36,742 nt of DNA from a virus: positions 1 to 36,742 of IMG/VR virus record IMGVR_UViG_3300021090_000070; one strand, written 5' to 3'. Numbering within the stretch: the stretch's first letter is position 1; every line of letters starts with the position of its first letter. Position numbers and translations under genes: made by a program. Positions 1 through 36,742 of this stretch are shown piece after piece. The notes below the pieces were generated by a model. That model made no database searches. It saw only the letters and a list, made by a program, of their open reading frames with translations, and was not told the origin of the DNA.

Positions 1-2
1 TG

Positions 3-554
3 GTTGGCGGTGAGTGCGTAGCTGGGGTTGCACAGCGAATGGTGGACACGGGTACCACCCTTAGGATGCTGGCGACCGTGATCGCATCAGTCAACGCGCT
101 GACCTCCATCTTTGCATATACTCAACCTAACAACACTGCAGGTGGCAACGCGACATCCGGCGCACGAAGAACCTATCCTTTGAACACGACTATTCTAAAT
201 GAGATTGGCGGAGCCTCCCTAAATACTACAGGGCCAGACATCAATAAGATGGTACTGCCAGCAGGCACCTACGAAGTCGATGCCGCAGCTTGTTTCTTCG
301 TTACGGCAGCCACAAGGCTATTCCTCTTTGATGACACTGCTGCCGCCGATATCAGTTCAGCAGTTAGCGCTCAGAGCCAAGCGGAGAATCCTGGTAACCC
401 TTCGCTTGTAGGCAAGTTCAGTTTAACGGTAACGTCGACTATTTCATTCCAATATAGAGTCCTAACTACTCGGAATACTGATGGCCTTGGACGGGCAGGA
501 AGTATGTCAGAGACTCAGCAATTCGGCTACGTCCGATTTAAGAAGGTAGCATAA
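3..554 (+). CDS. Virion/tail protein, C-terminal part (C1q-like jelly-roll)
   Basis: The reading frame is open to the left edge. The first ATG (39) has no ribosome binding site, so this is probably the end of a longer gene that starts outside the window. The pattern LPAGTYEV, then alternating hydrophobic strands (FFVTAATRLFLFDD) and a late FSLTVTSTISFQYRV strand, resembles the C1q/TNF-like jelly-roll heads that end many phage fibre or appendage proteins. Such domains trimerise and bind host surfaces. The gene ends 1 nt before the tail-fibre start, which fits a shared late structural operon. The fold assignment rests on pattern recognition only. If ATG 39 is used, the product is 171 residues. 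Confidence 0.6.
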   Translation, partial: VGGECVAGVAQRMVDTGTTLRMLATVIASVNALTSIFAYTQPNNTAGGNATSGARRTYPLNTTILNEIGGASLNTTGPDINKMVLPAGTYEVDAAACFFVTAATRLFLFDDTAAADISSAVSAQSQAENPGNPSLVGKFSLTVTSTISFQYRVLTTRNTDGLGRAGSMSETQQFGYVRFKKVA

Positions 555-555
555 A

Positions 556-3315
556 ATGGCTTCCCATCCAATTTCCCAGGTTATAGTTGATAACGTCAGA
601 GTCGACAAAGACGCCTTCCGTCTATACACCGAGGTTCGCCAAGTTCTTGTTCTCGCAAACGGGAATGAAATCCAAGGCTTTGAACTGCCCAACACTACAG
701 TCGTTATCGTAGGCGCAGCAGCTTACGGCTATGACCCACTGGATACTACTAGCGTTCACAACGGTACCTCCGTACTGGTAGATGGTACTCTGCCGACAGG
801 ACGTCGCTATATCCCGGGAGGCATTGCAGCGGATGCAGTCACGAACGCCATGCTATCGGAGATGCCCCTCTATAGTATCAAAGCAAACGCGACTGCGGGT
901 ACCGCTAACCCAACAGACGTCGTGCGTGCAGGCCTAACCAATGTCGCAGCCGCTACCACCCACAGAGCAATTGGTTGGCTGTCTACTGGTGAACTTCGTT
1001 CCTTTGATCTTGGCAATCTTGCAGGCCTGAATACTGTCGGCACAACACAGATCGATGACGATGCTGTTACATACGCTAAGATCCAAAACATTAATACTGC
1101 CCGTATTCTGGGGCGTAATACGGCCGCCGCGGGTGACGTTGAAGAGCTTACCTTAGCACCCGACCACGAGTTCAACGTACTTGCTATTCGTCTGGCCGCG
1201 TGGTCTGGTGGTGACATCACAAAGGCTGCCGGTGCTACGAGTGGAACCATCATTAACGACTCTGTTACGTATGCTAAGATCCAGAACATTTCTGTAACCC
1301 AACGCGTTCTAGGTAGGAATACGGCAGCTGCGGGAGATACCGAAGAAGTTACCGCAACGCAAGTGCTCGATTGGATAGGTGCCACTCAGGGGCAAGTTCT
1401 CTTTAGAGGTGCAGGTGCTTGGACTGCATTGGCTGCAGGCACAGCCGCCTTCTATCTGAGAGCTGCCGGAGCAGCAGCCAACCCAACATGGCAGGCTATT
1501 ACGGCAGCGGAAGTAGTCAACACAGCTGCAGGCAACATCGCTGCGACCACTGTCCAGACAGCTATCAATGAACTCGATACTGAAAAGGCCGGTCTTGCCC
1601 TTGCCAATATCTTCTCTACGACTCAGACGATTCAATCTATTAGTGGTACTTCAGGGGAAGGACCCCTGTTAATACTAGATAGGTTCTCTGGATCCCCAGC
1701 AGCTGCTGACTTCCTAGGCTCTATTGAATGGCATGGAAGATCTTCCACAGCCGTAGAACGTACCTACGCCGACATTAGGGGATTTATTACGTCCCCAACC
1801 AATCTAGCGGAGGCTGGAGGTATTGAATTTAATACAATGCAGTCAGGTACTGCAGCAGCTAGATTTCGTGTTGGCCTTGGTCTCTATTACTCCTCAGGCT
1901 CGGATATGGGGGCTAATACTATCAATGCCATCGACTTCTTCGACAGTGGTGTGAACATCAATACCATTTACCAGGGGTTGGACGCAACCCTTACAGCATT
2001 AGCTGCCTACTCTACAGTAGGCATTGTTACGATGACTGCAGCAGACACCTTTGCCGGCCGTACTCTCACCGCGCCAGCTGCTGGGCTTACAATCTCCAAC
2101 CCAGCTGGTACGGCCGGCAATCCTACCTTTGCTCTTGCAAATGATCTTGGTGCTCTCGAAGGTCTAGGATCAACAGGTATTGCAGTCCGCTCAGCAGCAG
2201 ACACTTGGGTACAGCGGTCCGTCGTGGGTACCGCATCCCAAATTACAGTAACAAACGGAGATGGCGTTGCAGGCAACCCAACTATCTCCCTGCCTGCGGA
2301 TGTACTCATCCCAACGATCTTGACAGTACCTAATTCAGGTCTTCACTTGCTGGATACTAATGCCAGCCACGATCTTATTATAACTCCAGGTTCAGATCTA
2401 ACATTAGACCGCATCCTAACATTGGTGACAGGTGACGCCGCTCGTACACTTGACATAAGCGCGGGATCTGTAACGATCAGTGCCTTCGGTGCGTCCCTCA
2501 TAGACGACGCAGCTGCGGTCAATGCTCGTACAACGTTGGGGCTTGTTATCGGTACTGATGTTCAGGCACAGGATGCTGAACTTGCAGCCATTGCGGGTCT
2601 TACGTCTGCCGCCAATAAGGGCATTACATTTACTGGTGTCGGTACAGCGGCAACATACGACCTATCAGCCTTCGCACTTACCTTCCTCGATGACGTCGCA
2701 GCCGTCAACGTTCGTTCTACGCTTGGGCTTATCATCGGTACAGATGTACAAGCACAAAATGCCCGCCTCGCAGATGTCGCCGCCATCTCTTGGGTACAGG
2801 GCGATGTTATGTATTTCAATGGTACCAACCTAGTTCGATTGCCCCCAGGCACCAGCGGCCAATTCCTTAAGACGTTCGGGGCTGCTGCTAACCCTGCATG
2901 GGCCACGTTGGCTGGTGGCGGCGACATGCTTGCCTCCAACAACCTGTCAGACCTCGGTAGTATCGTAACTGCCCGTACCAACCTAGACGTTGACCAACTT
3001 GGTACAATTTCTGGTGTTAATAATCAGACAGGCACAACCTATACGACGGTTGCGGGCGATCGGGGCAAGGCGGTCACGATGAACAACGCCGCCGCCAATA
3101 CACTTACGTTTCCTAGCAATGCCTCGGTCGCGTACCCAATTAACACCCAGATCCACATTGTCCAGTTGGGGGCAGGTCAGACTACTATTGCCCTTACGAC
3201 TGATACCCTCCGTTCAGCGGGTGGTAAGACTAAGTTAGTGGGCCAGTACTCGGCAGCCACCATGCTTAAGATTGCCGCCACTGAGTGGGTCCTGATCGGA
3301 GATATCACGGCATGA
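556..3315 (+). CDS. Tail fibre / receptor-binding protein with internal repeats
   Basis: This 919-residue protein is rich in Ala, Thr, Gly and Asn, as phage tail fibres are. It has two imperfectly repeated modules: VTYAKIQNI...LGRNTAAAGD near residues 167-199 and 234-266, and DD.AAVN.R.TLGL.IGTDVQAQ near 648-676 and 710-738. Phrases such as GQVLFRGAGAWTAL, GTSGQFLKTFG and NNLSDLGS are typical of fibre shaft units in phages and prophages. The N-terminus (MASHPISQVIVDNVRVDKDAF) is probably the virion-attachment end. The start follows a GAAGGT motif and lies next to the stop of the previous gene. The stop overlaps the next start as ATGA. The role is host recognition in the tail; no depolymerase motif is visible. 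Confidence 0.85.
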   Translation: MASHPISQVIVDNVRVDKDAFRLYTEVRQVLVLANGNEIQGFELPNTTVVIVGAAAYGYDPLDTTSVHNGTSVLVDGTLPTGRRYIPGGIAADAVTNAMLSEMPLYSIKANATAGTANPTDVVRAGLTNVAAATTHRAIGWLSTGELRSFDLGNLAGLNTVGTTQIDDDAVTYAKIQNINTARILGRNTAAAGDVEELTLAPDHEFNVLAIRLAAWSGGDITKAAGATSGTIINDSVTYAKIQNISVTQRVLGRNTAAAGDTEEVTATQVLDWIGATQGQVLFRGAGAWTALAAGTAAFYLRAAGAAANPTWQAITAAEVVNTAAGNIAATTVQTAINELDTEKAGLALANIFSTTQTIQSISGTSGEGPLLILDRFSGSPAAADFLGSIEWHGRSSTAVERTYADIRGFITSPTNLAEAGGIEFNTMQSGTAAARFRVGLGLYYSSGSDMGANTINAIDFFDSGVNINTIYQGLDATLTALAAYSTVGIVTMTAADTFAGRTLTAPAAGLTISNPAGTAGNPTFALANDLGALEGLGSTGIAVRSAADTWVQRSVVGTASQITVTNGDGVAGNPTISLPADVLIPTILTVPNSGLHLLDTNASHDLIITPGSDLTLDRILTLVTGDAARTLDISAGSVTISAFGASLIDDAAAVNARTTLGLVIGTDVQAQDAELAAIAGLTSAANKGITFTGVGTAATYDLSAFALTFLDDVAAVNVRSTLGLIIGTDVQAQNARLADVAAISWVQGDVMYFNGTNLVRLPPGTSGQFLKTFGAAANPAWATLAGGGDMLASNNLSDLGSIVTARTNLDVDQLGTISGVNNQTGTTYTTVAGDRGKAVTMNNAAANTLTFPSNASVAYPINTQIHIVQLGAGQTTIALTTDTLRSAGGKTKLVGQYSAATMLKIAATEWVLIGDITA
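1054..1353 (+). repeat. Duplicated fibre module A (two copies)
   Basis: Two 99-nt units, 1054-1152 and 1255-1353, encode near-identical peptides containing VTYAKIQNI and LGRNTAAAGD. The DNA has diverged mostly at third codon positions, which suggests protein-level selection on an old duplication. They probably form repeated shaft or hinge segments. Confidence 0.75.
2497..2769 (+). repeat. Duplicated fibre module B (two copies)
   Basis: Two 87-nt units, 2497-2583 and 2683-2769, encode DD(A/V)AAVN.R.TLGL(V/I)IGTDVQAQ. As with module A, the amino acids are better conserved than the bases. This unit is common in phage tail fibres. Confidence 0.75.
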
Positions 3316-4178
3316 CAATGATGAACATGAACATGAATCGACATGCACGCAAAGCGATCCTAGCATCCCTTGTGGCTTCCCAGATGATTACGCCTGCTGA
3401 GGCGAGGTCGGCCATAGTGTATGTCCCATCAGCTCCTGCCATTATAAGGCCTGCAAGTTTGTGGGTGCCGTACGAGAAGAAGCTGATCAAGAAAGAACAC
3501 CCTCTGCTAGGTGGGCCAGTTCCTATTGGGGTGTTTGCGGTTGCAGGTTCAGGAGGAGGTACAAGTCTGGTCAACGGCTATCGCAACAGCTACGTGGACG
3601 CAACTACTCAGACTAATTATAGCTTTGCAACGTGCGATCTTGGAACGCCTCATGCAACTCGCATGGTTGTGGTTGTTGCTAGGGCAAGTGATATAGCAAT
3701 ATCAGCCTGTACCGTAGATGGGACCGCAGCCACATCGGTTATAGCTGTAACTAACGCGGGTCGTAGAATTAGTATGTGGCGTGCAGCATCGACTGCTAAT
3801 GCCACGGGCACGATTGCCCTTACCAATGCTCCTGCGATCAATGGCACAATCCATGTGTTTGCTATCTACCCTGCAAGCCAGACCCCAACAGGTACTACAT
3901 CTGTACACGGAGGCACTTCGCCGCAAACGGCTCTCAACTTGGTCAAGACAGATGCTGGATTTACTATAATTGGGGTGACTGCTACAGGGGGTGCCGCAGG
4001 GGCAGTCACGCAGACAGGGGCAGAAACCATCATTGAAGATTACGATGCGGAAGTCGAAGCTGGTGCACGAACAATGGCGGGTCATCATGTCAACACAGCT
4101 ACTACATCTACGGACGATTATACTGCTACGTTTGTAGGAGCTTCTGGTGTTGGTTTGGTTGTAGCGTCGTGGTTATAA
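3312..4178 (+). CDS. Putative virion/tail-associated protein
   Basis: The start is ATG 3312, which overlaps the fibre stop as ATGA, so translation is coupled. The frame is open slightly further upstream, but no better start exists there. The product is 288 residues. The N-terminus is Met/Asn-rich and basic, followed by a short hydrophobic stretch (AILASLVASQMI) that could be a weak signal sequence. From about residue 70 the protein is Gly/Thr/Ala/Val-rich and looks beta-sandwich-like, with TRMVVVVARA and a final VGASGVGLVVASWL strand. Similar compositions occur in tail or capsid-decoration proteins. The location next to the fibre supports a virion role; no enzyme motif is visible. Confidence 0.7.
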   Translation: MTMMNMNMNRHARKAILASLVASQMITPAEARSAIVYVPSAPAIIRPASLWVPYEKKLIKKEHPLLGGPVPIGVFAVAGSGGGTSLVNGYRNSYVDATTQTNYSFATCDLGTPHATRMVVVVARASDIAISACTVDGTAATSVIAVTNAGRRISMWRAASTANATGTIALTNAPAINGTIHVFAIYPASQTPTGTTSVHGGTSPQTALNLVKTDAGFTIIGVTATGGAAGAVTQTGAETIIEDYDAEVEAGARTMAGHHVNTATTSTDDYTATFVGASGVGLVVASWL

Positions 4179-4194
4179 GAAACAGGTTGGTGTA

Positions 4195-4305
4195 ATGAAG
4201 CACTACATAAGAGAGAATTGGGACATATGGACGCCTCATCGTATACTGGAATGGGGTTGTCCTATGGTCGTCTCAATAGTCAGTTACGTATACTGGGATT
4301 ATTGA
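4195..4305 (+). CDS. Possible 36-residue membrane peptide
   Basis: A 36-codon frame starts with MKHYIRENWDIW and ends with an aromatic, hydrophobic stretch (MVVSIVSYVYWDY) that could insert into a membrane. It fills the gap between the virion protein and the next gene and stops just before that gene's ribosome binding site (aaggaga, 4307-4313). It has only a weak ribosome binding site of its own. Coding is plausible but unproven; the stretch may simply be leader. Confidence 0.35.
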   Translation: MKHYIRENWDIWTPHRILEWGCPMVVSIVSYVYWDY

Positions 4306-4318
4306 TAAGGAGAGACTT

Positions 4319-4777
4319 ATGTATACAGGTAATCGTGGACGTAATCGTCGCCAACCACAACAGTCCCAATCAGGACCTACAGTCAAGGAGTTGTTGTACC
4401 AAATTCTATACCGCCAGTCAGTACAAGGGCGCATGCTGGTAAGATCTTTGCGGTATGGAAGAATAGCACTAAGTGCGCTCAGTCAAATCCATGGAATGGA
4501 GTCTAATGAAATGTTTAATGTCCAAAGACTAATCGACGCCGCAAAGGCACAGACCGATGCAGTTGTTGCAATGAAGGGTGTTCTTGACAAAGCACTTGCT
4601 GATCTTCGCGATGCCCAAGACGATCCTGAGCAACTCGAAGCTGCCTTGACAGCATTCGAGGCTAACACCGCTGTTATGGCTGCAGCAGCTGCTTCGGGTA
4701 CCCCAGTTGATGCTGGTCCCGTACCCCCAGTAGTTGTTACTCCCGGCTCACAGGGTGGTGGTTCCAACGAAGCCTAG
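4319..4777 (+). CDS. Hypothetical protein, helical middle, Pro/Gly-rich tail
   Basis: The 152-residue product has a strong ribosome binding site (aaggaga, 5 nt before ATG). The first 20 residues are Arg/Gln-rich (MYTGNRGRNRRQPQQ). Residues about 20-55 include a helix (KELLYQILYRQSVQGRMLVRSL). Residues 65-125 are strongly helical and Ala-rich (RLIDAAKAQTDAVVAMKGVL). The end is a low-complexity Pro/Val/Gly tail. I do not recognise the family. The position between the fibre genes and the lysis genes would suit a small virion or tail-chaperone protein, but this is inference from location only. Confidence 0.75.
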   Translation: MYTGNRGRNRRQPQQSQSGPTVKELLYQILYRQSVQGRMLVRSLRYGRIALSALSQIHGMESNEMFNVQRLIDAAKAQTDAVVAMKGVLDKALADLRDAQDDPEQLEAALTAFEANTAVMAAAAASGTPVDAGPVPPVVVTPGSQGGGSNEA

Positions 4778-4853
4778 TGGCGACGTTACTACCATCTACA
4801 CACTTGGCCGTGGAGCTAATCAAGGCCCCACGGCTACTCCAATGGAGTCATGT

Positions 4854-5606
4854 ATGAAAACGGCATTTACGCTTGCACGGTTAGTTCCTCTCGTACTGCC
4901 CCTGATGTGTACTGTTGCTTTTGCACAACAGATCCCCGGCAGGTCAACATACCAAGGCACATCGGGAGATCCTTTGGTAGTCCAACAGGGTTCAACCCCA
5001 AATCCAGACCCGACTAAACTGACGGCTGATGCAATTCAGGCGCTTAGAGGGGAATTGACCCGGCTTTGGGATGAAAGGTTTGCCAATCTCACAAAGCAGA
5101 TTGACCGAAATCAGCTTCGCCTTGATCTAGCTGACGCTTCAGTGAAAAGCGCAATAATCGATAGTGAAAAACTTACCAGTGAGAAATTCAAGGGCCTGTC
5201 TGACCAGCAAGTCCAACGCGACAACAACCTTGCCCTTGCTCTGACTGCACAGCAGAAGTCGGTGGCCGACCAGAACTTGAGTAACCTCACCGCCGCTGAT
5301 AAGGCCGAGAAGAATTTCAAGGAACAGATTGCAGGTATTCAAAACATATTGGCGCAGCAGGACAAAACCTCAGCTGACAAGATTAACGATCTCAAGGATC
5401 GTATAACCACAATCGAAAGCGCAAGCACGGGGGCTGGGGGAGCAGTTAATTGGATTGCTATAGGTGTAGGCTTGTTTTTTACCATTGTCGGTGGTATTAT
5501 GGGAGTTGTTTCTTTTATTGGCCGGCCAGTTCCAGTTCCAGTTCCAGTAGTACAATACGACGACGGCAACGGCAACGGCAGCGGCAGAAGAAGGAATACT
5601 CGCTAA
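4854..5606 (+). CDS. Signal-peptide, coiled-coil, C-terminal TM protein
   Basis: ATG 4854 is chosen because a GGAG sits 6 nt upstream and the product then begins with a classical signal peptide (residues 1-24, ending AFA before QQ). In-frame starts further upstream would bury that peptide. The product is 250 residues: a short Gln/Pro-rich segment, a long charged coiled coil (about 58-190), one TM helix (about 199-223), a PVPVPVPVV linker and a basic Arg-rich end. The predicted topology is a periplasmic coiled coil anchored in the inner membrane by its C-terminus. That resembles the order of a unimolecular spanin, but Cys19 lacks a good lipobox (PLM precedes it) and a two-gene spanin lies downstream. 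It may act in lysis, envelope remodelling or superinfection exclusion. Confidence 0.75.
   Translation: MKTAFTLARLVPLVLPLMCTVAFAQQIPGRSTYQGTSGDPLVVQQGSTPNPDPTKLTADAIQALRGELTRLWDERFANLTKQIDRNQLRLDLADASVKSAIIDSEKLTSEKFKGLSDQQVQRDNNLALALTAQQKSVADQNLSNLTAADKAEKNFKEQIAGIQNILAQQDKTSADKINDLKDRITTIESASTGAGGAVNWIAIGVGLFFTIVGGIMGVVSFIGRPVPVPVPVVQYDDGNGNGSGRRRNTR
5526..5592 (+). repeat. Two short tandem repeats in a gene end
   Basis: Hexamer repeats of the CAGTTC type (encoding Pro-Val) are followed about 20 nt later by GGCAAC-type repeats (encoding Gly-Asn). Both sit just after the TM helix of the coiled-coil protein and may vary in copy number by slippage. Confidence 0.7.
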
Positions 5607-5646
5607 CATTATAACCCAAACCCAACCCCTTAGGAGGTAAAGTACC

Positions 5647-6507
5647 ATGACAACGAATCTATCGAAGTTAAAAGCCACGATTACACAGACCACCCTCAGC
5701 ACTGTGCTTGAAGCAGTACGTCTCGCAGGTGGCGTGTTAAGGGAGGGATCCAATGGCCCAAACATTAAAGTACTACAGCAGGCTTTGCGTCGTGCTGGCC
5801 ACGAGCTTGTTGTTGATGGCGATTATGGCGGTATTACTCGTGCTGCCGTCGAACGCTTCCAAGCAGCTTCCCGAGTTGCAGCTGACGGAATGGTTGGCCC
5901 AATCACGGCAACCTATCTGGATGCGGTCAAGTCTGTTCCGACCCTTCCGTCAGTACCGATGCCTTCGGTACTCAAAACCGCCCCCTGGCTTGCTCGTATG
6001 CGGGCTATCACCGGTACTAAGGAAATTCCTGGTGCCAAATCAAACCCCATCATTCTTTCCTGGAAGGCAGAACTGATAGGGCGTTATCCTGTCTTGAGGC
6101 CCAACCTTGACTGGTACGTCAACGACGATACTCCCTGGTGTGGATATGGGTGCGGCTATGCCGTTGGTTGTTGTGATCCTGGATATATGCCTCCGCTACA
6201 ATTACTACGTGCGCTCGCTTGGGCTGACTGGGGACAGGAACTCAAGGTTCCCGTTCAGGGGGCCATTGCGGTCAAGGCTCGTAAAGGTGGTGGACATGTC
6301 ACTCTAGTCGAAGGCCAATCGAAGGACGGGCGTACTCTATACTGTCGCGGGGCCAATCAACACGACATGATCAACGTCGCCGAATATCCTACGGCAGCCT
6401 TCAAGACGTTCCGTTGGCCTACAGGTGCCGTACTTCCAGCAATGAAGCCCAACATTACCACCATCGCACAACTTGGCAACGTCGCCAAGAACGTCACGGA
6501 GGCCTAA
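5647..6507 (+). CDS. Endolysin: peptidoglycan-binding domain plus NlpC/P60-like peptidase
   Basis: The ribosome binding site is AGGAGGT at 5632-5638. Residues about 30-95 are a PG_binding_1 domain (GPNIKVLQQAL, VDGDYGGITRAAVERFQ, DGMVGPIT). Residues about 112-265 match the TIGR02594-type NlpC/P60-like family: DDTPWCGYG supplies the likely nucleophile Cys165, GGGHVTLV the likely base His217, and RGANQ (Asn237) the likely third polar residue. The enzyme would cut peptide bonds in peptidoglycan. There is no signal peptide, so export to the wall would need the holin. It opens a run of lysis genes that includes a second lysozyme-like protein. Confidence 0.88.
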   Translation: MTTNLSKLKATITQTTLSTVLEAVRLAGGVLREGSNGPNIKVLQQALRRAGHELVVDGDYGGITRAAVERFQAASRVAADGMVGPITATYLDAVKSVPTLPSVPMPSVLKTAPWLARMRAITGTKEIPGAKSNPIILSWKAELIGRYPVLRPNLDWYVNDDTPWCGYGCGYAVGCCDPGYMPPLQLLRALAWADWGQELKVPVQGAIAVKARKGGGHVTLVEGQSKDGRTLYCRGANQHDMINVAEYPTAAFKTFRWPTGAVLPAMKPNITTIAQLGNVAKNVTEA

Positions 6508-6511
6508 CACT

Positions 6512-6718
6512 ATGATGAAGACACATGATCACCCATACGAGATTACCTCGACACCAGAAGGCGAGTACAAGATCAACGCAGCCAAGGGAGGCTCTTACGG
6601 TCCATTCAAGTCTTTGGAGCTGGCTAAGGAAGGTCTGAAGCTCATAATCAACCCAGACAAGCACTACTTCGACGAAGAGGGTGTCGAGATCATATTCGGG
6701 ACGGAGGCACCCAAATGA
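6512..6718 (+). CDS. Small hypothetical protein
   Basis: The product is 68 residues starting at ATG 6512, with GGAGG at 6498-6502; ATG 6515 is an alternative. It is compact and charged, with a beta-rich first half (YEITSTPEGEYKINAA) and a helix (SLELAKEGLKLII). The shape resembles small single-domain phage proteins that present a sheet and a helix. Its stop overlaps the following lysozyme-like gene as ATGA, so the two are probably co-translated. The function is unknown; a lysis-related or inhibitor role is only a guess from position. Confidence 0.75.
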   Translation: MMKTHDHPYEITSTPEGEYKINAAKGGSYGPFKSLELAKEGLKLIINPDKHYFDEEGVEIIFGTEAPK

Positions 6719-7371
6719 CCCAGACCCTACTTACCGTTAGGCCGACCATCACGAATCCGGAACCAACAACGCCAGGCCTTGCCTTCGAGGATATGTGGCC
6801 GAAGGAAGACTTCTACGGTAACGGACATTCCTACGAACGGATGATGGTCCCTGAAGGCTGGGCCAAGCTGAAACGGTGGGAACGGTTCATGTCTAAGAAG
6901 TACGTGGATACTACTATCCACAATCCTGACGGAACCACAACTGAAGTCTGGGCCATTTGCTACGGCCACTCTGGCCACTCTGGTGTGTGGCCTTCACAGC
7001 AGGAGATCATTGACAACAACTACGAGTTCACCCAAGAGGAAGCTTGGGACATCTTGCAAAAGGACATGCATGCGGAATACATCCCACAACTGTCTCGCCT
7101 CATTAAGGTCAACGTTACCTCCTACATGTTTAGCGGATTACTGCTGATCTTCTTCAATATGGGTGAGACCAAGTTCAAGAAGACCGCGATCCTGCCTATC
7201 CTGCATACAGGTAAGTATTTGGCCGCCTGCACAGCATTCTTAGTATTGCCAGACGGAACCACTACTAACAACAAAGCCGGGAACGTATCAGGAGTACTCG
7301 TAATGCAAAATGGTCTCTCTTGCAGACGTGCAGACGAGATGAGCCTCTACCTGACACGAATTGACAGATAA
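6715..7371 (+). CDS. GH24-like lysozyme relative with altered catalytic residue
   Basis: The product is 218 residues with an ATGA overlap to the previous gene. It shows the layout of phage lysozymes (glycoside hydrolase 24): WERF with the candidate acid Glu56, Asp72 after it, VWAICYGHSG (78-87), a TQEEAWDILQKDM helix, FSGLLLIFFNMG, and the end motif GLSCRRADEMSLYL. In the classical family the third segment reads W/Y-T-I-G-x-G-H. Here the Thr is Ala80 and the first Gly is Cys82. The Glu-Asp-Thr triad is therefore incomplete, and D72 is spaced two residues wider than in T4 lysozyme. It could be a diverged active lysozyme or a binding protein. It lacks a signal peptide. Confidence 0.75.
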   Translation: MTQTLLTVRPTITNPEPTTPGLAFEDMWPKEDFYGNGHSYERMMVPEGWAKLKRWERFMSKKYVDTTIHNPDGTTTEVWAICYGHSGHSGVWPSQQEIIDNNYEFTQEEAWDILQKDMHAEYIPQLSRLIKVNVTSYMFSGLLLIFFNMGETKFKKTAILPILHTGKYLAACTAFLVLPDGTTTNNKAGNVSGVLVMQNGLSCRRADEMSLYLTRIDR

Positions 7372-7382
7372 GGAGTGGTCGA

Positions 7383-7754
7383 ATGAAAAATACAGTCAAG
7401 GCTATCATCACCGCGGGAGCCGTATTCGGCGCAATATCGTCAATTGCTTACGGTGCATGGAAGTTCGGAGACTATACTGGCGTCCGGCCTATTATCAAGT
7501 TGGAGTTCAGTAAATTCCGGGATAGTGAATTTAAGTTGGCAATGGACCAAGCCCAACAGAACACTCTCGCTATCGTCAAGAATGAGTTCGGCTATTTACA
7601 GGATAAGTTGAAGTACGGAGAACTTACCTTCGAGGAGAAGGAATCACGCTGTAAGGCCGCACAGATTCTCGAATACACAACCGTTGAGGGATGCGCACCT
7701 AGTACGGGTACGCCCGACTTCATCGTTAAACCAGAGCCATTCCCACCCCAATAG
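7383..7754 (+). CDS. Single-TM envelope protein, unknown role in lysis region
   Basis: The product is 123 residues with an AAGGAG at 7370-7375, 7 nt before ATG. One TM helix lies at about residues 6-25 (AIITAGAVFGAISSIAYGAW), followed by a charged helical segment (FRDSEFKLAMDQAQQNTLAIV) and a Pro-rich end. N-in topology with a periplasmic helix resembles an inner-membrane spanin or an endolysin regulator, but a better i-spanin/o-spanin pair lies at 8507-8987. Two Cys residues in the C-terminal part (ESRCKAAQ, EGCAPS) could form a disulfide. The family is not recognised. Confidence 0.75.
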   Translation: MKNTVKAIITAGAVFGAISSIAYGAWKFGDYTGVRPIIKLEFSKFRDSEFKLAMDQAQQNTLAIVKNEFGYLQDKLKYGELTFEEKESRCKAAQILEYTTVEGCAPSTGTPDFIVKPEPFPPQ

Positions 7755-7770
7755 AAAGGAGGTGAACGTT

Positions 7771-7833
7771 ATGAAAAAACAAAAACCAAAGCCAGGCAAG
7801 CCGAAGCCTGGCAAACCAACGTACGGCAAATAG
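7771..7833 (+). CDS. 20-residue Lys/Pro-rich peptide with near-ideal ribosome binding site
   Basis: ATG 7771 follows AAAGGAGGTGA (7755-7765), 11 nt matching the anti-Shine-Dalgarno end of 16S rRNA, with 5 nt spacing. This is the strongest such site in the window. The peptide is built from PKPGK-type units, has nine Lys and no acidic residues, and ends at TAG 7831-7833. The codons for the repeat also form an inverted repeat, GCCAGGC at 7791-7797 and GCCTGGC at 7806-7812. It lies between two membrane-protein genes of the lysis cassette. It may be a real basic peptide, or a leader whose translation controls the holin gene downstream. Confidence 0.55.
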   Translation: MKKQKPKPGKPKPGKPTYGK

Positions 7834-7882
7834 TGTAGTGCAGTGCAGTGCATACAACCCACCTAACACGAAAGGATAATAA

Positions 7883-8497
7883 ATGAAAACCTACCTTAAG
7901 TACGTGAAGTACTTGGCAATCGTAGGAGGCCTTGCGATCGCTGCATTCCTCTTGCCAGACATAGGGCCTATTGACGCTTGGGCTCAAACCACGACCCCAG
8001 CAGACGTTACTACCACAGTAACAACCACTGCACCTCCCCTAACGGACACGCAGGTAAATATTGCCACAATTAGGGATACCCTAGTCGTGATCGGAGGTAC
8101 AGTTCTGACGGCTATTCTGTCATGGATCGGTATTGCCGTAAGGGCGTACTTCGCCTCCAAGCGCGACCTCGATAAGACCACGTTGGATGAGAAGTTCCAA
8201 GCGATCTTCGACGTGGCTGCCAAGAGGGGTATTGCGTACTCTGAGACCTTCTTGAAGGAGAAGATCCCTGACACGATAGACCCAAAGAGTGTGTTCGTTA
8301 AGACCGCTGCTGACTATATCATTAACCATTGGCCGGACATTGTTAAGGCTACGGGGATGACAGAGCAGAACGTAATGGACGCAGTAATCTCTCGTCTGCC
8401 AAGCCCCACAGGTAAGGAAGCTGACCAACTTGCCCTTATTAAGGCAGGCGCAGCAGCTCCCGCGACGATTGCGGTCGCAGCAGCCCCAAAGGCGTAG
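7883..8497 (+). CDS. Holin-like protein (LLH/phage_holin_6-like)
   Basis: The product is 204 residues, with an AAAGGA upstream. An N-terminal hydrophobic segment (about 8-27) is followed by AWAQTTT, which looks like a signal-peptidase site after Ala34. A Thr-rich linker follows, then a second TM helix (about 65-91). A soluble part (KFQAIFDVAAKRGIAYSE, AADYIINHWPDIV, then an MTEQNVMDAVISRLP helix) resembles the C-terminal part of LLH-type holins. It would form the membrane lesion that releases or activates the endolysins. The gene sits directly before the spanin pair. Whether the first helix is cleaved or kept is open. Confidence 0.72.
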   Translation: MKTYLKYVKYLAIVGGLAIAAFLLPDIGPIDAWAQTTTPADVTTTVTTTAPPLTDTQVNIATIRDTLVVIGGTVLTAILSWIGIAVRAYFASKRDLDKTTLDEKFQAIFDVAAKRGIAYSETFLKEKIPDTIDPKSVFVKTAADYIINHWPDIVKATGMTEQNVMDAVISRLPSPTGKEADQLALIKAGAAAPATIAVAAAPKA

Positions 8498-8506
8498 GGC
8501 TAAGCG

Positions 8507-8728
8507 ATGGGCAGTCTCACAACACTGTACGCCATACTTGGAGCCGTAGGCTTTGTTGGCTGCTTGGTATGGTACATCTCACGCCAGGCCAGAAAGAAGG
8601 GGATAGCGGAACAGGTAGCTCGTGACCAGAAAACTGTCACGGAAGCCGAGTCCCAGATCCACGAAGTTCAGGCTGAGCAGCGGTCTCCAGAAGAGACCAA
8701 AAGGAGGCTCCGTGACAAGACCTTCTAA
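8507..8728 (+). CDS. Inner-membrane spanin (i-spanin, Rz-like)
   Basis: The product is 73 residues. A TM helix (about 5-24, LYAILGAVGFVGCLVWYIS) is followed by a charged helical domain (RQARKKGIAEQVARDQKTV, then an alternating E/Q helix) typical of Rz-type i-spanins, although short for the family. The periplasmic coil would pair with the lipoprotein encoded in the overlapping frame to fuse inner and outer membranes at the last lysis step. The overlap with the downstream gene is 17 nt in another frame, a classic Rz/Rz1 arrangement. Confidence 0.8.
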   Translation: MGSLTTLYAILGAVGFVGCLVWYISRQARKKGIAEQVARDQKTVTEAESQIHEVQAEQRSPEETKRRLRDKTF

Positions 8729-8987
8729 ACGTTTGTTCACACAAGCCTTGTGCGTGGCCGTAATGGCCGTAGCATTAGCAGGTTGTCCTAAAGGTTATGG
8801 GATTACCTGCCCCACCATAAAGAAGTACTCGGACGAGTTTATTGCCCGAGCAGAGACCCAGTACGCCATGATCGAGAAGCAGGCTCCGGACGTCATCACG
8901 ATGATCGACGACTATGGAGTTGAGCGGGACGCTATACGTAAGTGTATTGCACTTCAAATGGCCGACCGCAAGAAGAATAAGAAGTAA
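8712..8987 (+). CDS. Outer-membrane lipoprotein spanin (o-spanin, Rz1-like)
   Basis: The start GTG 8712 is chosen because AAGGAGG (8701-8707) precedes it and the product then begins with a basic N-terminus, a hydrophobic stretch and the lipobox ALAGC, giving lipidated Cys25. An ATG start at 8622 would bury the signal peptide. The product is 91 residues; the mature part is charged and helical (KYSDEFIARAETQYAMIEKQ) and ends in a Lys-rich tail. It would be anchored in the outer membrane and pair with the i-spanin. It is the last gene of the rightward block and implies a Gram-negative host. Confidence 0.85.
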   Translation: MTRPSKRLFTQALCVAVMAVALAGCPKGYGITCPTIKKYSDEFIARAETQYAMIEKQAPDVITMIDDYGVERDAIRKCIALQMADRKKNKK

Positions 8988-9031
8988 CGTACCGAATGCT
9001 TGGTGGCCTTATCGTGGGGGTTATCAAGACA

Positions 9032-9073
9032 GGATCCGGGAGGTGTTGTGGCCTCCCCTCGCTTCCCGGATCC
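9032..9073. terminator. Hairpin at convergent gene junction, probable bidirectional terminator
   Basis: GGATCCGGGA (9032-9041) and TCCCGGATCC (9064-9073) are perfect 10-bp complements, extendable by a G-U pair. The loop is 22 nt and contains a smaller GGTG.../CC helix option. It lies between the 3' ends of the rightward lysis genes (8987) and the leftward genes (9101), where a two-way terminator is expected. No T-run follows on either strand, so it is not a textbook intrinsic terminator. Confidence 0.55.
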
Positions 9074-9100
9074 GCTCACACCCATCCCACATCCCACATC

Positions 9101-9652
9101 CTACATTCCCAATAGTGCGTGATCCATACAGGTGTAGACTCTATAGTTAGGTGTCTGCCTGAAGCGCCAGATCTGGGCGATCTGTTGTGTATCTGGCTCT
9201 ACAACTAATGACCATATAAGATAGTCCCCATCGTGATAGCCTGCTAATGGAGGCAAGCCCCTCTTCTTGGCCATCATATAGTCATATAGGTCAGCCGAGA
9301 CGAACGAATTGGCTAAGTCAAGTCTGGGGGCAATGATCAAAGTGTTGAATGGCATTCCACGTACAACGTTCAAAGGGAAGCATTTAAGGTCAGCCTTCTT
9401 AGCTACGTGCTGGGCGATCACCTTTCCGACTTGACCGCTTCTAGGTAGCCACGTGACCGCTTCTAGGCTTGGGGCCAGTCTTGGTAGATTCTCGATCATC
9501 CAGTCCACGTAGTGTGCCACTCCATGATGAGTCACGTATTGAATTTCCGTCGACGGGTTTGGTAAGAAGACTTGGTGGCTCTTGCTCAGTGACTTCGAAA
9601 GGTTCTTTAGGGCTTTAGCCAGAGACAAATTTTCTGTATTGACACCAACCAT
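9101..9652 (-). CDS. Hypothetical protein with weak phosphoribosyltransferase-like signature
   Basis: The product is 183 residues; it is the last gene of the leftward block. Around residues 65-110 the order WLPRSGQVGKVIAQHVAKK, CFPLNVVRG, NTLIIAPRLDLANS resembles the PR-SG loop and following strands of type I phosphoribosyltransferases, but the acidic PRPP-binding motif is not obvious. The rest (GYHDGDYLIWSLVV, WRFRQTPNYRVYTC) is unfamiliar. The ribosome binding site is weak. It follows a dNTP diphosphohydrolase-like gene and a deoxyribosyltransferase-like gene, so a nucleotide-salvage role is possible. Treat the function as unknown. Confidence 0.65.
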   Translation of the reverse strand: MVGVNTENLSLAKALKNLSKSLSKSHQVFLPNPSTEIQYVTHHGVAHYVDWMIENLPRLAPSLEAVTWLPRSGQVGKVIAQHVAKKADLKCFPLNVVRGMPFNTLIIAPRLDLANSFVSADLYDYMMAKKRGLPPLAGYHDGDYLIWSLVVEPDTQQIAQIWRFRQTPNYRVYTCMDHALLGM

Positions 9653-9685
9653 AGAAATTACCCCACAAGTTCTTGTTCACCCACT

Positions 9686-10189
9686 TCATGGCTTCTTTGC
9701 CTCAGGTACGGTCGGTCCCGCTCCCGCCTTCTTAGCGCGGTCGGCCTCAACTTTGATTTTCTTGGCAAGCGCGCGGTCTATTACCTCTTGCGGCATAATC
9801 ATAAGGTTCTCGACGTCATCTACGTCTCCAAGGGCAATCTGTGACTGCGCGCGATCGTCATTGCCATGCCCCGTAAGGTAGTTCTCCAGCAACATGGCAA
9901 TGCAGCATTGGGCATGTGCCAATACAGAAAGACCACTCTCGAAGTCAAGGTTGACACCTAACTTGAAGTCTTGGAGATGATGTTCAGCCGACACAATTAG
10001 ACGATGCCAATCGAAGCCATCGCCTTCCTTCCAATTGCCTACTGAGTAGGCAATAGACCCATAATGGAAGGTTTTGCAGGTCTCAATGTAGGCCCTAACT
10101 GGATAGAGATCGGTCCTCACCTTTCCCTGGTCGTACTTGGTAGGTTGCACTACGCCACTGGCGTTCTTCTCAAGAAGGGGATTATTCAT
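9686..10189 (-). CDS. dATP/dGTP diphosphohydrolase N-terminal-like (DUF5664)
   Basis: The 167-residue product matches the DUF5664 pattern: KYDQGKVRTDLYPVRA near the start, YGSIAYSVGNWKEG, an RLIVSAEHHLQDF helix, and LDFESGLSVLAHAQCCIAML. The repeated acidic and His residues (AEHH, DFESG, HAQ) suit a metal-dependent all-alpha NTP pyrophosphatase. In other phages this family turns dATP/dGTP into monophosphates and is found with modified-base pathways. The C-terminal 50 residues are charged and disordered. The start overlaps the upstream stop as ATGA. A role in steering purine deoxynucleotide pools fits the nearby deazaguanine genes but is inferred. Confidence 0.72.
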   Translation of the reverse strand: MNNPLLEKNASGVVQPTKYDQGKVRTDLYPVRAYIETCKTFHYGSIAYSVGNWKEGDGFDWHRLIVSAEHHLQDFKLGVNLDFESGLSVLAHAQCCIAMLLENYLTGHGNDDRAQSQIALGDVDDVENLMIMPQEVIDRALAKKIKVEADRAKKAGAGPTVPEAKKP

Positions 10190-10761
10190 TTTGCACCGTC
10201 TTCATCGTGGGAAGATGGCTTGGCGGTACGTTCAGCAGGCTCCTGGGACTTGGCGGCTACTTCTGGTTCTGCTTTTGGGGTTGAGGCTTTGACGATGTAC
10301 TTTTCCAGGTCGGCGCCTACTACACGATACAGTTCTGTGGGGGAATCCTCCATATATGAACTGAACTCTATGGCTCTGTCTGACAGCTTGACTGCCTTGT
10401 TCTTGAAGGGCTCAATACTGAATACTGCTTTGCCCTTCGTGATGGCATAGAGCATTTCCTGAATAGTCGAACCACCGATATACCCACCTACGTTAAGTAC
10501 CAGTACTACTTGTGACATGTCGATCTTGCGCAGGTGCACGTGATCGAGCATTGCTTTCTGTGCCGGAGTGTACCAATCCTTGCCGCCCATCTCCTCCATC
10601 TGGGAAGGGAAACATGCTAATGAGAAGCATGGGTGCCCAGCGAAGGCTAACCACCTTGACCAGTCATGGTATGCCTTCTCGAAGCGAGCCGAACCTATTA
10701 GAGTCCAGGGGCCAGAGATCACATCGGTTACGGGTGTCTTCGTGGGTGCTTGGTCTGCCAT
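10186..10761 (-). CDS. Nucleoside 2-deoxyribosyltransferase-like protein
   Basis: The product is 191 residues. GPWTLIGSARFEKAYHDW, a hydrophobic AGHPCFSLACF strand, HLRKIDMSQVVLVLNVGGYI, and GGSTIQEMLYAITKGKAVF match the Rossmann-like nucleoside 2-deoxyribosyltransferase/DUF4406 superfamily, where the last segment includes the catalytic Glu (here Glu in STIQEM). The C-terminal 40 residues are charged and low-complexity. Enzymes of this type exchange or hydrolyse bases on deoxynucleosides or their monophosphates. A GGAG precedes the start, and the stop overlaps the DUF5664 gene. The substrate is unknown. Confidence 0.7.
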   Translation of the reverse strand: MADQAPTKTPVTDVISGPWTLIGSARFEKAYHDWSRWLAFAGHPCFSLACFPSQMEEMGGKDWYTPAQKAMLDHVHLRKIDMSQVVLVLNVGGYIGGSTIQEMLYAITKGKAVFSIEPFKNKAVKLSDRAIEFSSYMEDSPTELYRVVGADLEKYIVKASTPKAEPEVAAKSQEPAERTAKPSSHDEDGAK

Positions 10762-10787
10762 AATATACTCCTACCTCTCGTTGGTTG

Positions 10788-13370
10788 TCAGTTACAGTCG
10801 CTTTGGCCACAGTCGATACAAGTCTTACAGCCTTCCTTCATTTGTACGTTGAACCCCCCACACGCCGTACACTGTACTGTGGTTCCTACTACAATAGGGT
10901 CACCTTCATCTATGTGTTCTCGAGCAATTCCAGCCTGTACTGTCTTCGAAACTATTGTCGCAACAACAAACTGTTCATTCGAGAACTTGGCCATTTCTTC
11001 CATGTCGGAAAACTCTTCGGCATGTTCTTTAATATGGGCCCCAATCTGTGCAATGATGGATCCATAGAACCTCCCTCCACTCCAAGAAGGGTTCATTGAT
11101 AAGTTAATCTGCATTAACTCATTTGCCACCATAATAGGGTCCTTCGTAAGCTTCAGGTGCTTCGACAAGATAACCGATAGCGCCGTTGCCCGCTCAGTAT
11201 ACTGGGAGTTCTTGGACGATATAAATACTTCCTGGAGTTCTCCAACGTCGTTGTGGTTGATAGTCAGGTAGGTAGCTGCGGCTAATCCAGGCCACTTGAT
11301 TTTGTAAGTTCTTCCTTCTAGAGCTATCGGCCGTTCCTTGGACGTTTGCTCCACGGCAAGGGCCGCTGCAGACCCACTAGGACCCACGCGCTGAGTATCG
11401 GGAGCCCCCAGGTCTACTCCCTTGAATGTATAAGTTGATCCACCATCAGGGCGTTCGTGTAAGGTCTTTCCAAATTGCGCTTCGTCTAACTCTTCAGTGG
11501 CACCTTCTTGGGGAGTGTCGGCTGATTCAAGGATCGATCCGCGTACCTCTGATTGGCGGTAAGTCGTACATCCTTTGCATCCTTTATTCCATGCCATCAA
11601 GTAGACGTCCTTGAACTTCTCAAAGGTAATATCCTTTGGGCAATTGACCGTCTTACTTACAGAAGCATCGACATACTTCTGTACAGCTGCCTGTATGTTG
11701 ATATGATCCTCAGCCGTCAAGTCCTCAATCGTCGGGAAGTGCGATGGGTGCTTCTTGATATGCTCATATGCTGCCTCGATGCTCATTCCTACCACATGAG
11801 CATAGTAGCGGACTGAATAGGAGTATTCGGTGAACTGCTTATAGGTGTCGTCTGGTTGGCGGACGTTACGAGTAGTACGGTGGGCGAAGTTTGGTTCACA
11901 GCCAGAGGATACGTTCCCGTAGAAAGCCGACGTTGTACCGGTAGGCGCAACTGTCAGTAGCACGCAATTGCGAAGCCCATGCAACTTGATCTTGTCCTTG
12001 AGGCCATCGTTCTTTAGGCTGTCGACGAATGCCCAATTGAAGGTCCTAGGATCGAATGTAGGAGCAGGACCCTTCTCAATTGCGAGGTCGCAAGACTTTT
12101 CATATGCAGCTACCGCAATCTTCTTCATAACATTCGTGGTCCATGTGACGGCTTCAGGAGAACCGTAACGTAGTCCTACCATTGATAGTGCGTCTGCTAG
12201 GCCAGTAATACCAAGACCAATACGACGCTTGTTCTTCATCTCAACTTCTTGAGCCCCCAAGGGATACAGGGTGGTGTCGATGACGGAGTCTAATAGGGCT
12301 ACCATGTAGTCAACAGCAACGATGAGAGTTCTCCAATCCATTTCAGCATTTGAGGAATAAGCATTGAGAATGAGACGTGCGAGGTTGAGATGTCCGAGAT
12401 CACAGGCGCCGTAAGGTGGGAGGGGTTGTTCCCCGCACGGGTTCGTACACCTAATGTCCTCGACATAGCGAAGGTTATTCAGCCCATTGATCCTATCGAT
12501 GAAAATGACTCCTGGCTCCGAATACTCGAACGAGGACTTCATGATGAGGTTCCACAAGTAAGCGGCCGGTACGGTTTCCCAACGATAGACCACGTCATAA
12601 CCTACCTTGCCTTCAGTCCAATGGCGCACCTGCTCGCGACTCTTCTTTTCTTCTGGGGACCAGTCAACATGGACGGAGGAATGAACGAGATTCCAGTCGC
12701 CGCCTTCTTTTAGGCACTGCATGAACGCGTCTGAGACGAGAACAGAGACGTTGAAGTTTTTGAGCCTATCTTTGGTGTGCTTGGCAGTGATGAAGTCGAC
12801 GATGTTCGGATGGTCGATGGACATTGTTGCCATCATGGCGCCGCGTCGGTGGCCAGCAGACATGATGGTCTTACACATGGCGTCCCAGGTATCCATGAAA
12901 GGCAACGGGCCTGAAGAAGAAGAGCCCGTACGTTTCAGGCGTGCCTTGTGGGGACGTAATGGGGAAAAGTCTACGCCGATACCCCCACCCATCTGCATGG
13001 TAAGGGCTGACTCTGAAAGGGTCTCGAATATGCTAGCGAGGCTGTCCCCCATCGTGCCCATGACATAGCAGTTCATGAGCGTGACACGATTGCCAGTCCC
13101 AGCACCTGATATGATACGCCCAGCTGGCACTAATACGCCTTGATACATAAGCTCAGCGACCCTAACAGCCTTTTCCGGATCTGACGGGAACAATGCATGA
13201 GCTGTGCGCGACATAGTCTGGTAGATTGAGGCTTCCAATGCACGATACTTCTTGTTCCATACCTCTTTGGAGAGGACAGTATCCCACAAGTCAAATTCAT
13301 GTGGTAGGAGTGTGGCAGCTAACTCTGCATCCTTTACGGAGGGCATAAAAGGTTCCCTAGAGTCGTTCAT
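10788..13370 (-). CDS. nrdJ: Class II (B12-dependent) ribonucleotide reductase
   Basis: The product is 860 residues. MNCYV places the redox Cys at 101. NPCGEQ gives Asn310, the radical Cys312 and Glu314, with partner Cys323 in GACDLGHLNLA, the expected 11-residue spacing. VAPTGTTSAFYGNVSSGCEP is the substrate phosphate loop. A TSCPD-like region and a Cys-rich end (CTACGG, CKTCIDCGQSDC) match the adenosylcobalamin-dependent class. It makes deoxynucleotides without oxygen dependence; the host must supply B12. The sequence is intact. A GGAG precedes ATG 13370, and it forms a unit with the small gene and promoter upstream. Confidence 0.95.
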   Translation of the reverse strand: MNDSREPFMPSVKDAELAATLLPHEFDLWDTVLSKEVWNKKYRALEASIYQTMSRTAHALFPSDPEKAVRVAELMYQGVLVPAGRIISGAGTGNRVTLMNCYVMGTMGDSLASIFETLSESALTMQMGGGIGVDFSPLRPHKARLKRTGSSSSGPLPFMDTWDAMCKTIMSAGHRRGAMMATMSIDHPNIVDFITAKHTKDRLKNFNVSVLVSDAFMQCLKEGGDWNLVHSSVHVDWSPEEKKSREQVRHWTEGKVGYDVVYRWETVPAAYLWNLIMKSSFEYSEPGVIFIDRINGLNNLRYVEDIRCTNPCGEQPLPPYGACDLGHLNLARLILNAYSSNAEMDWRTLIVAVDYMVALLDSVIDTTLYPLGAQEVEMKNKRRIGLGITGLADALSMVGLRYGSPEAVTWTTNVMKKIAVAAYEKSCDLAIEKGPAPTFDPRTFNWAFVDSLKNDGLKDKIKLHGLRNCVLLTVAPTGTTSAFYGNVSSGCEPNFAHRTTRNVRQPDDTYKQFTEYSYSVRYYAHVVGMSIEAAYEHIKKHPSHFPTIEDLTAEDHINIQAAVQKYVDASVSKTVNCPKDITFEKFKDVYLMAWNKGCKGCTTYRQSEVRGSILESADTPQEGATEELDEAQFGKTLHERPDGGSTYTFKGVDLGAPDTQRVGPSGSAAALAVEQTSKERPIALEGRTYKIKWPGLAAATYLTINHNDVGELQEVFISSKNSQYTERATALSVILSKHLKLTKDPIMVANELMQINLSMNPSWSGGRFYGSIIAQIGAHIKEHAEEFSDMEEMAKFSNEQFVVATIVSKTVQAGIAREHIDEGDPIVVGTTVQCTACGGFNVQMKEGCKTCIDCGQSDCN

Positions 13371-13397
13371 TGCAGATGTCTCCGTTATTGTTATTGG

Positions 13398-13712
13398 TTA
13401 GGCGGATAGGTCTTTGACTTGCACTTTGATCTTCATCCCAACCAAGTCTTGGGGATGCTTGACCTTCGGCAATGCAGGCTTGTCGGGGCGGTTAATGATT
13501 TCCGATTGGAAGTTAAATGCACGCTGTGATAGAGGTCTTGCAGGATCCAGGTCTGTCATGATGTCGTTGCAACCTTTGATAGCGTCCTGCACCGTTAGGG
13601 GAGTTAGGAATGGATCATATTTGGCCAGCTCTTCTTGGCGACCATTCCAGTGCATTTGTAATATCCAATAATCGAGGGTTTTACCTTCTAAAGACCTTTT
13701 GGGCATTGGCAT
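13398..13712 (-). CDS. Small hypothetical protein before ribonucleotide reductase
   Basis: The product is 104 residues, with GAGGAG upstream of ATG 13712 and a consensus promoter 44 nt further upstream. The N-terminal part (LEGKTLDYWILQMHW, then PFLTPLTVQDAIKGCNDIM) looks like the small phage domain that often begins with a TLDYW-type helix, followed by a basic, Pro-rich second half. It is the first gene of the unit that includes the reductase. I do not recognise a function. Confidence 0.78.
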   Translation of the reverse strand: MPMPKRSLEGKTLDYWILQMHWNGRQEELAKYDPFLTPLTVQDAIKGCNDIMTDLDPARPLSQRAFNFQSEIINRPDKPALPKVKHPQDLVGMKIKVQVKDLSA

Positions 13713-13755
13713 CTTTTATTCTCCTCTTCGGGTCATAGTCTTTTGGCTATTATTT

Positions 13756-13784
13756 ATTATAGCATCTTTCGAAAGGAATATCAA
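13756..13784 (-). promoter_or_regulatory. Sigma70-like leftward promoter P1
   Basis: On the minus strand, TTGATA (13784-13779), 17 nt, then a perfect TATAAT (13761-13756). Upstream lies GACCATCATTTTGCC, a version of the element shared by all five leftward promoters. It sits between the polymerase gene end and the unit encoding ribonucleotide reductase, so it can drive that unit separately. Confidence 0.85.
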
Positions 13785-13802
13785 GAGGCAAAATGATGGT
13801 CA

Positions 13803-16253
13803 TTAAGCCGCTTCCTTTTCTGGGTACCAGAAGGACTTCTTTACCTTTTCCAAGTGGCCCCAACGGTAGCCCATCTTACCGTCGGCGACGAATGGGATAT
13901 AGGTTAGTCCGTAGTCCTTAGGAACTTGTTCCATCACCGCTATAACACGACGGCCAAATGCCGAGATAATAGTATCATCGTCAGGAAGACTCCAAATGTT
14001 AGAGTCATGTACAAGATTACAAGGATCAGCATCATACTCCTTGGCGAATGAAGCGAAGACTCTCTCGGCGGATTCAAGGTTACAGTTGGACGCAATTGAC
14101 TGGTGGAGAAAGTTCGCTGCCTCATTCTGTACCGCATTTTTGTTTTCCCAACCTACTACCCCAAAGCGTCGCTTGTTGCCGAATGGGGTTATGAGTGTAG
14201 CTCCTGTAAGTGGGGCCATACGACACTGGTCAATAAACTTCTTAGCCCCAGGGAACCGTTTGAACCACCCGTTGACCCAACGGTTTCCCTCGTCAAGACT
14301 GACCTTCCATTCTTCTGCTAGACTGGCGCCTGTACGGCCATATACGATGCCGAAGTTAACCATCTTGGCGCGCATCTTCTCGTCATCGGTATAGTTCGCA
14401 CTAAACAGTGTGACCGATAATTCATGGTGTAGGCCTGGATGGCTAGGATCCAGGTAGATGGCACACAAATCAGGGCAGCGACTTAGTTCTGCTAAGCATC
14501 TAAGCTCGGCTTGGTTGTAATCGAACTCCACGAGACGGCGACCTGGAAGTGCAATGAACTGCGAACGAACCTCGGAGTCGCGTGGAATGTTCTGCATGTT
14601 GATATCACGGCTGGCGAGACGACCTGTTACAGACCCGTGCAGTAGATAGGAGCAGTGCACCCTCCCATCCGAATGGACGTTGGGACCTCTAGTACCTTCA
14701 AGGCTACCTTTGTGCTTCTTATCTGTGGGGTCGAAGTTGTAAAGGTTCTTGACGTAGGTGGAATGAAGCTTCTGGCTCTTCCTATATTCCTTAAGAAGAA
14801 CGATGACGGGATTAGGAGGTAACATATCAAGGGTGTCAGCATCGGTCGATCGTGAACCCTTATACTTGGGAATCTTGACTCCGTCGTACAGGAGTTCGGC
14901 AACTTGTGGCGGGGAGTTGGGGTTGATCTCTTTGCCCAAACGGGCTTTGGCGACTATGTTAAGGCGTCTCTTACGGTCGGTAATTTCCTGCCGGAACATA
15001 ACGTCAAGTTTCTTGGTCTGCTCTTTGTCAACAAGCATGCCGTTACGTTCGACCTCAACAAGGAAGTTGCTCCATCGGATTTGATGTCTATAGAGCTTTT
15101 CTAGGTGCAGATCCTTCGCTACTTGCGGACGCAACATACCGAATGATTGATTGGTGACCCCTATATCTAGTCCCAAGTATTTATGTAGTACGGGTGTAGG
15201 GATCTCTCGATAGGAAGCCTTCTTAGAGGAGCGGTATTGGTCTAACATTGCCTTCCAGTTAGGAGCATTGCATGCATCTTGCCCTACTTGCTCCAAGTCA
15301 TGGATACCGCGAGTCTCGTCTAGGCAATAGGACAACATCATCGTGTCATCATCGACCACAGCGTTAATGCTGTCATAGTTGGATCCGGGATGTTGATTCA
15401 GCATCCTAAGGAACCTGATATCGAACTTACCATTGTGCCAACAGAAGCGGAAGCGTCTATCTTCAAGAAGCGCCTTGACTGCTGGGGTAGGAACTAGACC
15501 CTCAGGTATGACGTAGTTCTTGTCTAGCTGGTCCATCCGTCCAATGCCAATACAGAGGATGTCATCATCAATGGGTGAGAAGCCGGATGTTTCGATGTCC
15601 GTCCCAAGCTCGTCGCCGTTAGGAAGGGTTGCATGCCAACCTGCGATTTGTTCTTCACTAGTGAACACCTCGTGCGTAGACATTATGAACTTGGGTAATG
15701 GTACTCCGGTGAGGAGCATGGCGGCGGTTCGTACATCCTTTTTGAACTTAGGATATGAACCCGTCCCACGCATTAGGAAGGCTGGATGGACAGAAGCAAC
15801 TATCCCTTCGGCTGCAAGGGCGCGATAGCTGTCGGCGTTAAACACAGTGCCCCGTATTTGCGTGATCTTGATGTCGTAGTCGCCTGTTAGAGACTGAACA
15901 GCTGGGCCACCAAGTGCAAGGATTACCTTCCTAGGATGTTTGCGGATGGAGTCTACGAGTCGTTGGTTGCAAGCCTTACAGGCTCGCTCCATCTTACTGG
16001 CTTCCTTGCCTTGGGGATGGCACATGATGGCATTGGTGTAGAATGGTTGGATAGGTTGTTGATCTATAGCCTTGAAGGCGTTCTTAATTACGGAGTCCAG
16101 CATCTTGCCAGACTCACCTACGAAGGGTTTCCCTTCCTTGATCTCGTTCTTACCAGGACTCTCGCCTACAATGACGAACGGGCTATCTTGGGGGCCACGG
16201 GTACCGCATGTAGCCGTCTTAAAGACACAACCCGCACAATTGTTAAAAGACAT
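13803..16253 (-). CDS. DNA polymerase A fused to a family 4-like uracil-DNA glycosylase
   Basis: The 816-residue product has three parts. Residues 1-185 are a uracil-DNA glycosylase of the Fe-S family: NCAGC (Cys6, Cys9), GESPG (30-34), GKPFVG, HPAFLMR (156-162) and further Cys78, Cys92 and Cys95. Residues about 210-380 are a 3'-5' exonuclease: DIE (219-221), HNGKFD (273-278), and Tyr359 with Asp363. Residues about 390-816 are the polymerase: motif A with Asp578, motif B RAKMVNFGIVYG with Lys630 and Tyr638, and motif C VHDS, where the usual Glu after HD is Ser751. It is likely the replicative polymerase. The glycosylase may remove or scan for uracil. The start overlaps a small membrane gene; its ribosome binding site is weak. 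Confidence 0.93.
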   Translation of the reverse strand: MSFNNCAGCVFKTATCGTRGPQDSPFVIVGESPGKNEIKEGKPFVGESGKMLDSVIKNAFKAIDQQPIQPFYTNAIMCHPQGKEASKMERACKACNQRLVDSIRKHPRKVILALGGPAVQSLTGDYDIKITQIRGTVFNADSYRALAAEGIVASVHPAFLMRGTGSYPKFKKDVRTAAMLLTGVPLPKFIMSTHEVFTSEEQIAGWHATLPNGDELGTDIETSGFSPIDDDILCIGIGRMDQLDKNYVIPEGLVPTPAVKALLEDRRFRFCWHNGKFDIRFLRMLNQHPGSNYDSINAVVDDDTMMLSYCLDETRGIHDLEQVGQDACNAPNWKAMLDQYRSSKKASYREIPTPVLHKYLGLDIGVTNQSFGMLRPQVAKDLHLEKLYRHQIRWSNFLVEVERNGMLVDKEQTKKLDVMFRQEITDRKRRLNIVAKARLGKEINPNSPPQVAELLYDGVKIPKYKGSRSTDADTLDMLPPNPVIVLLKEYRKSQKLHSTYVKNLYNFDPTDKKHKGSLEGTRGPNVHSDGRVHCSYLLHGSVTGRLASRDINMQNIPRDSEVRSQFIALPGRRLVEFDYNQAELRCLAELSRCPDLCAIYLDPSHPGLHHELSVTLFSANYTDDEKMRAKMVNFGIVYGRTGASLAEEWKVSLDEGNRWVNGWFKRFPGAKKFIDQCRMAPLTGATLITPFGNKRRFGVVGWENKNAVQNEAANFLHQSIASNCNLESAERVFASFAKEYDADPCNLVHDSNIWSLPDDDTIISAFGRRVIAVMEQVPKDYGLTYIPFVADGKMGYRWGHLEKVKKSFWYPEKEAA

Positions 16254-16362
16254 AATGCAACGCCCAAAATATAAATTCCAAGACGAACATAAGTACGAAG
16301 GTACCTACTACACCAAACACTACCACAAGTAAGGCAAATATGGCTGCATTGCCCCAACTCAT
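16243..16362 (-). CDS. 39-residue single-TM protein
   Basis: A 39-codon gene fits exactly between the DpdA-like gene and the polymerase. GGAG lies 7 nt before ATG 16362, the upstream stop is 1 nt away, and the stop lies 11 nt inside the polymerase gene, suggesting coupled translation. Almost the whole peptide is one TM helix (AAIFALLVVVFGVVGTFVL and an aromatic second part). The function is unknown. It is one of several tiny membrane proteins in this operon. Confidence 0.65.
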   Translation of the reverse strand: MSWGNAAIFALLVVVFGVVGTFVLMFVLEFIFWALHYVF

Positions 16363-16363
16363 G

Positions 16364-17146
16364 TCAGCTCTCCGTCTCTCCGATCAGGTCTCGCACATAT
16401 TTGATGTTCTTAAGGGCCTGGAGTGTATGCTTCTTGGATTCCCAGTAGTCACCACGTTTACCATAGTCACTTTCGGCTAAGCAAAAGGGGATATTCCTTT
16501 GGCCAGCACGCACGGGAACTGCTGAGTCGATACCTTCGCAGACACCAGCTGCGGCACATAGCATGTCGTCAACTACATTGTCACTAAAGCCGAGCAAGTG
16601 CAATCTCCATTCAGGCTTTATCATCGTTGCCATTTGGATTAGTTGCCGACGGGAACCAAGCTGTTGGGTGGCGATCCTTGGTATTCCAATCCACGTAATA
16701 TACTCGTGCTGCGAATACTCTTCAAGGCAAGTGGCGAAGTCTGATATTGTTGGGCCTTGCGGTACTGCCATGTATTGGTAGTTCCCTCTTGGTAAGCCCT
16801 TGGATATTGTGTCATTGAAGAGCTTCAGAGACCTCTTACCGCTCCCCATAACATCGGGCAATACCATCACGTCAGCATGCACTACCTCCGCTGCAGCGGC
16901 TACCAACCACATATCAACAGCATCGCCAAGTTCCACGATGCTGTTGTCCATGATTATAGTACAATCTTGAAACCAATCTCGAACCTTCTCGAAGTGTGCA
17001 CGGTACTCATTCCGGTTATGTATGGAGGCAATTATATCATGGGCCAGCAATAGATGATATGAGCCATGGTGCATATGCTGATTCTGGTCATGATTCCAGA
17101 GTGACTGGAGAAGTGGAAGGGGGGCTACTGGCGCGAATCGTGTCAT
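16364..17146 (-). CDS. DpdA-like DNA guanine transglycosylase (7-deazaguanine insertion)
   Basis: ATG 17146 is chosen because AGAGG lies 6 nt upstream and the start overlaps the previous stop as ATGA; a longer frame exists but has no support. The 260-residue product fits the phage DpdA group related to tRNA-guanine transglycosylase. MDNSIVELG (Asp67) and VLPDVMG (Asp98) are candidate catalytic and base-binding acids, followed by MAVPQG, WIGIPRI, LHLLGFSD and EGIDSAVP, which follow the TIM-barrel strands. The predicted reaction replaces guanine in DNA with preQ0 or a derivative. It lies in one operon with four preQ0 synthesis genes, which strongly supports the call. Confidence 0.82.
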   Translation of the reverse strand: MTRFAPVAPLPLLQSLWNHDQNQHMHHGSYHLLLAHDIIASIHNRNEYRAHFEKVRDWFQDCTIIMDNSIVELGDAVDMWLVAAAAEVVHADVMVLPDVMGSGKRSLKLFNDTISKGLPRGNYQYMAVPQGPTISDFATCLEEYSQHEYITWIGIPRIATQQLGSRRQLIQMATMIKPEWRLHLLGFSDNVVDDMLCAAAGVCEGIDSAVPVRAGQRNIPFCLAESDYGKRGDYWESKKHTLQALKNIKYVRDLIGETES

Positions 17147-17379
17147 TGTTTGCCTCTTTGGTTTATGGCTCTGTTGACGGCTTGACGGATTTCGTGGGTG
17201 TGCTTCAATTGGAATATGATACCACACATAACTGAGGCTCCTAACGCTTCCAAGAACATACCAAGGTAGTGCAGTACGGGATCAAGACTTTGAGCAAGGT
17301 GGTATCCCGTAATCATAAGATAGACTAATGCGACTGCTGTAAATAGAATGGATAGAATAGCCCAAAAACCAGATGGCAT
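17143..17379 (-). CDS. Small two-TM membrane protein
   Basis: The product is 78 residues. Helices at about 5-27 (FWAILSILFTAVALVYLMITGY) and 36-58 (YLGMFLEALGASVMCGIIFQL) are followed by a basic tail (KHTHEIRQAVNRAINQRGK), giving N-in/C-in topology with both ends in the cytoplasm. AAAGGG precedes the start. It is inserted between FolE and the DpdA-like gene and overlaps the latter as ATGA. No known deazaguanine step needs a membrane protein, so its role here is unknown. Confidence 0.75.
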   Translation of the reverse strand: MPSGFWAILSILFTAVALVYLMITGYHLAQSLDPVLHYLGMFLEALGASVMCGIIFQLKHTHEIRQAVNRAINQRGKQ

Positions 17380-17383
17380 GAGA

Positions 17384-18049
17384 TTAACCCTTTCTTGTGA
17401 GTGCGAGGAACTCTGCCCGAAGGGAATCTACCGTAAAGAACTTTCCGTGTAGTCTGCTTGTGATGGTTGTAGAGTCACTACCCTGTACACCACGATGGGA
17501 CACGCAGAAGTGCTGTGCCCTAATAACTACGGCGACGTTCTCCGTACCTAAGACGAGCATGAGTGTGGCGGCGATCTGTTCTGTCAGACGCTCTTGAACT
17601 TGAGGACGACGACTGAAGAAGTCGACGATGCGGTCCATCTTGGACAGACCGAGTACCTTATCCTTTGGGAGGTAGGCAACGGTAGCACGTCCTACGATCG
17701 GAAGGAAGTGATGCTCGCACATAGACTTAACGTCGATGCCATCGCGAACTACCATCTCCTCGTACTTCATCTTGTTGGCCACTTCCGTGCAGTCAGGGAA
17801 CTTGGAATAGTCAAGGCCCCAAAACAACTCCTCCACATACATCTTGGCAAGCCTCTTGGCAGTCCCCTTCATGGAGTCATCGTCGGTATCTAATCGAAGT
17901 GCTTGCAGAAGATGGGTTGCAGCGTCTTCAGTTGCAACAAGGGCAGGTCCATATCTCGTAGGGAGTATATGCTCTTTAGTAGGCGTCTCGATGCCTAGCT
18001 CTTTTAGGTAGGCTTGAACCTTCTTGCCGAGGTCTCCGTTATTTGCCAT
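17384..18049 (-). CDS. folE: GTP cyclohydrolase I
   Basis: ATG 18049 follows AGAGGAG; a GTG further upstream is less likely. The 221-residue product has SMCEHHFLPIVG (zinc Cys111, His113 and His114 region), AQHFCVSHRGVQ (zinc Cys182) and KMDRIVDFFSRRPQVQERLTEQ. It converts GTP to 7,8-dihydroneopterin triphosphate, the first step of both folate and preQ0 synthesis. Linkage to queE, queD and queC assigns it here to the deazaguanine path. It starts 2 nt after the queE stop, so it is in the same transcript. Confidence 0.95.
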   Translation of the reverse strand: MANNGDLGKKVQAYLKELGIETPTKEHILPTRYGPALVATEDAATHLLQALRLDTDDDSMKGTAKRLAKMYVEELFWGLDYSKFPDCTEVANKMKYEEMVVRDGIDVKSMCEHHFLPIVGRATVAYLPKDKVLGLSKMDRIVDFFSRRPQVQERLTEQIAATLMLVLGTENVAVVIRAQHFCVSHRGVQGSDSTTITSRLHGKFFTVDSLRAEFLALTRKG

Positions 18050-18051
18050 GG

Positions 18052-18906
18052 TTAGACTCCTCTTGCGTTGCCCCAAAATAGGACGTGAAGTTGTGGCGTG
18101 ACTTTACAGTCATGCAAGAACGGTTCTTGCAAGATGTCTTCCACCAACTGCGTATAGTGGTCTAACAGAAGCGGGCGGATCTCTTTGGCGGAGAGGCCCT
18201 TGCCATCGTTGATTTGGGGTGGGAACGGATTCCCAAGCGATAGATAGAAGCGTTGGCGGATCTGCGGCCATCTACCTAGCAGACCTTTGGCGAACTCGAT
18301 GTCGACTTGGTTCATGATGACAACCTTCACAGACCAATCGGTTACGGGGAAACCAAGAGCTTTCCTAGAAAGTTTGTCAACATAGACCTGGAAGTCTTCT
18401 GCACTGAATTCTTCGCCCATCCCAGGACCCTTAGGTGAGACTGTCACATGATCGCACTTCAGAAGCCAATCTGCCCAAAGAGAGCCTTGGGTTTCGACAG
18501 CGATCTTGCGACCTACGTCATGAAGATTATCGACGAGGTTGTCAAGGTCATGCATGACTGGATTACCCCCACTAAGGGTGACCCAAGTAGCCACACGCTC
18601 AGAGGCCATCAATGCGGTAATGATTTCGCTGGTGGTCATCCGGATAGAATTCTTCTTGACTTCTTCTGGCAAGACAGCATGTAGGGAATCACACAGCGTA
18701 CAGCGGAAGTCACAACCACCAAAACGGATGAACATTGTTTGCTCGCCAAGCATAGCCCCCTCACCCTGAATAGTGGGCCCGAACATCTCCACTACAGGAA
18801 ACTTCCTATCCCTCTTGGGTATGGCTTCCTCGAGGGCAGCTTCAGCCTTCTCGTTAATAGCTTGACCAGATATGATGGTCCTATTGATAACCTTGATAAC
18901 TGTCAT
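18052..18906 (-). CDS. queE: 7-carboxy-7-deazaguanine synthase
   Basis: The product is 284 residues. The N-terminal 38 residues are an extension, followed by the QueE start motif EMFGPTIQGEG (40-50) and the radical-SAM cysteines Cys65, Cys69 and Cys72 (CX3CX2C) in GGCDFRCTLCD. TLSGGNPVMH supplies the SAM-binding Gly motif, and VTVSPKGPG is characteristic of the family. It converts 6-carboxy-tetrahydropterin to 7-carboxy-7-deazaguanine using SAM and Mg2+. The start overlaps the queD stop as ATGA. Confidence 0.95.
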   Translation of the reverse strand: MTVIKVINRTIISGQAINEKAEAALEEAIPKRDRKFPVVEMFGPTIQGEGAMLGEQTMFIRFGGCDFRCTLCDSLHAVLPEEVKKNSIRMTTSEIITALMASERVATWVTLSGGNPVMHDLDNLVDNLHDVGRKIAVETQGSLWADWLLKCDHVTVSPKGPGMGEEFSAEDFQVYVDKLSRKALGFPVTDWSVKVVIMNQVDIEFAKGLLGRWPQIRQRFYLSLGNPFPPQINDGKGLSAKEIRPLLLDHYTQLVEDILQEPFLHDCKVTPQLHVLFWGNARGV

Positions 18907-19382
18907 GGCTTGGTCCTTCCGTAGATGGCGGAGTTGCCTGTGTGCTCGCTGACCTCGACAGCATCCAGGAAGACTCTTGGGGCATAGCCATTATCAACTA
19001 GCCAGATGTCTGAAGCATAATCAAATATCATCCGAGCCATCGCTTCGCAGCCGGTCGCTGGCACAACCACAAGTTGACAGAGACCGCGCGCTTCCAAACT
19101 TTGGATTGTACCAAGCTCCGGATCATCCTCGGCCACGATCGTTTTATGATCGAACATGTCTTCAAGCCATCCCTTAAGGCTCTTGAGCGATCCAAAGTCG
19201 ACTACCCAATTACGGACGTCGAGTTCATCTGTACCAAAGACGAACTTGACCTTGATCGCATAGCCATGCAAGAATCTGCAGTGGGATTCTGCCCGCCATT
19301 GACGGAAGCAGCAAGAGAGCCCTACTGAATGATCATAGGTCTTAGTGCTCCAATAGGTATGTCCTTCTGTTGCTTTCGTCAT
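18903..19382 (-). CDS. queD: 6-carboxy-tetrahydropterin synthase-like (QueD)
   Basis: The 159-residue product resembles QueD/6-pyruvoyl-tetrahydropterin synthase. SHCRFLHGY holds His34, Cys35 and His39. ELDVRNWVVDFGSLK and FDHKTIV give the family's Asp78-His79 pair. The usual HGH zinc motif reads HGY here (Tyr41), and the usual PT.EN segment reads PATGCEAMA. FRQWRAESHC may rebuild the zinc site with His34. This looks like a phage-type QueD branch rather than a broken gene, because everything else is intact. The ATGA overlap with queC and queE supports its role. Confidence 0.85.
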   Translation of the reverse strand: MTKATEGHTYWSTKTYDHSVGLSCCFRQWRAESHCRFLHGYAIKVKFVFGTDELDVRNWVVDFGSLKSLKGWLEDMFDHKTIVAEDDPELGTIQSLEARGLCQLVVVPATGCEAMARMIFDYASDIWLVDNGYAPRVFLDAVEVSEHTGNSAIYGRTKP

Positions 19383-20185
19383 GCTGAAGGCATCTCCTCG
19401 TTAGCTTCATGGTCATAGGTACGTGCGGCCTTCTCGCCTTCAGCCATATCTGCATAGACTGTTGGGTCATAAACGCCGGCGTTCTCGAAGCCTTCCCTAC
19501 GGCTCCGACACGTAGGGCAAGTTCCACATTGAAGCTCGAGTCCTTTGTAGCAAGACCAAGTGTTCTGCCAAGGGACATGAAGCTCTTGGCCATGCATGAT
19601 TACATGTGTCTTGTCGAGCCACTCAAGAGGCGTGCACAAACGTATCCGACGATAACTGCCAATATAAATCGCATTGGCCATAGCTCCAATAAACTCGGGC
19701 GTGCAATCAGGATATGCCCAATTAGCCGCATCCTCAGCGTGAGCACCAAAATAAATATCCGCCTCCACCGGTTCGCCCCCTTCATAGTCTCCGGCACGTG
19801 CTTGGATTCCGAGGTCTTGTTCTGCATTCTTCACGAGTCCTTCTGTGAATGCTGTTATCAAGGATAACATTGTGCCGTTGCGGAAAGGAACGTAAGTAGG
19901 CGACACCCCAACAATGTCGCTGTATGAGATGTCGGGCACGGCAGCCTTCTCGTCTGTCAGCATTGACTTCGGGAAGACATTAGGCACCTCAAGCATGTGG
20001 TGCGGTACGCCGAGTAGGTCGCATGAGAACTTGGCGTAGACGGTTTCCTTCAGGTGCCGCTGACCGTAGTTGACCGAGACTGCATGCAACTCCTGGTAAG
20101 AGGGTTTGGCGTGGTATGCATGGTAGAGGCACGTAGTGGAATCGACCCCACCACTCAATAGGACTACGGCGATTCTATGTGTCAT
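19379..20185 (-). CDS. queC: 7-cyano-7-deazaguanine (preQ0) synthase
   Basis: The product is 268 residues, preceded by AGAGGAG. The ATP pyrophosphatase loop SGGVDST is at 11-17, VNYGQRH at 38-44, and zinc Cys212, Cys220, Cys223 and Cys226 in the C-terminal half. It converts 7-carboxy-7-deazaguanine to preQ0 with ammonia and ATP. A stretch near residues 115-145 looks longer than in cellular QueC. No amidotransferase domain is fused, so the archaeosine-type Gat-QueC route is not indicated. It is the first of the four synthesis genes in transcription order. Confidence 0.95.
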   Translation of the reverse strand: MTHRIAVVLLSGGVDSTTCLYHAYHAKPSYQELHAVSVNYGQRHLKETVYAKFSCDLLGVPHHMLEVPNVFPKSMLTDEKAAVPDISYSDIVGVSPTYVPFRNGTMLSLITAFTEGLVKNAEQDLGIQARAGDYEGGEPVEADIYFGAHAEDAANWAYPDCTPEFIGAMANAIYIGSYRRIRLCTPLEWLDKTHVIMHGQELHVPWQNTWSCYKGLELQCGTCPTCRSRREGFENAGVYDPTVYADMAEGEKAARTYDHEANEEMPSA

Positions 20186-20414
20186 GGTCTGACTCCTCTG
20201 CCTTTGGTTGGGGTGGGATTATAGATTGAGATGGGGCTGGGATGCTACCTTGTTCAGCCACGACGCAGTAGTTAAGACAATCGATGATTGTCTGTGCCCA
20301 AAGGTCGGAGTGCGAAGTGGCGATGATCCCAGGACCGTTAGGCTTGGGCTGAAGAGTATCGACGATGTTGTTGTGCACTGTACCCTTCTTGTCAATGGCG
20401 AAGCGCTCGGTCAT
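20175..20414 (-). CDS. Hypothetical protein before queC
   Basis: The product is 79 residues from ATG 20414, which has GGAG 6 nt upstream; an in-frame ATG 12 nt earlier lacks one. It begins MTERFAIDKKGTVHNNIVDTL, continues with a soluble helix (SHSDLWAQTIIDCLNYCVV) and ends in a Pro-rich acidic tail. The stop lies 11 nt inside queC, implying coupling. The family is unknown. Confidence 0.72.
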   Translation of the reverse strand: MTERFAIDKKGTVHNNIVDTLQPKPNGPGIIATSHSDLWAQTIIDCLNYCVVAEQGSIPAPSQSIIPPQPKAEESDHDT

Positions 20415-20416
20415 GA

Positions 20417-20749
20417 CTATCTCCATCTACTTGGAAGGAAGGTTGCTCGGATCATGAATTTCAACTTCGTCCATGGGGACTGGTTTCGAATGGATTGTAT
20501 GGCTGCGATCTGGGCTACCTGTTGTTCCTTCAACTCCGTCTCGGGGTCGTTGTGCTTCGCCACTTCCCGATCGATTTGCTTCTTCACGTCCTGGATGGTC
20601 CCCAACATCGGCATTGGGACGTGGGAAGATTCCGGCAGGTCTTGGAGAGGGTGCATCTTCTTGAGGGAGCGTCGCGCCTTGATGGTCTGACCGGAAGATT
20701 TCACTTTGGGTGATTTGGCTCCGAACTTTAGGGTTGCTGTCTTGGACAT
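20417..20749 (-). CDS. Basic helical protein nested in a helix-turn-helix gene frame
   Basis: The 110-residue product starts at ATG 20749, with GAGGAA about 9 nt upstream. The N-terminal half is Lys/Ser-rich (KFGAKSPKVKSSGQTIKARR). The second half forms a convincing charged helix (QDVKKQIDREVAKHNDPETELK, then QQVAQIAAIQSIRN). It ends 2 nt before the next gene. Nearly all of it lies inside the reading frame 20427-20951, shifted by one base. Composition favours this frame as coding in 20450-20740, while the last residues of the other frame (DEVEIHDPSNLPSK) look more natural than this one's. Dual coding or a frameshift near 20475 are both possible. Confidence 0.6.
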   Translation of the reverse strand: MSKTATLKFGAKSPKVKSSGQTIKARRSLKKMHPLQDLPESSHVPMPMLGTIQDVKKQIDREVAKHNDPETELKEQQVAQIAAIQSIRNQSPWTKLKFMIRATFLPSRWR

Positions 20750-20951
20750 TTGATTGTTCCTCGTGGGATTGGGGATCATAGGCACCAAACCTTTGGTACC
20801 GATCAATTTCTGTTACGTGGATTAGAATTCTTGTGCCAACCTTGAAATGTTGAAGGGCACCGGAGGCGACCAGTTTCTTTAGGTTATAGGGCGACTTGCC
20901 AAGCAACTTACAGGCTTTGCTGATCGTGACATTGTTCGTTGCAAAAGACAT
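20427..20951 (-). CDS. Helix-turn-helix (excisionase/MerR-like) protein with long tail
   Basis: From ATG 20951 the product is 174 residues. Residues 7-57 (VTISKACKLLGKSPYNLKKL, VASGALQHFKVGTRILIHV, TEIDRYQRF) match the HTH_17/excisionase-type DNA-binding fold. The rest is disordered and Pro/Gly/Arg-rich, and overlaps the nested gene in another frame, so part of it may be a by-product of that gene's codon pattern. No ribosome binding site is clear at ATG 20951, and the open frame continues upstream to 21104 inside the previous gene. It may be a small regulator of the operon. Confidence 0.55.
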   Translation of the reverse strand: MSFATNNVTISKACKLLGKSPYNLKKLVASGALQHFKVGTRILIHVTEIDRYQRFGAYDPQSHEEQSNVQDSNPKVRSQITQSEIFRSDHQGATLPQEDAPSPRPAGIFPRPNADVGDHPGREEANRSGSGEAQRPRDGVEGTTGSPDRSHTIHSKPVPMDEVEIHDPSNLPSK

Positions 20952-21039
20952 GTTGGTGGTGGCCTGGTCCGCATGTAGTTCGTTGGTGTGGTAGCGAGGT
21001 GATCGATTAAGACCACCCCGTAGGCACGTTAATAGATAG

Positions 21040-21540
21040 TTACGTCGCTGCACCTTCGTCAGTGGCTGGGGCACCCATGAAGGCCGAGGTGTCGGCGAGA
21101 CCAACGACTTCAGCGACTTCAGTGCGCTTCTCGCCGTTCTGGTCTTTGCCGATCTTGGTCTTGACGCGGATGTTCCGCCCGACGATGTCGTAGTCGTCGA
21201 AGTTCTGAGGACGGAAGTCTGCCGTAAGAACTTCAGGGCACATCCGCGCTAGCGTACGTTTGCTAAAGGGCAATGCCTTCTCACTGAAAGAGACGTTGTG
21301 GAAGAGCTTGCGCCCTTCATACTCGCCTTCGGTGATCACATAGACCAGTGCCCACATAGGTAGGCCGGCCGATGCAGACAGCTTGTATTCGCCTTCATCG
21401 ATAGTGCAGACGTAAGTGGACTTCGGCAAGACTTCATTCTTTGCCTCTGGCACCTGCGTCATATCTACGACGTAACCGCCATCTTCTTGTTCTTGAAGGA
21501 AAGCGGACTCTGCAGCTGTTGGTGCTTTCTTGTCGGTCAT
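21040..21540 (-). CDS. Putative ssDNA-binding protein (DUF669-like)
   Basis: The product is 166 residues with an AAGGAG before ATG 21540. VLPKSTYVCTIDEGEYKLSA, a strand-rich core (MWALVYVITEGEYEGRKLFHNV) and the end VGLADTSAFMGAPATDEGAAT match the plan of DUF669-type phage proteins: a binding fold followed by a flexible tail. These are often encoded next to a Sak4-like ATPase, as here. It probably coats single-stranded DNA for replication and recombination. Assignment is by pattern and neighbourhood. Confidence 0.65.
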   Translation of the reverse strand: MTDKKAPTAAESAFLQEQEDGGYVVDMTQVPEAKNEVLPKSTYVCTIDEGEYKLSASAGLPMWALVYVITEGEYEGRKLFHNVSFSEKALPFSKRTLARMCPEVLTADFRPQNFDDYDIVGRNIRVKTKIGKDQNGEKRTEVAEVVGLADTSAFMGAPATDEGAAT

Positions 21541-21604
21541 AGTTAGTACTCCTTGGTTATGACTTGGATGTTTTGGATGTTTGTAGGGTTACTAGTTTGC
21601 CTCC

Positions 21605-22666
21605 CTACTTAACCAACCCAGTAGCTTTCATGATCGAGGACATCGTAGGATCATCAAAGAAGGGCTTCGTTAGGGACGAACGACGCGTCTTAGCATCGAA
21701 CTTCCCGCCTACAGGCTGCACATACAAACGACGAGGTGCATCCTTCTCTTCCGTCGGCTGACCCATTGTCAAGAAGCCGACGATATCAAAGAACCCTTGG
21801 ATCTGACCAGACAACTTGCCAGTAAGTCCAAGAGTGAAATGGTACTTCTTCAATTCGTCCTGTTCGTATTGCTGCGAGCAGGTCATAAGAACGTTCATCG
21901 GTAGATCACGGAACGCCCTTACTAGAATCTGGATACGGGTGTGGTTCTGTTTGTATTCCTTGAACTCCGCTGTCGGGACGTCGTCGAGGAGTGACTTGTT
22001 CGCACTGGGATCAATGCCAAGCAACTCGTACATATTGAAGGCCTCGATCTCCGAGAGGCTGTCGACGATGACAGTGTTGTACTTACGCAAACGTCCATCA
22101 TGGCTAGGGAAGAGTTGGTTCTGCATGAGCAACAACTGCTTCTCGTCACCAGCAATGCGAGCAATGCAATGTGCCGTTAAGAAGTCCTTGACGTATGAGC
22201 ACATGCGGAAGTTCGTGACACGAATGATATCGATGTTCTCGGCCATCTTCACGCGGTCCGTATCATGAATAGACATGGATCCGCTCTCCGCAGAGAGCAT
22301 TAGTACGTCGTTCATAGAAGGAACATCTACTGCGGATGCCCAAAGAGTTGTCTTGCCTACACCAGGTGCACCATATATAAGTGCTTTGAGGTATTGGTTG
22401 CTCTTCGTAGCAGTCGAAGACTGAATAGTGAACATTGGCTTCAAGCCAGGTGCTACTGTTGCAGGTATTGGCTTACTTGGAGCCGGAGCACTCTTCACTG
22501 CCAAGTCAGCAGGCGACTTTGCTACAACAGCCGCAGCTGCCTGAGCTGGTGCTACTGAGGCTGGAGTTGGGTTTGGCTTAGCTCCTGGAGGCGCTGTAGC
22601 TGGAATGCTGGCATTACCGCTTGGTGGCTTACTAGTGGGGGCTTGTGTTTGGTTAGCGTCAACCAT
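21605..22666 (-). CDS. Sak4-like RecA-fold ATPase (single-strand annealing protein)
   Basis: The 353-residue product starts at ATG 22666, supported by GGAG 8 nt upstream, even though this overlaps the upstream gene by 115 nt. Residues 1-75 are a Pro/Ala-rich linker. The ATPase core follows: Walker A GAPGVGKTT (99-107), Walker B VIVDSLSE (Asp202), and a sensor-like VLMTCSQQYE. This is the phage AAA_24/Sak4 group, RecA-like proteins that anneal or pair ssDNA. It sits between the nuclease and the ssDNA-binding gene, forming a recombination trio. The long linker is unusual. Confidence 0.82.
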   Translation of the reverse strand: MVDANQTQAPTSKPPSGNASIPATAPPGAKPNPTPASVAPAQAAAAVVAKSPADLAVKSAPAPSKPIPATVAPGLKPMFTIQSSTATKSNQYLKALIYGAPGVGKTTLWASAVDVPSMNDVLMLSAESGSMSIHDTDRVKMAENIDIIRVTNFRMCSYVKDFLTAHCIARIAGDEKQLLLMQNQLFPSHDGRLRKYNTVIVDSLSEIEAFNMYELLGIDPSANKSLLDDVPTAEFKEYKQNHTRIQILVRAFRDLPMNVLMTCSQQYEQDELKKYHFTLGLTGKLSGQIQGFFDIVGFLTMGQPTEEKDAPRRLYVQPVGGKFDAKTRRSSLTKPFFDDPTMSSIMKATGLVK

Positions 22667-23769
22667 TGGTTGGACTCCGTTTCTCGTTGGACGTACAGGC
22701 TTTCATCTTGCAGCTGACTCAACCAATCAGACCCGTCATCCATAGAGGTGCACGGTGATTCGAAGGGGCAGTAGATACAATGTCTACCTGCGTGGGGGTA
22801 AAGGGGTGTATTCGGGTCGATCATCTCGTAGGCTTCGAGGAGGATCTTTGCGCCTTCTGACTCGATCTGGTGGGCATTGCGATATACCTTGTCGCGCCGC
22901 ACATACGGGTCGCGATCGTCATCTTCCATCATTGCCAGTTCATTAAGACAATCAATGTTGGCCTTGCTAGCTACCGTAATAAAGTTCTCGCCGTACATGT
23001 TGATGAGGGCTTGACGGTACCCACGATGGGTAGTATTCTGACGAGCATCAGAACTAACCTTACCACTAGCCAACATTCTGGCGCTCTCGGGGACGGCCTT
23101 CAGGTGTTGTTGATAAATAACTCCGGCACATGGGATGTTATAGATACATGCACAGGCCCAACAATAGGCGGTACATTGGGGGTCATTGGAGAAGTGACTT
23201 GTTTGCATTTGGGCTGCGGTCTTATATTCTATGATCCAAAGCATCTTGAGGAATGGATCATATGCAACTCGGTCCATCGTACCTCTGTAAACTACTTTGT
23301 CTAATTCAGCACGCGCAAGGAGATCAGCCGGTACGGGGAGCTCTATCTCAAACTGGACCTCTATCTGTGGTACCCCATCTACCACGTAAGTCTCGTACAC
23401 AGGTCTCTGGACTTGCCATTCTTTCTCGTAGTAATCCAACATTCCTATGCCGAGAGTTTGGAGTTCCTTCCAATCGGTAGGAAGTCGTTCCTTGTCCATG
23501 TTGTAGGAGGATCGTACGAAGTCTACGAACGCTTCGGCTCCTGTGGGGTAATAATGCGAACCGTGGACACTCTCCAACGCGAAGTGCACCCCGGAGCCAA
23601 ACCAGAGAGGGCTTGCTTTATAGAAGGGCTCAAGTCCCATTTTGAGATGCGATTGCCAATACCAACGGCGACGACACCCTTTATAGTTACCTCTATCAGA
23701 CGTGTGGATGGCTGCGACACGTAAGCCTTGGTCGAGATAGCCTTGATTGTGGACATTGAAACGTGCCAT
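22552..23769 (-). CDS. PD-(D/E)XK exonuclease, Cas4/RecB-like with Fe-S cysteines
   Basis: The product is 405 residues. GSGVH (58-62), YRGTMDRVAYDP (Asp166) and WIIEYKTA (Glu181, Lys183) make the nuclease core. Cys32 plus Cys331, Cys334 and Cys340 follow the one-plus-three spacing of the Fe-S cluster in Cas4 and AddB. The enzyme would resect double-stranded ends to feed the Sak4-like protein. The C-terminal about 38 residues overlap the next gene in another frame and are Gln/Leu-rich. It is the first gene after promoter P2, with a leader of about 65 nt. Confidence 0.88.
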   Translation of the reverse strand: MARFNVHNQGYLDQGLRVAAIHTSDRGNYKGCRRRWYWQSHLKMGLEPFYKASPLWFGSGVHFALESVHGSHYYPTGAEAFVDFVRSSYNMDKERLPTDWKELQTLGIGMLDYYEKEWQVQRPVYETYVVDGVPQIEVQFEIELPVPADLLARAELDKVVYRGTMDRVAYDPFLKMLWIIEYKTAAQMQTSHFSNDPQCTAYCWACACIYNIPCAGVIYQQHLKAVPESARMLASGKVSSDARQNTTHRGYRQALINMYGENFITVASKANIDCLNELAMMEDDDRDPYVRRDKVYRNAHQIESEGAKILLEAYEMIDPNTPLYPHAGRHCIYCPFESPCTSMDDGSDWLSQLQDESLYVQRETESNQWLTLTKHKPPLVSHQAVMPAFQLQRLQELSQTQLQPQ

Positions 23770-23840
23770 AGGTTACCGAGCTGAGATGTCTGTGCGTGAA
23801 TGCTTTGTGAGGTCGTTGAATGAAACAATATAATGTCTGT

Positions 23841-23869
23841 ATAATACTACAAACAGAAAGGCATGTCAA
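23841..23869 (-). promoter_or_regulatory. Sigma70-like leftward promoter P2
   Basis: On the minus strand, perfect TTGACA (23869-23864), 17 nt, then TATTAT (23846-23841). GTTTGTAG sits just before the -10, as in P3, and GACAATAAGATTCC lies upstream of the -35. It drives the recombination genes and perhaps the deazaguanine operon. Confidence 0.85.
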
Positions 23870-23896
23870 CAGGAATCTTATTGTCAGACCAAAAGA

Positions 23897-24013
23897 TTAT
23901 TTGAAGCTGAGCCTAAGCAGGATAAGACAAAGCATGACCACTTGGATGAATAGCAAAAGGAGTATGCGGTCAAGGTCGTCATCAATGTAAGCTAACCATT
24001 GGATTTCAGTCAT
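23897..24013 (-). CDS. 38-residue single-TM protein
   Basis: The product begins with a charged stretch (MTEIQWLAYIDDDLDR), followed by one TM helix (ILLLLFIQVVMLCLILLRL). It starts 8 nt inside the upstream gene (GGCGATGACTGA), an arrangement typical of coupled translation. It is the last gene before promoter P2. It adds to the tiny membrane proteins of this phage; function unknown. Confidence 0.6.
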   Translation of the reverse strand: MTEIQWLAYIDDDLDRILLLLFIQVVMLCLILLRLSFK

Positions 24014-24293
24014 CGCCTTGTTCTTCCTCTTCTACCTCATGGACGCCGCTTGCTGATTGGATTTGGATGGGAGGTATCTGTTCGCCCTTTTCGTCTGTCA
24101 ACCAAGTTTGGTCAACTTCCTCTACGTCGATCTTTGGAAGTACTCGAAGCCCAACCTTTTCCAGACAGGCAAGGTGGGCGTGGTACTCAACTTCCTTGTA
24201 CCCATACCTAAGCTTAACGTCTACGAGGTTCCTCCCTTTTACTATGATCTCTTCATGGCACAAGTCACACGTGTACGTTTTGGTCTCGGTCAT
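24006..24293 (-). CDS. Small zinc-ribbon-like protein
   Basis: The product is 95 residues with GGAGG before ATG 24293, overlapping the upstream stop as ATGA. Cys9 and Cys12 (CDLC) and later His/Cys residues (YHAHLAC) could bind one zinc. The end is acidic (EVEEEEQGDD). It resembles small phage proteins with a ribbon fold. Its neighbour also carries CxxC pairs, suggesting two small metal-binding proteins made together. The function is unknown. Confidence 0.72.
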   Translation of the reverse strand: MTETKTYTCDLCHEEIIVKGRNLVDVKLRYGYKEVEYHAHLACLEKVGLRVLPKIDVEEVDQTWLTDEKGEQIPPIQIQSASGVHEVEEEEQGDD

Positions 24294-24529
24294 TTGATCC
24301 TCCTAGCTTCAGTGTAGCCTTCTTTGGTGTTCGGAAAATGGTGCCACTCACCCTTCTTATCCTTCACCGCCAACTCGCTACCGGTGCCGTCACATACGTG
24401 ACATGTCTGGTTGCCCTTCATACCTCCTAGGCAGTTCAACGCACGACAGCGAATAGCTTTGATCTTATCTTTGTCTGCACGTTCGGCTGCTCGACGAGCT
24501 GCCCCAAGCACACTAGTTACAAATGGCAT
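24290..24529 (-). CDS. Small CxxC zinc-finger protein
   Basis: ATG 24529 has GGAGG 6 nt upstream. The 79-residue product has a basic helix (AARRAAERADKDKIKAIRC) followed by CRALNC and CHVCDGTG; the latter is similar to a DnaJ-type zinc repeat half. A Lys/Glu-rich end follows. It may bind nucleic acid or a partner protein; no family is assigned. Confidence 0.72.
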   Translation of the reverse strand: MPFVTSVLGAARRAAERADKDKIKAIRCRALNCLGGMKGNQTCHVCDGTGSELAVKDKKGEWHHFPNTKEGYTEARRIK

Positions 24530-24553
24530 AGAAACCTCCAATACTTGACGGGT

Positions 24554-24754
24554 TTAGTCATGGCTGATCTTCCTTACCTCGATTAGTCCACACTCATCTA
24601 TGGCCATACGTTTCAGCCAGATGTCTACGTCCATCTTTACGCTAGACTCCCCAATGTGCCAAGTATGCACAAGGAACTCTCCATGCTTAGCCTGGCCATG
24701 CTTCGTTCCTGCGTAAGCTTTAACCTCGTAGTCATGTTTTGGGCGCCTCGGCAT
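24554..24754 (-). CDS. Small hypothetical protein
   Basis: The product is 66 residues with GGAG before ATG 24754. The basic start (MPRRPKHDYEVKAYAGTKHG) leads into a beta-rich segment (FLVHTWHIGES) and a helix (DVDIWLKRMAIDE). No motif is recognised. It lies between the helicase and the zinc-finger genes on the same strand. Confidence 0.7.
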   Translation of the reverse strand: MPRRPKHDYEVKAYAGTKHGQAKHGEFLVHTWHIGESSVKMDVDIWLKRMAIDECGLIEVRKISHD

Positions 24755-24770
24755 GGAATCTCCTACGGGT

Positions 24771-26207
24771 TTAATTTGCGGATTCGGATCTGATTCTCAA
24801 AAGCAATTTCAGTTTAGTTGGGTCGCCATAGATTGCATTTAGGTTCACTGCCTTGTGTACGAGGACACCCATTACATCTTCGTCATATGAGTTCGCCATT
24901 CGGACATAGAACATACGAAGGAAGTTGTTCAGGTTGTTACGACGATCAATACGATCCTCAGCTTGGTAGTTCTCATACGGGTCCCATTCGTAACCAAGGA
25001 AGAACCCCTTATCACAGGTTTCCATGTCGAAGGACTCCGCATATTTAATCACACAGACCCCCACACCTTTGGCCTCACGCCAGGAGGCAAGTCTCCGTTC
25101 GAGCTCATCAGGTTCTAGACCCCCCATGAATTCAAAGGTTTGCTTCTGGAGTTGTTCACGGATTGCTGCTGAGATGATCGGCACAGCTGCACGGAACGGG
25201 GTGAAGATTACACAATGTTGGGCAACAAACTCTACCTCTCTAAGTTCGTCGATGATTGCAGTCAGGCCGCCTCCTATACCCAATCTCGGGTCCAGGATAG
25301 CCGGGCAGCATAGAAGCTGTCGCATTCGTAAGCAGGCCGTCATAGGGGAGGCAGCTACAAGGAGCTCCCCACTTTCAAGTTCCAGGCACATCTCGTCCCT
25401 CAGGCTATTGTAGGCCTTCTGTTGTTCAGGAGTCATTACAGCATCAAGGAACATCCGACGCTTCTTAACTTTGCCTACGTCTGCCTTCCTAAGCAGTACG
25501 AAGTATTGTCGGAGGACTGCCTGCAGGGAATCGAGGTTCTTTGTGCCTTCAATCATTCGTCCAAATGGCGTCTCGATGACAATACAGAACGTATTGACCC
25601 ATTTCCAATAAGAGCGGAAGAGTTTCGGGTTCATTAAGTTGAGGTACGTCCAAAACTGCTCCGCACCTCTACTAACCGGCGAACCGGTAATGATAAAAAT
25701 ACCAAGGTATTGCATTGCCTTGAGTGCAGCAAAGGACTTAGTCTTGCGACTACGAATGTACTTATGGGCTTCATCGCAAACGATCTGAGAGAAGTTACGG
25801 CGTACGATCATTGCTTGGTCACGTATGAACCAATCCCAAGTGGTGATGACAAACGGTTTTTGGGCTGCCCACTGAGCTTTACGAAGTGGCGTATTGCGCT
25901 CTATGATGACTTGGTATTTGGCCCACATTGCTGGATGATAGGCTTTCATCATACGGCGCCAGCCAATGAAGGCCCGTTTGGTTACAATGATCATGCATGA
26001 TGGGAGATCAAGCTCTTCAAGTGCCTTTAATGTAGGCGGAGTCTTGCCCATACCCATCTCAGAGCCCAGACCCAGTACCCTACGCTTGACCATCATGGCA
26101 GTAGTATTAACTTGCCAGGGGTCAAACACTAAAGGTTCGACGTCTTCTAAAGGAAGTTCGCCTTGGCCTCCGATAGGCGAATCTGCAACCTTACCTTCGT
26201 CAGTCAC
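24771..26207 (-). CDS. SNF2-family helicase/translocase
   Basis: The start is GTG 26207 with AGGGG upstream, 8 nt inside the previous gene. The 478-residue product shows the helicase motifs: Walker A GSEMGMGKT (48-56), CDEAHKY (Asp145-His148), TGSP (174-177) and motif VI QAEDRIDR (415-422). The first 30 residues are acidic. SNF2-type phage enzymes translocate on double-stranded DNA, remodelling protein-DNA complexes or assisting replication. It is shorter than many but complete. Confidence 0.9.
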   Translation of the reverse strand: MTDEGKVADSPIGGQGELPLEDVEPLVFDPWQVNTTAMMVKRRVLGLGSEMGMGKTPPTLKALEELDLPSCMIIVTKRAFIGWRRMMKAYHPAMWAKYQVIIERNTPLRKAQWAAQKPFVITTWDWFIRDQAMIVRRNFSQIVCDEAHKYIRSRKTKSFAALKAMQYLGIFIITGSPVSRGAEQFWTYLNLMNPKLFRSYWKWVNTFCIVIETPFGRMIEGTKNLDSLQAVLRQYFVLLRKADVGKVKKRRMFLDAVMTPEQQKAYNSLRDEMCLELESGELLVAASPMTACLRMRQLLCCPAILDPRLGIGGGLTAIIDELREVEFVAQHCVIFTPFRAAVPIISAAIREQLQKQTFEFMGGLEPDELERRLASWREAKGVGVCVIKYAESFDMETCDKGFFLGYEWDPYENYQAEDRIDRRNNLNNFLRMFYVRMANSYDEDVMGVLVHKAVNLNAIYGDPTKLKLLLRIRSESAN

Positions 26208-26502
26208 TATGTTTTACCCCTAAGACTGTAGGACAGATTTCGAAGTCAGCATACTGCTTAATCCCAAGGTCATGATGCTCAGGAGCATCTCGATTGCCAC
26301 GCCCATGAAGCCACAGCTGTAGGGACCTTTCCGCCTTCGCCCTTGTAGAGAAGAGCCGTGGGGGCGTCTCACTTGGGTGCCTTAGTGGGAGGTTCGTTGG
26401 CCCAACATAACTTGTATTCTGCGGGATATAATAAGCCTCACCTCTCAGCTTGATGCAGTAGTATTGGTTGGCCAAGTAGTCGATTGCATTAGGGTCAAGC
26501 AT
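26200..26502 (-). CDS. Hypothetical protein, paralogue of the upstream gene product
   Basis: The product is 100 residues; it overlaps both neighbours by 8 nt. The segment with IPQ, then G.T, then PPRL and A.R....W..HG aligns with the same order in the product of the gene just upstream (PQ, G.T, PPRL, A.R...W..G). The two genes thus probably arose by duplication. Function unknown; the conserved Trp and paired Pro suggest a small fold rather than an enzyme. Confidence 0.72.
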   Translation of the reverse strand: MLDPNAIDYLANQYYCIKLRGEAYYIPQNTSYVGPTNLPLRHPSETPPRLFSTRAKAERSLQLWLHGRGNRDAPEHHDLGIKQYADFEICPTVLGVKHSD

Positions 26503-26968
26503 CGGGAGGATCCTTTTCTGGTTCGCCTTCGAACGGTTTCACGTCATAGACGTATATAGGCTTGATGCCGTCGGCAGCCATTATCATTAGGCGGCCGTCC
26601 CTGAGGTCAGTTTCTACCTCCTCAACCACGAGGCGGATCCGTCGGACTTCAAAGTCGTTTTTGTCGCGGCTAGTCCCATCCTTAACAACGGGGAACGCAC
26701 CATCAGTGTTACCGAACTCGTCATGACTATAGTCATTGACATGAACGCCCTGACACCAAGCATGCATAGCTCTGCGAGCCGACCCTGCATGGAAATGAAG
26801 TCTTGGAGGTCCCATGTCGAAGGGCTTTGGTTCCGTATGGGTGAAACCCCGCTTCCTATCCATCTGCGGAAGGAACTTGCCGGTGGACTTTTGCATTACG
26901 GCATGATAGACCGTTGAACGGTTATAGTTCTTGTCGTCTTCATAGACTGTTGGTGTTGGTTTTGTCAT
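26495..26968 (-). CDS. Hypothetical protein, longer paralogue
   Basis: ATG 26968 is chosen because GAGG lies 8 nt upstream and it overlaps the previous stop by 1 nt (TGATG). A longer frame exists but would cover the membrane gene. The 157-residue product contains the PQ...G.T...PPRL...A.R..HAW..G block (about 35-75) also seen in the next gene. A second part is beta-rich and acidic (RRIRLVVEEVETDLRDGRLMI), ending in EPEKDPPDA. Role unknown. Confidence 0.75.
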   Translation of the reverse strand: MTKPTPTVYEDDKNYNRSTVYHAVMQKSTGKFLPQMDRKRGFTHTEPKPFDMGPPRLHFHAGSARRAMHAWCQGVHVNDYSHDEFGNTDGAFPVVKDGTSRDKNDFEVRRIRLVVEEVETDLRDGRLMIMAADGIKPIYVYDVKPFEGEPEKDPPDA

Positions 26969-27177
26969 CAGCACGACCTCGCTATCATTAGTAGTATGTT
27001 CACAAACACGACATATACAAAGGCTCCGACAGTAACGAAGAAGTATCGTACTGCATTTTTTCGATCTATGAATAACAGCACGATAGTTATCGCACATGTC
27101 AAACCCGCAAGGCCTAATAGTCCCATAACAAGCCAAGCCCAATCGCTCAAGAAGAATTCCCTAAGAGCACACGCCAT
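26968..27177 (-). CDS. Small two-TM membrane protein
   Basis: The product is 69 residues. Helices at about 13-35 (AWLVMGLLGLAGLTCAITIVL) and 44-65 (YFFVTVGAFVYVVFVNILL) are separated by FIDRKNAVR. GAGGT precedes the start, which overlaps the upstream stop by 1 nt (TGATG). Candidate roles are a membrane anchor, exclusion protein or accessory holin; nothing in the sequence decides. Confidence 0.75.
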   Translation of the reverse strand: MACALREFFLSDWAWLVMGLLGLAGLTCAITIVLLFIDRKNAVRYFFVTVGAFVYVVFVNILLMIARSC

Positions 27178-28442
27178 CAGAATGGTACCTCATCATCTAG
27201 ATCGGCTCTGCGTTGCGTTATGCCCCGCTTTTCAAGGATGACTTCGGGGACATCAAGAGGCTCTTCATCTGGAGGCGAATCAGCAAGATACTGCGCTACC
27301 GCGGCGTTGAGACTATCACTACCGAGATCCTTAGGTATCCATTTGAGTGCACGTTTCAGCAAGTTCCGTGCGGCCATCACATCCTTATCGGCGTCCGTGG
27401 CATCATCTGTGTCTTGCAGGAATGCAAGGATGTCGCCAAGCAACCCAGCATACTTAGGCTTTGTCTTCTTAGGTGGCGAAGGGGCATAGCGGCCATAGAA
27501 GGAAGAGACCCCAGCCATGTGCCCTTTCTTTTCGGCCATAACTCGCTTGAAAGTCTCGCTAGGTGTGGCGTAGGAACTGTCGAAGCTAAACTCGTTCTCG
27601 AAGGAGTCTTTGTCCGAGCCCACAATTGCCTTGACGAATAGATCGTCGTTGCTTTCGATTACTACGTTGGCAAGGTACATGAACATGTAGAAGGTATACT
27701 TGAGGGTACGATCTTCCGTTAGGTCCATTGCTCGGGTGAAGTTGTACGTGTACTTGGATACCTTGTCTTTAGGTAGGTCATATACACGCATCCCACGATA
27801 ATAGACATGCCGCGAGGGTTGATTAAAGACTTCGACGCCATTCCTAGTATCATGGAATCGGAGTTCTAAGGTGGTCCTATCTAGGAAGACCTTGTCGCGC
27901 TCATTGTAGACGTCAACGAACTTCTGGTCACCAACAAGGATGACGGTCCTACCAGTCTGGTAGCCTTCCCATTTAAGTGGGTCTTGGTAGATGTAGTCCG
28001 TTTCACCTTGCTCATCACGAGTGTTGGATTCGAGTTCCCTAAAGGCTTGCCACAGTTCCCAATTCTTACCCAGTTCCGTTGTGAAGGGCAAACGTTCTTT
28101 GGTGAACCGCTTCATAAGCCCGTAGGAGCGTTTCATATGGATTGCCACGAATTCTTTACCACGAAAATCTTCAACGAGGGGTTCGAACTCATAACGGTCA
28201 CTGCCAATCCAGATGACTAGTGGAATCTTATGGCGCATAAGGACTGCGATGGCATACTTGAGACCTGTACCGAAGAACCCGATCGGATTATCAGTCATGG
28301 GTTTGGAGTTGAACCCGAACGTAGTGAATGAACGGACGTCAATGAGCCCAGGCGTCCTAAACCCGATGCCAAGAGGTTCCGAGGGAGCTTGTATCTGAAT
28401 GTGTGAAGGCTGTGGTTCGAGTAGTGTCTGGCCAGTTGTCAT
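27177..28442 (-). CDS. Putative GHKL-type (histidine-kinase-like) ATPase
   Basis: The product is 421 residues. The N-terminal part has GLIDVRSFTTFGFNSKP, then NPIGFFGTGLKYAIAVL (52-68), followed by an amphipathic strand and IWIGSDRYEFEP. This order (glycine lid with G-x-G-L-K, then a helix and strand) resembles the ATP-binding fold of Hsp90, MutL and histidine kinases. The rest (YNFTRAMDLTEDRTLKYTF, a YASPS/PKKTKPKYAG linker and an acidic end) is not known to me. No His-kinase phospho-acceptor is visible. It is a large, intact, single-copy gene in the replication block. The ATPase call is tentative. Confidence 0.6.
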   Translation of the reverse strand: MTTGQTLLEPQPSHIQIQAPSEPLGIGFRTPGLIDVRSFTTFGFNSKPMTDNPIGFFGTGLKYAIAVLMRHKIPLVIWIGSDRYEFEPLVEDFRGKEFVAIHMKRSYGLMKRFTKERLPFTTELGKNWELWQAFRELESNTRDEQGETDYIYQDPLKWEGYQTGRTVILVGDQKFVDVYNERDKVFLDRTTLELRFHDTRNGVEVFNQPSRHVYYRGMRVYDLPKDKVSKYTYNFTRAMDLTEDRTLKYTFYMFMYLANVVIESNDDLFVKAIVGSDKDSFENEFSFDSSYATPSETFKRVMAEKKGHMAGVSSFYGRYAPSPPKKTKPKYAGLLGDILAFLQDTDDATDADKDVMAARNLLKRALKWIPKDLGSDSLNAAVAQYLADSPPDEEPLDVPEVILEKRGITQRRADLDDEVPF

Positions 28443-28639
28443 GTTAACCCCTTATGCTTTGTGAAGCTGTTAAGAGCTGCCAGTACCTCTGGATTGAGGT
28501 ATACGACATTCGTCACGCGTATACCATCCTCAGCAGTAAGAACATACTGCCAACCATCGAAGGCTGCATATAACCCATCCCCAAGATAAGTCTTGCCATC
28601 GCTTGGAGGTTTAGGGCTAATATCTACAATTCTTGTCAT
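28439..28639 (-). CDS. Small hypothetical protein
   Basis: The product is 66 residues, preceded by GAGGAG and overlapping both neighbours as ATGA. The text TYLGDGLYAAFDGWQYVLT, then VYLNPEVLAALNSF, is a compact beta-then-helix plan seen in small phage proteins. Function unknown. Tight overlap with the two neighbours implies co-translation. Confidence 0.75.
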   Translation of the reverse strand: MTRIVDISPKPPSDGKTYLGDGLYAAFDGWQYVLTAEDGIRVTNVVYLNPEVLAALNSFTKHKGLT

Positions 28640-28806
28640 CGTGCTGCTCCTCTGTAGTCCTCGGGACGGAGATCATCAACCTTGATGTCTTTGGCATTTT
28701 GGATTCGACATACGCACTGCCCATCTACATTGACCCATAGAGAGCGACCGTCAACACTAACGGTAATCTCTACGTCACCAACGTCACGCATATCTTTCAT
28801 TGTCAT
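28636..28806 (-). CDS. 56-residue hypothetical protein
   Basis: ATG 28806 begins 6 nt upstream of the ligase stop region's end; ATG 28800 is an alternative start. The stop overlaps the next start as ATGA. The peptide is beta-rich (DVGDVEITVSVDGRSLWVNV, then QCVCRIQNA) and ends in a basic tail. It fills exactly the gap between the ligase gene and the next gene, and the frame has no internal stop. A ribosome binding site (GAAGGTGA) lies 13 nt away, so coupling to the ligase gene is likely. Confidence 0.62.
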   Translation of the reverse strand: MTMKDMRDVGDVEITVSVDGRSLWVNVDGQCVCRIQNAKDIKVDDLRPEDYRGAAR

Positions 28807-28811
28807 TACCA

Positions 28812-29738
28812 TTACATGTCACCTTCGTGTCTGAAGCCTAGGAAGATTGGGTGGCGAGGCAGATCCTTCATGCCAATAGGGAAGTATTTGTATTTAGCCT
28901 TTTGGCCTAGATAAGCTGGTCTATTATCCCAGATATGCTGTCGAGTGGCCATATCAAAACCCGAACCAACACGTAGTGGATCAGCGTACTTAGGATTGCT
29001 AACGACAAGAGCGCCAAGCATATTGCCTGGAACCTTTCCAGCTTGGTGAGCGGATCGTTTCTGGTGGCCGGTTTCTGATGTGAACTGTTCGTTTTCATTG
29101 TGCATTAACTCCTCGAATCCAACTACCTCGCCCTCTTCGTCAACGAACTGCTTCCACTTAAGCAGAGAACCCTCGTTGACGGTAGACCTGCCAAACTTAT
29201 ACGGGGCATCCTGGTGTCGCAAGATCATCCCCTCAGCACCGGTCTCTAGAAGGAAGTCCATGTGCCTCTTAATTTCTTCTGATTCCCAAGCAGTGAAGGT
29301 TGGAACAGCCTTAATACGTTTATCTGCGTACACAGAAATGGCGTTGAGTACGTTCTTCTGGTATACCTGCTCACGGGCAATAGCTGGGTAGTCAGGCATA
29401 TCCCACATATCGAATACGAGGTAGGTGAAGTCAGGCTCACCACCTTTAGTCATTACACCACTAGTTGTTTCTTGGAATAGTTCCTTAGCATTGATGTCAC
29501 CAACGATCAGTTCCCCATCCATGCCCTGAAGGTAACTTGACCTTAACTTGAAGAAGTCTTGGACGAAGTAATTGGGAATTGGTTTCATTGATCTACTTAA
29601 AGCGACGCCATCACGTATGACTGCACGTATGCCATCGATCTTGGGTTGGCACAGAACTGGATATTCCAACTTATTGAAGTCTACTGCCTTTGCAAGCATG
29701 GGTGAGTTCATCTGGATTTGGTCTGGTGTCTGGATCAT
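28812..29738 (-). CDS. ATP-dependent DNA ligase
   Basis: ATG 29738 is used (GGAG 8 nt upstream, 2 nt after the previous stop); the longer frame is not supported. The 308-residue product has the adenylation motif PKIDGIRAV with catalytic Lys33, DGELIVG, EGMILRH and the SLLKWK motif V, with a C-terminal OB-fold part (GEVVGFEELM to RHPIFLGFRH). It seals nicks in phage DNA during replication or repair, using ATP. It is typical in size for phage ligases. Confidence 0.92.
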   Translation of the reverse strand: MIQTPDQIQMNSPMLAKAVDFNKLEYPVLCQPKIDGIRAVIRDGVALSRSMKPIPNYFVQDFFKLRSSYLQGMDGELIVGDINAKELFQETTSGVMTKGGEPDFTYLVFDMWDMPDYPAIAREQVYQKNVLNAISVYADKRIKAVPTFTAWESEEIKRHMDFLLETGAEGMILRHQDAPYKFGRSTVNEGSLLKWKQFVDEEGEVVGFEELMHNENEQFTSETGHQKRSAHQAGKVPGNMLGALVVSNPKYADPLRVGSGFDMATRQHIWDNRPAYLGQKAKYKYFPIGMKDLPRHPIFLGFRHEGDM

Positions 29739-29740
29739 GG

Positions 29741-30286
29741 TTAGGACTCCGGGTTCGTTGCGTCGTCGACACGCTTCTCGCTTGCACGAATAGCAAGAGC
29801 GTGGTTCAGGTGATATGCGCGTTCCAGCTCCACGGACAAGGGTTCTGAGGAACCCGATGAGCGTCGCCCCGCGTAAAAGGACTGCAACGCTTTCACAGGA
29901 TCGAAGTTCTTCTTGGTGACCATGATCGCTTTCGACCAAGCCTCTTTGAGGCCGGTTGGGTCGAGAACTGTCTCGCCCTTGATCTTGGGGTTATGCACAG
30001 TCTTGAAGGCCTGGATGCCAACGGATTGCGGGATGTTGAGGATTGCAGCAAAGACGAAGAAGACGTCTTTCGTCCATGCTTTGGCAACTATGGCCTTTTC
30101 GTTAGGAACGAATCGGGCGACTTTCTTGCCTAAGGACTTGGAATGCATCATAACCTCCCGGAAGGGTTTCTCGGTAAAGGCAAGATGCAAGTCACGCAAC
30201 TCTGATGGGTGGGTGGTTTCCCAGAAGCTGCCCTGAGGTGCTCTATGTTGGCGTAGGGGATGGTCTGGCGGTATAATGAACTTCAT
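29741..30286 (-). CDS. Hypothetical protein upstream of ligase
   Basis: The product is 181 residues with AGAGGAG before ATG 30286. The sequence is mostly helical (ELRDLHLAFTEKPFREVMM, NFDPVKALQSFYAG) with a basic centre (SKSLGKKVARFVPNEKAIV). The C-terminal part has an S/G-rich turn then a long helix (LSVELERAYHLNHALAI). No enzyme motif was found. It is the first gene after the gene-free structured region, so it probably relies on read-through from upstream. Confidence 0.72.
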   Translation of the reverse strand: MKFIIPPDHPLRQHRAPQGSFWETTHPSELRDLHLAFTEKPFREVMMHSKSLGKKVARFVPNEKAIVAKAWTKDVFFVFAAILNIPQSVGIQAFKTVHNPKIKGETVLDPTGLKEAWSKAIMVTKKNFDPVKALQSFYAGRRSSGSSEPLSVELERAYHLNHALAIRASEKRVDDATNPES

Positions 30287-30332
30287 GATGTAGGACTCCT
30301 CTCTAAAAGGTGGTTAAGTCGTAGTAGTAAAC

Positions 30333-30540
30333 GGTGGCCGAGCACAATACGCCTATAGAAATCGCTGACGCTCGGCCACCTTCGGTATGGTGCTTATAGA
30401 CATGCTATAGGTCTGCCTAATTCACACCTACCTAACTGGGCTCCCAGGCGCCCCAACAATCGCAGTGAACGATCTACAGGGGACTTTGTAACCTGGGAGC
30501 TGTTCTGGTGCAAGACGGCTTAGGGACCCACACCAGAACA
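30333..30540 (-). ncRNA. Structured gene-free region with three perfect helices; candidate RNA or regulatory element
   Basis: No convincing gene occupies 30287-30578 (292 nt). It contains three perfect inverted repeats: GGTGGCCGAGC (30333-30343) with GCTCGGCCACC (30370-30380); GCTCCCAGG (30440-30448) with CCTGGGAGC (30492-30500), whose loop holds ATCG/CGAT (30459-30462, 30470-30473) and CCCC/GGGG options; and TGTTCTGGTG (30501-30510) with CACCAGAACA (30531-30540). The loop of the first can also pair downstream (CCTATAG 30352-30358 with CTATAGG 30405-30411). On the leftward transcript it lies between two genes. It might be a processed RNA, an attenuator or a replication site. None is followed by a strong T-run. 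Confidence 0.5.
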
Positions 30541-30578
30541 ATCCCATGACTCTTACGAGCGCTGGGAACTTGTTCATG

Positions 30579-30818
30579 TTAGACGCCGAAGCGCTTGGCT
30601 TTGGATGCCTCACGCCTCTGCTTCAACTCAACGGCATCAACTTCGTCACGAACATATGCGTTGACATTCTCCATTGCCCTGATACGTTCAGATTCCATGT
30701 TGTCGCCTTCGTCCAAGGATACCGTCAACGACGTTTCGATACGTACGTTCTCGTACGTAGACTGTCCTAAGGACACCAAGACAGACTTGCCTACCGTGAA
30801 CTCTTTTGCCTTTACCAT
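30579..30818 (-). CDS. Small acidic/charged hypothetical protein
   Basis: The product is 79 residues, with AGAGG before ATG 30818 and promoter P3 about 30 nt upstream. Text: beta-rich start (KSVLVSLGQSTYENVRIETSL, TVSLDEGD), helix (SERIRAMENVNAYVRDEVDA) and a basic end (KQRREASKAKRFGV). The YENVRIETSLTVSLDEGD segment looks like a conserved phage motif, but I cannot name it. It is the only gene between P3 and the structured region, so it may be expressed independently. Confidence 0.72.
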   Translation of the reverse strand: MVKAKEFTVGKSVLVSLGQSTYENVRIETSLTVSLDEGDNMESERIRAMENVNAYVRDEVDAVELKQRREASKAKRFGV

Positions 30819-30848
30819 GTGCTTTGACCTCTGATTAGCTTACTCTTT

Positions 30849-30877
30849 AATATACTACAAACAAAAGGAACTTTCAA
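30849..30877 (-). promoter_or_regulatory. Sigma70-like leftward promoter P3
   Basis: On the minus strand, TTGAAA (30877-30872), 17 nt, then TATATT (30854-30849). GTTTGTAG precedes the -10, shared with P2, and GACCATTAAATAATCG lies upstream of the -35. It lies just after the end of the 142-residue gene and reads into the 79-residue gene. Confidence 0.82.
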
Positions 30878-30898
30878 CGATTATTTAATGGTCGCCCC

Positions 30899-31327
30899 TC
30901 AGAAAGTTTTTGCCAATTCCTCAAAGCCGTCACGTATTAAGGTTGCGCGGAGTTCCCTGTCTGTAATACCGTATTGACGCATGACCGCCTTGATGGTAGC
31001 ATTCCTCATGACATCATTGAAGGTCTGCGACCAGATAACGTAGTCGCCTTCATGATGGGTCGAGCTCCTACCTGGTTTTGTGATCGTAACTTCAAACCGA
31101 AGACAGCAACCCTTTCTGCTCTCGTGCCCAGGGATATAGTCATCCGCCCACTTCATGATCCGGGTGATTCGCCCTAACGAGCCAGTCTCGTAATCCTCAA
31201 TGACTGGACGTTCATCGACCTTACCTCCAGTCTTAGTGAAATAGGTAAGGCGTTGGATGTCACTTGAGGCCACAAGATCCGGATACTTCTCTGGTATATT
31301 GTGTAGGTCGTTGATCATTGAGTTCAT
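30899..31327 (-). CDS. Hypothetical protein
   Basis: The 142-residue product has GGAG before ATG 31327, overlapping the upstream stop as ATGA. The region CLRFEVTITKPGRSSTHHEG, then DYVIWSQTFNDVM, then ATIKAVMRQYGI suggests a mixed alpha/beta fold. No motif is recognised. It ends just before promoter P3. Confidence 0.72.
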   Translation of the reverse strand: MNSMINDLHNIPEKYPDLVASSDIQRLTYFTKTGGKVDERPVIEDYETGSLGRITRIMKWADDYIPGHESRKGCCLRFEVTITKPGRSSTHHEGDYVIWSQTFNDVMRNATIKAVMRQYGITDRELRATLIRDGFEELAKTF

Positions 31328-31491
31328 GTGCGTCTCCTGTTGTTGGCATTGCGTTGACGTCTGGCGGCTTTAGATTTAGACCGATCCTTTGTAGGCTTCT
31401 TTCTCGATGTGCGAATTAACACTCCGGAAGTGCGTTTATGGTTGCCTTGGAGTGTGACAGCAGCCATGATCATTGGGTCGTAGTGCATCAT
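31324..31491 (-). CDS. 55-residue highly basic protein
   Basis: ATG 31491 overlaps the upstream stop as ATGA and the stop overlaps the next start as ATGA, so it is locked between two genes; an ATG 3 nt later is an alternative. From residue 19 the peptide is dominated by Arg and Lys (NHKR, RTSRKKPTKDRSKSKAARRQ, NNRRRT) and almost lacks acidic residues there. It could bind DNA or RNA, or neutralise a host factor. It is too short to appear in standard 60-codon gene calls. Confidence 0.65.
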   Translation of the reverse strand: MMHYDPMIMAAVTLQGNHKRTSGVLIRTSRKKPTKDRSKSKAARRQRNANNRRRT

Positions 31492-31802
31492 TCTGTGTTC
31501 CTTTCATAAGTCCAAGTACCTTCTTTGGGGAAGAATCGCCCACCTGTGATGTGGGGATCATGCTTGATCTTCTGACGAAGGTACTTGACCCAATGAATGT
31601 GCTTGCAGAGTGCCTTATAGGCTGGGCAAGTGCAAGTATACTCAATAGTACCCTTATTTAGGGTCTCGATAACGTGGTACGTTTCGAGATGCTCGTCATC
31701 AGGATCGAACTTGAAACAATTCCACTGAATGATGTCAGGTCTGGCATCCTTTCGAATGAGGTACTTGTTGTTACCTGGGTTAGGTCTGTAGTTACTGGCC
31801 AT
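31488..31802 (-). CDS. SWIM-type zinc-finger protein
   Basis: ATG 31802 has AGGAGG 6 nt upstream; a longer frame is open but lacks support. The 104-residue product contains YTCTCPAYKALCKHIHWV, which matches the SWIM pattern C-x-C-x(n)-C-x-H, and is otherwise basic. SWIM domains bind DNA or protein partners in helicases and recombination proteins. As a stand-alone domain it could be an adaptor. It is encoded with other small Cys-rich genes. Confidence 0.75.
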   Translation of the reverse strand: MASNYRPNPGNNKYLIRKDARPDIIQWNCFKFDPDDEHLETYHVIETLNKGTIEYTCTCPAYKALCKHIHWVKYLRQKIKHDPHITGGRFFPKEGTWTYERNTE

Positions 31803-31812
31803 CACTTGCCTC

Positions 31813-32202
31813 CTATTCTGAGCAGGCGTAGCGGCGTGGGCAAGATCCGCGACCAGCACAAGTCTTGGGATGAAGGCAGAAGAAACCACCTCTGCTTCCG
31901 GAACCAAAGTAAGGCGAGCCTCCGTAAGGGAGTTGTTCTCGCTTGGCAATAGTTATCCCTTGGCCAGGCCAAGCCTTCTCGATGTAAGCTTGGGCTTCTT
32001 CCAGAAGGTAAGCCTCCCCGAGGGCTTTGTAGTCTGCAGTCTGTTCTGGAGTAAAGTTTTGGTAGTCGTAGTGCCACCCACCTGTGACATATTTGGTCTC
32101 TTTGACTGGCCAAGTATTCTGCCCGCGAAGAGCCATTAGCCTTTCAGTGACGCCCGTTTGGCAGGCCTGACTGCCGTTACTGAATGTTACCCATGTAGCC
32201 AT
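31813..32202 (-). CDS. Small protein with Cys-rich end
   Basis: The product is 129 residues with a strong AAGGAGG before ATG 32202. The main part has WHYDYQNFTPEQTADYKAL and EEAQAYIEKAWPGQGITIAK; the end (FFCLHPKTCAGRGSCPRRYAC) has four Cys and one His that could bind zinc. It directly precedes the SWIM gene. No function is assigned. The fold resembles neither neighbour. Confidence 0.72.
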   Translation of the reverse strand: MATWVTFSNGSQACQTGVTERLMALRGQNTWPVKETKYVTGGWHYDYQNFTPEQTADYKALGEAYLLEEAQAYIEKAWPGQGITIAKREQLPYGGSPYFGSGSRGGFFCLHPKTCAGRGSCPRRYACSE

Positions 32203-32203
32203 G

Positions 32204-32371
32204 TTATTTGTCCTCCTTAGTCATTAGTGTGAATGTCTTTACCCTATCAAGGGAGTGTGAATAGACGTGCCTCCATCTTTTAAGGGCGTCCTCCCCTTGC
32301 TGACCTTCGAACACAACAGAGTCACCCTCACCATTATACATTACCCAGGTAATTAGGGTTGACTTAGCCAT
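32204..32371 (-). CDS. Small hypothetical protein
   Basis: ATG 32371 is used (GAGGG upstream, 8 nt overlap with the previous gene). The 55-residue product reads MAKSTLITWVMYNGEGDSVV, FEGQQGEDALKRWRHVYSHS: two strands, then a helix. No motif is known. Shape and size are similar to other small phage proteins that have a sheet and one helix. Confidence 0.65.
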   Translation of the reverse strand: MAKSTLITWVMYNGEGDSVVFEGQQGEDALKRWRHVYSHSLDRVKTFTLMTKEDK

Positions 32372-32579
32372 AAAGATAACCCTCGTAGGTAGCCCCAGCA
32401 ACCCTTGACCAGCCTTGAAGTGTTCCCGAACTGTCTACCATCCTATCATCATTGTCGTGGACGACCCAATCGAAGACGATACTGACAGATCTCAATTCTT
32501 TGACCTTCTTCCTGCAGGCAGTCAAGTTCTTGGCAGCCCAACATACCTTTCTATTCTCGGTCTGGACGAATAACATCAT
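32364..32579 (-). CDS. Small hypothetical protein
   Basis: The product is 71 residues with AAGGAG before ATG 32579. The text MLFVQTENRKVCWAAKNLTA, RKKVKELRSVSIVFDWVVHD reads as strand, helix and strand, similar in layout to the next gene. Function unknown. It overlaps the next gene by 8 nt. Confidence 0.7.
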   Translation of the reverse strand: MMLFVQTENRKVCWAAKNLTACRKKVKELRSVSIVFDWVVHDNDDRMVDSSGTLQGWSRVAGATYEGYLYG

Positions 32580-32592
32580 GATGTTGGTCTCC

Positions 32593-33132
32593 TTATGTTA
32601 TGGGGCGTTTATTGGCGGCTTGTTCGATGGCTGTCGACCACTTGACCTGCCGCTTGGCTGTAATTGGGTGGAATGGTTCGTAGTTGCCGTTGACGTCGAC
32701 ACGATCGATGGAATGGCCAAGAGATGGGGCTGGACCTACGAACGCAAGGAATCGTTCGAAGCCTTGACCATCTGGGTTGCCACCGTAATCTTGGGAAAGC
32801 CAGTCGTAGTGGATCTTGATTCCACGTCCGCCATAATACTTGTAGGCGACATGTGATGAGAAGAGGCAACGTTGATGCATCATCGTCCATATACGATATT
32901 CCCGATTGTAAATGGTCTTATTGGTCTTGGTATAGTGGCCGCAAGACCTTTTCGGATTGCCTGGTCTTACGAGATACCATTCGGGAATGGTGATACGAAT
33001 ACCGCACGAGCATTCAACCCGCCACTTCTTCTTTTGGTAGCTCTTGGCCTTAGAACCGGTCCTAACCCTAGCGACAAGAAGAAGTTCGCCTAATCTTGTG
33101 CCTGGGGAAAGGATTAGTTTGTTTGTGGTCAT
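32593..33132 (-). CDS. HNH-type endonuclease (homing-like)
   Basis: The product is 179 residues. The N-terminal domain has a beta strand and a Cys pair (VECSCG, RSCGHY) that may bind zinc. The C-terminal part has YKYYGGRGIKIHYDWL, FERFLAFVGPAP, GHSIDRVDVNGNYEP and an EQAANKR end, the standard pattern of phage HNH nucleases of the YGGRGI family. Such enzymes cut DNA and often spread their own gene. It has its own promoter (P4) and is flanked by small genes. No self-splicing intron is visible. Confidence 0.82.
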   Translation of the reverse strand: MTTNKLILSPGTRLGELLLVARVRTGSKAKSYQKKKWRVECSCGIRITIPEWYLVRPGNPKRSCGHYTKTNKTIYNREYRIWTMMHQRCLFSSHVAYKYYGGRGIKIHYDWLSQDYGGNPDGQGFERFLAFVGPAPSLGHSIDRVDVNGNYEPFHPITAKRQVKWSTAIEQAANKRPIT

Positions 33133-33164
33133 GTGTGGTCTCCGCTTTATTTCCTATTCTTTAT

Positions 33165-33193
33165 ATTATATAGCAACCCCTAAAAGTCTTCAA
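33165..33193 (-). promoter_or_regulatory. Sigma70-like leftward promoter P4
   Basis: On the minus strand, TTGAAG (33193-33188), 17 nt, then a perfect TATAAT (33170-33165). Upstream are GACAATCATTTTGACC and the T-run of a hairpin terminator. It drives the HNH endonuclease gene. The GCTATATAATA end is the same as in P5. Confidence 0.87.
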
Positions 33194-33210
33194 CGGTCAA
33201 AATGATTGTC

Positions 33211-33267
33211 AAAAAGGTGGGCAGCTAATCCAGGAACGCAATACATTATCCCTTCATAGTTGCCCAC
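33211..33267 (-). terminator. Probable intrinsic terminator (leftward)
   Basis: Arms GTGGGCA and TGCCCAC (33217-33223 with 33261-33267), with possible extra G-U pairing, are followed on the minus strand by CTTTTT (33216-33211). The loop is 37 nt, larger than usual, but the T-run directly after a GC stem fits. It lies after the 165-residue gene and immediately before promoter P4, so transcription stops and restarts here. Confidence 0.65.
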
Positions 33268-33271
33268 AAGT

Positions 33272-33319
33272 TGCGTAGTCTATAGGCGCCTTAATGGGAG
33301 GTCAAAGGCTGACTACGTA
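33272..33319. other. Second hairpin in the gene-free stretch before P4
   Basis: CGTAGTC (33274-33280) pairs with GACTACG (33311-33317), extending to nine pairs with a G-U. The 30-nt loop contains the perfect 8-bp palindrome AGGCGCCT (33284-33291). It shares the 10-mer CGCCTATAGA with the structured region at 30350-30359, on the opposite strand. The stretch 33133-33350 has no gene: it holds P4, the terminator and this hairpin. Confidence 0.5.
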
Positions 33320-33350
33320 TAAGGAGACGACAAACTTCCTCCCAATTCGA

Positions 33351-33848
33351 TTAGTTCATGTTCTCAGGGGCGAAGATTGCTACAAGGGCAGTGGCAGCTT
33401 TATCCAACAAGACCTTATACCTTACAATCTGTTCACGATAGATCTCATTGTCACCCCTTAAGCCTGCAACCTCCCTACCAAGGTCGAATAGCTGGTTATT
33501 ACATTCCTGCTTTTCCTGACGCAGTTTGTTAATTGTCTCCGTATTCTCATTGAGCTGACTCAGGGCATATTCGTAGTTCTCACGAGAGGGTGGCCCATCT
33601 AGCCGCTTCTTCTCATTGGTAGCATCAGCACCCTTACTAATCCCTCTACCAGACTTGGGCTTGAACAACTTCGCGGAAGTCATGGGATTCCCATACATAT
33701 CGACCTCATGCATAGGCGCACGAGCCGCGACCATTGACTCGCGCTCCTTCCATGACTTCTTACGTTTGCGCCAGACAGCTTTAGCCCTTGCGGACCTTTG
33801 CAGTGCGAGGATCTTGTCGGCTTTAGCTTCTTTGGTCATACGTGGCAT
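33351..33848 (-). CDS. Basic coiled-coil hypothetical protein
   Basis: The product is 165 residues with AGGAGG before ATG 33848. The N-terminal 40 residues are very basic (KADKILALQRSARAKAVWRK, RKKSWKER). The middle is Lys/Pro/Gly-rich, and residues about 90-150 form a coiled coil (LSQLNENTETINKLRQEKQE, LRGDNEIYREQIVRYKVL). A nucleic-acid-binding head with a dimerisation tail is plausible; no family is known. Confidence 0.75.
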   Translation of the reverse strand: MPRMTKEAKADKILALQRSARAKAVWRKRKKSWKERESMVAARAPMHEVDMYGNPMTSAKLFKPKSGRGISKGADATNEKKRLDGPPSRENYEYALSQLNENTETINKLRQEKQECNNQLFDLGREVAGLRGDNEIYREQIVRYKVLLDKAATALVAIFAPENMN

Positions 33849-33857
33849 GTTAACCTC

Positions 33858-34076
33858 CTATTGTGCTGTTGTGTAGGGCTTCCATTCAATGTCGTTGACT
33901 GATACGACGGAGCCCCCGACCGTATCACCATTATGTCTGCCCATACGAACCATATCGTAGCCTGATACGTACGTGCAGTACCCAAATACCCACTCCAACC
34001 GTTGGTTCGGAGAGAATGGTGGCGTTTCGAGACGCCACCAAACCATTGTTCCTGAGGACGGTCTTCTGTTACTCAT
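33858..34076 (-). CDS. Small hypothetical protein
   Basis: The product is 72 residues; its start overlaps the upstream stop as ATGA. The sequence is beta-rich with aromatic residues (MVWWRLETPPFSPNQRLEWV, FGYCTYVSGYDMV). Function unknown. It belongs to a run of co-translated small genes between P5 and the terminator. Confidence 0.68.
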   Translation of the reverse strand: MSNRRPSSGTMVWWRLETPPFSPNQRLEWVFGYCTYVSGYDMVRMGRHNGDTVGGSVVSVNDIEWKPYTTAQ

Positions 34077-34369
34077 TTTGGTCCCCGCTCCCTCACCTCA
34101 GCGCGCGTCTCATCTGTGTTATCCTTGTCCTGGCCTTTGGAATTGCGCCATTCGTGGAATAGGCGTGCCGATTCGCCTTGGATGGTAAGATGTTCCTTGG
34201 CATTCAACTTCTGCCATACGAACAACATCTTACCATCCTTCGTAGCCCGGATGACTTCGTACTCATACGTGTGCCCAAGTACCCACCCGCACGAGATCAG
34301 GTAACGAGAGAACTCGTCCAGATGTGACTTATGCATTAAATCCCGTCTACGTGAAAAGTCCTTTGCCAT
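34073..34369 (-). CDS. Small hypothetical protein
   Basis: The product is 98 residues with GAGAGG upstream. It has a basic helix (KDFSRRRDLMHKSHLDEFSR), a beta hairpin (HTYEYEVIRATKDGKMLFVW) and an acidic/charged end. No motif is recognised. It overlaps both neighbours by 1-4 nt. Confidence 0.7.
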   Translation of the reverse strand: MAKDFSRRRDLMHKSHLDEFSRYLISCGWVLGHTYEYEVIRATKDGKMLFVWQKLNAKEHLTIQGESARLFHEWRNSKGQDKDNTDETRAEVRERGPK

Positions 34370-34479
34370 TATGCGAACCTCTCGACAATTTGGCTGACTA
34401 GGTAGCCTACCATGGCAGAGGACGCTACCATGAGGAGGGTGTACCCAAGGAAGAGCATGGCATACTTAATGTGTCTCAT
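34369..34479 (-). CDS. 36-residue membrane protein
   Basis: ATG 34479 lies 14 nt inside the upstream gene and the stop overlaps the next start (TAATG). The peptide has one TM helix (AMLFLGYTLLMVASSAMVGY) with a basic N-terminus. A longer upstream extension in this frame overlaps the zinc-type gene and is less likely. Function unknown. Confidence 0.58.
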   Translation of the reverse strand: MRHIKYAMLFLGYTLLMVASSAMVGYLVSQIVERFA

Positions 34480-34696
34480 GGTACTTGAGCCTTCGATCAT
34501 AGGGACCAATGTCTGTAGCTCCGCGATTACGGGTATTATGGTCAGCGCACATCTGGCACATACGATAGGGACCCTCATTGTGTTGGGTGTGCATAATCAT
34601 CCTCGTGGCAGGTTGATTGCATGGGATGTAGAACTGACTCGACATCATGGATGCCTCTTCACAACAGTGTTCTTTAGCCTTAAGTTCTATAGTCAT
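34466..34696 (-). CDS. Small Cys/His-rich protein
   Basis: The product is 76 residues; GAGGTG precedes ATG 34696 and the start overlaps the upstream stop as ATGA. Cys residues at HCCEE, IPCNQ and MCQMCADH, with nearby His, could hold one or two zinc ions. It resembles small phage zinc proteins without a known target. Confidence 0.72.
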   Translation of the reverse strand: MTIELKAKEHCCEEASMMSSQFYIPCNQPATRMIMHTQHNEGPYRMCQMCADHNTRNRGATDIGPYDRRLKYHETH

Positions 34697-34995
34697 TTGA
34701 CCACCTCAAGTTTCATGTTCAGCTGTCCACCCCTCTTGAGGGAGTTCACGTAGTTGTCACATTGTACCTGGGTTCGCCTATCAGGGAGAAGTTGACTCAT
34801 TGATACGTACGAGGCCCGACGAATCCGGAGCATCTCGAGCTTCTTGAATGTGGGAACCCCTTTGAGGGTCAAACGAAACTTCTGCCACTCCTTGTCGTTG
34901 GTGCAATAGTCCCGTACCTCGGAACTTGTGTACGGAAGGACAGTGAACTGCCACTTCACAGTAATGGTTCTTTGGTTTTTGTTGTACGAGTACAT
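34693..34995 (-). CDS. Small hypothetical protein, first gene after P5
   Basis: The product is 100 residues with AGGAGG before ATG 34995. A beta-rich start (QRTITVKWQFTVLPYTSS) and basic middle (FRLTLKGVPTFKKLEMLRIR) suggest nucleic-acid or protein binding. The family is unknown. Confidence 0.72.
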   Translation of the reverse strand: MYSYNKNQRTITVKWQFTVLPYTSSEVRDYCTNDKEWQKFRLTLKGVPTFKKLEMLRIRRASYVSMSQLLPDRRTQVQCDNYVNSLKRGGQLNMKLEVVK

Positions 34996-35026
34996 TGCGG
35001 CCTCCTGTTCTTCTGATTGTGCTTTT

Positions 35027-35056
35027 ATTATATAGCTACCAGCAAGTAGTCATCAA
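35027..35056 (-). promoter_or_regulatory. Sigma70-like leftward promoter P5
   Basis: On the minus strand, TTGATG (35056-35051), 18 nt, then TATAAT (35032-35027). GACTAGAATTTTAACC lies upstream and overlaps the stop of the RuvC-like gene. It drives the small genes from 34995 down to the terminator at 33267. Confidence 0.83.
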
Positions 35057-35067
35057 CGGTTAAAATT

Positions 35068-35580
35068 CTAGTCGGCCTTTTTGTGGAAGAGGGCATGATA
35101 GACTGCGTGTCTGAGGGCATCACGAGCGTGCTTCTGCCCAGTGGTGGGGGCGTAGAGGTTCCACATGCGAAGTTTCTCGTCGGTGACGAAGCCCTTGGCA
35201 ACCTGTGCCATCCTCATAGTCGAAGGAGCATTATGCCTATGGGCTAGGACCTGCACAAAACCAACGACCTTAATTGTGTGGACGCTGGACCACTTGTGGT
35301 CGTCGGATTTCCAGTCGTAGATCTTATAGTCCTCAATCGCCGACTCTGTAGGAGGCAGGTTCATCTTGATCCGATAGTCCTCCATCTCCATGAACAGGGC
35401 AGCTAAGTTACGATAGCATTTGGGAACATCATTGATAGGCGTTTCGATTTGTCGGAGTTCCTTGACTTCATAGTCATACATGGCGCAGAAGCCTGTGGTC
35501 TCTCCCGGGTCAAAGGCGAGTATGAGGCCACCGAACGGGGTAGCCCCTTTGACACGTGTTGCAAAGTCTTTGAGGATCAT
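35068..35580 (-). CDS. RuvC-like Holliday-junction resolvase
   Basis: The product is 170 residues. ILAFDPGETTGF gives Asp24 in the first strand of the RNase H-like fold, AIEDYKIYD gives Glu83, and HARDALRHAVYHAL gives His151, Asp154 and His158 near the end. This acid pattern matches the RuvC-like resolvases of phages. The role is resolving branched DNA before packaging or during recombination. The start overlaps the upstream stop as ATGA. Confidence 0.85.
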   Translation of the reverse strand: MILKDFATRVKGATPFGGLILAFDPGETTGFCAMYDYEVKELRQIETPINDVPKCYRNLAALFMEMEDYRIKMNLPPTESAIEDYKIYDWKSDDHKWSSVHTIKVVGFVQVLAHRHNAPSTMRMAQVAKGFVTDEKLRMWNLYAPTTGQKHARDALRHAVYHALFHKKAD

Positions 35581-35858
35581 CCGTTTATGCCCTCAAATAA
35601 GTGCAGAACCAATGCCCCATCCTGGAAATGGGCAGTACCGCGGTAGATGAGGTGGGGATCTTCAATATAGTGTCCTGTACCCCACACTACGAAGTTACGT
35701 TTGACACTGGGTCTTGATGAATCAACCTCTGCCCAGAAGCATAGCAAGTTTCCCTTCTGGGCATGAACGTGTACGATCTTGGCGTCTTTAGGCATTTCGA
35801 ATTGTGCCACATTCGTGAAGAGCCCAAGATCAATGGAGTACTTCCAAACCTGTCTCAT
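35577..35858 (-). CDS. DUF7352-like small protein
   Basis: The product is 93 residues. The pattern VWKYSIDL, FEMPKDAKIVHVHAQKGNL, CFWAEVD, FVVWGTGHYI, YRGTAHFQDGALVLHLFE closely follows the small beta-rich phage family DUF7352. Function unknown; the family is common in phages of many hosts. AGGA precedes the start. Confidence 0.8.
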   Translation of the reverse strand: MRQVWKYSIDLGLFTNVAQFEMPKDAKIVHVHAQKGNLLCFWAEVDSSRPSVKRNFVVWGTGHYIEDPHLIYRGTAHFQDGALVLHLFEGING

Positions 35859-35868
35859 GCCAGTCCTC

Positions 35869-36195
35869 CTAGTCCATCCTTACTACGTCAAAGCTGCCAT
35901 CCTTTTGCACGATGGCACAAACCGCATACTGGTACACGATGAACAGTTCATCACGCACTTGCAATTCTGCCACGGGCTTAAGTGTTGGATCGCCCGGGTA
36001 CTTGAGTGTCTTTCTTACCGGGTCGAATATCCATTTATCCTTGCCATACGGGGAGTAACCGCCTCCATGTGCGTAGTTAGCTGCAATCTGGTCTTTGATT
36101 GGTTCGGAATTAAACTCACCAATGAAATCAGGTAAATAACCAAGCATGCCTTTTACTTGGTTACAGGTAAGGGTGTCATCAAGTTGTCTCCACAT
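35869..36195 (-). CDS. Hypothetical protein
   Basis: The product is 108 residues. Text: MWRQLDDTLTCNQVKGMLGY (helical), a Gly/Tyr turn (HGGGYSPYGKDKWIFD), then a beta-rich end (DELFIVYQYAVCAIV). A GGGG sits upstream of the start. No family is recognised; it lies between the DUF7352-like and the coiled-coil genes. Confidence 0.7.
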   Translation of the reverse strand: MWRQLDDTLTCNQVKGMLGYLPDFIGEFNSEPIKDQIAANYAHGGGYSPYGKDKWIFDPVRKTLKYPGDPTLKPVAELQVRDELFIVYQYAVCAIVQKDGSFDVVRMD

Positions 36196-36197
36196 GG

Positions 36198-36680
36198 TTA
36201 GCCCCGTTTTTTGCGGGCTTGGTTGGACAACTTAGTGATAGCAGAGACTTTGTCGCGGAGGGGCGATTTGATCCGAATGTCCCGAAGCTTGGATACCATC
36301 TGATTGGTATCGACGGAGTCATCGGCCATAGCCTTGACAGCCTCATCGACTTCCCTTTGGGCTTGGACTGCCATTTCAGCTGCCATCCTAAGCTTGTCCT
36401 TGGCCGCGTCATACTTCAAAAGGAACTTACCCATCATGCTCGTTTGGGCATCGATGACTTCTTGAAGGGATTGGGCATGCTGACGCTCAGCTGCCTCGAC
36501 GTTCTTCGTGAGGTTGGCCGCTAAGTGCATGAGGCTCGATTTGCCATCGATCGAAGCTTCGTTGGGCCGGTTGAGTTCTTCTGGACTCATCATGCCAAGA
36601 GGGGTGGGGGACTCAAGTCCGTCTTGAGGAATGAGTTGGGTCGATACGGAATTAGGTTTGGTGCGTGACATAAAGTTCAT
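36198..36680 (-). CDS. Coiled-coil hypothetical protein
   Basis: ATG 36680 is used (GAGGAGAT upstream); a longer frame to 36707 is not supported. The 160-residue product has a disordered, Pro-rich head and a long helix from about residue 45 (LAANLTKNVEAAERQHAQSL, AQREVDEAVKAMADDSVD), ending in a basic tail (NQARKKRG). It may be a scaffold- or DNA-associated protein. The last 62 nt of the window beyond its start hold only its leader. Confidence 0.75.
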   Translation of the reverse strand: MNFMSRTKPNSVSTQLIPQDGLESPTPLGMMSPEELNRPNEASIDGKSSLMHLAANLTKNVEAAERQHAQSLQEVIDAQTSMMGKFLLKYDAAKDKLRMAAEMAVQAQREVDEAVKAMADDSVDTNQMVSKLRDIRIKSPLRDKVSAITKLSNQARKKRG

Positions 36681-36742
36681 GATTGATCTCCTCACTGTGG
36701 GCCTCATAAGTTTGGGTATAGAAAAGGGTAGGGAACGAAAGA

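What the first reader, a model, noticed from the sequence alone, without database searches (positions are those of the whole stretch)
16364..20185. Complete preQ0 pathway plus DNA transglycosylase: predicted 7-deazaguanine DNA
QueC, QueD, QueE, FolE and a DpdA-like enzyme lie in one tightly overlapping operon. Seen: ATGA overlaps, PP-loop and zinc cysteines (QueC), CX3CX2C (QueE), zinc motif (FolE), Asp67/Asp98 in the DpdA-like protein. Known: these enzymes make preQ0 from GTP, and DpdA enzymes swap it into DNA in other phages. Inference: this phage replaces some guanine with preQ0 (or a derivative if a further enzyme lies outside the window), protecting it from host restriction.
Basis: partly seen in the sequence, partly recalled or inferred. 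Interest (0 to 1): 0.85.

Follow-up and report, generated by a model that had tools for sequence, protein, structure and literature searches.

The report
Phage operon for 7-deazaguanine DNA modification
This uncultured phage carries a complete gene set for making preQ0, a modified guanine base, next to a distant relative of the enzymes that swap such bases into DNA, so it very probably disguises its genome from bacterial defences; the strategy is known, but this branch of the swapping enzyme is largely unannotated and is almost always encoded directly before the phage's DNA polymerase.

Summary
On the minus strand, QueC, QueD, QueE, FolE and a 260-residue DpdA-like protein form one tight operon, followed by a family-A DNA polymerase. 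The four pathway enzymes are confirmed by profiles. The DpdA-like protein matches no Pfam, NCBIfam or convincing PHROG family, but its AlphaFold model (pLDDT 94.9) has tRNA-guanine transglycosylases as its 26 best PDB matches. It has the expected catalytic aspartates, and its profile aligns with an annotated phage DpdA (Flavobacterium immuto, E=1e-22) and with Campylobacter CP220 gp056 (E=3e-20). CP220 DNA has 100% of dG replaced by dADG, and no other TGT-family protein was found in it. I found 74 relatives in viral contigs. Of 51 loci with enough flank, 41 keep all four preQ0 genes; in 58 of the 65 loci with a polymerase, PolA lies within 300 bp downstream. No convincing QueF was found in near-complete close relatives, so preQ0 (possibly ADG) is the likeliest base. 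Two points differ: the enzyme is not of the classic 9g or nt-1 type, and replacement could be far more than partial. This is a new, divergent member of a known kind; the extent and timing of replacement need mass spectrometry and biochemistry.

The parts
20427..21104 (-). ORF with helix-turn-helix domain (HTH_17), upstream of the operon; probable regulator or excisionase-like protein
   Evidence: PF12728 5.9e-8
20175..20426 (-). 83-residue ORF of unknown function whose end overlaps the QueC start (ATGA)
19379..20185 (-). QueC, 7-cyano-7-deazaguanine (preQ0) synthase
   Evidence: PF06508 7.8e-52; phrog_1550 3.1e-56; E. coli QueC 2PG3 3.5e-26; TIGR00364 145.5 bits, just under its cut-off of 150.3
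18903..19382 (-). QueD-like 6-carboxytetrahydropterin synthase, alphaproteobacterial-type variant (FRQWRAxSHCxxLHGY)
   Evidence: PF01242 1.3e-17; phrog_2389 4.7e-42; up to 66% identity to cellular homologs; 66 of 80 cellular homologs lie near FolE
18052..18906 (-). QueE, 7-carboxy-7-deazaguanine synthase (radical SAM)
   Evidence: TIGR03365 8.7e-66, over cut-off; phrog_2076 5.1e-36
17384..18049 (-). FolE, GTP cyclohydrolase I
   Evidence: PF01227 3.2e-59; NCBIfam FolE equivalogs over cut-off
17143..17379 (-). 78-residue hydrophobic (probably membrane) ORF; its stop overlaps the DpdA start
   Evidence: sequence; no family match
16364..17146 (-). DpdA-like DNA-guanine transglycosylase, 260 aa; Asp67, Asp98, His183, Asp207
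   Evidence: AF2 pLDDT 94.9; Foldseek TGT ranks 1-26; hhalign to immuto DpdA 1.2e-22 and CP220 gp056 2.5e-20
16243..16362 (-). 39-residue hydrophobic ORF between DpdA and PolA; its end overlaps the PolA start
   Evidence: sequence
13803..16253 (-). Family-A DNA polymerase with N-terminal UDG-superfamily domain; the most constant downstream neighbour of this DpdA family
   Evidence: PF00476 8.3e-54, PF03167 1.1e-20; 58 of 65 loci have PolA within 300 bp downstream of DpdA
10788..13370 (-). Ribonucleotide reductase large subunit, same strand downstream (context)
   Evidence: PF02867 3.3e-125
10186..10761 (-). Nucleoside 2-deoxyribosyltransferase-like protein (context; matters for the nucleotide-pool rival)
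   Evidence: AF2 core about 80 pLDDT; Foldseek ranks 1-11 all nucleoside 2'-deoxyribosyltransferases
9686..10189 (-). dATP/dGTP diphosphohydrolase N-domain protein (context)
   Evidence: PF18909 1.2e-19

Best explanation
The operon is a self-sufficient 7-deazaguanine DNA modification module. FolE, QueD, QueE and QueC turn GTP into free preQ0 (shown by family assignment, not by assay). The DpdA-like enzyme, a minimal TGT-type barrel without the TGT zinc site, breaks the glycosidic bond of guanine in phage DNA through a covalent link to Asp207 and puts the deazaguanine in its place, with Asp67 and Asp98 as general acid/base and guanine-recognition residues (inferred from TGT). It is probably made and used together with the adjacent DNA polymerase, so that new DNA is modified as it is synthesised (inferred from gene order). 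The modified genome resists host restriction nucleases (established for CAjan and other phages, inferred here). The final base is most likely preQ0, less likely ADG, and replacement may be extensive.
For: Family hits for all four pathway enzymes. Model fold is TGT-like, better than any unrelated barrel. Catalytic aspartates conserved over 40 sequences. A family profile finds the solved bacterial DNA-guanine transglycosylase 7UI4 as its top PDB hit (E=0.006, weak), aligning the HLLG and the catalytic Asp region. Homology to immuto DpdA and CP220 gp056; no PF01702 TGT in any of 17 records, CP220 included, though all 14 control genomes ring; CP220 has 100% dG replaced by dADG (PMC8306585). Linkage to all four preQ0 genes in 41 of 51 loci and to PolA in 58 of 65. 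Of 26 records searched for QueF only immuto has a convincing one; the BSP7 and Youna2 hits fall inside FolE, and four further weak hits were not placed. Phages with the preQ0 pathway plus DpdA and no amidotransferase (CAjan, Rosebush) carry dPreQ0 at about 28-32% of G (PMC6884629). Indirect: in the study of the syntenic Brevundimonas phages, all 17 winter contigs left after dsDNase treatment were StAshley and MaInes (PMC10070969), as nuclease-resistant DNA would give, though abundance alone could do it.
Against: Nothing here shows modified DNA. The window is a 36.7 kb fragment, so a further tailoring enzyme may lie outside it. Sequence identity to CP220 and immuto is only about 20%, and the window lies in a different well-supported clade with no tested member. 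Profile comparison with classic DpdA2 is weak and with 9g DpdA absent. QueD scores far below its NCBIfam cut-off (38 versus 89 bits) and lacks two of the three zinc histidines of E. coli QueD. The StAshley paper used EcoRI patterns to tell isolates apart (PMC10070969), which would be hard if that DNA were fully EcoRI-resistant.
Confidence: 0.83

Rival explanations
1. Nucleotide-pool model: the modified base is put on a deoxynucleotide before replication (dGTP to dGMP by the diphosphohydrolase, base exchange by the DpdA-like enzyme or by the nucleoside deoxyribosyltransferase-like protein, then rephosphorylation), and the adjacent PolA uses the modified dNTP, as in Z-genome phages.
For: PolA is immediately next to this DpdA family (58 of 65); in this window RNR, an NDT-fold protein and a PF18909 dGTP diphosphohydrolase lie in one operon; NDT-like proteins of two related contigs appear fused to MazG-like segments by eye; complete replacement in CP220 is easier to reach before replication.
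Against: The kinase and pyrophosphohydrolase genes are not constant: PF18909 in 2 of 17 other records, MazG, DNMK and thymidylate kinase absent by Pfam from most relatives; NDT-like protein in only 3 loci. TGT-family enzymes are known to act on polymers. DpdA1 of phage 9g is also next to replication genes.
Confidence: 0.1
2. Same system, but the final base is not preQ0: ADG, CDG or a derivative made by an enzyme outside the window.
For: CP220 carries dADG (PMC8306585); immuto has QueF and a formyltransferase beside its DpdA; the window is incomplete.
Against: QueC aligns with true preQ0 synthases; no QueF in StAshley (complete circular record) or in the near-complete contigs closest to it.
Confidence: 0.3
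3. The genes raise queuosine in host tRNA rather than modify DNA.
For: The pathway to preQ0 is shared with tRNA queuosine; phages with the pathway but no DpdA were proposed to do this (PMC6884629).
Against: A TGT-fold enzyme sits in the same operon, without the TGT zinc motif (CxCxxC in 0 of 62 homologs) and outside PF01702; no QueF or tRNA-specific Q genes found in the operon.
Confidence: 0.04
4. The 260-residue protein is an unrelated TIM barrel that only happens to be beside the preQ0 genes.
For: No Pfam or NCBIfam match.
Against: TGT structures take ranks 1-26; conserved Asp residues in TGT order; linkage with preQ0 genes across divergent phages.
Confidence: 0.02

Closest known systems
Brevundimonas phages vB_BpoS-StAshley and vB_BpoS-MaInes (ON529865, ON529866)
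   Same: Same gene order: helicase, exonuclease, QueC, QueD, QueE, DpdA-like, PolA, RNR; DpdA-like proteins about 35-42% identical, depending on the alignment. In these records the DpdA relative is annotated only as hypothetical protein.
   Different: FolE lies downstream of RNR in StAshley; no NDT-like protein seen there; modification never tested as far as found.
DpdA of Campylobacter CP220 (gp056), Cellulophaga phiST and Flavobacterium immuto; from memory these are the DpdA3 subfamily of Cui et al. 2023 (NAR, not held in the library)
   Same: Homologous enzymes of about 260 residues with the same conserved Asp, Asn, His and Asp.
   Different: Only about 17-23% identity; separate clades; CP220 carries dADG, immuto has QueF.
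CAjan- and Rosebush-type preQ0 systems (DpdA1)
   Same: Four preQ0 genes plus a DpdA and no amidotransferase (PMC6884629).
   Different: The transglycosylase belongs to another branch: hhalign finds no relation to 9g DpdA.
Vibrio phage nt-1 DpdA2
   Same: TGT-related enzyme beside preQ0 genes.
   Different: 464 aa against 260 aa; only a weak local profile match.
Bacterial and eukaryotic tRNA-guanine transglycosylase (TGT)
   Same: Fold and order of active-site aspartates.
   Different: No zinc motif, no PF01702 match, about 10% identity.

Membership tests
Phage DNA-guanine transglycosylase, CP220/phiST/immuto branch (DpdA3, name from memory) | TGT-type TIM-barrel fold | tested here: met
   pLDDT 94.9, pTM 0.92; Foldseek PDB ranks 1-26 all TGT, best E 1.1e-7
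Phage DNA-guanine transglycosylase, CP220/phiST/immuto branch (DpdA3, name from memory) | Sequence homology to members of the branch | tested here: met
   hhalign 1.2e-22 to immuto DpdA, 2.5e-20 to CP220 gp056; BFVD match to phiST M4SLA5 8.7e-13
Phage DNA-guanine transglycosylase, CP220/phiST/immuto branch (DpdA3, name from memory) | Catalytic aspartates in TGT order | tested here: met
   Asp67 and Asp207 invariant, Asp98 at least 90% in 40 homologs; correspondence to Zymomonas TGT Asp102, Asp156 and Asp280 is from knowledge of the motif, not from superposed coordinates
Phage DNA-guanine transglycosylase, CP220/phiST/immuto branch (DpdA3, name from memory) | Linked to preQ0 synthesis genes | tested here: met
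   41 of 51 loci with sufficient flank have all four
Phage DNA-guanine transglycosylase, CP220/phiST/immuto branch (DpdA3, name from memory) | Inserts a deazaguanine into DNA; complete replacement of G | not testable with these tools
   needs mass spectrometry
DpdA1 (phage 9g type) | Profile similarity to 9g DpdA | tested here: not met
   hhalign probability 0.1, 11 columns; only a single 9g sequence was compared
DpdA2 (phage nt-1 type) | Profile similarity over the catalytic domain | tested here: not met
   hhalign probability 37%, 65 columns only
tRNA-guanine transglycosylase (PF01702) | PF01702 match | tested here: not met
   no Pfam match for the window protein; none in 17 relatives' records while 14 of 14 controls ring
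tRNA-guanine transglycosylase (PF01702) | Zinc site CxCxxC | tested here: not met
   0 of 62 homologs
preQ0 pathway (FolE, QueD, QueE, QueC) | All four enzymes with catalytic motifs | tested here: met
   FolE and QueE over NCBIfam cut-offs; QueC 145.5 of 150.3 bits with conserved PP-loop and cysteines; QueD keeps Cys35, His39, Asp78 and His79 but not two zinc histidines, like its cellular relatives that lie beside FolE

The most novel reading that the evidence does not exclude
This phage and its relatives replace most or all guanine, with a dedicated polymerase: the minimal DpdA works together with the neighbouring UDG-PolA, or exchanges the base on deoxynucleotides before replication (helped here by the NDT-like and dGTP-diphosphohydrolase proteins), making a G-substituted counterpart of the Z-genome.
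Probability: 0.12. Interest if true: 0.8.

Novelty: new member of a known kind. Interest (0 to 1): 0.45.

Why it matters
It extends the most divergent branch of phage DNA-guanine transglycosylases to a large set of unannotated phages, among them isolates that can be grown today (StAshley, MaInes, BSP7, Youna2) and for which no test of DNA modification was found. The near-constant DpdA-PolA adjacency makes a specific question testable: whether extensive guanine replacement is coupled to replication. Modified genomes also bias restriction-based and some sequencing-based work on such phages.

Tried and rejected
A single-protein scan of viral contigs found nothing; an alignment of four relatives found 74 loci, while the eight-member alignment was too divergent to scan with. 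Cellular relatives of the DpdA-like protein: none found in the one genome scan. The A4 profile against PDB sequences gave only chance hits; A2 gave 7UI4 weakly. The QueF matches in BSP7 and Youna2 fall inside FolE (T-fold cross-match) and were discarded. The idea that the odd QueD zinc site marks a novel phage enzyme was dropped: it is common in Alphaproteobacteria and Poseidoniales. The nucleotide-pool model was tested by searching relatives for MazG, DNMK, thymidylate kinase and PF18909; they are not constant. The key paper on DpdA3 (Cui et al. 2023) is not held, so the subfamily name rests on memory.
Full report
What is there. The window is a linear 36,742-base virus record from IMG/VR, often a fragment by that class. 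On the minus strand lie, in transcription order, a helix-turn-helix protein, an 83-residue ORF, QueC, QueD, QueE, FolE, a 78-residue hydrophobic ORF, the DpdA-like protein, a 39-residue hydrophobic ORF and a family-A DNA polymerase. Start and stop codons overlap at QueC, QueD, QueE, DpdA and PolA, which indicates one translation-coupled operon.

The four pathway enzymes. FolE and QueE pass NCBI's curated cut-offs; QueC is just below its cut-off and aligns with E. coli QueC of known structure. QueD scores low and lacks two zinc histidines of E. coli QueD, but the same variant is common in Alphaproteobacteria and marine archaea, at up to 66% identity, with a FolE gene nearby in 66 of 80 cases, so it is very likely functional. 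It also hints that the host is an alphaproteobacterium, as for the syntenic Brevundimonas phages.

The transglycosylase. The 260-residue protein has no Pfam or NCBIfam match. tblastn finds relatives in Brevundimonas and Bacillus phages, and the Bacillus relative in turn finds CP220, phiST, immuto and MA9V-3 proteins. An alignment of four relatives brought in 74 viral contigs. Over 40 sequences the invariant residues are Leu34, Asp67, Asn68, Glu72, Gly74, Gly131, Arg166, His183, Gly186 and Asp207, with Asp98 nearly so. The AlphaFold model is confident (pLDDT 94.9, pTM 0.92), with Asp67 and Asp207 in barrel strands near their C-terminal ends, Asp98 just after one, and His183 within a strand. Foldseek puts TGT at ranks 1-26, ahead of every other TIM barrel. 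Profile comparison gives 1.2e-22 to immuto DpdA and 2.5e-20 to CP220 gp056, but little to nt-1 DpdA2 and nothing to 9g DpdA. No PF01702 TGT is found in 17 relatives' records, although all 14 controls ring, and no homolog has the TGT zinc motif. The window sits in a well-supported 31-member clade with StAshley, apart from CP220/immuto and phiST/MA9V-3.

Function. CP220 and CPt10 DNA has all dG replaced by dADG (PMC8306585, citing earlier work). The 2019 survey listed such Campylobacter phages among those without a recognised DpdA (PMC6884629). A relative of the window protein is the only TGT-like candidate found in CP220 here, so the family very probably performs the insertion. Phages with preQ0 genes plus DpdA and no amidotransferase carry dPreQ0 (PMC6884629). 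Near-complete close relatives lack a convincing QueF. Hence preQ0 is the likeliest base; ADG or another derivative is the main alternative.

Coupling to replication. In 58 of 65 loci with a polymerase in the flank, PolA lies within 300 bp downstream of DpdA, often overlapping. This is the most constant linkage besides the preQ0 genes, all four of which are present in 41 of 51 adequately sampled loci. It suggests modification during or just after replication. A nucleotide-level route is attractive in this window, because RNR is followed by a nucleoside deoxyribosyltransferase-like protein (Foldseek ranks 1-11; moderate-confidence model) and a dGTP diphosphohydrolase family protein. These genes are rare among relatives, so they are at most accessory.

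Indirect laboratory hints. In the study of the Brevundimonas phages, all 17 winter 'ssDNA' contigs left after double-strand-specific DNase were StAshley and MaInes, which would fit nuclease-resistant DNA; but the authors call the preparation imperfect, and the same study used EcoRI patterns to distinguish isolates (PMC10070969).

Verdict. Observation confirmed and interpretation supported in its main line. The case is a divergent new member of a known kind, with the extent of replacement and the coupling to PolA as the open and testable points. The DpdA3 label and its link to complete replacement come from memory of a 2023 paper that could not be read here.

Noticed in passing
window 13803-16253: The DNA polymerase carries an N-terminal UDG-superfamily domain with conserved cysteines; 57 of 72 polymerase ORFs at the DpdA loci have it. 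Its role beside deazaguanine DNA is unexplained; polymerases from other phages also align over this region.
   Followed up: partly
window 10186-10761: Nucleoside 2-deoxyribosyltransferase-like protein between RNR and a dGTP diphosphohydrolase family protein; related proteins in L020 and L048 look fused to MazG-like segments.
   Followed up: partly
window 18903-19382: QueD of the FRQWRAxSHCxxLHGY type, without two zinc histidines of E. coli QueD, yet widespread in Alphaproteobacteria and Poseidoniales next to FolE.
   Followed up: yes
window 17143-17379 and 16243-16362: Two small hydrophobic ORFs flank the DpdA-like gene and are coupled to DpdA and PolA by overlapping codons.
   Followed up: no
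L002, Brevundimonas phages StAshley and MaInes: All winter contigs surviving dsDNase in a published virome were these two phages, possibly a sign of modified DNA (PMC10070969).
   Followed up: partly
L003, L007, L008, L005, L006: Relatives of the DpdA-like protein in isolated phages are annotated as hypothetical protein or, in other Bacillus phages, as NadR-like, polynucleotide kinase or integrase; they look misannotated.
   Followed up: yes
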